From Actinomycetes bacterium (lineage in GTDB: Bacteria > Actinomycetota > Acidimicrobiia > Acidimicrobiales > Ilumatobacteraceae), in assembly GCA_025359865.1 (NCBI GenBank), contig JANYDH010000190.1, positions 1 through 50,623 on the forward strand: a stretch of 50,623 nt of DNA. The letters run 5' to 3'. The notes under the pieces are model-generated. The model was not told the DNA's origin, made no database searches, and was given only the letters and a program-made list of their open reading frames with translations. This document shows positions 1-50,623 of the stretch, piece after piece; position 1 is the first letter of the stretch; each line of letters starts with the position of its first letter. The position numbers and the translations under genes are program-made.

Positions 1-24
1 GGAGCCCGGTTCGACCTCGCTCAT
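1..24 (-). CDS. Possible start of next operon gene (partial)
   Basis: An ATG at position 24 opens a frame on the minus strand that runs off the window edge after eight codons (M-S-E-V-E-P-G-S). It begins 11 bases after the stop of the DksA-like gene, so it could be the next gene of the same transcript. In related actinobacteria lspA (signal peptidase II) often follows here, but eight residues cannot show this. No clear Shine-Dalgarno sequence is visible. Confidence 0.3.
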
Positions 25-34
25 TGCGGGCACG

Positions 35-769
35 TTACTTCCGACCGATCCCGCCGACCTTTTCGGAGACGAGCACGATTGCCCACGGAATTGCTTCGAG
101 TCGTTCACGAGAGATCGGCACACCAGATTCGGTGGAATACCCGTAGGCCCCAGTTTCGAGCCGAAGTAGTGCCGCGTCGATGTCGACGATGATCTGGCGA
201 GCCTGTGCCGACAGAGCGAGATCGCGCTCACGCTCGACGACCATGGTGTCGCCCTCGCCACCTTCGTCGTCGAACTGGACATCGCCCATTTCCTGCTCCT
301 CGATGAGCGCGTTTGCCTCGTCTTCGAGTCGCGTCGCCTGACCGGCAATGGCCTCACGCTCGGACAGCAGGAGCGTCTTTTGAGCGCTGAGAAACTTCGC
401 ATCGAAATCTTTGGTATACGAGATGCCATCCTTCGTGACACCTTTGACGGGCGGAAGAGTGAAAATCCCGGGTATCGGCTTGGGTGGGGCCGTCGGCTTC
501 TTCGGCGGGACCACCTTTGTCGCAGGCGGCGTGACCGCCTCGGGCTTGGACGCTGTTTGTGGGGTGGGCACGACGGGCACTTCCTTCGCTATCGGAGCCT
601 TGGCGGTAGGAGCCTTGACAACAGGCGCCTTGGTGGTCGGCCCGGCCTTCGACGCTGGTGCGGCTGGCTTGGCGGACGATGCCGAACTCTTGGACGACTT
701 TTTGGACGGCGGCACGACGTTCGGCGCCGTGTCGGACTTGGCGCTTGACGCCTTCTTGACTGTTGCCAT
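35..769 (-). CDS. DksA/TraR-like protein with Lys/Pro/Ala-rich N-terminus and no zinc cysteines
   Basis: The protein is 244 residues from an ATG preceded by GGAGG 11 bases upstream; an upstream ATG would add 25 unlikely residues. Residues about 1-105 are low-complexity Lys/Ala/Pro/Ser, resembling a histone-H1-like or disordered tail. The C-terminal half has a helical hairpin with an acidic stretch, then the family segment LETGAYGYSTESGVPISRE, then RLEAIPWA. DksA family proteins bind the RNA polymerase secondary channel and normally carry a four-Cys zinc finger there; here none of the four Cys is present. It lies 105 bases downstream of ileS in the same direction. Assignment to the DksA/TraR fold is strong by sequence pattern; a role at RNA polymerase is inferred. 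Confidence 0.8.
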   Translation of the reverse strand: MATVKKASSAKSDTAPNVVPPSKKSSKSSASSAKPAAPASKAGPTTKAPVVKAPTAKAPIAKEVPVVPTPQTASKPEAVTPPATKVVPPKKPTAPPKPIPGIFTLPPVKGVTKDGISYTKDFDAKFLSAQKTLLLSEREAIAGQATRLEDEANALIEEQEMGDVQFDDEGGEGDTMVVERERDLALSAQARQIIVDIDAALLRLETGAYGYSTESGVPISRERLEAIPWAIVLVSEKVGGIGRK

Positions 770-874
770 GAGCAGATGAACCTCCGTTGACCAGGGGAGA
801 GCGCCGCATGCTATCGCCGTGCCCGCACCATGATGGCGATGCATGCAGTCCGGCCGACTGTCGAGTGCCGGCGA

Positions 875-3800
875 TCAGGCCATCGACACCGCGATGTGAA
901 CGGGTTCGCCGTCCAATTCGGCGGTCGGCTCGCCAGAACCGAACGTGAATGATACAGCGAGCGTTTCACGGGCGATGAATGTCTGATGTACCGCCAATTG
1001 CTGCCGTACCGACTCGGACACGCCGAGCACCAAGTTGATTCGATCGGACACGTTGAGGCCGCCATCGCGTCGAGCCTGCTGCACCAATCGAACGACGTCG
1101 CGGGCGACGCCCTCCGCTTCGAGTTCGGGCGTGAGTTCGATGTCGAGGACGATCACGCCATTGGCATGAGCGAGCGACCCACTGGCACCATCTCCGGTCA
1201 CCACGAGTTTCAGTGCGTACTCGCCGTCGAACAGTTCGATGCCTCCGGCCACGACACGCTCGCCGTCACGCGACCAGTCCCCTGACTTGACCGCTTTGAT
1301 CACCGCTTGGGTGCGACCACCAAGGCGTGGCCCGAGAGCCGCAGGCACCACCTGGAGCTCGTGGGTGGCAACAGACGCCACGTCGTCAGTGAGTTGCACG
1401 CGCTTCACGTTCACCTCGTCGGCGATGAGGCCAACGAGCGCTGTCAGCGTGTCGGCACCGGGGACTGCCACGATGAGCGATGCGAGCGGCTGGCGGACGC
1501 GTCGTTGGTGCAGTTTGCGAACGCGAAGCGTGGCTGAACACACGTCACGAACCAGATCCATCGCTCGCACGAGTGCGTCGTCGGCCGGCAACGAGTCGGC
1601 CATCGGCCAATCCACGAGATGGACACTGCGTTCACCGGTGAGTTCACGGTGGATGTGCTCGCTCAACAGCGGCATCAGCGGTGCGGACACTCGACAGACC
1701 ACAGTGAGCACCGTGTGCAAGGTGTCGATCGCCTGCTGATCACCCTGCCAGAACCGATCACGACTGCGACGGACGTACCAGTTGGTGAGCGCGTCGAGGA
1801 ATGTGCGTACCTGCCCGCATGCCGCGTAGAGGTCGTAGGCATCCATCGACACGGTGACTTCGGCAACCAGTGATCTGGTCTTGGCCAGGATGTAGCGGTC
1901 GAGCACATCGTCGCTGTCGGTTCGCCACGATCCAGAGGTACCGGCCGCGTTCGCATACAGCGAGAGGAAGTACCAGGTATTCCATAGCGGCAATAACACC
2001 TGCCGAACCGACTCGCGAATGCCGTCCTCGGTCACCGAGAAGTCGCCACCGCGCAGAATGCTCGATCCGAGCAGGTGCCAGCGCATCGCATCGGCACCGT
2101 AGGTGTCGAACATCGCCATCGGGTCCGGGTAGTTCATCAGGCTTTTCGACATCTTGAGTCCGTCGTCACCCAGCACGACACCATGGCTGACGCACGTGCG
2201 AAACGCCGGCCGGTCGAACAGCGCCGTCGCCAGCACGTGCAGGGTGTAGAACCAGCCTCGTGTTTGCGCCATGTACTCGACGATGAAGTCGCCCGGGTAA
2301 TGACTCTCAAACCAGTCCTGATTCTCGAACGGATAGTGCACCTGGGCGAAAGGCATCGATCCCGATTCGAACCAGCAGTCGAGAACCTCGGGGACCCGGC
2401 GCATCATCGCTGTACCAGACGGGTCGTCGGGATTGGGGCGCACCAGATCGTCGACGTAGGGGCGGTGTAGGTCGGTGACGGTGACGCCGAAGTCTCGTTC
2501 GAGTTCGGCGATCGAGCCGTACGCATCAATGCGCGGATACGCGGGATCGTCACTCTTCCATACCGGGATCGGCGAACCCCAGAAGCGGTTGCGGCTGATA
2601 CTCCAGTCTCGGGCATTGGCCAACCACTTGCCGAAGCTGCCGTCCTTGAGGTGTTCGGGCACCCACTGAATCTGCTGGTTCAGTTCCACCATCCGGTCTC
2701 GAAACTCAGTGACCTTCACGAACCATGAGCTGATCGCCCGGTACACCAGTGGTTCGGCGCACCGCCAGCAATGCGGGTACGAGTGCTGGTAGGTGTCATG
2801 ACGAACAACGGCCCCGCGAGCCTTGAGTTCCTTGATCACCTCCGGATTGGCATCAAACACGTGCATTCCAGCCCAGTTGGTGACCTCGGCGGTGTAGCGG
2901 CCATGCTCGTCCATCGGACACACTGTGGCGATACCCACCGCGTTGCAGACCAACTGGTCGTCCTCTCCGAAGCCGGGAGCCAGGTGCACTACCCCGGTGC
3001 CGTCTTCGGTGCTGACGAACTCGGCGGCAAGCACGTGGAACGCGTTGGGGGTGTCGGCAAAGAACGTAAACAGGGGATGGTACCTACGCCCGACCAACTC
3101 GCCGCCGGACAACGTTCCGACGCGCTCGGCACCTGCGAATTCGCGTTCATAGGCGTCGAGGCGTGACTCTGCGAGAATGTAGCGAACGCCTTGCTGCTCC
3201 ATCACCGCGTAGGCGATGTCGGCACCGACTGCAAGCGCGAGGTTGCTCGGCAACGTCCACGGCGTGGTGGTCCATGCAAGGATCCGCTCGCCCGACTCGA
3301 GTTCGAACTGCACGGTGAGCGCAGGATCTTGCCGGTCGCGGTACACGTCGTCCATCCGTGTTTCGGTGTTGCTGAGAGGCGTCTCGCACCGCCAGCAATA
3401 CGCCAGCACGCGGTACCCTTCGTACACCAAGCCCTTGTCCCACAGTGTCTTGAACGCCCACATGACACTTTCCATGTACGACGGGTCAAGCGTCTTGTAG
3501 TCGTTGTCGAAGTCGACCCACCGCGCCTGCCGGGTGACGTATCGCCGCCAATCGTCGGTGAAGCGCAACACGCTGGTGTGGCAGTAGTCGTTGAACTTGT
3601 CGATCCCGTAGGCGGTGATCTCGGGATGACCGCTGATGCCCAGTTCCTTCTCGGCCACCACCTCGGCGGGGAGTCCGTGGCAATCCCAACCGAACCGCCG
3701 ATCGACGCGCTTACCGCGCATGGTTTGGTACCTGGGTACGGCGTCTTTGACGAATCCGGTGAGGAGGTGGCCGTAGTGCGGGAGCCCGTTCGCAAACGGG

Positions 3801-3943
3801 GGGCCGTCGTAGAACACGTACTCCTCGGCCTCGAGTCGTGCTTCGAGCGACGCTTCGAACGTGAGATCCGATTGCCAGAACGCAAGCACCTGCTGCTCGA
3901 GGACCGGGAAGTTGGGTTGCGACTCGACATGGGGATAGCTCAT
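875..3943 (-). CDS. ileS: Isoleucyl-tRNA synthetase
   Basis: This 1022-residue class I aminoacyl-tRNA synthetase charges tRNA-Ile in the cytoplasm. The HIGH-type motif is HYGH at residues 56-59, inside the [16 protein letters not shown] context. KMSKS lies at residues 597-601. The GLPHYGH form and the length resemble the eukaryote-like IleRS type 2 subgroup, which is often less sensitive to mupirocin; that resistance is inferred from the family only. The start is an ATG with GTAGGAGACG seven bases upstream. The roughly 137-base leader separates it from divIVA and may carry a translational control element (see findings). Confidence 0.96.
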
Positions 3944-4080
3944 GGAAAACGTCTCCTACGCTCTGGTTCGCGGCACCGGCCGCTCACTCCGGAGACTCGG
4001 AGGTGATGACCTCGTCGATGCCTGGGGCCATACGATAGTGGTACATACCCCACCGTCAGCAGGGCATTACTCGGGCTTGT
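3944..4080 (-). promoter_or_regulatory. ileS leader with possible Shine-Dalgarno sequestration
   Basis: The ileS Shine-Dalgarno core GGAGAC (minus strand, 3951-3956) has an exact six-base complement GTCTCC at 3991-3996 in the same leader. Between them, at 3969-3978, is CGGTGCCGCG, which resembles the T-box core GGNACCGCG with one mismatch. Actinobacterial ileS genes are often controlled by translational T-boxes, so this could be one. A full stem I with an isoleucine specifier was not convincingly identified, so this remains a candidate. Confidence 0.35.
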
Positions 4081-5214
4081 TCAGCGAAGCTCGCTCCCAC
4101 CGATGCGGAACCCGCCGGTGCCGTCGTCGGTGTCGTCGTCGGTGTCGTCGTCGGTGTCGTCGGTGTCCAACCTCAGTTGGCCCTCGACCGGGGTGACATC
4201 GACTTCCTGGGTGTCGTCGACACCGATGGGCAGCCGCACCGTAGATTCGGTTGATCGGTCGGCTGCCCGCCATCCCTTGGCCAAGTCGACACGCATCGCA
4301 CTGCGATTCGAGCCGAATGCATCGCTGCGTACCGCCGACAATTCGTCGACGGCGAGATCCAACGGCGAGACGTCGATCTCGGACAATTCATCGGAAGGCG
4401 CTTGGTCGGGCTGAGCATCGGCTGACGACCCTTCGGCCGACGCCGAATCGGCGGCTGATGCGCCGTTGCTCCGGAGCAACTCGGACGACTCGTCGCCGGA
4501 AAGCGCTCCGCCCTCCACCTCTCCGGCCACCGTTTCACCCGACAACTGGGCGTCGACGGGAACCTCGGCAGATGCAGACAGCAGCGGTCGCCGCATCTCA
4601 CCCAGGCCACCTGGTACTCGCTCGATGAGGTCGTGCAACGCGACGGCAGCATCGCGAAGGCGTTCGCGTTGTGCACCGACATACAACTCGAGGTGCTCGA
4701 CGTCGCTGAGTAGAAAGTCGCGGCGAGCGAGCAACGACTGGACCTGTTCGTCGGCGCTGGTGATTTCATCCTCTTTGGATTGGCGCGCTTCGGTTCGCGC
4801 TGCTTCGATCATCGCGGCAGCCGACGCCCGCGCCTCATCGATCACCGTCTCAGCCTCGCACGCGATTCGTTCCGCGTCGGCCTGCGCATCGGCCACAGTG
4901 AGGTCAGCGGTGCGTTGGGCCAACAGCAACGTGCGACTGATCGTCTCGGATTCATCGGGACCCACCACGATCTCGCGCTGCATCGACTGGGACGTCGGGC
5001 CGGACGCAACCGTTGCGCTGGGCTGCTGTTGGGCGAGTTCTTGCATCTTGGCGATTGCCGCCCGCGCGCGGGCCTCCATCGCCGTGGCCTGTTGGCGAGC
5101 GGCCTCGAGACTCGACGACACCTTGCCGAGGAACTCACGTACCTCGTCGGGGTCGTACCCCTTCCTCACCGTGTTGAATGTGGCCGCAGCGACTGCTTGT
5201 GGATTCAGTTCCAT
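4081..5214 (-). CDS. divIVA: DivIVA-domain protein (Wag31-like)
   Basis: The protein has 377 residues. The N-terminal DivIVA lipid-binding domain is clear (ATFNTVRKGYDPDEVREFL, residues about 11-29). Long Ala/Glu/Gln-rich coiled coil follows to about residue 190. The C-terminal third is acidic and low-complexity, ending in a D-T-D-D repeat tract. DivIVA proteins in actinobacteria mark curved membranes at poles and septa and guide wall growth. It sits downstream of sepF and upstream of ileS, the usual place. The start is the only sensible ATG, at the conserved MELNPQAV. Confidence 0.92.
   Translation of the reverse strand: MELNPQAVAAATFNTVRKGYDPDEVREFLGKVSSSLEAARQQATAMEARARAAIAKMQELAQQQPSATVASGPTSQSMQREIVVGPDESETISRTLLLAQRTADLTVADAQADAERIACEAETVIDEARASAAAMIEAARTEARQSKEDEITSADEQVQSLLARRDFLLSDVEHLELYVGAQRERLRDAAVALHDLIERVPGGLGEMRRPLLSASAEVPVDAQLSGETVAGEVEGGALSGDESSELLRSNGASAADSASAEGSSADAQPDQAPSDELSEIDVSPLDLAVDELSAVRSDAFGSNRSAMRVDLAKGWRAADRSTESTVRLPIGVDDTQEVDVTPVEGQLRLDTDDTDDDTDDDTDDGTGGFRIGGSELR
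4118..4166 (-). repeat. Short tandem repeat in the divIVA 3' end
   Basis: Repeats of GTCGTCGTCGGTGTC-type units on the plus strand encode the D-T-D-D-D tract at the DivIVA C-terminus. The repeat keeps the reading frame, so length changes would only alter the acidic tail. Confidence 0.6.
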
Positions 5215-5293
5215 AGACGCATGCTACGCGTCGCACAGAGTTGCGTCACTGTCGACGACCGCAGGAGGCGCATCGCTACCGACGCGCATCGGG

Positions 5294-5878
5294 TCAGTCG
5301 TGCTGATCGCCGTAGTCACCTTGGCGCAACGCGACCGGCTTGAGTAGGTACACGCCAGTAGCCACCTTTTCCATGCTGCCGTTCAATGCGTAGCACAGGC
5401 CGCTGGCGAAATCGATGAGGCGACGCGTGACCTCGCGCTCGGTGCCCTCGAGGTTCATGATGACCGGTTGGCCATCTTTGAACTTGTCGGCGATTTCCTG
5501 GGCGGAGTCGAATCGGCGAGGACGCACAGTGTGCGGATCCGCGCTAGGCGCAGATCCCCCTGGTCGCACCCCAGTCGGCGCACGCGGTGCAATGGTGGGG
5601 CGCGGGTGCACGCTGGAATCATCGCCCGCAGGGAGTGGACGCCGAGTTGCCGGTTCGACATCGCGTTGCGGAAAGCTCGGCCGTGACGGCACCGCCCTGA
5701 TGGAGACGTCGGCATCGAACTCTGACGCAGGACGTACTTGTCGCTGAGCAGGACCCTCGTCGCGAGTGCTGCGGGTACGCGACGGTCGAGCTTCGGGCTC
5801 GGCCGGAACATCGTAATCGTCATACGCGTCGTCGGGGCCCAGACCGAGATAGTCCATTGCCTTTTTCCAGATTGCCAT
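5294..5878 (-). CDS. sepF: Cell division protein SepF
   Basis: The protein has 194 residues. It starts with the membrane-binding amphipathic helix (MAIWKKAMDYLGLG), followed by a disordered Arg/Pro-rich linker to about residue 115. The SepF domain follows, with QEIADKFKDGQPVIMNL and VTRRLIDFASGLCYALNG. SepF polymerises and anchors FtsZ to the membrane; it is the expected main anchor in a lineage whose cluster has no ftsA. It lies 38 bases after yggS and 79 bases before divIVA, so it is probably in the same transcript. Confidence 0.94.
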   Translation of the reverse strand: MAIWKKAMDYLGLGPDDAYDDYDVPAEPEARPSRTRSTRDEGPAQRQVRPASEFDADVSIRAVPSRPSFPQRDVEPATRRPLPAGDDSSVHPRPTIAPRAPTGVRPGGSAPSADPHTVRPRRFDSAQEIADKFKDGQPVIMNLEGTEREVTRRLIDFASGLCYALNGSMEKVATGVYLLKPVALRQGDYGDQHD

Positions 5879-5916
5879 GCACGGTCCTCCTAGAGGCGAG
5901 AGGCTAGCTCACGAGA

Positions 5917-6597
5917 TCACCGGTGAGGGGGACGGGCTCCGAACAGTACGCTGCCGACCCGAACCTGAGTGCTGCCTTCGGCAACGGCCACTTCGAAGTC
6001 TCCGCTCATGCCCATTGAACACTCAGCGAGATTCAGCTCGTCAGCCAGCGACCGAACCATCCGAAACACACCACGAGAGGCCTCCGGTCCCCCGACTGTG
6101 TATCCAACGGTCATCAGCCCTTCGACGTGCAGGCCGAGGTCGAGGCAGCGACCGACCAACTCAGCAACGGCACCAAGGGAACAGCCACCCTTGCCCGGCT
6201 CGTCAGTCGCGTCGACTTGTACGAGTATCCGGGCTCCGGGTGCCCGCTTGGCGATCTCGAGTGCAAGCGAACTTCGGTCGACCGTTTCGTAGACGGCCAC
6301 GAATGGCGCCACCATCCGAACCTTGTTGGTCTGAAGTTGACCGATGAAGTGCACCTCGGGAACTGCCGACATGTCGTCGAACTTGGCGACAAGTTCCTGT
6401 GCGTAGTTCTCTCCGATGCCTTCGCAGCCTGCGGCTGTTGCTGCCAACACCGCGTCGACGCCGAACGTCTTGGTGACTGCGATGAGGCGAACGCCGCGTC
6501 CACCAGCGGCGAGGACGCGCTCGCGCACCTCATGAACACGCCGTGCGACCGTGGCAAAAAAGTCGACATCTCGAACCCGGTCGGGCTCGTTGGTCAC
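5917..6597 (-). CDS. YggS-family PLP homeostasis protein
   Basis: This 226-residue alanine-racemase-fold protein binds pyridoxal phosphate and maintains PLP balance; it has no known racemase activity. Visible family segments are [13 protein letters not shown] (PLP lysine), [20 protein letters not shown], and GLMTVGY followed by the [11 protein letters not shown] helix. The start is GTG at 6597, overlapping the ftsZ stop (GTGA). The position between ftsZ and sepF is standard; the YlmD-like laccase gene often found here is absent. Confidence 0.92.
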
Positions 6598-7691
6598 TTC
6601 AAGAAAGAAGGAACGTCGAAATCGTCGTCTCCGTCGGCCGGTTCAGGAGCATCGTCAGCGAACAGGTCTTTGAGCGTAGCGGTCGGCTTCGGCTCGGCGA
6701 TCTTGAGCAGCGGCGCCTTGGCGACGCCGACAGCACCGCCATCCCAGCGATCGAATCCTGCAGCGATGACCGTGACCTTGACCTCGTCACCCATCTCATC
6801 GTCGATGACCGTACCAAAGATGATGTTTGCATCTTGATGGGCGACCCCGTGGATGATCTCTGCTGCCGCATTCATCTCGAACAGTCCCATCCCGGATGGC
6901 CCGGTGATGTTGAGCAAGATGCCGCGCGCACCGTCGATAGCGGCTTCGAGGAGTGGACTGGAGATGGCCGCCTTGGCGGCCACAACGGCCCGATTTTCAC
7001 CGCTGGCCTGACCAATGCCCATGAGCGCCGAACCGGCGCTGGAGAGGATCATCCTGACGTCGGCAAAGTCGGTGTTAATCAAACCGGGAGTGGTGATGAG
7101 GTTGGTGATACCGGAGACACCCTGCAACAACACTTCGTCGGCCATCTTGAACGCATTGAGCACGCTGGTCTTTTCGTTGGCGACCGTCAGCAGGCGATCG
7201 TTCGGAATCACGATTAGCGTGTCGACTTTCTCTTTCAACTTCTGCACGCCTGCATCGGCCTGCACCGCACGGCGACGACCTTCGAAACTGAATGGACGAG
7301 TGACGACACCAATGGCAAGAGCACCGAGGCTGCGGGCGAGTTCCGCGATGACCGGTGCGGCACCGGTACCGGTACCGCCACCTTCGCCAGCCGTGATGAA
7401 CACCATGTCGCTGCCTTTGAGCATCTCTTCGATCTCGTCACGATGAGATTCTGCAGCAGCGCGACCCACTTCTGGATCGCTGCCCGCACCGAGCCCGCGA
7501 GTGAGATCGCGGCCGATGTCGAGCTTCACGTCGGCGTCGCTCATGAGCAGCGCTTGCGCGTCGGTGTTGACAGCAATGAACTCGATGCCTTTCAGCCCGG
7601 CGTCGATCATTCGATTGACCGCATTGACGCCGCCGCCGCCGACGCCGATCACCTTGATGACAGCAAGATAGTTCTGTGGGACGCCGGCCAT
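6594..7691 (-). CDS. ftsZ: Cell division GTPase FtsZ
   Basis: This tubulin-like GTPase forms the Z ring and has 365 residues from the ATG at 7691, which has GGAGG eight bases upstream. Longer starts would add an unlikely leader. The signature loop GGGTGTG is at residues 104-110, followed by FSFEGRRR. The C-terminal tail is short, acidic and ends [11 protein letters not shown], the conserved peptide that binds partners such as SepF. A 171-base gap separates it from ftsQ, so an internal promoter is possible. Confidence 0.97.
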
Positions 7692-7862
7692 CAGCGTGAC
7701 CTCCATGTCGTGGTAGTGGCAAATGAGCAGGAAGAAAGCATGATTGCTCGATCGTACTGAGTGGGCGACGGGAAAGGCTCGCCGAGCGGATTCTCCGTAG
7801 TCTCGCACGCGGGACGGACCGACGCGCGGAACCCCTGCTCATCTGCTGTTGATCAGCGTCGA

Positions 7863-9152
7863 TCAGCCGCGAGTTTCAGAAAGGCTGTCCGTCGACACGT
7901 CGAGCGCAACCACGCCTACCAGTCCGTTCGGATCGTGCATCCGTTGCAAAAGGCGGGCCAGTTTGGCATCGAGATCGGCGAAACCTCCGAGACGAACCTC
8001 GACGCCGGGTTGGAGCACCATCCCGAGATCGCCACTTGCTGCATCGACAGTCAACGACTCGGTAATCGAGCGAATCTCGGCTGGTAGCGCACTTCCGAGT
8101 TGTGCGGCATGAGCAAAGACGGCGCCGGCAAATGCTCCAGGGTCGGCATCAGGTGCCTGGCCGGTGATGAGGAAGTAGTCGATCGGCCGATTATCGAGCA
8201 GGTCGAGCACCCGTCCTTCACGGTCGATGACGCGGTACCGCCCGTCGGAGCCATTGAACGTGGCAAGTGGCTGTCGCTCCCGAAGATCGATACCGACCGA
8301 ATGGGGAAAGTATGTCGTCACGATGGCGCGCTCGACCCACGGGATCAGCTCGAGCTGCTTTTCGATGGCGAACGTGTCGACGAGCAGGATCGGCTGTCCC
8401 ACTATCTCATCGATGATCTTCTGCAGCTGCTGTTGGTCGGTGTAGACATCGCCCGTGACGTCGACTCGCTGCACAGCAAAAAGTGACGAGGCGAACACTG
8501 CGAGCGCGGTAACCACCAACACCACGGCCAGCGCAATCGCTCCCATCCAGATCAACCGTTTACGCCCGAGGGCGCGTTTGACGGCAATCCGACGCGCTCG
8601 CACGCGAGGGTCCATCGACCGCGAGGGTGGTGCCACTGCATCGAACGCGCCGGATGAATCGAGTTCGCCGCCGAGCACGATGGTGCCGATCACCGCATCG
8701 TCAGCGCCATCGTCAAGATATACGGCGTCGGCGAACTCATCGTGGCCACCGATCATGATGGTGGTCCCCGACGCGGGGATCTGAGCGAACTCCTGAGCTT
8801 CCAGCCACGCAGACGAGCCAGGCGGCGCTCCGTCTGCCGTATCACGCCGATCGCGGCGGCGACTCCGGCCGCTCCCTTTCACCTTCTCGTTCCGGCGACG
8901 AGGTGGCCGGAAGTTGGCAGCGGGTTCGCTCGGTAGCGCTACGAATGAAGAGCTCGACGTCGCATCAGACACTGGCGGCGCTGGCATCGCCGACGTCAGG
9001 TCGACAACGTCATCCACTCTGGTCGGCACCACCATGGCGTTGTCGCTACCCAGGCTGGTCGCACGACCACCCTCGAACGCTGAGCGCAGTTCATCCAACA
9101 CCGAGTCGGGCACGATGCTGGATTCGCCGTGAGCGGGTGTTGGTTCGCTCAC
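7863..9152 (-). CDS. ftsQ: Cell division protein FtsQ
   Basis: The protein has 429 residues from a GTG that overlaps the murB stop (GTGA). About 200 residues of charged, low-complexity cytoplasmic N-terminus precede one membrane helix (residues about 201-222). A POTRA domain follows (VQRVDVTGDVYTDQQQLQ to about residue 295), then the FtsQ beta domain with VIDREGRVLDLL. FtsQ links the early and late divisome at the septum. The N-terminal tail is far longer than the roughly 20-100 residues of most FtsQ proteins. Confidence 0.92.
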   Translation of the reverse strand: MSEPTPAHGESSIVPDSVLDELRSAFEGGRATSLGSDNAMVVPTRVDDVVDLTSAMPAPPVSDATSSSSFVALPSEPAANFRPPRRRNEKVKGSGRSRRRDRRDTADGAPPGSSAWLEAQEFAQIPASGTTIMIGGHDEFADAVYLDDGADDAVIGTIVLGGELDSSGAFDAVAPPSRSMDPRVRARRIAVKRALGRKRLIWMGAIALAVVLVVTALAVFASSLFAVQRVDVTGDVYTDQQQLQKIIDEIVGQPILLVDTFAIEKQLELIPWVERAIVTTYFPHSVGIDLRERQPLATFNGSDGRYRVIDREGRVLDLLDNRPIDYFLITGQAPDADPGAFAGAVFAHAAQLGSALPAEIRSITESLTVDAASGDLGMVLQPGVEVRLGGFADLDAKLARLLQRMHDPNGLVGVVALDVSTDSLSETRG

Positions 9153-10135
9153 CAGTTGACGCCGATGTGATCGTGGTGGTGCACGTCGACATCGTCGAAC
9201 CCGACGAGCTTCACCTCGCTACGGAGCACATGGCCGGTACGTTCGGCCACGATTCGTCTGACCACATCGATCAGCTCGCGGACGTCGCCAGCACTGCCGC
9301 CGTCGGAACACTGGATGAAGTTGGCGTGTTTGTCGCTCACGTGCGCGGTACGAAGTTGTAGCCCACGAAGACCGACCTGATCGATGAGTTCGCCCGCAGT
9401 GATCTCACCGGGGACCGGGTTGACAAAGACCGAGCCTGCATTCTGCCCACCCGGTTGGTGCTCTCGACGCCATCGCACGATCTCGTCGAGTTCGACCGCT
9501 GAACGGGCAGCGTCACCCGGACGCAACTGCAACGTGGCGCGCAGCACGATCTGATGGTCGCCGATGTCGGAACCACGAAAGCGAAGTCCCAATGCTGCGG
9601 GGGCTAGTTCCACCAACTGATCACGGCGCAGATCGAACAGTTCGACGCTCGACAACGATGCAGCCATGTCGGATCCGTGACCACCCGCATTCATCCTGAC
9701 GCCGCCACCCACCGATCCAGGCACGCCCACGGCCCATTCGAACCCCGTGAGCGCAGCGGCCGCCGTGCGCCGCGCCAGCACCGGCAACGCCACTGCTCCC
9801 CCGGCATGCACCGCAGACTCGGTGATGACGATCTCGGTTCCGAGTTCCGACAACGAAATCGCGACACCGGTGAACCCCTCATCTGATACCAGCAGATTGG
9901 ATCCACGCCCCACCACCAAGACGGGCAAGTTGGTCTCGGCCAGAGTCTGTGCCACCAGGTGGATCTCGGGGATAGTCGACGGCTTCACGAACAGCGCAGC
10001 CGCACCACCGACGCGGTAGGTGGTCATCGGCGCCAACGGCACATCACGGACGGCGAGAGTGCCGAGCATTTCGGCGGCGCGGTCTACCGCCGCCAGTGAC
10101 CTCGAACGTCCTGACCGATGTGGCGCGCCGGTCAT
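9149..10135 (-). CDS. murB: UDP-N-acetylenolpyruvoylglucosamine reductase MurB
   Basis: This FAD enzyme has 328 residues and reduces UDP-GlcNAc-enolpyruvate to UDP-MurNAc with NADPH. The FAD-binding part contains TTYRVGGAAALFV, VVGRGSNLLV and GVPGSVGGGVRMNAGGHG. The catalytic region has NAGSVFVNP with the reactive Ser. The ATG at 10135 overlaps the murC stop (ATGA), which decides the start over an upstream ATG. The gene stop overlaps the ftsQ GTG. Confidence 0.94.
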   Translation of the reverse strand: MTGAPHRSGRSRSLAAVDRAAEMLGTLAVRDVPLAPMTTYRVGGAAALFVKPSTIPEIHLVAQTLAETNLPVLVVGRGSNLLVSDEGFTGVAISLSELGTEIVITESAVHAGGAVALPVLARRTAAAALTGFEWAVGVPGSVGGGVRMNAGGHGSDMAASLSSVELFDLRRDQLVELAPAALGLRFRGSDIGDHQIVLRATLQLRPGDAARSAVELDEIVRWRREHQPGGQNAGSVFVNPVPGEITAGELIDQVGLRGLQLRTAHVSDKHANFIQCSDGGSAGDVRELIDVVRRIVAERTGHVLRSEVKLVGFDDVDVHHHDHIGVNW

Positions 10136-11541
10136 CGATTCCTCGTCGGTGACAGAGCACGCCATTCGAGCACCTCTTCGGGAAATGAGGCGATGTCGCC
10201 GCAGCCCATCGAGATGCACACATCACCATCTCGTAGCTCACGCCCGATGAACTCGATCAGATCGTGGCGCCGGGGTAGCCACGCAACACGTGTGTCTGGA
10301 TGGGCATCGAGAACGGCATTCACCACTAGTTTGCCCGTCACGCCGGGGATCGGGGTCGTACCACTGGCGAAAATCTCGGTGAGCACCACAAGATCAGCAT
10401 CGACGAACGAGTCGCGATACTCAGGCGACAACGTGACCATTCTGTTGAATCGATTCGGCTGGAACACAGCGATGACACGGCGCCAGCCGTCGCCGCTACC
10501 ACGAGCGGCAGCCAGCACTGCAGCAATCTCGGAAGGAATGTGCGCGTAGTCGTCGACCAGCGTGGCACCACCGTCGGTGCCTCGAATGTCGAACCTGCGC
10601 GCGACCCCACCGAATCGGGCCAACGCCCTGGCGCAAGCTTCGAACGAGATGCCGATCGACATCGCTAGGGCAATCGCGCCGGTCGCATTGACCACGTTGT
10701 GAACGCCGCGGAGCGGTAGCGCAACGTCGCCGAGCAGCCGGCCATTGCGTTCGACCGTGAACGAATACGAGCCCTGTGATGCGTGAAGATCACACGCCCG
10801 GAAATCAGCGTCGGCGGCCTGACCGTAGGTAATGGCACCGTGAATGCCGGCAAGTCGTCGACACACCGGATCATCTGCACAGACAACCACAGGGCCGCCA
10901 ACCTGAGACAGGTACCTGTCGAAGCTGTCCTCGATGGCGGCAAGGTCGCCATAGTGGTCGAGGTGGTCGGCTTCCACGTTGGTGAGCACGGTTGCGAACA
11001 GCGGCAACTCGAGGTGCGTACCGTCACTCTCATCGGCCTCGACGACCAACCACTCGCCGCCGGTCCACTGTGCCCCCGTGCCCATATCGGTAACGTCACC
11101 ACCGACAATGAAACTCGGGCGAAGCCCCGCCTCTGCGAGGATGAGCATCACCATCGACGTGGTCGTGGTCTTTCCATGGGTTCCCGCGACCCCGAGCGAA
11201 CGTGCCTGGGCACAGATCGAAGCCAGCATTCCGGCACGGCGCAGCGTGGTGATGCCCCTACGACTCGCCTCGTCGATCTCGACGTTGTTGAGCGGTACGG
11301 CGGTGCTGTAGGTGATTGCCTCACAACCATCGACGTTCACACGAGCGTGACCGACCGTCACGGTCACACCTGCGGCGCGTACACGATCGAGCTCAGGACG
11401 TTCACGAATGTCGCTACCACTGACGACATGGCCCATCTCGGCCAGGGCGATCGCAATGGCGCTCATGCCCGGTCCGCCTACCCCGATCACGTGTAGACGC
11501 TGTCGTTCTGAGAGATCGAGTGGCGCGGTTGGAACGGTCAT
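10132..11541 (-). CDS. murC: UDP-N-acetylmuramate-L-alanine ligase MurC
   Basis: This 469-residue ATP-dependent ligase adds the first amino acid, L-Ala, to UDP-MurNAc. Visible are the N-terminal Rossmann segment LHVIGVGGPGMSAIAIAL, the ATP loop GTHGKTTTTSM, EADESDGTHL, VDDYAHIPSEI and AVFQPNRFNR. The start MTVPTAP is set by the ATGA overlap with the murG stop; the open frame upstream is out-of-frame murG and is not coding. Confidence 0.96.
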   Translation of the reverse strand: MTVPTAPLDLSERQRLHVIGVGGPGMSAIAIALAEMGHVVSGSDIRERPELDRVRAAGVTVTVGHARVNVDGCEAITYSTAVPLNNVEIDEASRRGITTLRRAGMLASICAQARSLGVAGTHGKTTTTSMVMLILAEAGLRPSFIVGGDVTDMGTGAQWTGGEWLVVEADESDGTHLELPLFATVLTNVEADHLDHYGDLAAIEDSFDRYLSQVGGPVVVCADDPVCRRLAGIHGAITYGQAADADFRACDLHASQGSYSFTVERNGRLLGDVALPLRGVHNVVNATGAIALAMSIGISFEACARALARFGGVARRFDIRGTDGGATLVDDYAHIPSEIAAVLAAARGSGDGWRRVIAVFQPNRFNRMVTLSPEYRDSFVDADLVVLTEIFASGTTPIPGVTGKLVVNAVLDAHPDTRVAWLPRRHDLIEFIGRELRDGDVCISMGCGDIASFPEEVLEWRALSPTRNR

Positions 11542-12680
11542 CGCGCCGCGACCTTCTCGATCAGCACAATCAGCGAGTCGCCACGATGCAGGTCGCCTTG
11601 CAGCGCAGCCGCCTCGGACAGTCGTTCGAGTGACGGCGGATCGTTGATGAATCCGTCGATCAACTTGTAGAGGCCGCTCGCGTTGAGGTCGACCTGCTCG
11701 ATCAGTAGTGCGGCTGCGTTGTCGCTGAGCGTGCGGGCGTTGTCGAGCTGATGGTTCTCGGCAGCGCCAGGCCACGGCACCAACACCGCCGGGGTTCCCG
11801 TGGCAGCCAGTTCGGCAATGGTGCTTGCACCAGCCCGAGTGACCATCAGGTCGCTCGCCGCGTAGACCTGGGGCATCTGCTCTTCGTATCCGATCACACG
11901 GTACATGATGCCTGCATCGCCGCTGCGTTCCCCGGCAGCAGCACCGAGCCATCGTTCACCGACCACGTGATACACCGCGATATCGGGCCGGCCGACCGCC
12001 AACTCGACCAGGTTCACAACGACCTGATTGAGCACCTCAGCGCCAAGAGAACCACCGAACACCGACACGACGAATCGATCGGCAGGCAACCCCAGCGAAA
12101 CTCGTGCAGCGTCACGGTCACGGTTCCGGTCGAGACCGATGATCGACGACCGGATCGGAGCACCCGTGCGCTGTGCCCGTGCCAGCGGGGAGTCGGCGAA
12201 TGCTGCCGCTGTCGCCACAGCCATTCGCGCCGCGATCCGCGACGCAAGCCCTGGGCGAAGGTCGTAGCTGACGACTACGATCGGAATCCGCAGCGTCCAC
12301 GCGGCGAATGTCGCCGGCATGCTGGCGTATCCGCCGACATTGACCACCACGTGCGGACGCAACGCTCGCAATAGCCGGACTGCATGCCAGATGGCAACCA
12401 GCAGTTTCGGGACGAACGCCAGATTGCGACGCGAGAACGAGCGTTGCAGGCCGATCACGTCGAGCAGGGTGAACCCTACGCCCGTTGGTGGTAGCAGGCG
12501 CTGTTCGATCCCGCGAGTCGTGCCGACGTAGTGCAGCGCAGCAGTCGGATGACCAGCAAGGGCCAAACGCTCGATGATCGCCAGGGCCGCCAGGACGTGG
12601 CCGGAGGTACCGCCCCCGGTGACGATGGCATACGTACCGCCGGTCGCTGCGGTGGTCGCAGCGGTAGTGCCGCGGCTCAC
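11538..12680 (-). CDS. murG: UDP-GlcNAc:lipid I glycosyltransferase MurG
   Basis: This membrane-associated GT-B enzyme (380 residues) converts lipid I to lipid II. Visible are the glycine-rich loop TGGGTSGHVLAAL, VNVGGYASMPATFAAW, VFGGSLGAEVLNQ, and the nucleotide-binding ATRAGASTIAELAATGTPA-like stretch with VPWPGAAENHQLDNA. The GTG at 12680 overlaps the ftsW stop (GTGA) and begins just before the glycosyltransferase fold, so it is preferred over upstream starts. Confidence 0.95.
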   Translation of the reverse strand: MSRGTTAATTAATGGTYAIVTGGGTSGHVLAALAIIERLALAGHPTAALHYVGTTRGIEQRLLPPTGVGFTLLDVIGLQRSFSRRNLAFVPKLLVAIWHAVRLLRALRPHVVVNVGGYASMPATFAAWTLRIPIVVVSYDLRPGLASRIAARMAVATAAAFADSPLARAQRTGAPIRSSIIGLDRNRDRDAARVSLGLPADRFVVSVFGGSLGAEVLNQVVVNLVELAVGRPDIAVYHVVGERWLGAAAGERSGDAGIMYRVIGYEEQMPQVYAASDLMVTRAGASTIAELAATGTPAVLVPWPGAAENHQLDNARTLSDNAAALLIEQVDLNASGLYKLIDGFINDPPSLERLSEAAALQGDLHRGDSLIVLIEKVAAR

Positions 12681-13879
12681 TTCGCGTGGCGGGCGACGTT
12701 GAGTAGCAGGCCGGCCGCTGCCATCGATACGAACAGCGAACTGCCACCGGCTGAAAAGAACGGCAAGGTGAGCCCGGTGACGGGCATGAGCCCGGTAACA
12801 CCTCCTACGTTGATCAGTGTCTGCACCACGAACCACCCGACGATGCCGCCAGCGAGCAGCTGGCCGAACCGGTCGCGCGACGCAAGCGCCACTTGAACCC
12901 CGCAGAAGGCCAGCACGAGGAAGCCGCCGATGACGGCGACCACGCCGAGTAGACCAAGTTCCTCTGCGATGACCGCGAAGATGAAGTCGCTATGGGCGAG
13001 CGGTACGAAGTTGCCCAACTTGCTCAGTCCTCGCCCAGGACCGGTGCCCGTAGGACCACCCTGGGCGATGGCGATCATGGCCTGATACGTCTGATAACTG
13101 AAGTGGTCGCGGTGCCCAGCAATGTCGAGGAACGCGGTAAATCGGTTGTAGCGACGCTGGCTGGAGAACACGAACGCTGTCGCAAGCCCGCCTCCGACCA
13201 GGCCCGACACTGCCAGCGGCGTCAGTGGGGCACCGCCCACAAACGCCACGACAAACACAATCGAAGCCAACACAATGGCTCCGCCAAGATCACCTTGGAA
13301 CAAACACAGCCCGGCCCCGAGGACGGCGACGTACACGCATGGCAGCAAGGTGCGGTGCAGGTCCTCCATCGGCCGATCGGGCCTCGACAGCAGATCTGCG
13401 CAGTACAACACGACCGCAAACTTCATGAACTCCGAAGGTTGAAAACTGAGCGAGCCAACCGCCACCCAGGCGCTGGCATCGTTCACTTCGGAGCCGATCC
13501 CAGGGACAAATGGCAACAGCATCAAGATCACGGCCACGCCGAGACCCGGACGGATGAGCTTCTGCCAGAACTGGTACGGCACCTTCGCGCAGGTCCACAA
13601 CGCAACCGCGCCGAACACCGCCCAAACGGCCTGCCGATTGAAGAGTCGCCACGGCGAATATCCCTTGTGGAACTGAGTGATCGATGAGGCCGACAGCACC
13701 ATCACCAGACCAAGCATGACGAACACTGCGACGATGAGCCCGATGATGTAGAACGAGGTAGGTGGGGGTTGCACAGATCTGGGTGTCGATGACCTACCGG
13801 TTGGGTGGCGACGCAGTGCAGCGGCGCGTTGTGCGGCCTGACGCCGTCGATCGCCGATCAGTGTGCTTTCGGCAGTCAC
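12677..13879 (-). CDS. ftsW: Septal peptidoglycan polymerase FtsW (SEDS family)
   Basis: This polytopic SEDS protein of 400 residues polymerises lipid II at the septum together with FtsI. About ten hydrophobic segments are visible after a basic N-terminus of about 40 residues. Family segments include GSEVNDASAWVAVGSLSFQPSEFMKFA (long loop with the catalytic Asp region), GPTGTGPGRGLSKLGNFVPLAHSDFIFAVIAEELG, and GLTLPFFSAGGSSL near the C-terminus. The start GTG overlaps murD (GTGA). Confidence 0.95.
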   Translation of the reverse strand: MTAESTLIGDRRRQAAQRAAALRRHPTGRSSTPRSVQPPPTSFYIIGLIVAVFVMLGLVMVLSASSITQFHKGYSPWRLFNRQAVWAVFGAVALWTCAKVPYQFWQKLIRPGLGVAVILMLLPFVPGIGSEVNDASAWVAVGSLSFQPSEFMKFAVVLYCADLLSRPDRPMEDLHRTLLPCVYVAVLGAGLCLFQGDLGGAIVLASIVFVVAFVGGAPLTPLAVSGLVGGGLATAFVFSSQRRYNRFTAFLDIAGHRDHFSYQTYQAMIAIAQGGPTGTGPGRGLSKLGNFVPLAHSDFIFAVIAEELGLLGVVAVIGGFLVLAFCGVQVALASRDRFGQLLAGGIVGWFVVQTLINVGGVTGLMPVTGLTLPFFSAGGSSLFVSMAAAGLLLNVARHAK

Positions 13880-15282
13880 CTCGTTACCTCCGTATTCTGG
13901 ATGAACTGCCGCACTCGCATTTTGAAGTCATCTCCGCGTGCCAGGTAGCCACCATCGGGATACCAGTCGAAACTCGCGCACGCTGGCGAGAGCAGCACCA
14001 CATCGCCCGGCCGGGCTAACGCTGCTGCCTCGTGAACCGCCTCGTTCATCGTGCGGGCACGAGCGATCGGGCAGAGCCCATCGAACGCTGCGGCTACCTC
14101 GTCGGCGGCTTCCCCAATCGCGACCACGCCTCGCATCCGACCGGGCTCGAGTGCAAGCGAACGCAGATCGAGATCCTTGTTTCTGCCGCCGGCAATGAGC
14201 ACCAGCGAGTCGAACGAACGGATCGCGGTGAGTACAGCATGTGGGGTGGTGGCTTTCGAATCGTTGTACCACTGGATGCCATCGTGGTCAGCCACCGGCT
14301 CGATTCGGTGCGGAGGGAACCGAAATGACTGGAGGCCATCGCCAATGCGAGCGCGGTCGACCAGGCCACTTTCCACACATGCAGCGGCCGCTGCGAGCGC
14401 GTTGGTCAGATCATGCGGGAACCGGCGCACCAATCGCCGTGACGACGCCAGATGCCCTGATGGGCCGACGAGGGCAACCGCGCCGGCCGAAGCTGGCGAA
14501 CCTGGCGAGCCGTCACCGGCCGTCAACGACTCTGTGTGGTAGTCACCGTGCGCGAGACCGAACGTGGTGTGGCGCGCTGGCGCAGCAGTGAGGTGGCGCA
14601 TGACCGTTGGGTCGTCGGCCCAACCAATGGCCACATCGGACGAACGTTGGAGCCGCCAGACGTTGGCCTTGGCCGCCTCGTACGAAGCCATCGATGTATG
14701 CCAGTTCAGATGATCGGGGGCGAGGTTCAGCCAGATCGCCGCCTCGGCGCGAAAATACTTCAACCAGGACAAACGAAAGCTGCTGCATTCAACCGCAAAC
14801 ACATCGACCGGATCGTCGAGCGCATCGATCAACGGCCGCTCGGTATTGCCGACTGCTGCCGCTCGATGCCCCCCTGCCTCCAGCAGCGCCGCGACCATGA
14901 GGGTGGTCGTGGTCTTTCCATCAGTACCGGTGACCGCGATCATCGGCCGTGGCCCGCCGGGGCGATCCTGCTCCCACTCGTAGGCCAGGTCGATCTCTGT
15001 TCGCAGCGCTACCCCGCCTGCGAGTGCGGCGAGGACAACAGCGTGCGTTTCGGGCACACCGGGTGCCGGTGCCACAAGATCAACCGAACGAACGAGCAGT
15101 TCTACCCGATGCTGATCGGGGCACTCGATGAATTCGACGTCGAGTTCGGCGGCCATTGCTCGCTTGGCGTCGGTGGGAGAATCGTCGGACGTGATCACAC
15201 GGTAGCCCCTGCGTTGCAGCGCCCGGGCCGTGGCGATGCCGGAGACCGCCAGACCGTGAACGAGCGCACTCGGCCGCCTCAC
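13876..15282 (-). CDS. murD: UDP-MurNAc-L-Ala:D-Glu ligase MurD
   Basis: This cytoplasmic ligase (468 residues) adds D-glutamate to UDP-MurNAc-L-Ala. Motifs seen are the N-terminal nucleotide fold HGLAVSGIATARAL, the ATP loop GTDGKTTTT, ECSSFRLSW, LNLAPDHLNWH, the NDSKATTPHA segment, and LIAGGRNKDLD with LLSPACASFD at the end. The GTG start overlaps the mraY stop, and the gene stop overlaps ftsW, fitting tight translational coupling. Confidence 0.95.
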   Translation of the reverse strand: MRRPSALVHGLAVSGIATARALQRRGYRVITSDDSPTDAKRAMAAELDVEFIECPDQHRVELLVRSVDLVAPAPGVPETHAVVLAALAGGVALRTEIDLAYEWEQDRPGGPRPMIAVTGTDGKTTTTLMVAALLEAGGHRAAAVGNTERPLIDALDDPVDVFAVECSSFRLSWLKYFRAEAAIWLNLAPDHLNWHTSMASYEAAKANVWRLQRSSDVAIGWADDPTVMRHLTAAPARHTTFGLAHGDYHTESLTAGDGSPGSPASAGAVALVGPSGHLASSRRLVRRFPHDLTNALAAAAACVESGLVDRARIGDGLQSFRFPPHRIEPVADHDGIQWYNDSKATTPHAVLTAIRSFDSLVLIAGGRNKDLDLRSLALEPGRMRGVVAIGEAADEVAAAFDGLCPIARARTMNEAVHEAAALARPGDVVLLSPACASFDWYPDGGYLARGDDFKMRVRQFIQNTEVTR

Positions 15283-16331
15283 CGAATGTCCTGCAGCTGA
15301 GTGAAATCGGCGATGAAGATCGCGAGGGCCGAAGCAACACAGATGCCAGCGATCAGCCAGAATCGAATGATGACGGTGGTCTCGGGCCAGCCGAGCAGTT
15401 CGAAGTGATGGTGGATCGGCGACATGCGGAACAGGCGCTTCTTGCGCCCCGAAGCCTTGAACACGCCCATCTGGATCGCAACCGAGCCGGCTTCCATGAC
15501 GTTGATCCCGCAGATCAACAGCAGCAGCAGTTGTGTGTTCGTCCCCAATGCAAGCAGCGAGAGAGCGGCGCCGATACCAAGCGCCCCGACATCACCCATG
15601 AAGATCCGAGCCGGTGCTGCGTTGAACCACAAGAAACCGCCGCATGCACCTGCGAATGCTGCCGCCAGAACAGCAAGGTCGAGTGGGTTGACCACGGCGC
15701 CATACACAGCGGGGTTACGAAACGCCCAATACGCGATGATCGTGAATGCAAGAAACCCCAGAAGGGCCGATCCACCCGCGAGTCCATCGAGGCCGTCGGT
15801 GACGTTGACCGCGTTCGTAGTGCTCCAGATGATCAATCCGGACCAGATCACCCAGACCACCCAGTGCACGGTCCAGCCGGGCGACGTGGCGCGCGTGAAC
15901 GAGATCGTTTCGCTGATCCCGGTTCCGAGAGCGAGCCACAACGCGATGAGCATCGCTAGTCCGAGGGTGATGTAGCTCTTCTTCTTCCAGAAGATGCCGC
16001 GGTTGTGTGAGCGCTTGACCTTGATGTAGTCGTCGAGAAAGCCCATCAACGCCATGACGAGAATCCCGATCCACATGATCAGGGCCTGAGTGGAAAACAC
16101 CAGTCCTTGACGAAGGTGGGCCATGAGCCAGCCGACGAATGCCGCTCCGATTATTGCAATCCCACCCATGGTGGGTGTCCCCTGCTTGATCTGATGGTGT
16201 TCTGGTCCGTGATCTTCCTTGCCGAGGATCGGCTGACCCTTGCCCCGATTGCGAAAGAAGGTGATCAGGCCCCGCGAACCGAACAGTGCCACCACCATCG
16301 CAGTGGCGCCAGCGAACATGACGGCGATCAT
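15279..16331 (-). CDS. mraY: Phospho-MurNAc-pentapeptide translocase MraY
   Basis: This integral membrane enzyme (350 residues, about ten helices) makes lipid I from undecaprenyl phosphate and UDP-MurNAc-pentapeptide. Conserved stretches are EDHGPEHHQIKQGTPTMGG, MGFLDDYIKVKRSHNRG, NAVNVTDGLDGLAGG, FLWFNAAPARIFMGDVGALGIG, and the C-terminal MSPIHHHFELLGWPE. The ATG at 16331 overlaps the murE stop directly, leaving no room for murF. Confidence 0.96.
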   Translation of the reverse strand: MIAVMFAGATAMVVALFGSRGLITFFRNRGKGQPILGKEDHGPEHHQIKQGTPTMGGIAIIGAAFVGWLMAHLRQGLVFSTQALIMWIGILVMALMGFLDDYIKVKRSHNRGIFWKKKSYITLGLAMLIALWLALGTGISETISFTRATSPGWTVHWVVWVIWSGLIIWSTTNAVNVTDGLDGLAGGSALLGFLAFTIIAYWAFRNPAVYGAVVNPLDLAVLAAAFAGACGGFLWFNAAPARIFMGDVGALGIGAALSLLALGTNTQLLLLLICGINVMEAGSVAIQMGVFKASGRKKRLFRMSPIHHHFELLGWPETTVIIRFWLIAGICVASALAIFIADFTQLQDIR

Positions 16332-17761
16332 GCGGGCATCTCGAGCAGCGCACGCACAATTGCACGATCGTCGAAGGCAACGACGCGATCCCCGATGGTC
16401 TGGGTGGTTTCGTGACCCTTGCCGGCTACAAGGACCACATCACCTGGTGCAGCCATGGTCAGTGCCAAGGCGATGGCAGTTCTTCGGTCGGGCTCGATCA
16501 CAACGTGGGTACGGTAGCCCGCCGGCACCCCGGCGATCGTGGCATCGATGATGGCGATGGGATCCTCCGACCTTGGATTGTCCGACGTCATCACGGCGAA
16601 ATCAGCCAACTCTGCTGCGGCGGCACCCATCGCTGGACGCTTCTCGCGGTCTCTGTCCCCACCGCAGCCGAAGACGACGATCAGCTTGCTGGCCCTCGCG
16701 TCACTGCGGGCCGCGAGCAGCGCGTGCCGTAAACCCTCGGGTGTATGGGCGTAGTCGACGATCACCGAAAACGACTGTCCTGCATCCACCGGTTCAAAGC
16801 GACCCGGGACCGCGGCGGCGCAGGACAACGCTGCCGCAACGTCGGTGGTCGAGTACCCGAGTTCGGCGCATGCTGTTGCGGCAGCCAAGCTGTTCATCAC
16901 GTTGAACCCGCCGCCCATCCCGACCGAGATCTGCTCACCTCGCCATCGGTACGAATGACTCGTCGGTGTGACTTGTACATCAACGACGTCCACGCTTGAA
17001 AACCTCACCACCCGGATGACCCCATGATCCTCAAGAACACGATCCGCCAGCAAACGACCGTGAGGGTCGTCGACATTGACGACCGCTACCCCAGCCAGCT
17101 CTGGCACGAACAGCGACGACTTCGCGGCGAAGTACGATTCGATTGTTCCATGGAAGTCGAGGTGGTCACTACCAAGGTTGGTGAACACTGCGACATCGAA
17201 TGACGCTCCCGCTACCCGATGAAGCGACAGCGCGTGCGACGAGACCTCCATCGACAACGCGGTGACCTTAGCGTTACGCCACCCCGCTGCGAACCGTTGG
17301 AGATCGGTTGCCTCCGGCGTGGTGTGCACCCCGGACAACGTGCCGAGTACCTCCGTCCGATGGCCCAACTGCCGAAGCACCGCGCCGATCAGGTGGCTCG
17401 TCGTGGTCTTGCCATTTGTGCCGGTGACGGCGACCCCGACGAATGAGTCGAAGGGGTGCTCGTACAACGACGCGGCCAACCTTCCGGTAGCAGCGCGAGC
17501 GTCGGCTGTGACGATCTGGGGCACATCTATCGGCAGTTCGTGTTCGACCAACAACGCGCTCGCTCCGGCCCCTACCGCCGCTGCGGCAAAGTCGTGGCCG
17601 TCGATGATCGAGCCCGGCAGACAACAAAACAACGCTCCGACGTGCACGGCCCGCGAATCGACGGTGACGTCGGAGACGGGTTCAGTACCGTCGCCGACGA
17701 GCCGGAGGCTTGGGCCGCCACGGACGCCTGCCAGGATCGCGCCGAGGGTTCGAGAGTTCAT
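16328..17761 (-). CDS. murE: UDP-MurNAc-tripeptide synthetase MurE (meso-DAP type)
   Basis: This ligase adds the third stem-peptide residue. It contains the ATP loop GTNGKTTTSH, TNLGSDHLDFHGT, the nucleotide/peptide segment VDYAHTPEGL, and the DNPRSEDP motif whose DNPR core marks meso-diaminopimelate specificity. That agrees with dapC and dapF in the window. I chose the ATG at 17761 (477 residues), one base after the ftsI stop; a GTG at 17782 would add seven residues, and neither has a good ribosome site. Confidence 0.93.
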   Translation of the reverse strand: MNSRTLGAILAGVRGGPSLRLVGDGTEPVSDVTVDSRAVHVGALFCCLPGSIIDGHDFAAAAVGAGASALLVEHELPIDVPQIVTADARAATGRLAASLYEHPFDSFVGVAVTGTNGKTTTSHLIGAVLRQLGHRTEVLGTLSGVHTTPEATDLQRFAAGWRNAKVTALSMEVSSHALSLHRVAGASFDVAVFTNLGSDHLDFHGTIESYFAAKSSLFVPELAGVAVVNVDDPHGRLLADRVLEDHGVIRVVRFSSVDVVDVQVTPTSHSYRWRGEQISVGMGGGFNVMNSLAAATACAELGYSTTDVAAALSCAAAVPGRFEPVDAGQSFSVIVDYAHTPEGLRHALLAARSDARASKLIVVFGCGGDRDREKRPAMGAAAAELADFAVMTSDNPRSEDPIAIIDATIAGVPAGYRTHVVIEPDRRTAIALALTMAAPGDVVLVAGKGHETTQTIGDRVVAFDDRAIVRALLEMPA

Positions 17762-17762
17762 C

Positions 17763-19925
17763 TCAGGTTGCCGGGCAGCCACCGGTTGTGGTGGGCGGTG
17801 TCACGTTCAGTTCGTGCATGATTGATGGAACAATTCGTGCAAAGACTGGCGCTGCCGCCGTACCACCGAACCGGGCGATGTCGTCAGCCGGTGGCTCGTC
17901 GATCGACACCAGCACCGTCACCTGCGGGTCTTCGGCCGGGAAGAATCCGACGAACGATGCGTAGTAGGTGCGATTGCCGTCGGCGTCGAGATAGGTGCCG
18001 TTCGGCTGCGCTTTCAACCCCGTGCCGGTTTTGCCGGCGATCGTCACGCCATCCACCTGAGCAAGCTTTCCGGTACCAGAGCACACCACTTCGCGCATCA
18101 TCGCATTCATCTCTACGGCTACCTCCGGCTTCACCACACGGTGGGTCGCCGATGGCGCGGCCGGGGTCATCGCTCCGTCAGGCCCAATGGTCGCCTTGAG
18201 CAGTTTCGGAGCAACGTACATGCCACCGTTGGCGAGCACGTTCATCGCTGTCACGAGTTGAATCGACGTGGTACCGACCCCCTGCCCATAACCGACGGTG
18301 TACTGCTCGGCCCCTTCGAGCTTCTTCCAGTCCTTCAACAAACCCTTCGACTCGCCGGGGAAGTCGAGCGGTGAACTGGCCCCCAGACCGAAGGCGGTCA
18401 TGTAGGAGTATTGCTTTTCCTTAGTTTCGCGCAGCGTTGCCCCGAGGCTCAGCATCACTTCGGTGGTGCCAATGTTGGATGACTTGACGAGGATCTTCGA
18501 GACCGACCACGACTCGGTGGGATGCTGTTCCGCATCGTGGAGCATGGTGTCGGAGAACATCTTCTGCCACGGCACCTCGAGGTAGGTGGAGGGCGTGACC
18601 GTTCCCTCGTTCAGTGCCGCCGCAATGGTGATCGCCTTTGCCACCGAACCGGGCTCGTCGGTGTCGACCACAGCGATGTTTCCGCTCGTCACCTCGTAGA
18701 CCCCCTTCGCGTTGATACGAACGCCAGCCATTGCGATGATCTCGCCCGTCTTGGTCGACATCACGATCGCGGTGCCACCACGCGCCCCGAGCGTGGATAC
18801 CTGAGACAGCAGTGCCTGTTCGACCGTGTATTGGACCGAGCGGTCGACGGTGAGCACCACGTCGTTTCCCGGAACGGGCGCGATAGTGGTGGCATCAATG
18901 CCCGCTAGAGTACGCCCATCCTTGTCGCGCTCGCGGATCTCGGATCCGTCCGTACCCGTCAATGTCGCATCGAACTGCATCTCGATGCCAGCCGTTCCGT
19001 TGCCATCGATGTCGGTGCGGCCGATGATGCTCTTGCCGACCTCGCCGCCCGGCATCGTACGGCGATCCTCCTGCACCGCTTCGACTCCGTTCAGCTTCAG
19101 CCCGATGACAGCCGAAGCCTTCGCGTCGTCCACCTGTCGGGCTACATAGACGAAGCTCCTGTCCTTGGCCACGAACGCAGCAACGAGTTGCTGCTGTTTG
19201 GCGTCTGATAGGCCGAGGAGTTGCGCCAGGACTGCCGCTGTTCCGACTGGATCGGTCACCTCTTTCGGATTGGCGGTGATCGTCACCGCCGGCACCGACA
19301 AAGCGAGTTCGTCGCCATTGCGATCGAAGATCACCCCTCGACCTGCGCGAAGCGCCGTGACACTCGTACGTTGCGCCCGACCAGCATCTTGCAACTGTTG
19401 AGCGTCACTCGTCTGCAATAACGCAACGCGGCCGATGACGAGAACGAACAGGAGTGCAGCCACGATGATGACAGCCAGGAGCCTGCGGCGTGACTGACCG
19501 GCACGAAAGACCCGCTGTACGTCTCGTGGCGACTTGGCGATCCGCCGTTGCATGCCGATCGGCCCCCGACCGCGTCGCGGTGCTGATGGCCGAACTGTGG
19601 TTCCTCGGCGAGGATTCGTGTGCGTCCGGCTACCCCGCGACGACGTCGGGACAACGCCTGTGTGGCGGGCTGATGACCGGCGGAGTCCGGGCCGATACGG
19701 ATCCTGAGGACGTGTTTCGTTCCGGTGCCGGTCTTGACGTCGCGAGTCGGCGCGGCGGGGCCCGGCGCTGCGGACGGGTTGCAGCTCGCGTCGCGAGTGA
19801 CGCACGGCCCCTCTGGCCACCTCTTTGGCGGACGAACTGCGTGCCTGCGGTTCGGGCTTTCGCCTCACACGCGGGTCGGGAGTAAGCCGACGATCGTTGT
19901 CCTCGCGACGGGTTCGGTTGGTCAT
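17763..19925 (-). CDS. ftsI: Septal transpeptidase FtsI (class B penicillin-binding protein)
   Basis: This 720-residue bitopic transpeptidase cross-links septal peptidoglycan. An Arg-rich cytoplasmic tail of about 148 residues precedes one membrane helix (about 149-170). The dimerisation domain follows (AGRGVIFDRNGDELA). The transpeptidase domain has S427-V-A-K, S482-S-N and K632-T-G. The usual EPGSxFK is EPGSVAK here, still with the SxxK pattern. It pairs with FtsW, encoded downstream. The ATG overlaps the ftsL stop (ATGA). Confidence 0.94.
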   Translation of the reverse strand: MTNRTRREDNDRRLTPDPRVRRKPEPQARSSSAKEVARGAVRHSRRELQPVRSAGPRRADSRRQDRHRNETRPQDPYRPGLRRSSARHTGVVPTSSRGSRTHTNPRRGTTVRPSAPRRGRGPIGMQRRIAKSPRDVQRVFRAGQSRRRLLAVIIVAALLFVLVIGRVALLQTSDAQQLQDAGRAQRTSVTALRAGRGVIFDRNGDELALSVPAVTITANPKEVTDPVGTAAVLAQLLGLSDAKQQQLVAAFVAKDRSFVYVARQVDDAKASAVIGLKLNGVEAVQEDRRTMPGGEVGKSIIGRTDIDGNGTAGIEMQFDATLTGTDGSEIRERDKDGRTLAGIDATTIAPVPGNDVVLTVDRSVQYTVEQALLSQVSTLGARGGTAIVMSTKTGEIIAMAGVRINAKGVYEVTSGNIAVVDTDEPGSVAKAITIAAALNEGTVTPSTYLEVPWQKMFSDTMLHDAEQHPTESWSVSKILVKSSNIGTTEVMLSLGATLRETKEKQYSYMTAFGLGASSPLDFPGESKGLLKDWKKLEGAEQYTVGYGQGVGTTSIQLVTAMNVLANGGMYVAPKLLKATIGPDGAMTPAAPSATHRVVKPEVAVEMNAMMREVVCSGTGKLAQVDGVTIAGKTGTGLKAQPNGTYLDADGNRTYYASFVGFFPAEDPQVTVLVSIDEPPADDIARFGGTAAAPVFARIVPSIMHELNVTPPTTTGGCPAT

Positions 19926-20680
19926 GGCGCGATCTCGGTGACCGACTTGACTTCACGAAACTGAGCGAGTTGATCGCCGGAGCTGCCGCCCGCTCCGACG
20001 CCGATCGTGCCCGCACTCTCACGAATGGTCGCCACCACATCGGCAGCGATGACGATGAATCCGTCCTCGGATGCAGGAACCATGCCGAGCGAGGTAGCTA
20101 TCTCCGACAACCTCGCCGGTGAACGCAACTCCGCCCGTTCACGACGGAGTTGCTCGTACTGCTGTCGCGACGACTGAATGTCACGCTCGATGCGGTCGAG
20201 TTGCACCTGCCGTTGTGCCAATTGGGTCTGGAATGCAGCAGCGCCAGCCATCGCGATCACGACGATGGCACAGAGCACCACGGCCCAGCGAGTTGCCCGA
20301 TGTCGGCGGGGTACAAGCCGAAGCACTGGTCGTGTGTCAGCAATAATGCCCTGCGTAGCCCGCACCATGGGGCGCGGACCAGCGAGGCGTGGCTCGATGG
20401 TGCGTGGCGCGGCGGCGCTCAGCACAACGGTACGCGGGGCGACTGCGCCGGGCGCTTCCCGACGCACGAGAGACCCATCTGCAGCACTGCGGCTCGGTTC
20501 GCCACCGATCCAACGCCGACCCACCGGTGGGATGCTCCGGCGGATGCTCGGAAGGCGCAGAGGGCGCGGCGGGCGGGGTGCCGGCAACCCCGGAGTTGCG
20601 CGAATGACGGACGGAGCAGGACGGACGGGAAGACGTCGGGCCGACGGGTTAGCCTCGATTGCGCGTGCACTCATTGCCAT
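19922..20680 (-). CDS. ftsL: FtsL-like divisome protein
   Basis: The 252-residue product has an Arg/Pro-rich cytoplasmic tail of about 130 residues, one membrane helix (about 131-150), and a coiled coil (about 151-190, with Q/R/E heptads) ending in a segment like LSEIATSLGMVPASEDGFIVI. This is the typical FtsL/septum-formation-initiator layout, and the position between rsmH and ftsI is the ftsL position. FtsL joins FtsQ and a DivIC-type partner to activate FtsWI. The tail is much longer than in classical FtsL. The start ATG lies two bases after the rsmH stop; a second ATG two codons on is possible. Confidence 0.82.
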   Translation of the reverse strand: MAMSARAIEANPSARRLPVRPAPSVIRATPGLPAPRPPRPLRLPSIRRSIPPVGRRWIGGEPSRSAADGSLVRREAPGAVAPRTVVLSAAAPRTIEPRLAGPRPMVRATQGIIADTRPVLRLVPRRHRATRWAVVLCAIVVIAMAGAAAFQTQLAQRQVQLDRIERDIQSSRQQYEQLRRERAELRSPARLSEIATSLGMVPASEDGFIVIAADVVATIRESAGTIGVGAGGSSGDQLAQFREVKSVTEIAP

Positions 20681-20682
20681 GG

Positions 20683-21648
20683 TCAGCGGGCCCCGGAGCC
20701 ATCATTGCGGCCGATCGGAACGATCCGTTCCACCACGCGAAGGCGAGCGCTGCGAGCACGGGGATTCGCCTCCTGCTCACTCTTCGACGGGGTACGCGCC
20801 ACCCCCCGTACAAGACGGACGGTTTGCAGTGCATCACAGACACACGGCAGATCGGAGGGGCACTCGCATCCACCCGTCTGCGCCAAACGCATCCGGTCTT
20901 TGACGATGCGGTCCTCACCCGAATGGTACGACAACACGGCGATACGTCCGGCAACTTCGGTGCGGGCGATTGCCGCATCGAGCGCGTCGGGAAGCACAAC
21001 GAGCTCACGGTTGAGTTCGATTCGCAGTGCCTGGAACGTTCGCTTGGCGGGATGGCCACCGGTGCGTCGGGCCGCCGCTGGGATAGCCGCTACGACGATC
21101 TCGGCCAACTGATTGGTCGTCTCGATCGGCCGAGCCGCAATGATCGCCCGTGTGATGCGGACAGCGAATCGCTCGTCGCCGTAGTCGCGCAAGACGCGTA
21201 TGAGCGCAACTTCGTCGTAACTGTTGATGATGTCGCCGGCGGTCCACGGCTCGCTTTGGTCCATCCGCATGTCGACGGGCGCCGAGTGGCGGTACGAGAA
21301 CCCACGCTCGGCACGGTCAAGCTGGGGTGAACTGACACCGAGGTCGAACAGGGCACCGGACAGTGCATCGATCGCAAGAGCTTCCATGGCATGTTCGAGG
21401 TTGTCGAAGCGGAGATGGGCGGTTGCCGTCCTGTCGCCGAACACTTCCAACCGTTGGCGTGCAACGCTGAGCGCGTCGGCATCGCGGTCAAGCCCGAGCA
21501 CTCGCACGTGAGGATGGGCTTCGAGAAGCCGGATCGCGTGCCCTGCGCCGCCGAGCGTGGCGTCGAGCACCCAGCCCGCCGGAACCGTCGCGAACACTGC
21601 GACGATTTCTGCTGCCATTACGGGGTCGTGGTCGAACGCATCGCTCAT
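20683..21648 (-). CDS. rsmH: 16S rRNA m4C1402 methyltransferase RsmH (MraW)
   Basis: The enzyme methylates N4 of C1402 in 16S rRNA using S-adenosylmethionine. Visible are HDPVMAAEIV at the start, the SAM-binding DATLGGAGHA, LGLDRDADAL, LFDLGVSSPQLD, RGFSYRHSAPVDMRMD, HPAKRTFQALRIELN, and VLSYHSGEDRIVK (usually SLED). I start at MSDAFDHDPVM (321 residues). A GTG nine bases upstream has AGGGA six bases before it and could be used instead; longer starts add nonconserved residues. Confidence 0.93.
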   Translation of the reverse strand: MSDAFDHDPVMAAEIVAVFATVPAGWVLDATLGGAGHAIRLLEAHPHVRVLGLDRDADALSVARQRLEVFGDRTATAHLRFDNLEHAMEALAIDALSGALFDLGVSSPQLDRAERGFSYRHSAPVDMRMDQSEPWTAGDIINSYDEVALIRVLRDYGDERFAVRITRAIIAARPIETTNQLAEIVVAAIPAAARRTGGHPAKRTFQALRIELNRELVVLPDALDAAIARTEVAGRIAVLSYHSGEDRIVKDRMRLAQTGGCECPSDLPCVCDALQTVRLVRGVARTPSKSEQEANPRARSARLRVVERIVPIGRNDGSGAR

Positions 21649-21960
21649 CGGGTCCACACCAGATCCCTGGATCTGGCCGGAAACGGCCACCCGGCTCGGC
21701 GTGTCTGCAGTCCGCCGGACGACGGTTGCCGCCGGGATGTCTCCCCGGTCGACGAGATGGTGAGCGGGCGGAGTGGGGCTGTCCATCTTGTCGTCCGGCG
21801 GGCTGCAGACGCGCCGAGGGTTCGGGCGCGGTGTCGGGTGTGGTGGTTGGTGGAGGTGTTCATTGCCGTGGGCTCGCCATCGGCTTCGTGCGTCCTCGCT
21901 CCCTTCTGGTTCGGTACTGCGGGTGGATGGTTGGCTTGGCCTGAGCGACGGATCGCGACA
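21649..21960. other. Intergenic stretch between mraZ and rsmH
   Basis: About 310 bases separate the mraZ stop and the chosen rsmH start. Open frames here are low-complexity and show no family resemblance. I see no terminator-like hairpin, so read-through from the mraZ promoter into rsmH is likely. No convincing second promoter was found. Confidence 0.4.
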
Positions 21961-22449
21961 TCAGTCGAGCCGAGTCGCATCAGTGAGATCTGTGGTATCG
22001 AGATCTGCGTCGAGATCTGCGTCGAGATCGAAATCGAGATCGCCAACCAGCTCCGCGGCACCCTGGGCCTGCATCTGCTGATGACGCTCAGGCGCCCAGA
22101 TCTCGATCACCCGGTAGTTGCCAGACACGATTACCGTGTCGTCGGTACGAAGCCCTGCCCAGGCGCGCATCTTGTCGTCGACCTTGATACGGCCCTGCTT
22201 GTCGATGCTGGCCAGGGTGGCACTGCCAGAGATGAAGCGTTGACGATGACGGCTCACTTCGCCGCGCTCCACTTTCGCGATGAGTTCGTCAGCCATCGCT
22301 TCGAACGCTTCGGTCGGGATGACCTCGATGCAGGTATCGATGCCAAACGCGAGATAGCAGTGTTCGCCGAGCTGCGGGCGGAACGCTGCTGGCAGAGCGA
22401 GCCGACCCTTGTCGTCGAGTTGACGATCATGCGTTCCGACGAACAACAC
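21961..22449 (-). CDS. mraZ: Transcriptional regulator MraZ
   Basis: MraZ (162 residues) is a ring-forming DNA-binding protein that represses its own dcw operon. Two AbrB-like repeats are seen: HDRQLDDKGRLALPAAFR (residues about 7-24) and SIDKQGRIKVDDKMR (about 81-95). The C-terminal 25 residues are a D-L-D-A repeat tail not needed for the fold. The start is GTG with AGGTGA eight bases upstream. It is the first gene after the promoter at 22530-22558, as expected. Confidence 0.95.
   Translation of the reverse strand: MLFVGTHDRQLDDKGRLALPAAFRPQLGEHCYLAFGIDTCIEVIPTEAFEAMADELIAKVERGEVSRHRQRFISGSATLASIDKQGRIKVDDKMRAWAGLRTDDTVIVSGNYRVIEIWAPERHQQMQAQGAAELVGDLDFDLDADLDADLDTTDLTDATRLD
21975..22040 (-). 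repeat. GAGATC(T)-rich tandem repeat in the mraZ 3' end
   Basis: Repeated GAGATCTGCGTC and GAGATCGAAATC units (plus strand) encode the acidic DLDFDLDADLDADLD tail of MraZ. The units keep frame. Confidence 0.6.
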
Positions 22450-22525
22450 CTGGATTCACCTCGCTTCACGCACGTCACGGTGAAGCGCTGTTCCGCGTCC
22501 TGCACGCGGCACCTCTCCGACATTT

Positions 22526-22604
22526 CCCCATTCTGCCCCCTTTGACCCCCATTGTCAACTATTTCTCCCCACATTGACCCTTTTACCTCCCCTTCACCCC
22601 ACCC
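22526..22604 (-). promoter_or_regulatory. dcw cluster promoter with in-phase G-runs (putative MraZ operator)
   Basis: On the minus strand, TTGACA (22553-22558) is followed by 17 bases and then CAGAAT (22530-22535), a good promoter about 80 bases before mraZ. G-runs lie at 22546-22550, 22536-22540 and 22526-22529, exactly ten bases apart, across the spacer and just past the -10 box. More G-runs continue upstream at 22567-22570, 22578-22580, 22589-22592 and 22597-22604 at close to the same phase. MraZ is known to bind tandem GTGGG/TGGG-type repeats spaced about ten bases before its own gene, which fits. Confidence 0.75.
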
Positions 22605-22943
22605 ATAGGCTGTCCCAACGTGCAGCTGTTGTGCTGTGTGATTCAGGTTCAGTTTGTGCACGTGCTCGGTGACAGACGAGCACGACACGAACCACAACGT
22701 CAGGACAAGAATCGAGAACCGAGACGACCGCTTACCGCATGGTCCGTACCGACCCGAAGGGCAGGTTGGCGGCGCGACACCTCGGCAGCGCCGCAACCAG
22801 CACGGCGGTCAACAACACCACACCACTCACATCGGAAAAATCGGGTCGGGATGCCGCCACACCCCACCCGCAATGTGCGACAGCTCGTCAATGACAACCG
22901 AACGCCAAAGGTGCGGCCTGGTGCTGGCCCTGGTTCCCTCGGA
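22605..22943. other. Intergenic region upstream of the dcw promoter
   Basis: These 340 bases separate the esterase stop from the mra promoter. No open frame shows family resemblance. A weak hairpin (CCCTG/CAGGG, 12-base loop, near 22928-22949) overlaps the esterase end. I see nothing else I can support. Confidence 0.4.
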
Positions 22944-24017
22944 TCAGGGCTTCGGGTGAGCGAGCAGGAAGTCGATGATCTCGCCTGAGAACGTCGTGGA
23001 GACCCGGGGGATGTGGGAGCCACCGTCGACCGACCACAGTTCAACGCTGACTCCTGCCGGGCAGCCCGAGAACGCCGACACCGTTGACTCTTCACCGTCG
23101 ATGGTCGCCTCGAGGTCGAGCGTCTCGCCCGATGGCTCCAACGTGCCCCCGCAGCCATCATAGGCAGCCCATGTGCTGATCGAACCCTGTGCGCTCGGGT
23201 ACACGTGACCGAGGATGCTCCCGCCCGTGTAGGAAATGGTGCCATCGGACGTGCCGTGCACCTGAAGCACACTCACCGGGCTCGACGGCTTGCAGGTCGC
23301 CGGGTCAGCGAACGTGGCACCGGCCACGCTTACGATGGCCGCGACCAAGTCCGAACGTTCGCATGCCATGCGATACGACATGAACCCGCCGTTGGAGTGA
23401 CCAACCAAGTAGATCCGCTTCGGATCGACGGAGTAGTCCGCCTCGACTTTGTCGATGATTGCGGTGAGATAGGCGACGTCATCGACACCATTGCCCCCGA
23501 GGTCACAGCATGCATCCGTGGCATTCCAGAAATGGTTGTTGCGGACATCGGTGAGGCCATCGGGATGCACGTACAAGAACCCGCGAGACTCGGCGAGCGG
23601 TTGCAACTGGAAGTACGCCTCTTGGATCGCCCCAGTTGCGGTGTAGCCGTGCAGCAGAATCACGAGCGGCATCGGCGAGCTATCGTCGTACGAGGCCGGG
23701 ACGAACACATCGTAAGGCCGGCCGATCGTCGGATCGGCGCTGGCGTTCGGTGCAGCCGTACTCGGTGCAGCCGTACTCGGTGCGGCGTGGGCTTCGACGG
23801 ACAGAGCATCGGCGGCGGGGGCTTCGATGGCGGGGGCTTGGTTCCGGGCGACGGGCTCCGCGATGTCGATCGCTTTGGTCGGCACATCGGTGCTCGACCC
23901 CGTTGACGTGATGACCAGAGGTGGCGTAGTCGAAACCCGCGTGGAGTTCTCCGACCCGGAACTGCATGCTGTTACAGCGATGAGACCGGCGAGCACGAGA
24001 ACCGCGTGGCGAGGCAT
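22944..24017 (-). CDS. Secreted lipoprotein esterase, PHB depolymerase/LpqC-like
   Basis: The 357-residue product starts with a lipoprotein signal ending in V-T-A-C18, so it is probably anchored outside the membrane. A Thr/Ala/Pro-rich linker with a duplicated STAAP follows. The alpha/beta hydrolase domain begins near residue 98 (RPYDVFVPASYDDSSPMPLVILLHG). Catalytic candidates are Ser in GHSNGG, Asp in HGTSDGTISY and His in GGSHIPRV. This pattern matches the CE1/polyhydroxybutyrate depolymerase family (LpqC, feruloyl esterases). Substrate cannot be told. It is divergent from nothing and stands alone on the minus strand. Confidence 0.85.
   Translation of the reverse strand: MPRHAVLVLAGLIAVTACSSGSENSTRVSTTPPLVITSTGSSTDVPTKAIDIAEPVARNQAPAIEAPAADALSVEAHAAPSTAAPSTAAPNASADPTIGRPYDVFVPASYDDSSPMPLVILLHGYTATGAIQEAYFQLQPLAESRGFLYVHPDGLTDVRNNHFWNATDACCDLGGNGVDDVAYLTAIIDKVEADYSVDPKRIYLVGHSNGGFMSYRMACERSDLVAAIVSVAGATFADPATCKPSSPVSVLQVHGTSDGTISYTGGSILGHVYPSAQGSISTWAAYDGCGGTLEPSGETLDLEATIDGEESTVSAFSGCPAGVSVELWSVDGGSHIPRVSTTFSGEIIDFLLAHPKP
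23745..23785 (-). repeat. Short tandem repeat in the esterase linker
   Basis: The 15-base unit ACTCGGTGCAGCCGT (plus strand) occurs about two and a half times and encodes the STAAPSTAAP linker. It is in frame. Confidence 0.6.
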
Positions 24018-24114
24018 CCAGCCACACTACGGGCCGCCTCAGATCTCGTCACCTCCGATCGATGTGACATCGACTCGCCGCGGGGAATTCGATCGTGCGG
24101 CTGACGGCATCAAC

Positions 24115-24732
24115 TCAGGTCACGCCGAAGCACCGTTGTAGGAAAGCACCGAGTTGGGCTGCGTTTCGCTTGATCTCCAGGCCAGCGTCGGGAATCCTTG
24201 CTATGTCGAGCGACGGGCAGAACATGTTGAACTCGCCGCAAAAGAAATGCGGCGAGCCGAGCACGCCACGCCGCCGACCCTCGTCCCAATCGGCTCGAAC
24301 TGCGGCACGATCGGCGTCGTCGGGCATGCTCACGCCGAGTTCATCGGCGATCTTGCCGAGCACGGTCGTATCCGAGATGTCCTGCCCGTGTTCGAACAGC
24401 GCATCGCGAAGCGCAAAGCTCGCCAACTCGCCTGTTGCGAGACTGACCCGGTAGGCGTGAGCGGCCAATGCGAGTGCCTCAATGGAGGATGTCGGAAAGT
24501 GCTCGGTGTCGAGATGCCGGAACAGTTCGGGCGTGACCTGCTCGCGCAACTCATCGGCGTGCTGTCTGGCTCCGGCAGGATCCATCCAGACATGGTTGAT
24601 CAACTCGAGCGGCCACGCGCGCACGACGATGCCGACATTGGTCTGCCCGCTGAGCCGTCGCTGCTCGTCGACCGCCCGAAGCCCCACGTGCGCGAACGGA
24701 CAACAGATGTCGGCGAACACCTCGATCTTCAT
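24115..24732 (-). CDS. DsbA-fold (FrnE/HCCA isomerase-like) protein
   Basis: The 205-residue protein starts at MKIEVFADICCPFAH; the longer open frame upstream is not conserved in style. The thioredoxin-like N-terminus, central helical insertion (EALALAAHAYRVSLATGELA) and the late strand GVLGSPHFF with cis-Pro fit the DsbA/FrnE group. The active site is C11-P-F-A14, so the second Cys of a CxxC redox pair is absent, though C10 precedes it. It may therefore act like a glutathione-dependent isomerase or a monothiol enzyme rather than a disulfide oxidase. It is divergent from the MFS pseudogene. Confidence 0.82.
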   Translation of the reverse strand: MKIEVFADICCPFAHVGLRAVDEQRRLSGQTNVGIVVRAWPLELINHVWMDPAGARQHADELREQVTPELFRHLDTEHFPTSSIEALALAAHAYRVSLATGELASFALRDALFEHGQDISDTTVLGKIADELGVSMPDDADRAAVRADWDEGRRRGVLGSPHFFCGEFNMFCPSLDIARIPDAGLEIKRNAAQLGAFLQRCFGVT

Positions 24733-24827
24733 GGCCGCAAGGGTAACTCCTGCCCGCCACGACATCGTTCCGCTTCGAGCGCGGCGGCTGAGTTGAACTG
24801 GTCCATCCCAGGCGAGCCGGGTCATGA

Positions 24828-26107
24828 GTGACGAGCGAGTGCCGGCCTTGCTTGCCCGAGCGGAGCCCATTGCGCGTGTCGCTTGACCGCGTGCGCACCT
24901 CAACTGGACCGTTTGGGTCCGGCTTTCGGGCGTTGTTCTTTGGATCGTTGGTCTCCAACACGGGCGATGGGATCCGACTCGCTGCGTTGCTCCTACTTGC
25001 GGCCGATCTGACATCGTCGCCGGTGCTCGTGAGCGCGGTGACGGCGGCGCAGTTCCTGCCTTGGGTGTCGGTCGCGCCTTTGGGTGGAGCATTGGTCGAT
25101 CGACATGATCGGCGGCGAATGATCCTGGTGACCCAGAGCTGGCGCGGCATCGTGATGCTCGCCCTTGCGTGTTTGGTCGCGAGCAACGTCGTCGCCATCT
25201 GGCACCTCTGCGTGGTTGCGTTCCTAATCACCGCCGGTGAGATTGTTGTGGATCCGTCAGTCGTGGCGCTCGTCCCGACACTCGCCGACGACGAGCAACT
25301 CGACATGCGAACGGACGAATCGCGAGCGTCGAGATCGTGACCAATGACTTCGCCGGGGCACCAGTAGGCGCGACCGCGTTCGGTTTCGCCCCATGGCTCC
25401 CGTTCCTGCTGGATGCCTGCAGCTACCTCGCCTCGCTCGTTCCGTTTCATCGGCTTCCCAGCGACTCTGCCGGGAGCGACGATCACCGCCGAGATGAAGT
25501 TCGACCGGCGGAGCAGCCGACGTTGCTCTCCGACGCTGCCGAGGGCTTCCGATTCTTGAGACGGCATCCGATCCTCTGGCCAGTCACGGTCGCGACCATG
25601 GTGTATTACCTCGGTGCAGCAACCGGATTCAGCCTGCTCGTGCTCCTCGTCCTTGACAGCGCTGGGGGTCCGGCGTGGTCGTTCGGTGCTGTGCTCGCGT
25701 GCGGTGCCGTTGGAGCCTTCGTTGGAACACGCATCGGCGGCGGGCTGTCGAGAAGGTTCGGGACCCGTACGACGTTAGCGACCGCAACAGGCGTGGAGGG
25801 GTTCGCGCTGGCGGCCATGGCGTTGTCGACATCGGTCGGCGTTCTCGCTGCGTTCTGGTTCCTTGGTGGAGTGCCGGCCAGAGTTCGAATCCCCGTGGCT
25901 AGATCAATGCAACAGCGCCTCACCCCCAATCGTCTCCTCGGGCGCGTGAACGTCTCGGCTCGGATGTTCACTCGCGACATCATCGTCGACGGTGCCATCG
26001 GCAGCGGCGCCCTCGCCACCGCAATCGGTGTCCGCTCGGCGTTCGCCGTCGGCGGGGCAATCGAGATCATCTCAGCGCTCCTGATCGCACGAGCCCTCAG
26101 CACGTAG
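24828..26107 (+). pseudogene. MFS transporter broken by a one-base deletion
   Basis: Two overlapping frames together make one major facilitator transporter. The 5' part (24828-25340; GTG at 24876 is an alternative start) covers ALFFGSLVSNTGDGIRLAAL and VDRHDRRRMILVTQ. It continues to LVPTLADDEQLDM, then shifts. Frame +2 continues at once with NGRIASVEIVTNDFAGAPVGA and runs to 26107 through further helices and NRLLGRVNVSARM. Inserting one base between 25307 and 25310 (ATG-gCG-AAC) restores the usual ANGR sequence. The family resembles EntS-like exporters. It could be a true pseudogene, a programmed frameshift (no slippery site is seen) or a sequencing error. Confidence 0.85.
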
Positions 26108-26125
26108 GCATGACATACTCGGGAG

Positions 26126-26503
26126 ATGGCAGTACGTCGAATCGACCACGTACAACTCGCGATGCCGCCAGGGGGAGAGGCAGACGCAACGTCGTTCTAC
26201 GAAGGCCTTCTCGGAATCGCCCGCGTTCCTAAGCCGCCACACCTGGAAGCCCGCGGTGGTTGCTGGTTCGTCGCCGGAGACGTGCAGATCCATCTCGGTG
26301 TCGAAGCAGACTTCCGCCCAGCGCGAAAGGCCCATCCTGCACTCGTCGTAGACGACCTACCGGACTTGATCCGATGCATCAGCGACGCTGGCATCAGTGT
26401 CCGGGGCGATCAGCCCCTCGAGGGGTATTACCGCGTGTACGTCGATGATCCGTTCGGCAATCGGATTGAGCTCATGGAAGTTCTTCCGCAAGGCGTTCAT
26501 TAG
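26126..26503 (+). CDS. VOC/glyoxalase-family protein
   Basis: The 125-residue protein has the paired beta-alpha-beta-beta-beta layout of the vicinal oxygen chelate fold: RIDHVQLAMPPG with the first metal His, FYEGLLGIARVPKPPHLEARGGCWFVAGDVQIHLGV, PALVVDDLPDLIRCISDAGI, and RVYVDDPFGNRIELME with the last metal Glu. Members include glyoxalases, dioxygenases and antibiotic-binding proteins; the function here is unknown. The ATG follows GGGAG immediately and lies 18 bases after the MFS stop. Confidence 0.85.
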   Translation: MAVRRIDHVQLAMPPGGEADATSFYEGLLGIARVPKPPHLEARGGCWFVAGDVQIHLGVEADFRPARKAHPALVVDDLPDLIRCISDAGISVRGDQPLEGYYRVYVDDPFGNRIELMEVLPQGVH

Positions 26504-26661
26504 CTTGTCGACGCCGGACGACGAACGGACCAACGGATGCTGTTGCTGGTTCTGCATCGTGGTACCTCCGAAGCCAGAGAGAGCTCGATGCGAAGCGGGT
26601 TCGCAACCCGACCGACTTGTCGGGTGGCTCGCCGACCGACTTGACATACGACTTCATATAA

Positions 26662-27312
26662 GTGTTGAAGGTCGTGCTCGCCAGCCTCTCGGCGGCGCTG
26701 GACGGTGGGTTCACCGCGATTGCTTATGTCAGTCAGGCAATGGCGTCCGTCGGAGCGGAAGATGACTACCGACTGATCGGTGGCGTGACCGTCATGCTGC
26801 ACATCCAACGACTCGGACTCGACCTCCCGCTGCGAGCGACAGGCGACGCTGACTTCGGCGTCCCACCGCACGTGCTCCGCCGCCCCGACCTCGTCGAGGC
26901 AATCGAGCACCTTGGCTATCGAAAGGTGTTCGGCAACAGATAGCAACGGCAGTTCGACGAGCGTCGCGTCGCCGCCGTCGACCTGATCGTGCCTGCGTAT
27001 CGCTCGCGTGCTCGCGACACGGTCACGGTTGGAGATGTCGTGACGACCGAGGTGCCGGGTCTTGCCGAAGCACTGCGCCGTCCCGGCATCAAGGTCGACG
27101 CTGAGCTTCGGCTCACGGACGGCGCCCGACTGGCGACGATCGTGGTGCTTTCCGATGCGATCGGGACCCTGGCCATGAAGGCGCTCGTGCGGGCAGTTCG
27201 CACGGAGCGGCGAGACGCCGAGGATCTCTGGCGCTGTCTCGAGATCGCTGCCGCCGAGGACGTCAACCCGTCCGATTTCGATGAGACCGCAACGCTTCGT
27301 GATCTACGCCTG
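26662..27312 (+). pseudogene. AbiEii-like nucleotidyltransferase, interrupted by a nonsense codon
   Basis: The frame opens at GTG 26662 and shows the nucleotidyltransferase pattern YRLIGGVTVMLHIQR followed by RATGDADFGV, as in AbiEii/MenA-type proteins. A TAG at 26941-26943 stops it after 93 residues, but the same frame goes on with QFDERRVAAVDLIVPAY, IATIVVLSD-like core and KALVRAVRTERRDAEDLWRCLEIA, the usual C-terminal helix pattern. So one nonsense mutation splits the gene. No partner antitoxin (AbiEi-like) is visible next to it. The 3' end at about 27312 is estimated from where conservation-like sequence stops. Confidence 0.7.
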
Positions 27313-27572
27313 GTGCCGAGGCCGACCGATTGTTCGCTCTCGCGCTGGCAGAGGAGGAGGCGCGTCGCACTCCCCCACTGGCAGCAAGGACCCGCCATTG
27401 GTGGGGTCGTGCCCTCGCCCGGCATGGCGAGACGGACCGTGCTCGGCCGCTGCTCGCCGACGCACGAGCGGCAGCCGACTCAGTCGACATGCCCGGCGTC
27501 GTCGCTCAGATCGACGACCTCACCTCGAGCGCCCCGGAGGTGAGCCACCCCATTCTCGCTGTCAGGCGATGA
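27303..27572 (+). pseudogene. C-terminal fragment of a TPR-containing protein
   Basis: Frame 0 from 27303 encodes AEADRLFALALAEEEARR, then ARTRHWWGRALARHGETDRARPLLADARAAADSVDMPG. This resembles the last helical repeats of large LuxR-type or guanylate-cyclase/ATPase regulators. There is no start codon context and no N-terminal domain, so it is a gene remnant abutting the nucleotidyltransferase. The identification rests on pattern only. Confidence 0.5.
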
Positions 27573-28197
27573 GGTCCATCGCTGCGCTGGTCGGTACATC
27601 GTCGACGTGGATGTGCCTCGCCCGGAGTGCTGCGACCATCTCGTCATCATCGGCGCGGGCGTAGACCTCAGCCACCCAGTCGTGGTCGCCAGCTTCGTCG
27701 AACAGCGCCACCCCGGTTGCTGCCGCCCCGGTCGAGAACCTGGTGCGGTAGCTGATCCCGTCCAGGCCGTGGTCTGCGAACACGGTGGCCCACGTCCGAG
27801 GAACGTCGTACGGCACGATGGTGGACAGTTCGTTCGTCACGCCGAACCCGATCGCGGTGTCGTGACACAGGTCGGCCAGCACCAGCGCGCGGTCGTATGC
27901 GAGCATCCAGACGATTCGCTCGGCGAGGAACGTGCGCGTGATCGGCCGCTCGGCCATCTCCGGACCGACCGTCTCGAGCACCCCCGTGACGGGGTCGGTG
28001 CCGGCGTACAGCGTGCCGAAGCCGTTCGTGGCATCGCTGTCGATGTCGAAGCGGCAGTCGCCGCAGCGGCAGAACCACCAAGGCACCTGCCTTGCGGCGC
28101 GGTACACCGCCTCCTGGTGGTGACGGACCGGGAAACCGTCGAGGTCGTCCGGTGGAGGGCTCTGGACCACTCGTTGGCGTGTCGTCAACGGAGCCAC
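27562..28197 (-). CDS. RES-domain toxin
   Basis: The 211-residue protein has the RES pattern: YRAARQVPWWF near residue 33, GFGTLYAGTDPVTGVLETVG with the conserved Tyr and Glu, and later DGISYRTRFSTGAAATGVALFD. Characterised RES toxins of the RES/Xre class (such as MbcT) degrade NAD+ in the cytoplasm. The GTG start overlaps the end of the antitoxin gene by 13 bases, typical of a coupled toxin-antitoxin pair. It looks intact. Confidence 0.85.
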   Translation of the reverse strand: MAPLTTRQRVVQSPPPDDLDGFPVRHHQEAVYRAARQVPWWFCRCGDCRFDIDSDATNGFGTLYAGTDPVTGVLETVGPEMAERPITRTFLAERIVWMLAYDRALVLADLCHDTAIGFGVTNELSTIVPYDVPRTWATVFADHGLDGISYRTRFSTGAAATGVALFDEAGDHDWVAEVYARADDDEMVAALRARHIHVDDVPTSAAMDLIA

Positions 28198-28748
28198 CGG
28201 CGACGTGCAGCTTCCGCAGTCGAGACGGCTGCGCCGACGTCACCGGCGACAAGCCGGTCGACCACGGTGTCACCGTCGAGGATCGGCTGTGGCGCACGGA
28301 GCCACGAGGCGAGCGTCCAGTCGTCGACCACGTCGCTCGTCAGCACGCGGAGCACCTTGTCGAGCCCGCGGATCGGCCTGAGGTGGCGGTCGAGCTGGAA
28401 TGCAGGGATCAGCACCACGTCGTCGGCGGTGGTCAATGCCAACAGGCGACGGCTGCGCACCCAGTCGCTCACTGCCTGACGGCTGCATCCACACGCCTTG
28501 GCGAGGCCGGCCTGTCGGTACACCGGCCCGACAGCGGCAGCCAGCCGGCTCGTGCCCGGGACGGCGGCCATCACCCGCGCAGCGAGCGTGGCTACCGGGC
28601 CGAGCACCGCCTCCAGCGGCTCCAATGTTGCCGCCGACACCTCACGGAGTCGGGCGAGCAACTCACCGATCACGGCATCGGCGTACGCATCGTCGGCAAC
28701 CTTGACGGCCCTCGGCTTGGACGGAACGGTCACCATCGCGGCGGGCAT
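28185..28748 (-). CDS. Xre/MbcA/ParS-type antitoxin
   Basis: The 187-residue protein has an Xre-like helix-turn-helix (AGLAKACGCSRQAVSDWVRS, residues about 100-119) and a C-terminal toxin-binding domain (DDWTLASWLRAPQPILDGDTVVDRL, near 145-170), as in MbcA-type antitoxins. It sits directly before the RES toxin. I start at the ATG at 28748, which lies about seven bases after a -10 box and is probably the first transcribed base. It likely neutralises the toxin and represses its own promoter. Confidence 0.85.
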   Translation of the reverse strand: MPAAMVTVPSKPRAVKVADDAYADAVIGELLARLREVSAATLEPLEAVLGPVATLAARVMAAVPGTSRLAAAVGPVYRQAGLAKACGCSRQAVSDWVRSRRLLALTTADDVVLIPAFQLDRHLRPIRGLDKVLRVLTSDVVDDWTLASWLRAPQPILDGDTVVDRLVAGDVGAAVSTAEAARRRWLR

Positions 28749-28783
28749 GCCCGCAACTGTACCGGCGCCGCCGCGCCTGTCAA
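28749..28783 (-). promoter_or_regulatory. Promoter of the RES/Xre module
   Basis: Minus strand: TTGACA at 28778-28783, 16 bases, then TACAGT at 28756-28761. The expected start of transcription falls at or next to the A of ATG 28748, so the antitoxin mRNA would be leaderless. A GC-rich dyad (GGCGCGGCGGCGCC) fills the spacer and could be the operator. Confidence 0.65.
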
Positions 28784-28910
28784 GCACGTCAACCTCTACT
28801 GTCTGGTTGTCAACCAAATGGCCGGGCCTCGAGACCGGCACCGCCTCAGTGTCCGCCGCTCGAAGTTCTCCGTGAGCGCGCAGAGCATGTGTCGCTCTGT
28901 GTCGCTGTAG

Positions 28911-29725
28911 GGCGCCAGGTTCTTCTCGACCTCACCGGCCGAAAGCGGGTCCAACGTCCTGCGGCTGATTCGGGTGAGTTCGACGAACGTGACGGTGATG
29001 ATGCCGTCGACGTCGAGTTTCCTGACGGTGTACCCACCGGACCAGCAGCGTCCGTTCACCACGAGCTCGAACTGGGTTGCGAATCAGGCACCGACCACGA
29101 ACGCAGTCACCTCTGGGTTGTCGGCTGACGGCAAGGTCTCGCTGTACAACCTGTCGGGCACGGTGAACCTGATCGTCGACGTCGTCGGCTACTACGAACC
29201 CGCCGCCAGCGGACCGGGCGGACCTGCTGGCGTTGCCGGCGCTCCGGGGGCTGCGGGAGCGCAAGGACCTGCGGGAGCGCAAGGACCTGCTGGCGTGGAC
29301 GGCGTGAACGGAACGCCGGCAGTGGCAGTGGCAGTGGCAGTGGCAGTGGCAGTGACGCAATCGGGTTGAAGCTCAGAAACATCACCCCCAGCGGCGGATT
29401 CCGGGTCTCGAACGTCACCGTCACCGCATCCGGAAGCACCGGTTTCAACTTCGGAACCTACGTCGACTTCTCCTCACCGATCATCAACAACCTCACCGCC
29501 ACTGCCGACGGCGCGAGCAGCTACGGCGTCTTCAACTACGACTCTGGGCCGACGATCCGGAACTCGAGCATCACCGGCGCGGTCTGGGGGGACGGTCTGG
29601 CCTACGGAGACAGGGTGAGGATCTTCAACAGCACACTGTCTGCCATCCCCACCATCGGCAACCACTACATCTGTAAAGGGACGTTCATCACCAGCGATGG
29701 CTCCGTGGCGACCTGCCCAGCGTAA
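28911..29725 (+). pseudogene. Remnant of collagen-like, beta-helix surface protein
   Basis: From 28974 the frame encodes STSSFLTVYPPDQQRPFTTSSNW, then GKVSLYNLSGTVNLIVDVVGYYEP, a repeat common in actinobacterial secreted proteins. Collagen-like GPAG/GAQ triplets follow. At 29316-29318 one base is missing before six GGCAGT repeats; in the other frame these read GSGSGS and continue DAIGLKLRNITPSGGF into a right-handed beta-helix-like end (SSPIINNLTATADGASS) to 29725. No start or signal peptide is found: a TAG at 28908 closes the frame upstream. So it is 5'-truncated and frameshifted. Confidence 0.75.
29318..29353 (+). repeat. GGCAGT hexanucleotide repeat, six copies
   Basis: Six perfect GGCAGT units lie inside the surface protein remnant. 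They encode GS in the frame of the downstream part and AV in the frame of the upstream part. Copy-number change by six bases would not alter the frame. Confidence 0.85.
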
Positions 29726-29800
29726 ACCAATGTGAACGGGCGTGCGGTGGTGGCGCGGTGCTCGATGAAGTTCATCATCATCGCAACGAGGTCATCTCAC

Positions 29801-29832
29801 CAGCGGGGGGAGTGGTCGCCCACTCCCCGCTG
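29801..29832. terminator. Strong hairpin distal to nrdJ
   Basis: CAGCGGGG...AGTGG pairs with CCACTCCCCGCTG across a short loop, with a two-base bulge. No T tract follows on either strand. It lies between the surface protein remnant and nrdJ, which converge, and may protect or end transcripts. Confidence 0.5.
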
Positions 29833-29904
29833 CAGAACCTGCCGACCAACTGTCGCACGCGACCAGACAATGACCGACGGAAAGCTGGACATTGCTGACC
29901 GGCC

Positions 29905-29939
29905 GAATGCCATTGGGGCACGAAACCCCAATGACATTC
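29905..29939 (-). terminator. Probable nrdJ terminator hairpin
   Basis: GAATG-c-CATTGGGG pairs with CCCCAATG-a-CATTC around a seven-base loop: 13 pairs with one mismatch. It starts 15 bases beyond the nrdJ stop codon. A poly-T tail is lacking, as often in high-GC actinobacteria. Confidence 0.6.
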
Positions 29940-29953
29940 CGTGACCGTTCACA

Positions 29954-32866
29954 TCAGCTACAACCGCTAGTGCTTCCGCAACTGGGGCACGCATGGCAGC
30001 TACCGGCCCGAATCATCTGGACACCGCACTGCATGCACATCGGCGCATCACTCTGGCGAACCGTCGGCGAGGACTTTGGTGTTACAGCCGCCGTCACCGG
30101 ACGGACGATACCGCCCGGGTTGGTGACGTCGTTGTTGGGTGCCGCCGGAGCGATGCCAAGATCGAGTTGGGCGGCCAAGTCGGCAACCGACGGAACACTC
30201 TTCGGGTCGGCAGTCACGTCACTTCCATTCGAGGTCTGCATCACCGACTCTTCGACGCCGGGCAGCGTTGGCTGCAACCGCTCGTCGATCGTGAAGATGC
30301 TCAGCTCGGCCCGCTCGTCGTACGTGAGGTAGTCCAAGGCGAGACGGCGGAACAGGTAGTCCATGATCGAACTCGCGAAGCGGATGTCGGGATCGTCGGT
30401 CATCCCCGCCGGCTCGAAACGCATGTTGGTGAACGCCTCGACGAAGGCCCTCATCGGCACGCCGTACTGCAATCCGTAGCTGATCGATTTCGCGAATGCG
30501 TCCATGATGCCGCTCAGTGTGGAACCCTGCTTCGACACCGTGAGGAAGATCTCACCCGGCAACCCGTTCTCGTACTCGCCGATCGTGGCGAAGCCCTTGC
30601 AGTCAGCGACACGGAACTCGAACGTGCGACCGCGACGGCTGCGCGGCAGCTTTCTGCGAATCGGCTGATGAACAACTCGGTCGACGATCCTTTCGACCAC
30701 CTGGGTCGCCTGCACCGCCGGAGTGTCGACTGCAAGTTCGCCTTGTACGTCACCCTTTTTCGCCGTGGACAGCGGCTGGCCGACTTTGCAGTTGTCGCGG
30801 TACACCGCAACTGCTTTAAGGCCAAGCTGCCACGACAGTTCGTGCAGCGCCTCGATGTCTTCGATGGTGGCCTCTTCTGGCATGTTGACCGTCTTTGAGA
30901 TCGCCCCCGACAAGAACGGCTGGGCAGCGCCCATCATGCGTACGTGGCCCTCGTAGTGAATGGTGTTATCACCCATCGAGCACGCGAACACAGCCACCTG
31001 CTCAGCCGCCAGATGTGGCGCACCCAGAATCGACTTCTCTTTGTCGATGTACGTGATGATCTCGTCGACCTGCTGCGGGTTGTACCCGAGACGGCGCAAC
31101 GCTCGCGGAATGGTCTGGTTGACGATCACCATGGTGCCGCCGCCGACGAGCTTTTTCATCTTGCATAGGCCGAGGTCGGGCTCGATGCCCGTGGTATCAC
31201 AATCCATCATCAGCCCGATGGTGCCCGTGGGGGCCAGCACACTGGCCTGGCTGTTACGAACGCCGTACTCCTCGCCGTCACGCACAGCCGTCTCCCACGC
31301 TTGTTGGCCGGCAGCTACGAGCGCCGGCGGGACCGCGTCGACACCCTCGATCTCGTAGGACGCGTCTCGGTGCATTCGAAGGACGTTGAGCATGTGAGTT
31401 TCGTTCGCTGCGAAACCGGCAAACGGCCCCATCCGGCTGGCCGTGCGTGCACTGGTGGCATACGCATGCCCGGTCATGAGCGACGTGAGTGCTCCCGCCC
31501 ATGCACGTCCTTCAACCGAGTCGTACGGCAGACCGAGTGCCATGAGGAGCGCCCCCAGGTTGGCGTAGCCGATGCCGAGCTGACGGAACTGGCGGCTGGT
31601 TTCCGCGATCGGCTCGGTCGGGTAGTCGGCCCTGCCGACCAAGATCTCTTGACCGGTGAACATCACCTCGACGGTGTGCATGTAGGCAGCAACATCAAAA
31701 TGGTCGTCGCCGCCCACTTCGCTGGCCGAGTCGAGGTCGAGATACTTCAACAGGTTGATCGATGCGAGGTTGCACGCCGAGTTGTCGAGGTGCATATATT
31801 CCGAACAAGGGTTAGAACCGTTGATCCGGCCCGTTGCATGAGCGGTGTGCCACTTGTTGATCGTAGTGTCGAACTGCAGGCCCGGGTCGGCGCATTCCCA
31901 CGATGCGGTGGCGATCTGGCGCCACAGATCGCGTGCCTGCACGGTGCGAACCACAGACCCGTCGGTGACCGCTCGGTAGACCCACTCGGCGTCGTCGCGC
32001 ACCGCGTGCATGAAATCGTCGCTGACGCGGACCGAGTTGTTGGCGTTCTGGTACTGGATGCTGAAGCTGTCAGAGCCGTCGAGATCCATATCGAAGCCGG
32101 CGTCGCGCAGCACGCGGGCCTTGCGTTCCTCTTTCGACTTGCACCAGATGAACTCTTCGATGTCTGGGTGATTGACGTCGAGAATGCACATCTTCGCGGC
32201 ACGTCGGGTCTTGCCACCGCTCTTGATGGTGCCGGCGGATGCATCGGCGCCGCGCATGAAGCTCACCGGTCCGCTCGCTGTGCCACCCCCGTTGAGGTGT
32301 TCGTAGCTGGAGCGGATTCTCGACAGGTTGACTCCCGACCCCGACCCGCCCTTGAAGATGATGCCCTCCTCGCGGTACCAGTTGAGGATCCCGTCCATCG
32401 TGTCATCGACCGAGAGGATGAAGCACGCGCTGGCCTGCTGAGGCACTCCGGGAACGCCGATGTTGAACCACACCGGGCTGTTGAACGCGGCGCGCTGGGT
32501 GACGAGGATGTACTTCAGTTCGTCCTCGAAGGCCTCGGCTTCGGTGGAGTCGACAAAGTACCCGCCCTCGACACCCCACCGGCTGATGGTCTCAGCCACC
32601 CGGTCGATCACCTGGCGCAGCGAGGATTCGCGCTGTGGGCTGCCGGGAGATCCTCGGAAGTACTTCTGAGCGACGATATTGGTGGCGTTCAGCGACCAGG
32701 TGACGGGGAACTCGACGTCGAGTTGTTCGAAAGCCACCGAACCGTCTTTCCAGTTCGAGATGCGGGCATCACGACGCTCCCACACGACCATGTCGAACGG
32801 GTGCACGTCGGGGTCGGTGAAGTGGCGCTGGATACCGATGGAAAGACGATCTGGCGCCAATGACAT
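29954..32866 (-). CDS. nrdJ: Class II (adenosylcobalamin-dependent) ribonucleotide reductase
   Basis: The enzyme (970 residues) reduces ribonucleotides to deoxyribonucleotides using B12. Visible are FNSPVWFNIG, a FKGGSGSGVNLSRIRSS loop, GADASAGTIKSGGKTRRAAKM, the NPCSEYMHLDNSACNLASINL stretch with the catalytic Cys and Glu region, and APTGTIGLMMDCDTTGIEPD. The C-terminus ends with a Cys-rich tail (CMQCGVQMIRAGSCHACPSCG) that carries redox cysteines. The start ATG at 32866 has GAGGAG five bases upstream; an upstream extension is noncoding. nrdR lies nearby and NrdR-like boxes lie in the promoter. Confidence 0.97.
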   Translation of the reverse strand: MSLAPDRLSIGIQRHFTDPDVHPFDMVVWERRDARISNWKDGSVAFEQLDVEFPVTWSLNATNIVAQKYFRGSPGSPQRESSLRQVIDRVAETISRWGVEGGYFVDSTEAEAFEDELKYILVTQRAAFNSPVWFNIGVPGVPQQASACFILSVDDTMDGILNWYREEGIIFKGGSGSGVNLSRIRSSYEHLNGGGTASGPVSFMRGADASAGTIKSGGKTRRAAKMCILDVNHPDIEEFIWCKSKEERKARVLRDAGFDMDLDGSDSFSIQYQNANNSVRVSDDFMHAVRDDAEWVYRAVTDGSVVRTVQARDLWRQIATASWECADPGLQFDTTINKWHTAHATGRINGSNPCSEYMHLDNSACNLASINLLKYLDLDSASEVGGDDHFDVAAYMHTVEVMFTGQEILVGRADYPTEPIAETSRQFRQLGIGYANLGALLMALGLPYDSVEGRAWAGALTSLMTGHAYATSARTASRMGPFAGFAANETHMLNVLRMHRDASYEIEGVDAVPPALVAAGQQAWETAVRDGEEYGVRNSQASVLAPTGTIGLMMDCDTTGIEPDLGLCKMKKLVGGGTMVIVNQTIPRALRRLGYNPQQVDEIITYIDKEKSILGAPHLAAEQVAVFACSMGDNTIHYEGHVRMMGAAQPFLSGAISKTVNMPEEATIEDIEALHELSWQLGLKAVAVYRDNCKVGQPLSTAKKGDVQGELAVDTPAVQATQVVERIVDRVVHQPIRRKLPRSRRGRTFEFRVADCKGFATIGEYENGLPGEIFLTVSKQGSTLSGIMDAFAKSISYGLQYGVPMRAFVEAFTNMRFEPAGMTDDPDIRFASSIMDYLFRRLALDYLTYDERAELSIFTIDERLQPTLPGVEESVMQTSNGSDVTADPKSVPSVADLAAQLDLGIAPAAPNNDVTNPGGIVRPVTAAVTPKSSPTVRQSDAPMCMQCGVQMIRAGSCHACPSCGSTSGCS

Positions 32867-32977
32867 GGAGACTCCTCTGAGAGCGTTGGGTCGACGAAAC
32901 GACAACAGGATTGTGCGACGAACGTGCGAATAACTGACTGCGACTACATCGGCGACGGTGACGCCTCGTCGATGGGG

Positions 32978-33066
32978 ACCACAACATGTAGTGGTGGGAG
33001 GCCCCCACAACGGCGGACACCACAAGTGGTTGGAGAATTACAGCACTGTAGTTACATCGCTGTCAA
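32978..33066 (-). promoter_or_regulatory. nrdJ promoter with NrdR-like palindromes
   Basis: Minus strand: TTGACA at 33061-33066, 18 bases, TGTAAT at 33037-33042. Three palindromes lie on or near it: ACTACAGTGCTGTAAT over the -10 (33037-33052), ACCACTTGTGGT at the expected start point (33019-33030), and ACCACTACATGTTGTGGT (32978-32995) in the leader. The last closely resembles actinobacterial NrdR boxes (CACTACATxTTGTG). Centre spacings of 20 and 38 bases differ from the usual 31, so only the 32978 box is a strong candidate. Confidence 0.6.
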
Positions 33067-33462
33067 CCATTCCCGTGAAATTTCGGCCGTTTCCCATCGT
33101 GACTCTTGCGACACGCAACGCAGCGCGCGAATGTCGCGCACTGCGTGGCCAGCGATGCGTGGTCGCAGGTTCGGAACCCACGCCCCACAGCAACTTCCGT
33201 GATTCAACAAGATGTGTACTGACCATCCGCGCCACGCACCGCTGTCCTCGACACAGAGAAACCTATGCGCGCTGACCTGTGGGGAGGAAGAGGTACAACC
33301 CTGTGGATTATCTGTGGACACTCGCGCGACACCCGGCAAACACCGCTATGTCACCTTGTGTTCATTTCTGTGCTCATTGCGCACGGTGATGTCGAGACCC
33401 ATCCAGCCTCGCATCGCAGACCGGTACGAAAAGCGGTGCGGATACTGTCCGGTTCGTTGCCA
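33067..33462. other. Intergenic region between nrdJ and the RibD-C gene
   Basis: About 400 bases lie between the nrdJ promoter and the reductase start, divergently transcribed. No conserved open frame or RNA gene is recognised. GATACT at 33440-33445 could be a -10 box for the reductase, 18 bases before its ATG, but no good -35 pairs with it. Confidence 0.35.
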
Positions 33463-34146
33463 ATGTATGGCATCCTCGTACCAATGCGACGGTTGTACCC
33501 CCACCCGACGGGGACCATCAGCGTGCTAGAGGCCTACGCAGCATCGCGACCACGCCCGATCGAACGGCCGTGGCTCGGTCTGTGCATGGTCGGAAGTCTC
33601 GATGGCACGACGGTCGTCGACAACGCATCACGCGCATTGTCGAACCCTTGCGATGTGGAGGTGTTGTTGACGTTGAGGAACCTGGCCGATGTGCTGATCG
33701 TCGGTGCGGGGACCGTCCGGGCTGAGCGATATGGCCCGCCGCGCAAGGCCGGTCAGCGGGTAGGGGTCGTCACTCGAACCGGCGACCTGCCGATGGATAC
33801 CGCACTCTTCACGTCGGGTAGAGGGTTCTTGATCATGCCCGAACGCGCTCCAGTTGTCGGTGTACCGTCGATTCGTGCAGGGACCGACACCGTCGACCTC
33901 GGTGCTGCATTTGCCCAGATCGATGCTGACTTCATTCAAGCTGAGGGTGGGCCCGCGTTGAATGCTGCGCTGGCCGAAGCCGACTTGATCGACGAACTCA
34001 ATCTCACCATCTCACCGCAGATCAGCGGTGGTGACGGGCCGAGACTGACCTCGGGTGCCGAGCCGATGCTGCGGCGGATGGACCTTGCCCATGTCTGCGA
34101 GGACGACGGCTTCTTGTTCACTCGCTATCTTCGTCGCAGGCCGTGA
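33463..34146 (+). CDS. RibD C-terminal-domain (pyrimidine/DHFR-like) reductase
   Basis: The 227-residue protein matches the RibD-C/dihydrofolate-reductase-like fold. Segments are RPWLGLCMVGSLDGTTVVDNASRALSN, ADVLIVGAGTVRAERYGP, FIQAEGGPALNAALAEADLIDELNLTISPQISGGDGPRL. Related enzymes reduce the ribosyl side chain in riboflavin synthesis using NADPH, but stand-alone members are often of unknown role. No riboflavin genes are near. I chose the ATG at 33463; an ATG at 33484 is also possible, and a longer open frame upstream is not conserved in style. Confidence 0.82.
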   Translation: MYGILVPMRRLYPHPTGTISVLEAYAASRPRPIERPWLGLCMVGSLDGTTVVDNASRALSNPCDVEVLLTLRNLADVLIVGAGTVRAERYGPPRKAGQRVGVVTRTGDLPMDTALFTSGRGFLIMPERAPVVGVPSIRAGTDTVDLGAAFAQIDADFIQAEGGPALNAALAEADLIDELNLTISPQISGGDGPRLTSGAEPMLRRMDLAHVCEDDGFLFTRYLRRRP

Positions 34147-34171
34147 GGTTGATACCGGTTGCTCAGACTGT

Positions 34172-34627
34172 TCACGATTGAAGATTCTTCAAGAGGCGCA
34201 ACTCGCGCTGGAAGTCGGCGGCAGCATCGAAGCCCTTGTACACACTCGCGAAGCGCATGTACACAACCTCATCGAGTCCGCGTAACCGTTCGAGCACACA
34301 GTGGCCGATGCGGGTACTGGTGAGGTCGCCGGTGTGAGCGCGAAGCTCGTCTTCGACCTCTTCAGCTAGGCCTTCGATCTGTTCGAGTGTTACCGGCCGA
34401 CCCTTGGCGGCCGCCGCAACACCGGCGATGATCTTGATTCGGTCGAACGGCTGGCGCCCACCGCCCGTCTTGGTGACTAGGAGCGCGACTTCCTCGAGGC
34501 GTTCATACGTCGTGAACCGGCCTGAGCACTTCCCGCACGACCGACGGCGACGGATGGAAGAACCCTCGTCGGTCTCGCGAGAATCAATCACCTTGGTGTC
34601 ATCGGCGTGGCACTTCGGGCAGCGCAT
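34172..34627 (-). CDS. nrdR: Transcriptional repressor NrdR
   Basis: NrdR (151 residues) is an ATP/dATP-sensing repressor of ribonucleotide reductase genes. The N-terminal zinc ribbon has C3, C6, C31 and C34 (MRCPKCHADDTKV and CGKCSGRFTTYER). The ATP-cone follows at about 48-138, with FDRIKIIAGVAAAAKGRPV and RVYKGFD-like VYMRFASVYKGFD. The ATG at 34627 begins right at the zinc ribbon, so it is preferred over a start nine codons upstream. It lies 23 bases after the LysM gene, and probably shares its LexA-controlled transcript. Confidence 0.95.
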   Translation of the reverse strand: MRCPKCHADDTKVIDSRETDEGSSIRRRRSCGKCSGRFTTYERLEEVALLVTKTGGGRQPFDRIKIIAGVAAAAKGRPVTLEQIEGLAEEVEDELRAHTGDLTSTRIGHCVLERLRGLDEVVYMRFASVYKGFDAAADFQRELRLLKNLQS

Positions 34628-34650
34628 GAGTGCTGACGCTACCTCACCCG

Positions 34651-35061
34651 TCACGGAAGGCGAAGAAGCTCACCAACAGTGATGGCGGTACCACCATTCA
34701 TAGCGACCAGCGCATCGACGTATTCGGCTAGCCCGGTGCCAGGCCGCAACCGTTGAGCGATGGACCACAGCGTGTCGCCGGATTGCACGACGTAACTGGA
34801 TTGCACGACGTAGCTGGATTGTCGGCCGACCGTGGACCCGACGGCAGGATCGCTTCCACGGTCGGCCAGACCCTGCTGAGTTGCCAGCGCCAGGCTGCCA
34901 ACAAAGGTGAACAAGAATGACAGAGCGACCACACGCCGCCGGACATACGTGGCATGAGACGTTCGGGGGCGCAAATACCGAGATGGCAACGCAACGACGT
35001 AGAGCGCGTGACCCTGCACCACGCTCGTCATCTTGGTTGTCGGTGCCATCGTTGCCGCCAC
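34651..35061 (-). CDS. LysM membrane protein divergent from lexA (SOS division inhibitor candidate)
   Basis: The 136-residue product has one membrane helix (about 46-64) and a C-terminal LysM domain (YVVQSGDTLWSIAQRLRPGTG). LysM proteins divergent from lexA in actinobacteria and Firmicutes (ChiZ/Rv2719c, DivS, YneA) delay division during DNA damage; that role is inferred here from layout and position. I chose the GTG at 35061 with AGGA seven bases upstream; an ATG at 35130 next to a LexA box would be 23 residues longer. An 18-base tandem duplication (34780-34815) doubles the SSYVVQ strand before the LysM domain. Confidence 0.82.
   Translation of the reverse strand: MAATMAPTTKMTSVVQGHALYVVALPSRYLRPRTSHATYVRRRVVALSFLFTFVGSLALATQQGLADRGSDPAVGSTVGRQSSYVVQSSYVVQSGDTLWSIAQRLRPGTGLAEYVDALVAMNGGTAITVGELLRLP
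34780..34815 (-). repeat. 18-base tandem duplication before the LysM domain
   Basis: GGATTGCACGACGTAACT and its near-copy with one change (GTAGCT) lie in tandem and add six residues. The duplication looks recent because only one base differs. Confidence 0.8.
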
Positions 35062-35130
35062 GTCGAAATCCTTTCGCTGCTTGCGCCGCCGGAGAAAGCC
35101 AGCGTTACGCCCGAAGAGTGGTTGTTGCAT

Positions 35131-35228
35131 CGAACGCCCGTACGGCGAACGACTGTTCGTGCAGTATGGCGAACAGTCGTTCGGGCGTCAACCCCCAATC
35201 GAACAAATGTTTTACGAACGGGTGTTTG
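35131..35228. promoter_or_regulatory. Divergent lexA/LysM control region with five LexA-type boxes
   Basis: Boxes of the actinobacterial form CGAAC-N4-GTTCG are at 35131-35144 (one mismatch), 35146-35159 (perfect), 35170-35183 (perfect), 35200-35213 (two mismatches) and 35215-35228 (one mismatch). The minus-strand LysM promoter is TTGACG (35186-35191), 17 bases, CATACT (35163-35168), with the third box in the spacer and the second at the start point. The fifth box overlaps the lexA -35. Confidence 0.88.
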
Positions 35229-35254
35229 ACTCATGGGCCGAACGCGCGTACGCT
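35226..35254 (+). promoter_or_regulatory. lexA promoter
   Basis: TTGACT (35226-35231), 17 bases, TACGCT (35249-35254). The expected start point is at or next to the A of ATG 35261, so lexA mRNA is probably leaderless. No Shine-Dalgarno is seen before the ATG, which fits. Confidence 0.7.
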
Positions 35255-35260
35255 GTGGTC

Positions 35261-35890
35261 ATGGCCGATCAACTCACCGCCCGCCAGAAGGGCATCCTCG
35301 ACGTCATCGAAACCAGCATGCGTGAGCGCGGTTATCCGCCGAGCGTGCGCGAGATCGGCGAACAAGTAGGGCTCACTTCACCGTCCACCGTGCACAGCCA
35401 CCTCGCCTCGCTCGAGCGAATGGGGTTTCTTCGCCGCGATCCGACCAAGCCGCGGGCAATCGAGGTGCGCTACGACCCATCATCGGGGGCAGCGATCGAA
35501 CGCCGTCCCGTGCGCCATGTTCCACTTGTCGGCGATGTCGCCGCCGGTACCGATGTGTTGGCACAAGAAAACGTCGAGGAGCTGTTCCCGCTACCCGAAG
35601 ACTTCACCGGTACTGGTGATCTCTTCATGCTCCGCGTGCGGGGCGACTCGATGGTCGGGGTCGGCATCATGGATGGCGACTTCGTGGTCGCCAGAGCCCA
35701 GCCCACGGCACTCAATGGCGAGATCGTCGTAGCCGGTATTCCGGGCGAAGAAGCGACAGTGAAGACCTACCGGCGCAGCGGTAGCAAGGTCACGCTCATC
35801 CCGTCCAATGATCGGCTTTCACCGATGGTGTTCAATGCCGCCGAGGTCACGATCTTCGGCCGTGTCGTCACGGTGATGCGACGGATGTAG
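35261..35890 (+). CDS. lexA: SOS repressor LexA
   Basis: LexA (209 residues) represses DNA damage genes and cleaves itself when RecA filaments form. The N-terminal winged helix runs from residue 1 to about 70 (LTARQKGILDVIETSMRERGYPPSVREIG). The cleavage site is A95-G96. The catalytic pair is S130 (GDSMVG) and K168 (ATVKTY). The start is set by MADQLTARQ and the promoter just upstream; the open frame before it is the operator region. A strong hairpin terminator follows the gene. Confidence 0.97.
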   Translation: MADQLTARQKGILDVIETSMRERGYPPSVREIGEQVGLTSPSTVHSHLASLERMGFLRRDPTKPRAIEVRYDPSSGAAIERRPVRHVPLVGDVAAGTDVLAQENVEELFPLPEDFTGTGDLFMLRVRGDSMVGVGIMDGDFVVARAQPTALNGEIVVAGIPGEEATVKTYRRSGSKVTLIPSNDRLSPMVFNAAEVTIFGRVVTVMRRM

Positions 35891-35909
35891 ACGCAACGAC
35901 TGGGTTGAC

Positions 35910-35955
35910 CTCTTGGCGATCGGCTTCTCGGCCCGCAGCCGAACGCCAAGAGTTT
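35910..35955. terminator. Bidirectional terminator after lexA
   Basis: CTCTTGGCG pairs with CGCCAAGAG (nine pairs), and inside it TCGGCT pairs with AGCCGA (six pairs), around an 11-base loop; TTT follows. It lies between the convergent lexA and the next minus-strand gene and can serve both. Confidence 0.8.
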
Positions 35956-35992
35956 GGCCGACCAAGACGGCGACAGCAGTTCCTCATTCAGA

Positions 35993-36922
35993 TCAGCCTT
36001 GTGGCGGTTGCGGCCATCCGCCCGGTGCCATTGGCGGAGGGCTCGGTGCTGGTGCTGGTGCAGGCTGTTGTGCCGGGGGGATGTAAATCGGCTGCTGCTG
36101 TTGCGGCGGTGCAACGCCGAACGAGGTCGGTGCTGGGGCATAAGCGCCTGGCTGTTGGGCGGCCCATTGCTGCGGTGCTCCACCAGGGGCTCCCGGTGGT
36201 GGCGATTGTAGTGTCGCCGGTCCACTCGCCTTGCGGCGGAGTCCCAACAGGATCAGCGCCAAACCAAGTACGCCTCCGCCGATCATCGCCGCGAGGCCGA
36301 TCGTCTTCAGTCCTGCACCACTCTGCTTCGGATTCTTGCCGACTGAGACGGCGAAGTCGCTCTCATCCGATGCGACAGTCAGTTCGAACGTGCCTGCGGC
36401 ATCGATCGTGACGCTGTTGATCGGCTTGCCGACAAACCCGGCCGCGTCGTACGACGCTCCGACCCCGTCGTCGAGTGAAACCTCGTCACCGCTGTCGTTG
36501 ACCATGGTGAGTGTCACGTCGGGCAACGACGAACCGCCACGATCGTAGGTGGCCTCGGTGTTCGAACAGTCGCCCCTCACAGAACCAATCGAACCCTTGG
36601 TCTCGACGAACACCGTGAACGTACCCGCTTTGTCGAACTCAAGGGTGGTGGTACAGCCGACCGGTGCTCGGGCCAGGCTCTTGACGCCGTCTTCCACTTG
36701 TGATCCCGCCGTGACAAACGCAGCAGCCCCGCCGCCCACGCCACCGATCAGCACCACCAATCCGGCGATGAGCATGCCCTTGCGACGTGACCCGCTCGGA
36801 GAAGTGGAAGCCGGCGCAAACGGCTCACTGGGCTGTTGCACCATGGGTGGTAGTCCGGTCGGCGGACCACCGTATTGTGGCTGCGAAACACCAGGTTGGC
36901 CGGGAATTGGTTGATATGACAT
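35993..36922 (-). CDS. Two-helix membrane protein with Pro/Gln-rich tails, function unknown
   Basis: I do not recognise a family for this 309-residue protein. A Pro/Gln-rich N-terminus (about 45 residues) precedes a membrane helix (about 49-72). An exported domain of about 130 residues follows, with beta-rich repeats such as AGTFTVFVETKG and AGTFELTVAS, and two Cys (in VGCTTT and GDCSNT) that could form a disulfide. A second helix (about 207-227) leads to a cytoplasmic Pro/Gln/Ala-rich tail of about 80 residues. Its stop and start positions place it directly after dapC without a gap, so it is probably cotranscribed with it. Confidence 0.75.
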   Translation of the reverse strand: MSYQPIPGQPGVSQPQYGGPPTGLPPMVQQPSEPFAPASTSPSGSRRKGMLIAGLVVLIGGVGGGAAAFVTAGSQVEDGVKSLARAPVGCTTTLEFDKAGTFTVFVETKGSIGSVRGDCSNTEATYDRGGSSLPDVTLTMVNDSGDEVSLDDGVGASYDAAGFVGKPINSVTIDAAGTFELTVASDESDFAVSVGKNPKQSGAGLKTIGLAAMIGGGVLGLALILLGLRRKASGPATLQSPPPGAPGGAPQQWAAQQPGAYAPAPTSFGVAPPQQQQPIYIPPAQQPAPAPAPSPPPMAPGGWPQPPQG

Positions 36923-38038
36923 TCAGAGCACCCCCAGTCGCTGAGCGACTCGTTCGATTCGGTCCTTAGGTTGTACCACGGCGACACGTACGTTGTGTGC
37001 ACCGCCTGCTCCGTAAAAGTCGCCAGGGCTCACCAGCGCACCCCCGTCAGCGGCCAAACGCTGCGCGAATGCCCACCCGTCGAGAGCATCGAACCACAAA
37101 TAGAACCCACCGGCGGGCAGTGAAATGTTGAGCCCCGACCACGACGACAGAATGTGCGAGACTCGTTCGAGTCGTTCCAGATACAGGTTACGTTGCACCA
37201 ACACGTGAGCGTCGTCGGCCAACGCGGCCAACCCGGCTGCCTGAGCGGGGCCTGGAACCATCATCCCGACGTGCTTGCGGATCTCTTTCAGGTAGTTCAC
37301 CAACGCTTCATCCCCGGCGTAGAAGCCCACCCGCACACCAGCAAGATTGGAGCGCTTCGAAAGTGAATGCACCGCCACCACCCCGTCGAGCCCGGACTCG
37401 AGGATCGTTCGCGGGCGGCCATGCCAGGTGAACTCTGCGTAGCACTCGTCGCTGAACACCGGTACGTCATGGGCGCGGCCCCACGCCGCCGCGGCATCGA
37501 GATCGGTGAGTGCACCGGTGGGGTTCGACGGGCTGTTCACCCACAACATCAGGGCGCGCTCGGCGTCACTCGGAGCAATCGCGTCGAAGTCGATTCCACC
37601 ATCAAGTCGGGCCGGCACCGGTACGGGCCGACATCCCGCCAGCACTGCGCCCATTTCGTACGTGGGATAGGAAATGGCCGGAAAGAGCACCGTGTCACGA
37701 TCGGGAGTGCGGAGCTTGAGATATTGCGGAGTCGTACCCACGAACTCCTTCGTGCCGACACATGCTGCGATCTGAAGGGGCCCAACATCGATGCCGAATC
37801 GGCGATGAATCCACATGCTCATCGCCTCGCGTAACGCGAGCGACCCAATGCTTGCGGGGTATCCACGTTCGCTACCCGAGTGAGCCAATGCATCGAGCAC
37901 CGCTGGTATGGGCGGATCACATGGTGTGCCAATCGACAAATCGACGATGCCACCACCATGGTGGGCGCCTAGCGCGGCAAGACGATCGAGTCGGTCGTAC
38001 GGGTACGGGGGTGGGACGAATCCCTCAGGCCTGGACAT
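36923..38038 (-). CDS. dapC: Succinyldiaminopimelate transaminase DapC
   Basis: This PLP aminotransferase of fold type I (371 residues) makes N-succinyl-LL-2,6-diaminopimelate in the DAP/lysine route. Visible are IVDLSIGTPCDPPIP, GYPASIGSLALREAMSMW, WVNSPSNPTGALTD, the PLP Lys region VHSLSKRSNLAGVRVGF, and the C-terminal AGGFYLWFDALDG. The actinobacterial dapC pattern and the nearby dapF support this over a generic aminotransferase. It starts at ATG 38038, 61 bases after hflX. Confidence 0.88.
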   Translation of the reverse strand: MSRPEGFVPPPYPYDRLDRLAALGAHHGGGIVDLSIGTPCDPPIPAVLDALAHSGSERGYPASIGSLALREAMSMWIHRRFGIDVGPLQIAACVGTKEFVGTTPQYLKLRTPDRDTVLFPAISYPTYEMGAVLAGCRPVPVPARLDGGIDFDAIAPSDAERALMLWVNSPSNPTGALTDLDAAAAWGRAHDVPVFSDECYAEFTWHGRPRTILESGLDGVVAVHSLSKRSNLAGVRVGFYAGDEALVNYLKEIRKHVGMMVPGPAQAAGLAALADDAHVLVQRNLYLERLERVSHILSSWSGLNISLPAGGFYLWFDALDGWAFAQRLAADGGALVSPGDFYGAGGAHNVRVAVVQPKDRIERVAQRLGVL

Positions 38039-38099
38039 GCTTCATCAGTGTGCCGGAAGTCGGGTCGGTACTACGAACGCGGCTCGATCGGCCGAACCG

Positions 38100-39419
38100 T
38101 CACTGAAGAGGCGGAGTTCGGGCAACGACGTACTCCGACAGACGGCCGACCGACGCATCGGCGAGTCGTGCGCGCACGCGGACGCCCTGCTCCTCGTGTG
38201 CGGTAGAGACGACCTCGCCCTCGCGGTGGACCGCCGCCAAGATGTCACCGCGCTCGAACGGAATCAGCAACTCGACCACCTTGGAGATTGAGCGCAGCCT
38301 GTCGCCAAGGGCCAGGAGCAACTCGTCGACTCCATCACCAGTGAGCGCGCTGATGGCGAGCGACCCCTCATGCGTGCTGACCAACTCGTCCGCCACCTCG
38401 GCGGCGCGATCAGACTTGTTGAAGACCAACATCTCGGGCACCTCGAGGGCGCCGATCTCACCGAGCACCTTGCGAACCGCCGCGATCTGACCTTCTGGGT
38501 CCGGGGCGGCGGAATCAACGACATGCACCAAAAAGTCTGCTGCGCTTGCTACTTCGAGCGTGCCCTTGAACGCCTCGATCAAGCCGTGAGGTAGCCGCCG
38601 AACAAAGCCGACAGTATCGGTGAGCAAGACAGGCTCGCCGCCGGGCAGCGACAGTCGTCGGGTGGTGGGGTCGAGGGTCGCGAACAACCGATCCTCAACC
38701 AGCACGCCGGCTTGCGTCAGTCGATTCAACAACGCGCTCTTGCCTGCGTTCGTGTAGCCAACGATCGTGACCGCCGCCAGACCGCTACGCGACCGACTCT
38801 TGCGCTGAAGTTGACGCGTGGACAGCAGGTCGGCGAGGTCGGTCTCGAGTTTGGTGATGCGGCGACTGAGTGTTCGCCTGTCGGTCTCGAGTTTGGTCTC
38901 ACCCTTGCCACGAGTACGAGTGCCAATACCGCCCGATTGCTGAGACAGATTGCCTTTGATGCCGCGACGCAGTCGCGGCCGACGGTACCGCAGCAACGCC
39001 AACTCAACCTGAGCCTTACCTTCCAGCGTGTGGGCGTTCTGACCGAAAATGTCGAGGATCACCGCCGTGCGATCGAGCGCGGTTCGACCCAGCAGCTTTT
39101 CGAGATTGAACTGTTGAGCTGGGTTGAGGTCGTTGTCGAACACGACTGTGTCAGCATCGACAGCGAGGCAGAGGTCCCTCAATTCTTCGACCTTGCCCTT
39201 GCCGATGTACCAGGTATGGTCGGGTGCATCCCGCTTTTGAACGAGCCGACCTGCCTCGTCGGCGCCCGCTGTATCGACGAGCAACGCGAGCTCGTCGAGT
39301 CCGGCCTCGGTATCGGCGTCGGTATGGCCTGGCAGGGTCACGCCTACCAACACGATCCGCTCGCGCTTGGTCCGCTCAATCAGTGTTGCGCCGAGTGCCT
39401 GGTTGTACGGACTATTCAT
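38100..39419 (-). CDS. hflX: Ribosome-associated GTPase HflX
   Basis: HflX (439 residues) splits stalled or hibernating 70S ribosomes. The N-terminal domain has GLDELALLVDTAGAD and YIGKGKVEEL. A coiled coil follows (TRTRGKGETKLETDRR). The GTPase domain has G1 GYTNAGKS, G3 DTVGFV and G4 NKSD. The ATG overlaps the dapF stop (ATGA), making a coupled run dapF-hflX-dapC. Its place after miaA/dapF is common in actinobacteria. Confidence 0.95.
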   Translation of the reverse strand: MNSPYNQALGATLIERTKRERIVLVGVTLPGHTDADTEAGLDELALLVDTAGADEAGRLVQKRDAPDHTWYIGKGKVEELRDLCLAVDADTVVFDNDLNPAQQFNLEKLLGRTALDRTAVILDIFGQNAHTLEGKAQVELALLRYRRPRLRRGIKGNLSQQSGGIGTRTRGKGETKLETDRRTLSRRITKLETDLADLLSTRQLQRKSRSRSGLAAVTIVGYTNAGKSALLNRLTQAGVLVEDRLFATLDPTTRRLSLPGGEPVLLTDTVGFVRRLPHGLIEAFKGTLEVASAADFLVHVVDSAAPDPEGQIAAVRKVLGEIGALEVPEMLVFNKSDRAAEVADELVSTHEGSLAISALTGDGVDELLLALGDRLRSISKVVELLIPFERGDILAAVHREGEVVSTAHEEQGVRVRARLADASVGRLSEYVVARTPPLQ

Positions 39420-40237
39420 GAGTGAATGCTCTCGTAATGATAGGAGTGCACCGCGACAGTGCCGATGAACACGGTCGGGCCGATGAGTGTGACATGACCC
39501 GCAACAGGCTCATCGAGGTGAACCGTTGCGGACCCGCCATCCATGTGGACAACTACCTGGCCGGTTCCGGCGGGCACAAAACCCCATGACACAGCAGCCC
39601 AGGCGCTGGCGCACGCACCGGTGCCACATGCTTCGGTGATACCGGCACCTCGCTCGTGAACACGCATCGTGATGGCATCGGGCTGCGGCCCCGGTTCGAT
39701 GATCTCGAGATTCGTCCCCGGTACCTGTCGGCCGAGATCTGCCAGATCGACGGCCGTGACATCATCGACGCCAACAACGGTATGAGGGTTACCGAGGCTG
39801 AGGTGTGCTACCGGCCGATCAGGATTACAACCGAGTGCTTGCCACCCGGCAGGCGGCGCGCCTGGTAACACCGGCCCCATGTCGACACTGACATCAAGCG
39901 TGTCATCTCGGTCGGTAGCCAAGAGTTGCACCAGTCGAGAGCCGGCGTCGGTCAGGATCAACTGAGGCCTCAGATCGCCACGTCGGGCGGCCAGCGCTTG
40001 AGCGAAACAGCGGATGCCGTTGCCGCTCATCTCGGCACGACTGCCGTCGGCGTTGTACAGCACCATCCTGGCTGCGTACCCCGGCTCGGATTCTCCGACC
40101 AGTAAACCGTCAGCCCCAATGCCGCGCCGCCTGCTGCACAGCCGTACGGCGAGCGCGGCGAGATCGTCGACGTCGGGATGGAAGACGACCAGGAAGTCGT
40201 TGCCCAGACCATGGTGCTTGGAGAGTTCGAGGATCAT
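39416..40237 (-). CDS. dapF: Diaminopimelate epimerase DapF with Ser at the first catalytic Cys position
   Basis: DapF (273 residues) converts LL-DAP to meso-DAP with two catalytic Cys. The frame is HHGLGNDFLVV near the start, RRRGIGADGLL, NADGSRAEMSGNGIRCF, LSLGNPHTVVGV, ERGAGITEACGTGACAS. The family signature has Cys in DGSx4CGNG; here that position is Ser71 (AGC, 40025-40027). C77 lies six residues on, and the second catalytic Cys, C204, is kept. It may be a lineage variant that still works, or be impaired. ATGA overlaps couple it to miaA and hflX. Confidence 0.93.
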   Translation of the reverse strand: MILELSKHHGLGNDFLVVFHPDVDDLAALAVRLCSRRRGIGADGLLVGESEPGYAARMVLYNADGSRAEMSGNGIRCFAQALAARRGDLRPQLILTDAGSRLVQLLATDRDDTLDVSVDMGPVLPGAPPAGWQALGCNPDRPVAHLSLGNPHTVVGVDDVTAVDLADLGRQVPGTNLEIIEPGPQPDAITMRVHERGAGITEACGTGACASAWAAVSWGFVPAGTGQVVVHMDGGSATVHLDEPVAGHVTLIGPTVFIGTVAVHSYHYESIHS

Positions 40238-41166
40238 TGCCGGTTCAAGTCTCTCAGAACGGGCAGCACTTCTGCGACCGGATTGCGAACCACGTCGAGC
40301 CAGTGCACCCGCGGATCACGTCGGAACCAACGTTCTTGACGAACGGCGAACTGCCGGGTACGTACCACGATCTGCTCGATCGCCTCAGAACGTGAGGATC
40401 GTCCTTCGAGATGGTCGATCAACTCTTTATAGCCGAGCGCCTGTCTCGCCGTGCGCGACAGTCCACCCGGTGCTGCTAGAAGCGACGTGACCTCGTCTAC
40501 AAGGCCACGATCGATCATGTGGTGGACCCGGCGTTTGATCCGGGCGCCCAGTTCCGCACGTGGCCACCGCAGACCGACCATCGTGAACGGCACCTCGGGG
40601 TAACTGTTCAACCCGGGTCCGAACGAACTGAACAGACGTCCACTCCCCCGGCACACTTCGAGCGCACGTACGACCCGCCTCGTGTTGGTCGGCTCCATCC
40701 TTGACGCCGCGACCGGATCAAGCGCCTGCAAGTCTGCATAGACCGAGAGAACTCCCTCGTCCTGTGCGCGTTGTTCGAGTTCGGTGCGCAACGAGGGCCA
40801 AGTTCCCGGTATCTCCATCGGATCGGTGATCGCGCGCAAGTACAACCCGGTGCCCGCGACCAGCACTGGAAAGCCCCCACCGTTGGCGATCATTTCCAGC
40901 GCCGCTCCCGCCGCTGTGACAAACTCGGCCACGGTGAAGTCGTCACCAGCATCGGCCAGGTCGAGTCCATGATGCGGCACCTCGACGCGATCGGTGGTCG
41001 TTGGCTTCGCCGTACCGATGTCCATCCCCCGGTACACCTGCATCGCGTCGACCACAACGATCTCGACCCCAGTTGTGGTAGCTGCGTACGCCATTGCGAC
41101 ATCGCTCTTACCGCTCGCTGTCGGACCGAGCACCACCAGCGGCAACCTCGACACTGCCGAACTCAA
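40234..41166 (-). CDS. miaA: tRNA dimethylallyltransferase MiaA
   Basis: MiaA (310 residues) adds a dimethylallyl group to A37 of tRNAs that read codons beginning with U. The P-loop GPTASGKSDVAM, DAMQVYRGMDIGTAKP, PHHGLDLADAGDDFTVAEF and GTGLYLRAITD are seen. Late on come RQALGYKELIDHLEG and TRQFAVRQERWFRRD, the tRNA-contact segment. The start appears to be TTG at 41166, overlapping the miaB stop (TTGA). MiaB works next in the same modification pathway. Confidence 0.95.
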   Translation of the reverse strand: MSSAVSRLPLVVLGPTASGKSDVAMAYAATTTGVEIVVVDAMQVYRGMDIGTAKPTTTDRVEVPHHGLDLADAGDDFTVAEFVTAAGAALEMIANGGGFPVLVAGTGLYLRAITDPMEIPGTWPSLRTELEQRAQDEGVLSVYADLQALDPVAASRMEPTNTRRVVRALEVCRGSGRLFSSFGPGLNSYPEVPFTMVGLRWPRAELGARIKRRVHHMIDRGLVDEVTSLLAAPGGLSRTARQALGYKELIDHLEGRSSRSEAIEQIVVRTRQFAVRQERWFRRDPRVHWLDVVRNPVAEVLPVLRDLNRQ

Positions 41167-42581
41167 CCTGCCAAAACGGCAAGGCGCCGTTTGTGGGTCG
41201 GCTCGCTGAGCAACTCGCGGAACTCTCCGACAAGGTGATGCGGTGCGGCGCCGGTGACCTCGACCGTTGCGTAGGCACCGGCACGGATCGGGCGCAGCGG
41301 CGTGAAGTGTACGAGCTTGTTCTGACGAGTTCTTCCCGACACGACCGACGGATCTTTCCGGCTCGGACCCTCGACCAGAACTTCTTCGACACGGCCGATC
41401 CGGTCGCGATGCTTTGCGAGCGCGCTGCGTTCGACAACGACACGGAGTCGCTCGAACCGTTCGGCGACGACGCTTGGCGCCACGAAGTGGTCGACCAGCG
41501 TGGCAGCCTCCGTGCCCTCGCGTGGCGAGAACAAGAACGTGTAGGCGTAGTCGTACTCCGCTGCGGCGGACACTTCGAGCGTGCGCTCGAAGTCGTCGTC
41601 GGTTTCGCCAGGAAATCCGACGATGATGTCGGTCGACACGGCGAGGTCGTCGATCGCGACACGACCCTGTTGCAAACGATCGAGATACCGCTCTGCGGTG
41701 TAGCCACGGTGCATCACCGCCAGCAATCGATCAGAACCGGATTGCAGCGGATAGTGGAGGTGTTCGCACACCGCAGCATTCGCTGCCATCGCCGCGAACG
41801 TGTCGGCACGCATGTCCTTTGGATGGGGACTCGTGAACCTCACCCGGCGCAGTCCGGGCACCGCTGCGACCTGACCGAGCAGCTCGGAAAACAACGGTCG
41901 GAGCTTTACCGCGCCATCACCTCCCTGGCGTGCCGAGAGCTGGATGTCGCGCCCATAGCTGTTGACGTTCTGGCCGAGCAGCGTGACCTCGGAAACCCCT
42001 TGGGACACCAACAGTTGGACCTCGTCGACGATTTCAGCGAACGGACGACTGATCTCCGCGCCACGCACGCTGGGCACAATGCAAAATGCGCACGAGTTGT
42101 CGCAGCCAATCTGGATCGTGACCCACGCGTTGTAGGAGTTCTCACGCCGCGCCGGTAGCGCTGAGGGGAATTGAGCGTGATCGTCGAGAACCGCCGCGTC
42201 GAAGATCTCAGTCACCGAGCCGTGGACTGTGGCATGCTGCAAGAGTTCACTGGCCCGATGGACGTTGTGGGTACCTAGGACAACGTCGGCCCAAGGAGCG
42301 CGCTGTCGGACCGTATCGCGATCCTTCTGTGCAAGACAGCCCGACACCACGATCTGGCGGCCTTCCTTGAGCGCCTTCCATGCCCTCAGATGTCCGAGAT
42401 TGCCGTACAACTTGTTGTCGGCGTTTTCCCGAATGCAACAGGTGTTGAGCACCACCACATCGGCTTCGTCTTGATGGTCGACAGCAACCATGCCGTCTGC
42501 ATCGAGTAACCCAGAAATTCGCTCGGAGTCGTGCTCGTTCATCTGACACCCGTAGGTATGCACGATGTATCGACGGGTCAC
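41163..42581 (-). CDS. miaB: tRNA-2-methylthio-N6-dimethylallyladenosine synthase MiaB
   Basis: This radical SAM methylthiotransferase (472 residues) adds the 2-methylthio group to i6A37. The N-terminal UPF0004 domain carries three cluster Cys (YGCQMN, NTCCIREN, SGCLAQ). The radical SAM motif is C-D-N-S-C-A-F-C in IGCDNSCAFCIVPSVRG. The TRAM domain closes the protein (GRTRQNKLVHF). The start is GTG at 42581. miaB, miaA, dapF and hflX form one tightly overlapping minus-strand run downstream of recA. Confidence 0.95.
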   Translation of the reverse strand: MTRRYIVHTYGCQMNEHDSERISGLLDADGMVAVDHQDEADVVVLNTCCIRENADNKLYGNLGHLRAWKALKEGRQIVVSGCLAQKDRDTVRQRAPWADVVLGTHNVHRASELLQHATVHGSVTEIFDAAVLDDHAQFPSALPARRENSYNAWVTIQIGCDNSCAFCIVPSVRGAEISRPFAEIVDEVQLLVSQGVSEVTLLGQNVNSYGRDIQLSARQGGDGAVKLRPLFSELLGQVAAVPGLRRVRFTSPHPKDMRADTFAAMAANAAVCEHLHYPLQSGSDRLLAVMHRGYTAERYLDRLQQGRVAIDDLAVSTDIIVGFPGETDDDFERTLEVSAAAEYDYAYTFLFSPREGTEAATLVDHFVAPSVVAERFERLRVVVERSALAKHRDRIGRVEEVLVEGPSRKDPSVVSGRTRQNKLVHFTPLRPIRAGAYATVEVTGAAPHHLVGEFRELLSEPTHKRRLAVLAG

Positions 42582-42635
42582 AGCGAATCAGACTATCTCT
42601 GGCAGCCAGATGCGCACCGTTGTCGGCCGTGTCGG

Positions 42636-42669
42636 CCGGGTGGTCGCCGAGACGGCGGCGACCACCCGG
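42636..42669 (-). terminator. recA terminator hairpin
   Basis: CCGGGTGGTCGCC pairs perfectly with GGCGACCACCCGG (13 pairs) around an eight-base loop, starting four bases after the recA stop. No T tract follows. It should separate recA from miaB at least partly. Confidence 0.75.
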
Positions 42670-42673
42670 TAGA

Positions 42674-43741
42674 TCAGGAGACGATCGTGATTGGTGCGTC
42701 GTCGTCGACAGTGAACCCGGTGGTTGCAGCGACATCTTCGGGACCGGCCTCGCCGATACCCGCCTGTTTGCGCACCCGGTCGGAGATTTCCATCATCACC
42801 TCGGGGTTCTCGATCAGATAGTTCTTGGCGTTCTCACGACCCTGGCCGAGCTGCTCACCCTCGTACGTGAACCATGCACCCGACTTCTTGACGATCGCCA
42901 TGTCGACTGCCATGTCGAGCAGCGAACCCTCACGGCTGATGCCCTTGCCGTACATGATGTCGAACTCGGCTTGCTTGAACGGCGGCGCGACCTTGTTCTT
43001 GACGACCTTCACCCGCGTGCGTGACCCGGTGATCTCGGTGCCATCCTTGATGCTCTCAATACGACGGATATCGAGGCGGACCGACGAGTAGAACTTCAGC
43101 GCCCGACCACCTGGGGTGGTCTCGGGTGATCCGAACATGACGCCGATCTTTTCGCGCAATTGGTTGATGAAGATTGCAATGGTATTGGTCTTGTTGACGT
43201 TGCCGGTGAGTTTACGCAGCGCCTGACTCATGAGACGTGCTTGCAGACCGACATGGGTGTCGCCCATGTCGCCCTCGAGTTCGGCACGAGGCGTAAGAGC
43301 TGCCACCGAGTCGATGACGACGATGTCGATCGCTCCGGACCGGATGAGCATGTCGGTGATTTCGAGTGCTTGCTCGCCGGTATCTGGCTGCGAGATCAGC
43401 AGCTGATCGATATCGACCCCGATGGCCCGGGCGTACACAGGATCCATCGCGTGTTCGGCGTCGACATAGGCACAAATGCCACCGTTGCGTTGCGCCTCGG
43501 CCACGACATGCATGGCGAGCGTCGACTTACCCGAGGATTCGGGACCGAAGATCTCGACGATACGCCCACGAGGCAAGCCACCCACGCCGAGCGCTAGGTC
43601 GAGCGACAGCGCACCTGTCGAGATGGTCTCGATGGCCATGGAACTCTTTTCGCCCATCCGCATGATGGACCCTTTACCGAACTGCTTGTCGATCTGGCCA
43701 AGTGCCATCTCGAGTGCCTTGTCGCGGTCATTTCCACGCAT
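42674..43741 (-). CDS. recA: Recombinase RecA
   Basis: RecA (355 residues) forms filaments on single-stranded DNA, exchanges strands and triggers LexA cleavage. Walker A is [19 protein letters not shown] is the Walker B strand; loop 2 and the [21 protein letters not shown] segment are intact. The C-terminus is short and acidic. The ATG has GGAG six bases upstream. The promoter carries a perfect LexA box (see separate entry). No recX follows; miaB comes next. Confidence 0.98.
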
Positions 43742-43776
43742 TGTGTACTCCGTTTCTGCCTTCGGGTTTCGGGGTA

Positions 43777-43809
43777 GTGGTGTGATCTGGTGTGGTGTGA
43801 TCTGGTGTG
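43777..43809. repeat. 15-base tandem repeat in the recA leader
   Basis: GTGGTGTGATCTGGT occurs twice in tandem and continues with GTGA. It lies about 40-70 bases upstream of the recA start, inside the transcribed leader. Confidence 0.85.
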
Positions 43810-43944
43810 AATAGGGAGCCGCTTTTCACGGCGCCGAACGTGCTCGAGAACCTGCAGCCCGCACCGTACGGAAAGGGTGTGACAGGGTTTCGCCGGAGGC
43901 GAGATTCGGGTGGGATGGTGGACCGTCGTGGTCCGAATCACAGC

Positions 43945-43973
43945 AGTGTAACTACGAACAGTCGTTCGATCAA
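43945..43973 (-). promoter_or_regulatory. recA promoter with LexA box in the spacer
   Basis: Minus strand: TTGATC (43968-43973), 17 bases, TACACT (43945-43950). The perfect LexA box CGAACGACTGTTCG is at 43955-43968, within the spacer and touching the -35. It is identical to the perfect box in the LysM promoter spacer. The mRNA would have a leader of about 200 bases. Confidence 0.88.
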
Positions 43974-44043
43974 GTCTTTCCTTCGTGACCGACAAAGAAA
44001 GTCCAGTCGACCCGGCGCGATAGCGGGGCGTAACGTCGCAGAC

Positions 44044-44823
44044 ATGGACCAACCTCAGTTCGAGACCCTGCTCGTCGACATCCACGGACCAGTCGGATCC
44101 CTGCAGTTGAATCGGCCCGAGCAGCTCAATCCACTCAGCATCACGACGCTCTACGAACTCGAAGAGGCGGCCCGATGGTTCGACCAGCACCATGATCTGA
44201 AGGTGGTGATCATCTCCGGAGCGGGACGCGCGATGTCGTCCGGGGCCGACCTTGGCGGCTTCGCCGGTGCAACTGCGACCCGCGAAGACCGCGAACAAGG
44301 AGGCCGGATGGCTCGGGCGATCGAAGAGATGCGGGCAGTCACCATTGCGCGGATCCACGGGTGGTGTGTCGGTGGTGGCTTCGTCTTGGCATCAGCATGC
44401 GATCTCCGCGTTGCTGGCGCGTCGACATGGTTCAGTATTCCCGAGGTCGACCTGGGTATTCCGCTCACATGGGGAGCAATCCCCCGACTCGTTCGCGACA
44501 TCGGCCCTGCGCTCACGAAGGAACTGGTGATGACCTGTCGCCCGTTCGACGCCGAGGAGGCGAGGTCGATCGGTTTCCTCAACCGGGTGGTCGCCGATGA
44601 CGAACTGGTGAACGAGGTCGATGCACTCGCTGCAACGTTGGCCGGCAAGGCGAAGCTGGCCTTGCTTGCCACGAAGTCTCACGTGAACGCCGTCTCCGAG
44701 ACGATGGTCGGCACCGCTCGCAGTTGGGCCGATGCCGATTCGCTGTCGGCCGGGTTCGCTGACCCCGAGGGAAGAGCGAAAGCACAGCAATACCTGGAGC
44801 GTCGCCGATCACGTGCGCGGTGA
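44044..44823 (+). CDS. Enoyl-CoA hydratase/isomerase family protein
   Basis: The 259-residue crotonase-fold protein begins at MDQPQFETLLVDIHGPVGSLQLNRPEQLNPLS; the longer open frame upstream covers the recA promoter and is not coding. Oxyanion-hole segments are SGAGRAMSSGADLGGF and RIHGWCVGGGFVLASACDLRVA. IPEVDLGIPLTWGAIPRLVRDIG follows. Members hydrate or isomerise acyl-CoA thioesters; the substrate cannot be told. Its stop overlaps the end of the convergent next gene by 15 bases. Confidence 0.88.
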   Translation: MDQPQFETLLVDIHGPVGSLQLNRPEQLNPLSITTLYELEEAARWFDQHHDLKVVIISGAGRAMSSGADLGGFAGATATREDREQGGRMARAIEEMRAVTIARIHGWCVGGGFVLASACDLRVAGASTWFSIPEVDLGIPLTWGAIPRLVRDIGPALTKELVMTCRPFDAEEARSIGFLNRVVADDELVNEVDALAATLAGKAKLALLATKSHVNAVSETMVGTARSWADADSLSAGFADPEGRAKAQQYLERRRSRAR

Positions 44824-45303
44824 CCGGCCACCGCGGCCACCGCGGCCACCCGATCGCCGAGCACCGGCCGGCAGGGTTGCGGTGCGAGTCGACGATTCGG
44901 CACACGCTGCCGCTGCGTCGTCCAACTCCGTTTGGTCGGGCGGGTGCACCCGAAGGTCGATGGCGAGCCAAATGGTATATGTGAACGGATAAACAGCCAC
45001 CGGAACCGTTGCCGCCATTGCGCATAGCGCAACGACCAGCGGTACCGCTGGGATCGTGGGCGCGGTATCAATGATGACGATGGCCATTACCACGGCGACA
45101 GCGGCGAATGTGAGAATCGTGTTGATCGTGATGGCACCCATCTCGAAACCGACCTCACGACGCCAACGGATCCCACACGTTCGACATCGGTCGTGGCGGC
45201 GGAACCATCCCTTCAAGAAGGTGCGCCGTGACCCGCACTGCGGGCACCTCAGCGAGCATGCTCGGCAGAGCATCGTGGGAAGGTTCTCATGATCGATCAA
45301 CAC
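44809..45303 (-). CDS. DUF983-like zinc-ribbon membrane protein
   Basis: The protein has up to 164 residues. Two CxxC pairs near the N-terminus (RCPQCGSRRTF and RCRTCGIRW) form a zinc-ribbon-like knuckle. Two membrane helices (about 58-80 and 83-108) and a Gly/Arg-rich tail follow. This resembles the DUF983 family of unknown function. The GTG at 45303 lacks a ribosome site; the ATG at 45273 (MLCRACSLRCPQCG) is an alternative start. Confidence 0.7.
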   Translation of the reverse strand: MLIDHENLPTMLCRACSLRCPQCGSRRTFLKGWFRRHDRCRTCGIRWRREVGFEMGAITINTILTFAAVAVVMAIVIIDTAPTIPAVPLVVALCAMAATVPVAVYPFTYTIWLAIDLRVHPPDQTELDDAAAACAESSTRTATLPAGARRSGGRGGRGGRSPRT

Positions 45304-45375
45304 CGCGGAACTCTACGCGGAACGAGTTGCCGTCGGGTTCTACCCTTTTGCGCGTGAATCGGCCACAATAGGGAG

Positions 45376-46182
45376 GTGCAACGTTCTCTCGCCGGTCTCT
45401 TCTTTGCCGCTGCCTTTCTTTGTTGCTGTCTGGCCATCTCCGGTTTCCTCCTTCAACAGACCCTCTTCGCTCCCGGCACCACCCGCGAGTCGGCCGGCGC
45501 AGTGCTGAGCGATTCCACGGTGAGCATGAAACTCGTCGATACCATTTCCGCCGCCGCTGCGCCGGTTCTCGGCGAGCCGGAGGCCAGCGTCAATGCCACG
45601 GTTTCCTTGGTGCTCAGTACCAAAGCAGGCGCAAAGCTGCTCGCCGACGTGCTGCACGACGCGCACGCCCGCCTCATCGGCGACAGCGACGACCCCGTCG
45701 TCATCACGCCCCAAGAGGTGGTTCAGGTTGTCCGCGACGAACGTGCAGCAGCAGTGCCGGCGATCGTTCTCGACGTACCGCGCGTCACCGCTCTGGTCGT
45801 CACCAGGGGCATCGTCAGTTGGTTGGTCCCATTGGCGGCGATAGGCGTCGTGGTGTTCTTGGTGCTGTGCTTCCTCGCCCATCCCGATCGCGCCGCGCTG
45901 GTACGCACGCTCGGACTCGGGCTCATCGTGCTCGCCGCGCTTGTCGGGCTGTTCGGCTACGTGATTCCGAAGTTCATTCCGACGGTGCTGTCCGACAGCG
46001 TGTATGCACGTATTCCACCGCGGTTAGCAGACGACCATGCGACCCTGACCGTGTTCACGTGTCTGGTAGTGGCAGGCGTTGGATTGGCGCTGTTTGCCGC
46101 TTCAGCCCGTATGGGACGCGGCCGGAGATGGAGCACGCCGATCAGCAGCTATCGCTACCGCGAAGAACGCCGGTGGAGCTGA
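45376..46182 (+). CDS. Polytopic membrane protein, function unknown
   Basis: The family of this 268-residue protein is not recognised. It has an N-terminal hydrophobic helix (about 5-27), an exported domain of about 110 residues, and three more helices (about 141-163, 174-196 and 223-245). The GTG start lies about seven bases after CACAAT, a possible -10 box, so the mRNA may be leaderless; GGGAG abuts the start. It is divergent from the DUF983-like gene and convergent with the aminotransferase. Confidence 0.72.
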   Translation: MQRSLAGLFFAAAFLCCCLAISGFLLQQTLFAPGTTRESAGAVLSDSTVSMKLVDTISAAAAPVLGEPEASVNATVSLVLSTKAGAKLLADVLHDAHARLIGDSDDPVVITPQEVVQVVRDERAAAVPAIVLDVPRVTALVVTRGIVSWLVPLAAIGVVVFLVLCFLAHPDRAALVRTLGLGLIVLAALVGLFGYVIPKFIPTVLSDSVYARIPPRLADDHATLTVFTCLVVAGVGLALFAASARMGRGRRWSTPISSYRYREERRWS

Positions 46183-46249
46183 ACCGCCAGTTGATGGTCA
46201 CGCGAGCAACACCGTGCACCGCGGCTGCGAACCATGTCTGATTCGTCGG

Positions 46250-47623
46250 TCAGGCCGTGAGTTCGGTGACGAATTCTTGGAACACTTCCGCATAGTGCAT
46301 GACGTCGCTGTCGGCGTGCAGCACCGAAATGAGCCACTGCTCATCGAGGCCCGGCGGTAGCAGCACACCACGATTGATTCCGTGCATCCACTGTGCGAAT
46401 GCAAGATCGAAATCGGTCGCTTTGTAGTCACGGTAGTTCTCGATCGGCCTCTCTGCCCACGTGACACAGCCCTTGGCACCAAACTGCACCGTATGGGCCG
46501 GCAGTGATGCGGCTTCGATGATGGATTGGCACGCGCCGACCAGGCGAGTGTTGCGATCAATGGTGGCCTGGGTCGCCTGCGGAGTGCAGACTTCGGTGAG
46601 CACGGCTCGTGCCGCGGCCATGCACAACGGGTTGCCGTTGTAGGTGCCGAGATGGACCACCTTGCCCGACGTGATCTGATCCATGCACTCACGCGTACCG
46701 CCGAACGCTCCGAGAGGAAGCCCTCCACCGATACTCTTCGCGAGTGCTACGAGGTCCGGTGTAACGCCGACCACGCCGGTGGCACCTCCCCACCCCGCCG
46801 TGATGCCGGTCTTGACCTCGTCGAAAATGAGCATGGTGCCGTACTTGCGGGTGATGTCACGAACAGCCTGCAGATAGCCGGATTGCGGCATGCAGATACC
46901 AATGTTCTCCATCACCGGCTCGACGATGAACGCGGCGACTTCGCGACTGGCGAGGACACGTTCGAGGGCAGCCGAGTTGTTGTAGGGGATCACGATCGTG
47001 TCTCCGAGCACGGCACGCGTGATTCCGGCCGTACCGGGGATGGATCGCGGCGCATCGGCAGGGCCGGCCTCGCTGATGGGCGGCTTCATCGAGATCATCA
47101 CTTCGTCGTGGTGTCCGTGGTAACCACCTTCGACCTTGACGATCTTTTCTCGGCCGGTGAGGCCACGTGCCACGCGGATCGCGTCCATGGTGGCCTCGGT
47201 CCCCGAGTTGGTGAACCTCCACAGCGGCAACCCGTAGCGAGCGCCCAGCAGTTCGGCAACCTCGGAGTTCATCTCACACGGAGTGACGAACAGCGTTCCG
47301 TCATCGAGTTGATGCTCAATCGCCGATCGGACCGCCGGATGGCAGTGACCTGCGAAGAGGGCACCGAAGCCCATGTCGTAGTCGACGTAGCGATTGCCAT
47401 CGACGTCTTCCATCCACGCGTCCTGCGCGCGCCTCACGACAATTGGGTGCGGGTCGTACGACTGGAAACTGGATGGTACGCCGAGTGGCATGACTTTGCG
47501 GGCCCGTTCGCTGGCAGCTTGCGAACCTCGGGTGCGATCGATGTAGACCCGCAATTCCCGTGCTGTAATACGTTTAGCCCGGTCGGCCAGTTCGGTGTTG
47601 CGCATGGATTCCGTTGCGCTCAT
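46250..47623 (-). CDS. Class III aminotransferase, glutamate-1-semialdehyde aminomutase-like
   Basis: This PLP enzyme (457 residues) has the class III features DVDGNRYVDYDMGFGALFAGHCHPAV, TNSGTEATMDAIRVARG, KVEGGYHGHHD, LIFDEVKTGITAGWGG, and the PLP Lys in ALAKSIGGGLPLGAFGG. The HGHHD and GGGLPLGAFGG segments resemble HemL, but the active-site context DEVKTG rather than DEVMTGFR suggests a GSAM-like aminotransferase of another substrate. No other heme genes are nearby. Confidence 0.85.
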   Translation of the reverse strand: MSATESMRNTELADRAKRITARELRVYIDRTRGSQAASERARKVMPLGVPSSFQSYDPHPIVVRRAQDAWMEDVDGNRYVDYDMGFGALFAGHCHPAVRSAIEHQLDDGTLFVTPCEMNSEVAELLGARYGLPLWRFTNSGTEATMDAIRVARGLTGREKIVKVEGGYHGHHDEVMISMKPPISEAGPADAPRSIPGTAGITRAVLGDTIVIPYNNSAALERVLASREVAAFIVEPVMENIGICMPQSGYLQAVRDITRKYGTMLIFDEVKTGITAGWGGATGVVGVTPDLVALAKSIGGGLPLGAFGGTRECMDQITSGKVVHLGTYNGNPLCMAAARAVLTEVCTPQATQATIDRNTRLVGACQSIIEAASLPAHTVQFGAKGCVTWAERPIENYRDYKATDFDLAFAQWMHGINRGVLLPPGLDEQWLISVLHADSDVMHYAEVFQEFVTELTA

Positions 47624-47756
47624 GGTTACTCCTCACGGATTTCGTTCCAGTGAGCATAGCTCACCACGGAATCCGCCGTGAACAGCCATGTGCGCATGTG
47701 CATGGAAATAGTGGGAGTAACTGCCCCGCATGTCTGGCAGACTAAGCGCCGCACAT

Positions 47757-47829
<73 letters not shown>

Positions 47830-47830
<1 letters not shown>

Positions 47831-47850
47831 CCGGGCCTTCGGGCCTTTAG
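47830..47850 (+). terminator. Weak hairpin after tRNA-His
   Basis: GGCC-TTCG-GGCC followed by TTT lies just past tRNA-His. The stem is only four strong pairs, so it may be a processing or weak termination signal. Confidence 0.35.
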
Positions 47851-47895
47851 CGTTGCCGCGCAGCGAGGTTGCTCCATACACTGCGGCGGCTGCAC

Positions 47896-47970
47896 GCGCC
47901 TCTAGCTCAACGGCAGAGCAACGGACTCTTAATCCGCAGGTTCTGGGTTCGAAACCCAGGGGGCGCACCA
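47896..47970 (+). tRNA. tRNA-Lys (CTT anticodon)
   Basis: The acceptor GCGCCTC (47896-47902) pairs with GGGGCGC (47960-47966) with one wobble. The anticodon loop CTCTTAA gives CTT. The T arm is CTGGG-TTCGAAA-CCCAG. A discriminator A and an encoded CCA end at 47970. It stands directly before the integrase gene and is the probable insertion site of the element. Confidence 0.95.
47940..47970 (+). other. Putative attachment site (tRNA-Lys 3' end)
   Basis: Integrating elements with tyrosine integrases commonly use tRNA 3' ends, leaving the tRNA whole at one junction. The integrase starts 110 bases beyond this tRNA, in the usual orientation. The second junction is outside the window, so the exact core cannot be defined. 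Confidence 0.45.
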
Positions 47971-47999
47971 CATACATCCAGCTCAGAGGCACTTTCTGA

Positions 48000-48078
48000 G
48001 CGAGTTGCGAAAGTCTATTCAGCGAGTTAGGCACCGGGCCTGGTCTAGACACGTCAATAGACTGTCGATAGACTTTTC
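48000..48078 (+). repeat. AATAGACT repeats before the integrase (possible arm sites)
   Basis: AAAGTCTATT (48010-48019), AATAGACT (48056-48063) and ATAGACTTTT (48068-48077) share one core; the last two are 11 bases apart in direct orientation and the first is inverted. GCGAGTT also occurs twice (48000-48006 and 48022-48028). They lie between the tRNA and the integrase, where arm-type integrase sites or the integrase promoter would be. Confidence 0.5.
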
Positions 48079-48080
48079 TC

Positions 48081-49532
48081 ATGTCGCTCGACAGAGACCG
48101 CTTCGAGGCGAAGATCGACCGCTCCGGGTTGCATCACCTGTGGCTCGGCGCCGCCGCGACGAACGGTGTCGGGCAGGTCCGAATCGACGGCAAATTGGTC
48201 ACCGCTCCCCGCGTCGCGTACGAGTTGGAGCACGGGCCACTTGCCAACGGCGATCGTGTGTTGACCTGTCCAGCTGAGCCCGGATGTGTCCGTGTCGATC
48301 ATCTTCGTGTCGACCAACGTGCGTCAAGAGAGCCCGCCGCGGCTCCCCGACGCGCTGTGCGCGGCGCCGGATCGATCCAGGCAATGTCGCGTGGAGTGTG
48401 GAAGATTGGCGTCACAGCCGGCGTCGACTCGGACGGCAAGCGCCGACGAAGCTTTCGAACCGTTCGAGGGACGCGCACCGACGCTGCCAAAGCACTTGCC
48501 GCACTGGTCACCGAGGTCGGCGACGGCAGTCGACTCCCCCGTCAGGCGGACAAGCAGCTCAGCGTTGACGCCTTGGTCGAGTGGTACCTCACATTCGCCG
48601 CTGAAGATCGTGGGCTCGAGCACTCGACCATCGTCGGTTATGGAGACGCCTACACCCACTGGTTGCAAGACATCATCGGAACAAAGCGGGCCAGCTCCGT
48701 CACGATGGCCGATCTCGACAAAGCGTTCGGCCGGATGCGGCGTGCCGAGCTCTCGCACAGTCGGATGAACAACGCTCGATCGGTGCTCAGCGGTGCATAC
48801 AAGTGGGGCAAGCGCCATGGCAAGGTCACTTCGAATCCGGTCGACGGGTTCGAAATCCCGGCCAGCAAGCACACTCCACGCCCGACAACCGCACCAGAAA
48901 TCGAGGATCTGCTGCGGTTACTCGATGTCGCCGACGAGCACGACGAGATCCTGGCCCCCGTCCTCAAGCTCGGCGCAACGACGGGCCTACGGCGAGGCGA
49001 GTTGTCCGGCCTACGCCGTAACCGCCTCAACCTCGATCGCCGCGAATTGATCGTGGACACCGCGATCAACGATGCCGGCGGAATCGTCGTCGAGAAGCAG
49101 ACCAAGACCCGCAGCCGGCGATCGGTCGCGCTCGATGCGGTAACCGTGGATCTGCTGCGCCAGCACCTCAAGGCGATGGACGACCGAGCCGAACTGCTCC
49201 GCACGAAGGTGGCCCCCGACGCGTTCGTCTTCAGCCTCGACCCGGATTGCGGGACGCCGATGCGCCCCGAGTTCCTGACACGTCGGATGCGCCAACTGCG
49301 CAAGGAGTACAACCTCACTGACGGCAGCTTCGATGCAACAATCCTGGCACTGCGCAAGTGGACGAGCAGCGAACTGATGGACGCCGGCTTCAACCCCGCC
49401 GCGGTCAGCGGCCGGCAAGGCCACACCGTCCAAGTAATGCTCCACCACTACTCGACACGCCGACAGTCCGCCGACAAAGCGGCGGCCGAACATCTCGGAG
49501 CTCGAGTGCACCAACGAGCCGGCACTGAGTAG
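48081..49532 (+). CDS. Tyrosine integrase with N-terminal HNH-like domain
   Basis: The 483-residue protein has three parts. Residues about 5-78 (RFEAKIDRSGLHHLWLGAA, APRVAYELEHGPL, CVRVDHLRV) resemble the HNH_3 homing-endonuclease fold, but the usual H-L-C-D and CVNP residues are altered, so cleavage activity is doubtful. Residues about 105-150 resemble an arm-binding domain, and 160-250 the SAM-like core-binding domain. The catalytic domain has R304, a Lys in KTRSRR, R425, H448 and Y457; the His of HxxR is Leu422. It would move the element into and out of tRNA-Lys. Confidence 0.9.
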   Translation: MSLDRDRFEAKIDRSGLHHLWLGAAATNGVGQVRIDGKLVTAPRVAYELEHGPLANGDRVLTCPAEPGCVRVDHLRVDQRASREPAAAPRRAVRGAGSIQAMSRGVWKIGVTAGVDSDGKRRRSFRTVRGTRTDAAKALAALVTEVGDGSRLPRQADKQLSVDALVEWYLTFAAEDRGLEHSTIVGYGDAYTHWLQDIIGTKRASSVTMADLDKAFGRMRRAELSHSRMNNARSVLSGAYKWGKRHGKVTSNPVDGFEIPASKHTPRPTTAPEIEDLLRLLDVADEHDEILAPVLKLGATTGLRRGELSGLRRNRLNLDRRELIVDTAINDAGGIVVEKQTKTRSRRSVALDAVTVDLLRQHLKAMDDRAELLRTKVAPDAFVFSLDPDCGTPMRPEFLTRRMRQLRKEYNLTDGSFDATILALRKWTSSELMDAGFNPAAVSGRQGHTVQVMLHHYSTRRQSADKAAAEHLGARVHQRAGTE

Positions 49533-50060
49533 GTCGGCGGTCCGCGCTACCGGCGACGGCTGCTGCGGAGCTTCACCGCTCGTACATCGACGACGACGAG
49601 TGACCCTCCCGCTCGAATTCTAAGCGGGAACTCTCGGCGCAGACCCGGGCGTCCTGGCGACGGTCTCAGCTCCTGCCGAGGAATCGAGACTGACGTCCCC
49701 AACCAAGAATCGATGCGCCTCACGGCTGCCACGCGCTCCGGGAACGCAGGTGGCCGGCACTTCAGGAGGTCTTGTCCCGTTGCCGCGATTTGAGGCCCCG
49801 TTGGTGGGTGAGCCTCGTAACGAAGTGTGTGTCGACGGCTACGAGCAGAGGGGGCCAAGACATTTGAGTGATTCCGAGTTGCCCGCACACAAATCGTTCC
49901 GGCAGTCGATGGATTCCGGCCGAGAGTGCTGCGCCCGGGCCGAAATGACCTCTGTAACTCACTGGGGCCTTCCGAACGTGCGCACGAGGTTCACGGCTTC
50001 GGCCACGACGGCGTCACGAAATCTGATTTTGACAGGCATGTATTGACGGAGGTGCAAGTG
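49533..50060. other. Region between integrase and excisionase-like gene
   Basis: About 530 bases without a supported gene. Arg-rich frames on both strands look like shadows. A hairpin with seven perfect pairs (TCCCGCT/AGCGGGA, nine-base loop) lies at 49607-49629, 75 bases after the integrase stop. Nothing else is clear; an origin of transfer could lie here or near 50400. Confidence 0.4.
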
Positions 50061-50396
50061 GTGAGCGAACCGATTGACGAGTGGAGCGCAATGCCGCTCA
50101 TGCTGACCGTCGAAGACGCCGCGCGGGTGCTTCGCATCGGCAGGTCCAAGGCGTATGAGATGGCGAAGCTGTACACCGCCAGCGGCGGGACCGCCGGACT
50201 CGCATGCCTGCGTCTTGGTGATCTGCTTCGCGTCCCCAAGTTCGCGTTGCACGAGTTCGTGACCACCGGTCGCGTCGTGCAGCTCATCCCGCAACACGTC
50301 GCGAACGCGACTCCCGACGCGACTGCCTCGCGCAAGCCGGCGTCCAAGTCTCGCGGCACGGATCGCGCTCAGTTGTCGTTGCTCGGATCGGACTGA
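50061..50396 (+). CDS. Excisionase-like helix-turn-helix protein
   Basis: The 111-residue protein has an N-terminal winged-helix motif of the MerR/HTH_17 excisionase type: LMLTVEDAARVLRIGRSKAYEMAKLY, then LRLGDLLRVPKFALHEFV. The Lys/Arg-rich tail follows. GGAGG lies eight bases before the GTG at 50061 (five before another GTG at 50058). Its place between integrase and relaxase fits a recombination directionality factor that promotes excision, though it could also be a simple regulator. Confidence 0.82.
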   Translation: MSEPIDEWSAMPLMLTVEDAARVLRIGRSKAYEMAKLYTASGGTAGLACLRLGDLLRVPKFALHEFVTTGRVVQLIPQHVANATPDATASRKPASKSRGTDRAQLSLLGSD

Positions 50397-50476
50397 CCGA
50401 TGGCCGGTCGATGGAGGACCTCGGTAAGAGCACATCCCGAATTGAACAGACAGGTGCCCGCGGGTTGGGGTGTGTG

Positions 50477-50623
50477 GTGATTCGGGTGACGACGTTGTAC
50501 GCCGCGACTGCGTCGGCGACCGCGAAGTACTACACGCGCTATCTGACGGACGCGCCGGGCGAGGTCCCGGGCCAGTGGGCCGGCAATCAGGCCGGCCTGC
50601 TCGGTCTCAACGGGGTGGTGTCG
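50477..50623 (+). CDS. MobF/TrwC-type relaxase, N-terminus only
   Basis: The last 49 codons run open to the window edge. They read VTTLYAATASATAKYYTRYL, then TDAPGEVPGQWAGNQAGLLGLNGVVS, which matches the start of actinobacterial MobF (TrwC/TraI-like) relaxases: a strand, the YY catalytic-region Tyr pair in AKYYTRYL, and the GxWxGxxAxxLGL segment. Relaxases nick the origin of transfer and pilot DNA in conjugation. The start may be GTG 50477 or GTG 50486. Most of the gene is outside the window. Confidence 0.75.
   Translation, partial: MIRVTTLYAATASATAKYYTRYLTDAPGEVPGQWAGNQAGLLGLNGVVS

Follow-up and report, generated by a model that had tools for sequence, protein, structure and literature searches.

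A degenerate homing-endonuclease domain at the front of tRNA-Lys-associated tyrosine integrases of actinomycetes, and its possible role as a second arm-site reader

Integrases of mobile elements have been described as proteins of three parts, an arm-binding, a core-binding and a catalytic domain, and the gain of the arm-binding domain has been described as essential for their function in mobility (both in PMC8138268). The integrase considered here resembles those of the Tn916/Tn1549 type in its core-binding and catalytic fold, in having an arm-binding domain, and in the tRNA 3' half that serves as core. A second relevant class is that of the HNH-AP2 homing endonucleases, as described in PMC10448857. 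Phage members of that class (PHROG 3593; gp90 of Mycobacterium phage Nappy) carry an HNH_3 domain homologous to, and 41% identical with, the front of our integrase, followed by a stretch that we read as an AP2-like domain. Among the matches listed from a PMC subset, the titles and abstract openings describe no fusion of an HNH domain with a tyrosine integrase.

The window, as we call the whole stretch of DNA analysed, is one complete contig of 50,623 bases (G000:C78). Its integrase gene starts 111 bases past the end of a tRNA-Lys(CTT) gene (Table 1). The whole product matches phrog_1 (E 1.8e-42), residues 276-459 match the Pfam Phage_integrase family (E 2.8e-11), and the core-binding and catalytic fold compares with that of Tn1549 Int at Z 18.6, with an rmsd of 4.0 over 264 aligned residues. 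The arm-binding domain is predicted, at modest confidence, to be AP2-like, with three strands (residues 97-103, 106-115 and 121-129) and a helix (132-146). It is the usual first domain of related integrases that lack the HNH-like domain, which we call domain-less, and most BLAST alignments with those proteins start at residues 88-97. The HNH-like domain sits ahead of this ordinary arm-binding domain and so is not a standard integrase N-terminus, as the first-pass annotation had allowed that it might be.

Table 1. Features of the integrase locus in the window
Feature	Position	Strand	Basis or remark
tRNA-Lys(CTT), integration site	47896..47970	+	
Probable attL core, tRNA-Lys anticodon loop to 3' end	47926..47970	+	recurring copies; att of relatives
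Inverted arm-site copy, AATAGAC on minus strand	48013..48019	-	
Direct arm-site copy 1, TCTAGAC	48044..48050	+	weakest; family motif only
Direct arm-site copy 2, AATAGAC	48056..48062	+	
Direct arm-site copy 3, GATAGAC	48067..48073	+	
Tyrosine integrase, 483 aa (HNH-like, arm-binding, core-binding and catalytic domains)	48081..49529	+	ORF 48081-49532 intact
Degenerate N-terminal domain of HNH_3 type (His-Me finger), residues 1-78	48081..48314	+	profile, fold, motif
Arm-binding domain, residues 96-150	48366..48530	+	predicted three strands and helix
Core-binding domain, residues about 158-262	48552..48866	+	
Catalytic domain, residues about 270-470	48888..49490	+	
HTH_17 protein, possible excisionase or regulator of the same element	49926..50393	+	E 1.3e-5, just under cut-off

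The catalytic domain keeps R304, R425, H448 and Y457, and the His of the HxxR box is replaced by Leu422 (49344-49346), just as was first noted. Among the 15 full-length fusions of alignment A3 this position is Leu in 12, Val in one and His in two; elsewhere, it is Asn in L016 and Gln in the fragment L133, and L049 is a relative with a natural His. We take H305 of Flp to be the equivalent position. The Flp H305L protein retains cleavage, joining is almost absent and recombination is inactivated (PMC6594588), so that a natural Leu in the HxxR box is notable, and the lost histidine poses a catalytic question of its own. One sub-lineage of the fusions (L048, L051-L055, L062 and L067) has about 70 extra residues in the catalytic domain ahead of the HxxR box; by pattern only, the insert reads as helix-turn-helix-like, and a Pfam scan of L048 gave no match there.

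Where does the front domain come from? In the first pass it had been read as an HNH_3-like domain fused in frame with a complete tyrosine recombinase, and that reading is borne out by matches to PHROG families and phage HNH genes and by the predicted fold. Comparison with the HNH_3 profile itself gives a divided answer. Alone, residues 1-84 of the window protein score 12.9 bits, under the gathering cut-off of 24.8, while the homologous domain of L048 barely passes it with 24.9; of the 21 homologues in alignment A1 (17 bacterial, the window included, and four from phages), 20 match HNH_3 at E<=1. The domain also matches five endonuclease families of PHROG, with E-values between 5.5e-13 and 2.5e-5, the best being phrog_826 (E 5.5e-13), phrog_4842 (7.3e-11) and a third at 4.5e-10. 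By tblastn it finds eight phage records with genes annotated as HNH endonuclease or endonuclease, at 37-41% identity and E 6e-7 to 7e-6, led by HNH genes of the Mycobacterium phages Nappy and Cane17 (41% identity, E 6e-7). Folded alone from a 54-sequence alignment, the domain yields a model of pLDDT 89.9 with the predicted fold of an HNH/His-Me finger (treble clef), in agreement with the first reading. The model's matches among viral structures reach a TM of about 0.8, with 82 at E<=0.001, and the best are mostly named HNH endonuclease or nuclease. The best matches in the PDB are I-PpoI (Z 5.7), Smad MH1 (Z 5.4, rmsd 3.2 over 74 aligned residues, Foldseek E>1), I-HmuI (Z 5.1) and NFI (Z 4.7); these are weak by Foldseek, the best E being 0.57, and a Z of 5-6 alone could reflect a common arrangement. 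The profile of the domain found nothing credible among PDB sequences (best E 0.13), a scan of viral contigs with the full protein found no relative, and an NCBIfam scan gave no match for the domain.

Two replacements in the nuclease motif had been taken as signs of degeneracy, and both are real: the position of the first catalytic His is occupied by T62 (48264-48266), and that of the Asn by R71. They are not of equal value. The HNH motif is readable in 27 of 31 fusions (L060, L069, L070 and L026 being the others), and in all 27 the first His is replaced, by Ala, Pro, Ser, Gln, Thr or Gly, whereas it is retained in 56 of 56 standalone viral relatives. Likewise the T..N motif after HL is missing from 26 of the 27 and present in 51 of the 56. 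The Asn-to-Arg change, however, also occurs in 55 of the 56 viral proteins that have the first His, in a scan whose pattern itself required CVR and thus favoured such proteins, so that it is weak evidence of degeneracy and not diagnostic. By this comparison of sequences, loss of the first His is the real mark of degeneracy. In alignment A3, C63, C69 and H74 are the same in every sequence and H18/H19 in nearly all, each of them being present in the window's domain, and this set of His and Cys residues could hold a structural zinc. The zinc site of Smad MH1 consists of three Cys and one His (PMC5727232). Six pairs of domains give dN/dS values of 0.07-0.29, three of these pairs being drawn from one set of three sequences, and a seventh and nearly identical pair gives 0.37 from very few changes; judged by these ratios, the domain is under purifying selection.

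How widely are the fusions spread? Of 298 genomes sampled from the window's order, 31 match at E<=0.01, ordinary HNH proteins included, and at the stricter cut of E<=1e-15, 21 of 397 match. The class sample gave matches in 10 of 395 genomes at E<=1e-8, again with ordinary HNH proteins included; L202, a truncated fusion like those described here, comes from that sample and lies outside the window's order. When 84,980 species genomes were scanned, 29 loci emerged, of which 28 are in actinomycete MAGs and the remaining one, L068, is a standalone HNH protein in a Blastocatellia MAG. In none of the 56 viral loci, whose ORFs were read, is the domain fused to an integrase. In a tree of integrase bodies that also includes 49 domain-less rows, the 18 near-complete fusion rows cluster together with support 100/99. 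Among the matches listed, all bodies matching with at least 177.9 bits carry the domain, except L131 and L133, which are cut by contig ends; two shorter fragments without the domain, L165 and L176, exist as well. On the tree, then, the fusions are one clade, mostly in the window's own order. The domain-less controls were those nearest by body similarity, namely 16 loci (L142-L157) and 40 further places, one of which is a fusion; the body search behind them scored at most six candidates per genome, and 22 duplicate locus ids, from the same contigs, were removed before the tree, motif and repeat counts. The truncated integrase L176 is counted inside the 44 domain-less loci. L204, from the window's family, has one ORF, around 1501-2080, that matches the fusion-domain profile in two stretches, and no integrase was seen there.

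Between the tRNA and the integrase gene, most fusion loci have an array of GATRSAC-like sites, one of them inverted and three direct, at steps of about 12 bp. The window's array (48013-48073) scores 24 of 28, the best in the whole 50.6 kb, with the next at 22. A full array stands above its own shuffles in 25 of 34 fusion loci and in one of 44 domain-less loci, and scores of at least 23 of 28 are reached in 20 of the former and none of the latter; in those 20 the inverted copy lies 31-37 bases before the three direct copies. The nine fusion loci not above shuffles are L025, L043, L045, L052, L058, L061, L064, L066 and L071, some of them cut by contig ends, and the copies are poor in a few of the 25 positive loci (L047, L054, L063 and L067). 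Exact GATRSAC, a consensus learned from the same fusion loci in which it was counted, occurs 56 times in the 34 against 2.3 expected from shuffles (20 loci have it, 13 of them two or more times), and is absent from the 44 domain-less loci, where 1.9 were expected. With one mismatch allowed, the counts are 150 against 49.7 expected in fusion loci, and 38 against 37.4 in domain-less loci. For nine of the 34 fusion loci, which have no tRNA anchor, the region taken was a stretch of up to 250 bases ahead of the domain. Tandem repeats of any unit, in three or more copies, are found in 16 of 25 fusion loci, mostly 12-13 apart, against 3 of 44 domain-less loci; in this generic test the window itself shows two. 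The domain-less loci have two repeats in 32 of 44 cases, spaced 11 bases in 21 of those 32, and their upstream region is shorter (median 108.5 bases, against 158 in fusion loci). The distinctive array coincides with the presence of the HNH-like domain. The earlier suggestion that a degenerate domain was reused for DNA binding is plausible. Direct copies 1-3 overlap the sole sigma-70-like match (9/12) in 47860-48120, which hints at self-repression, whereby binding to the array might repress the integrase promoter.

Two further observations concern this region. The sequence of the repeat unit in domain-less loci seems to go with the integrase subclade; at tRNA-Arg(ACG), for example, L155, L162 and L170 have two TTGGCAA-type repeats 11 bases apart ahead of the integrase. 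A CAGGTCAG-like motif just past the tRNA was considered as a domain-specific site and rejected, CAGGTCA being present in 6 of 26 loci with the domain (L026 is counted twice among these 26, and once in the repeat count) and in 15 of 44 without it.

The window's genome has four copies of the first 28 bases of the tRNA-Lys 3' half, and only the copy in the window is part of a complete tRNA; the other three are exact, lack the complete tRNA, and are located close to contig ends, in C50, C80 and C96. Contigs C80, C96 and C50 overlap exactly, by 135 and 141 bases. Because matching distal att copies are found in the relatives L049 and L052, we take the core to run from the anticodon loop to the 3' end of the tRNA. 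C96 starts inside the tRNA-Lys 3' half and continues with CCGCGAA repeats 11 bases apart and then with an integrase that begins MGTMRERTPGSWEL, is without the HNH domain and carries a frameshift in the catalytic part. Thus two elements, one whose integrase has the domain and one whose integrase lacks it, seem to be stacked at a single tRNA-Lys site, C78 and C80 being read as separate contigs. A TrwC relaxase is encoded on each of C80 and C96, so that the elements look mobilisable, and the window's integrase belongs to an integrated and probably mobilisable element at tRNA-Lys(CTT). Throughout the apparently stacked elements (C78, C80, C96 and C50; L226-L228) the core is the same and the first 30 or so bases past the tRNA are nearly the same. 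Other loci bear on the history of such elements. L044 and L045, from the same MAG, are near-identical fusion genes cut by contig ends, at tRNA-Lys(CTT) and tRNA-Lys(TTT), respectively. In L049, an ORF at 19143-19769, across and beyond the distal att copy, reads as a remnant HNH-like integrase N-terminus and suggests repeated insertion at the same tRNA. A Mutator-family transposase lies at 6169-7455 of L052, within a fusion element of roughly 6.6 kb.

What does the extra domain do? The first-pass annotation proposed that it sets the choice of tRNA-Lys. ARAGORN places 22 of the 25 fusion loci that have a tRNA at tRNA-Lys (CTT or TTT), and the number rises to 23 when the 'tRNA-Glu' of L063 is rejected as a miscalled tRNA-Lys(CTT) 3' half. 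Counting near-complete fusion rows only, all are at tRNA-Lys wherever a tRNA was called, and distant pairs of them all share it, as distant domain-less pairs do not. Changes of tRNA number two among 19 fusion rows (tree length 10.9; the partial L044, L058, L059, L063, L064 and L065 taken in, L057 being too short) against 16 among 40 domain-less rows (tree length 25.8), and one of the two, that of L063, is really tRNA-Lys; the difference in fidelity is modest. Against a targeting module, the window's genome has, behind the same tRNA-Lys 3' half, the domain-less integrase of C96, and 7 of 44 domain-less loci with a tRNA, from several lineages and one of them truncated, are also at tRNA-Lys. Moreover, the two remaining fusions, L065 at tRNA-Thr and L057 at tRNA-Arg, keep both the domain and the arm array, and the tRNA-Thr of L065 matches tRNA-Lys at all but 2 of 15 anticodon-region bases, which points to recognition of the core. 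Our survey of integrases and their tRNA targets indicates that the chromosomal target does not track the domain; the arm-repeat array does. We accordingly reject tRNA-Lys targeting as the domain's main role, and think it improbable that the domain is a module of that kind. That it is still a nuclease, working through other residues and nicking DNA to aid integration or to harm rivals, is more improbable again: His74 and two Cys of the motif are invariant in A3, as such an activity might require, but the first His and the T..N end of the motif, which all or most of the viral relatives keep, are missing from all and all but one, respectively, of the readable fusions. Chance likeness, an error in the gene start or an assembly artefact would be in keeping with the sub-threshold HNH_3 score of the window protein alone; given homologues in many genomes, purifying selection, the phage HNH matches and a confident fold, we count this explanation as refuted and leave it almost no weight.

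Which of the two N-terminal domains, then, reads the arms? One could suppose that the ordinary arm-binding domain reads the GATRSAC array, and that the HNH-like domain serves in protein contact, dimer control or unspecific DNA binding. Repeats between the tRNA and the integrase gene occur with domain-less integrases of this order as well, and the standard arm-binding domain presumably reads them. The residues that go with the arm motif point mostly, though not exclusively, to the HNH-like domain. With motif classes assigned by eye and loci with other arms excluded, among them L052 (Arg32 with GAGGAACC arms), L062 and L064 (both Val32), residue 32 is Gln in all 11 TAGAC-type loci and Arg or Lys in all 16 GATRCAC-type loci; columns 39 and 43 likewise split the classes, and all three lie within or beside the predicted beta-hairpin 31-41. 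Positions in the other domains, R121 of the arm-binding domain, Y191 and H246, split the classes as well, in fewer rows, and on that account the arm-binding domain could be the reader, but the splitting columns with the fullest coverage cluster on the HNH-like hairpin. Copy number, spacing and motif of the array also shift together with the extra domain. In L016, L059 and L065 the arm-binding domain is shortened, yet the N-terminal domain and GATACAx arms are kept; L044 has a core-binding domain like those of L049 and L056 (55-58% identity), yet Gln32 and TAGAC-type arms. Within the GATRCAC class, mean identity is 68% for the extra domain against 41% for the arm-binding domain; within the TAGAC class the difference is slight, 55% against 50%. 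On balance we consider reading by the arm-binding domain rather unlikely, though less so than any of the explanations weighed above. A phylogenetic test of residue 32 against motif finds two changes at most of each trait, with one independent pair on well-supported branches and two on all branches, so that the link cannot reach significance, and the link of domain and array rests on a single evolutionary event. In view of the rival columns and of only two changes, we hold that the HNH-like domain reads the arm sites with a probability somewhat above even.

The explanation that we favour, and think on balance the probable one, is that a dead homing endonuclease was recruited as a second arm-site reader in an integrase, its DNA binding being deduced from the evidence above. 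The first 78 residues derive from an HNH_3-type homing endonuclease like those of actinobacteriophages, apparently captured once, ahead of a normal arm-binding domain, in the ancestor of the clade, and kept since by selection. The first His and the end of the nuclease motif have been lost, and because of these losses the domain should not cut DNA; the His/Cys set has been kept, possibly around a structural zinc. The beta-hairpin would bind the GATRSAC-like sites between the tRNA and the integrase gene, and the domain, as second reader of arm sites, might help to assemble the recombination complex and perhaps repress the integrase promoter. Recognition of the core at the tRNA would be left to the core-binding and catalytic domains. 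The binding of zinc and of DNA, and site reading by the HNH-like rather than the arm-binding domain, are what we infer from alignments, models and arm arrays. A more specific version, which we regard as possible but hold with less than even confidence, is a reader like Smad MH1, in which the hairpin would contact AGAC-type arms and residue 32 would set the motif (Gln for TAGAC, Arg or Lys for GATRCAC). It would be a second kind of arm-binding domain, placed on top of the usual one, in company with the layout of one inverted and three direct arms and with a lineage that functions in the absence of the HxxR His. Since integrases of both kinds occur at a single tRNA sequence in the window's genome, the role of the domain is directly testable.

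How does this compare with what is known elsewhere? Relative to the Tn916/Tn1549 type, the window's clade adds the N-terminal HNH-like domain and arms of one inverted and three direct copies, and the HxxR His is replaced in most full-length fusions seen. The phage HNH-AP2 endonucleases differ in retaining the catalytic His, in standing alone and in lacking recombinase domains. The clade joins to a standard integrase with its arm-binding domain an added domain of homing-endonuclease origin, apparently dead as a nuclease, and has an arm array of its own. The DNA-binding domains of Smad (MH1) and NFI may be similar to our model in fold, though the match is weak even for MH1 (Z 5.4), and they belong to transcription factors, not recombinases. 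MH1 is a degraded homing endonuclease according to the title of Grishin 2001, as cited in PMC4999995. Smad MH1 reads GTCT/AGAC through Arg, Gln and Lys of a beta-hairpin (PMC5727232), and here the TAGAC arms go with hairpin Gln32, a parallel drawn at the level of sequence and predicted fold rather than of superposed residues. If our reading is correct, the integrase fusions would be a bacterial repeat of what is proposed for Smad MH1, and a nuclease-derived front domain with a different arm layout would show how recombinases acquire DNA-reading modules. Plant AP2 factors and CapR derive from DNA-binding domains of homing endonucleases (PMC10448857), and are alike in that parts of homing endonucleases were recruited as DNA binders; they kept the separate DNA-binding half, whereas the integrase fusions kept the half with the nuclease fold.
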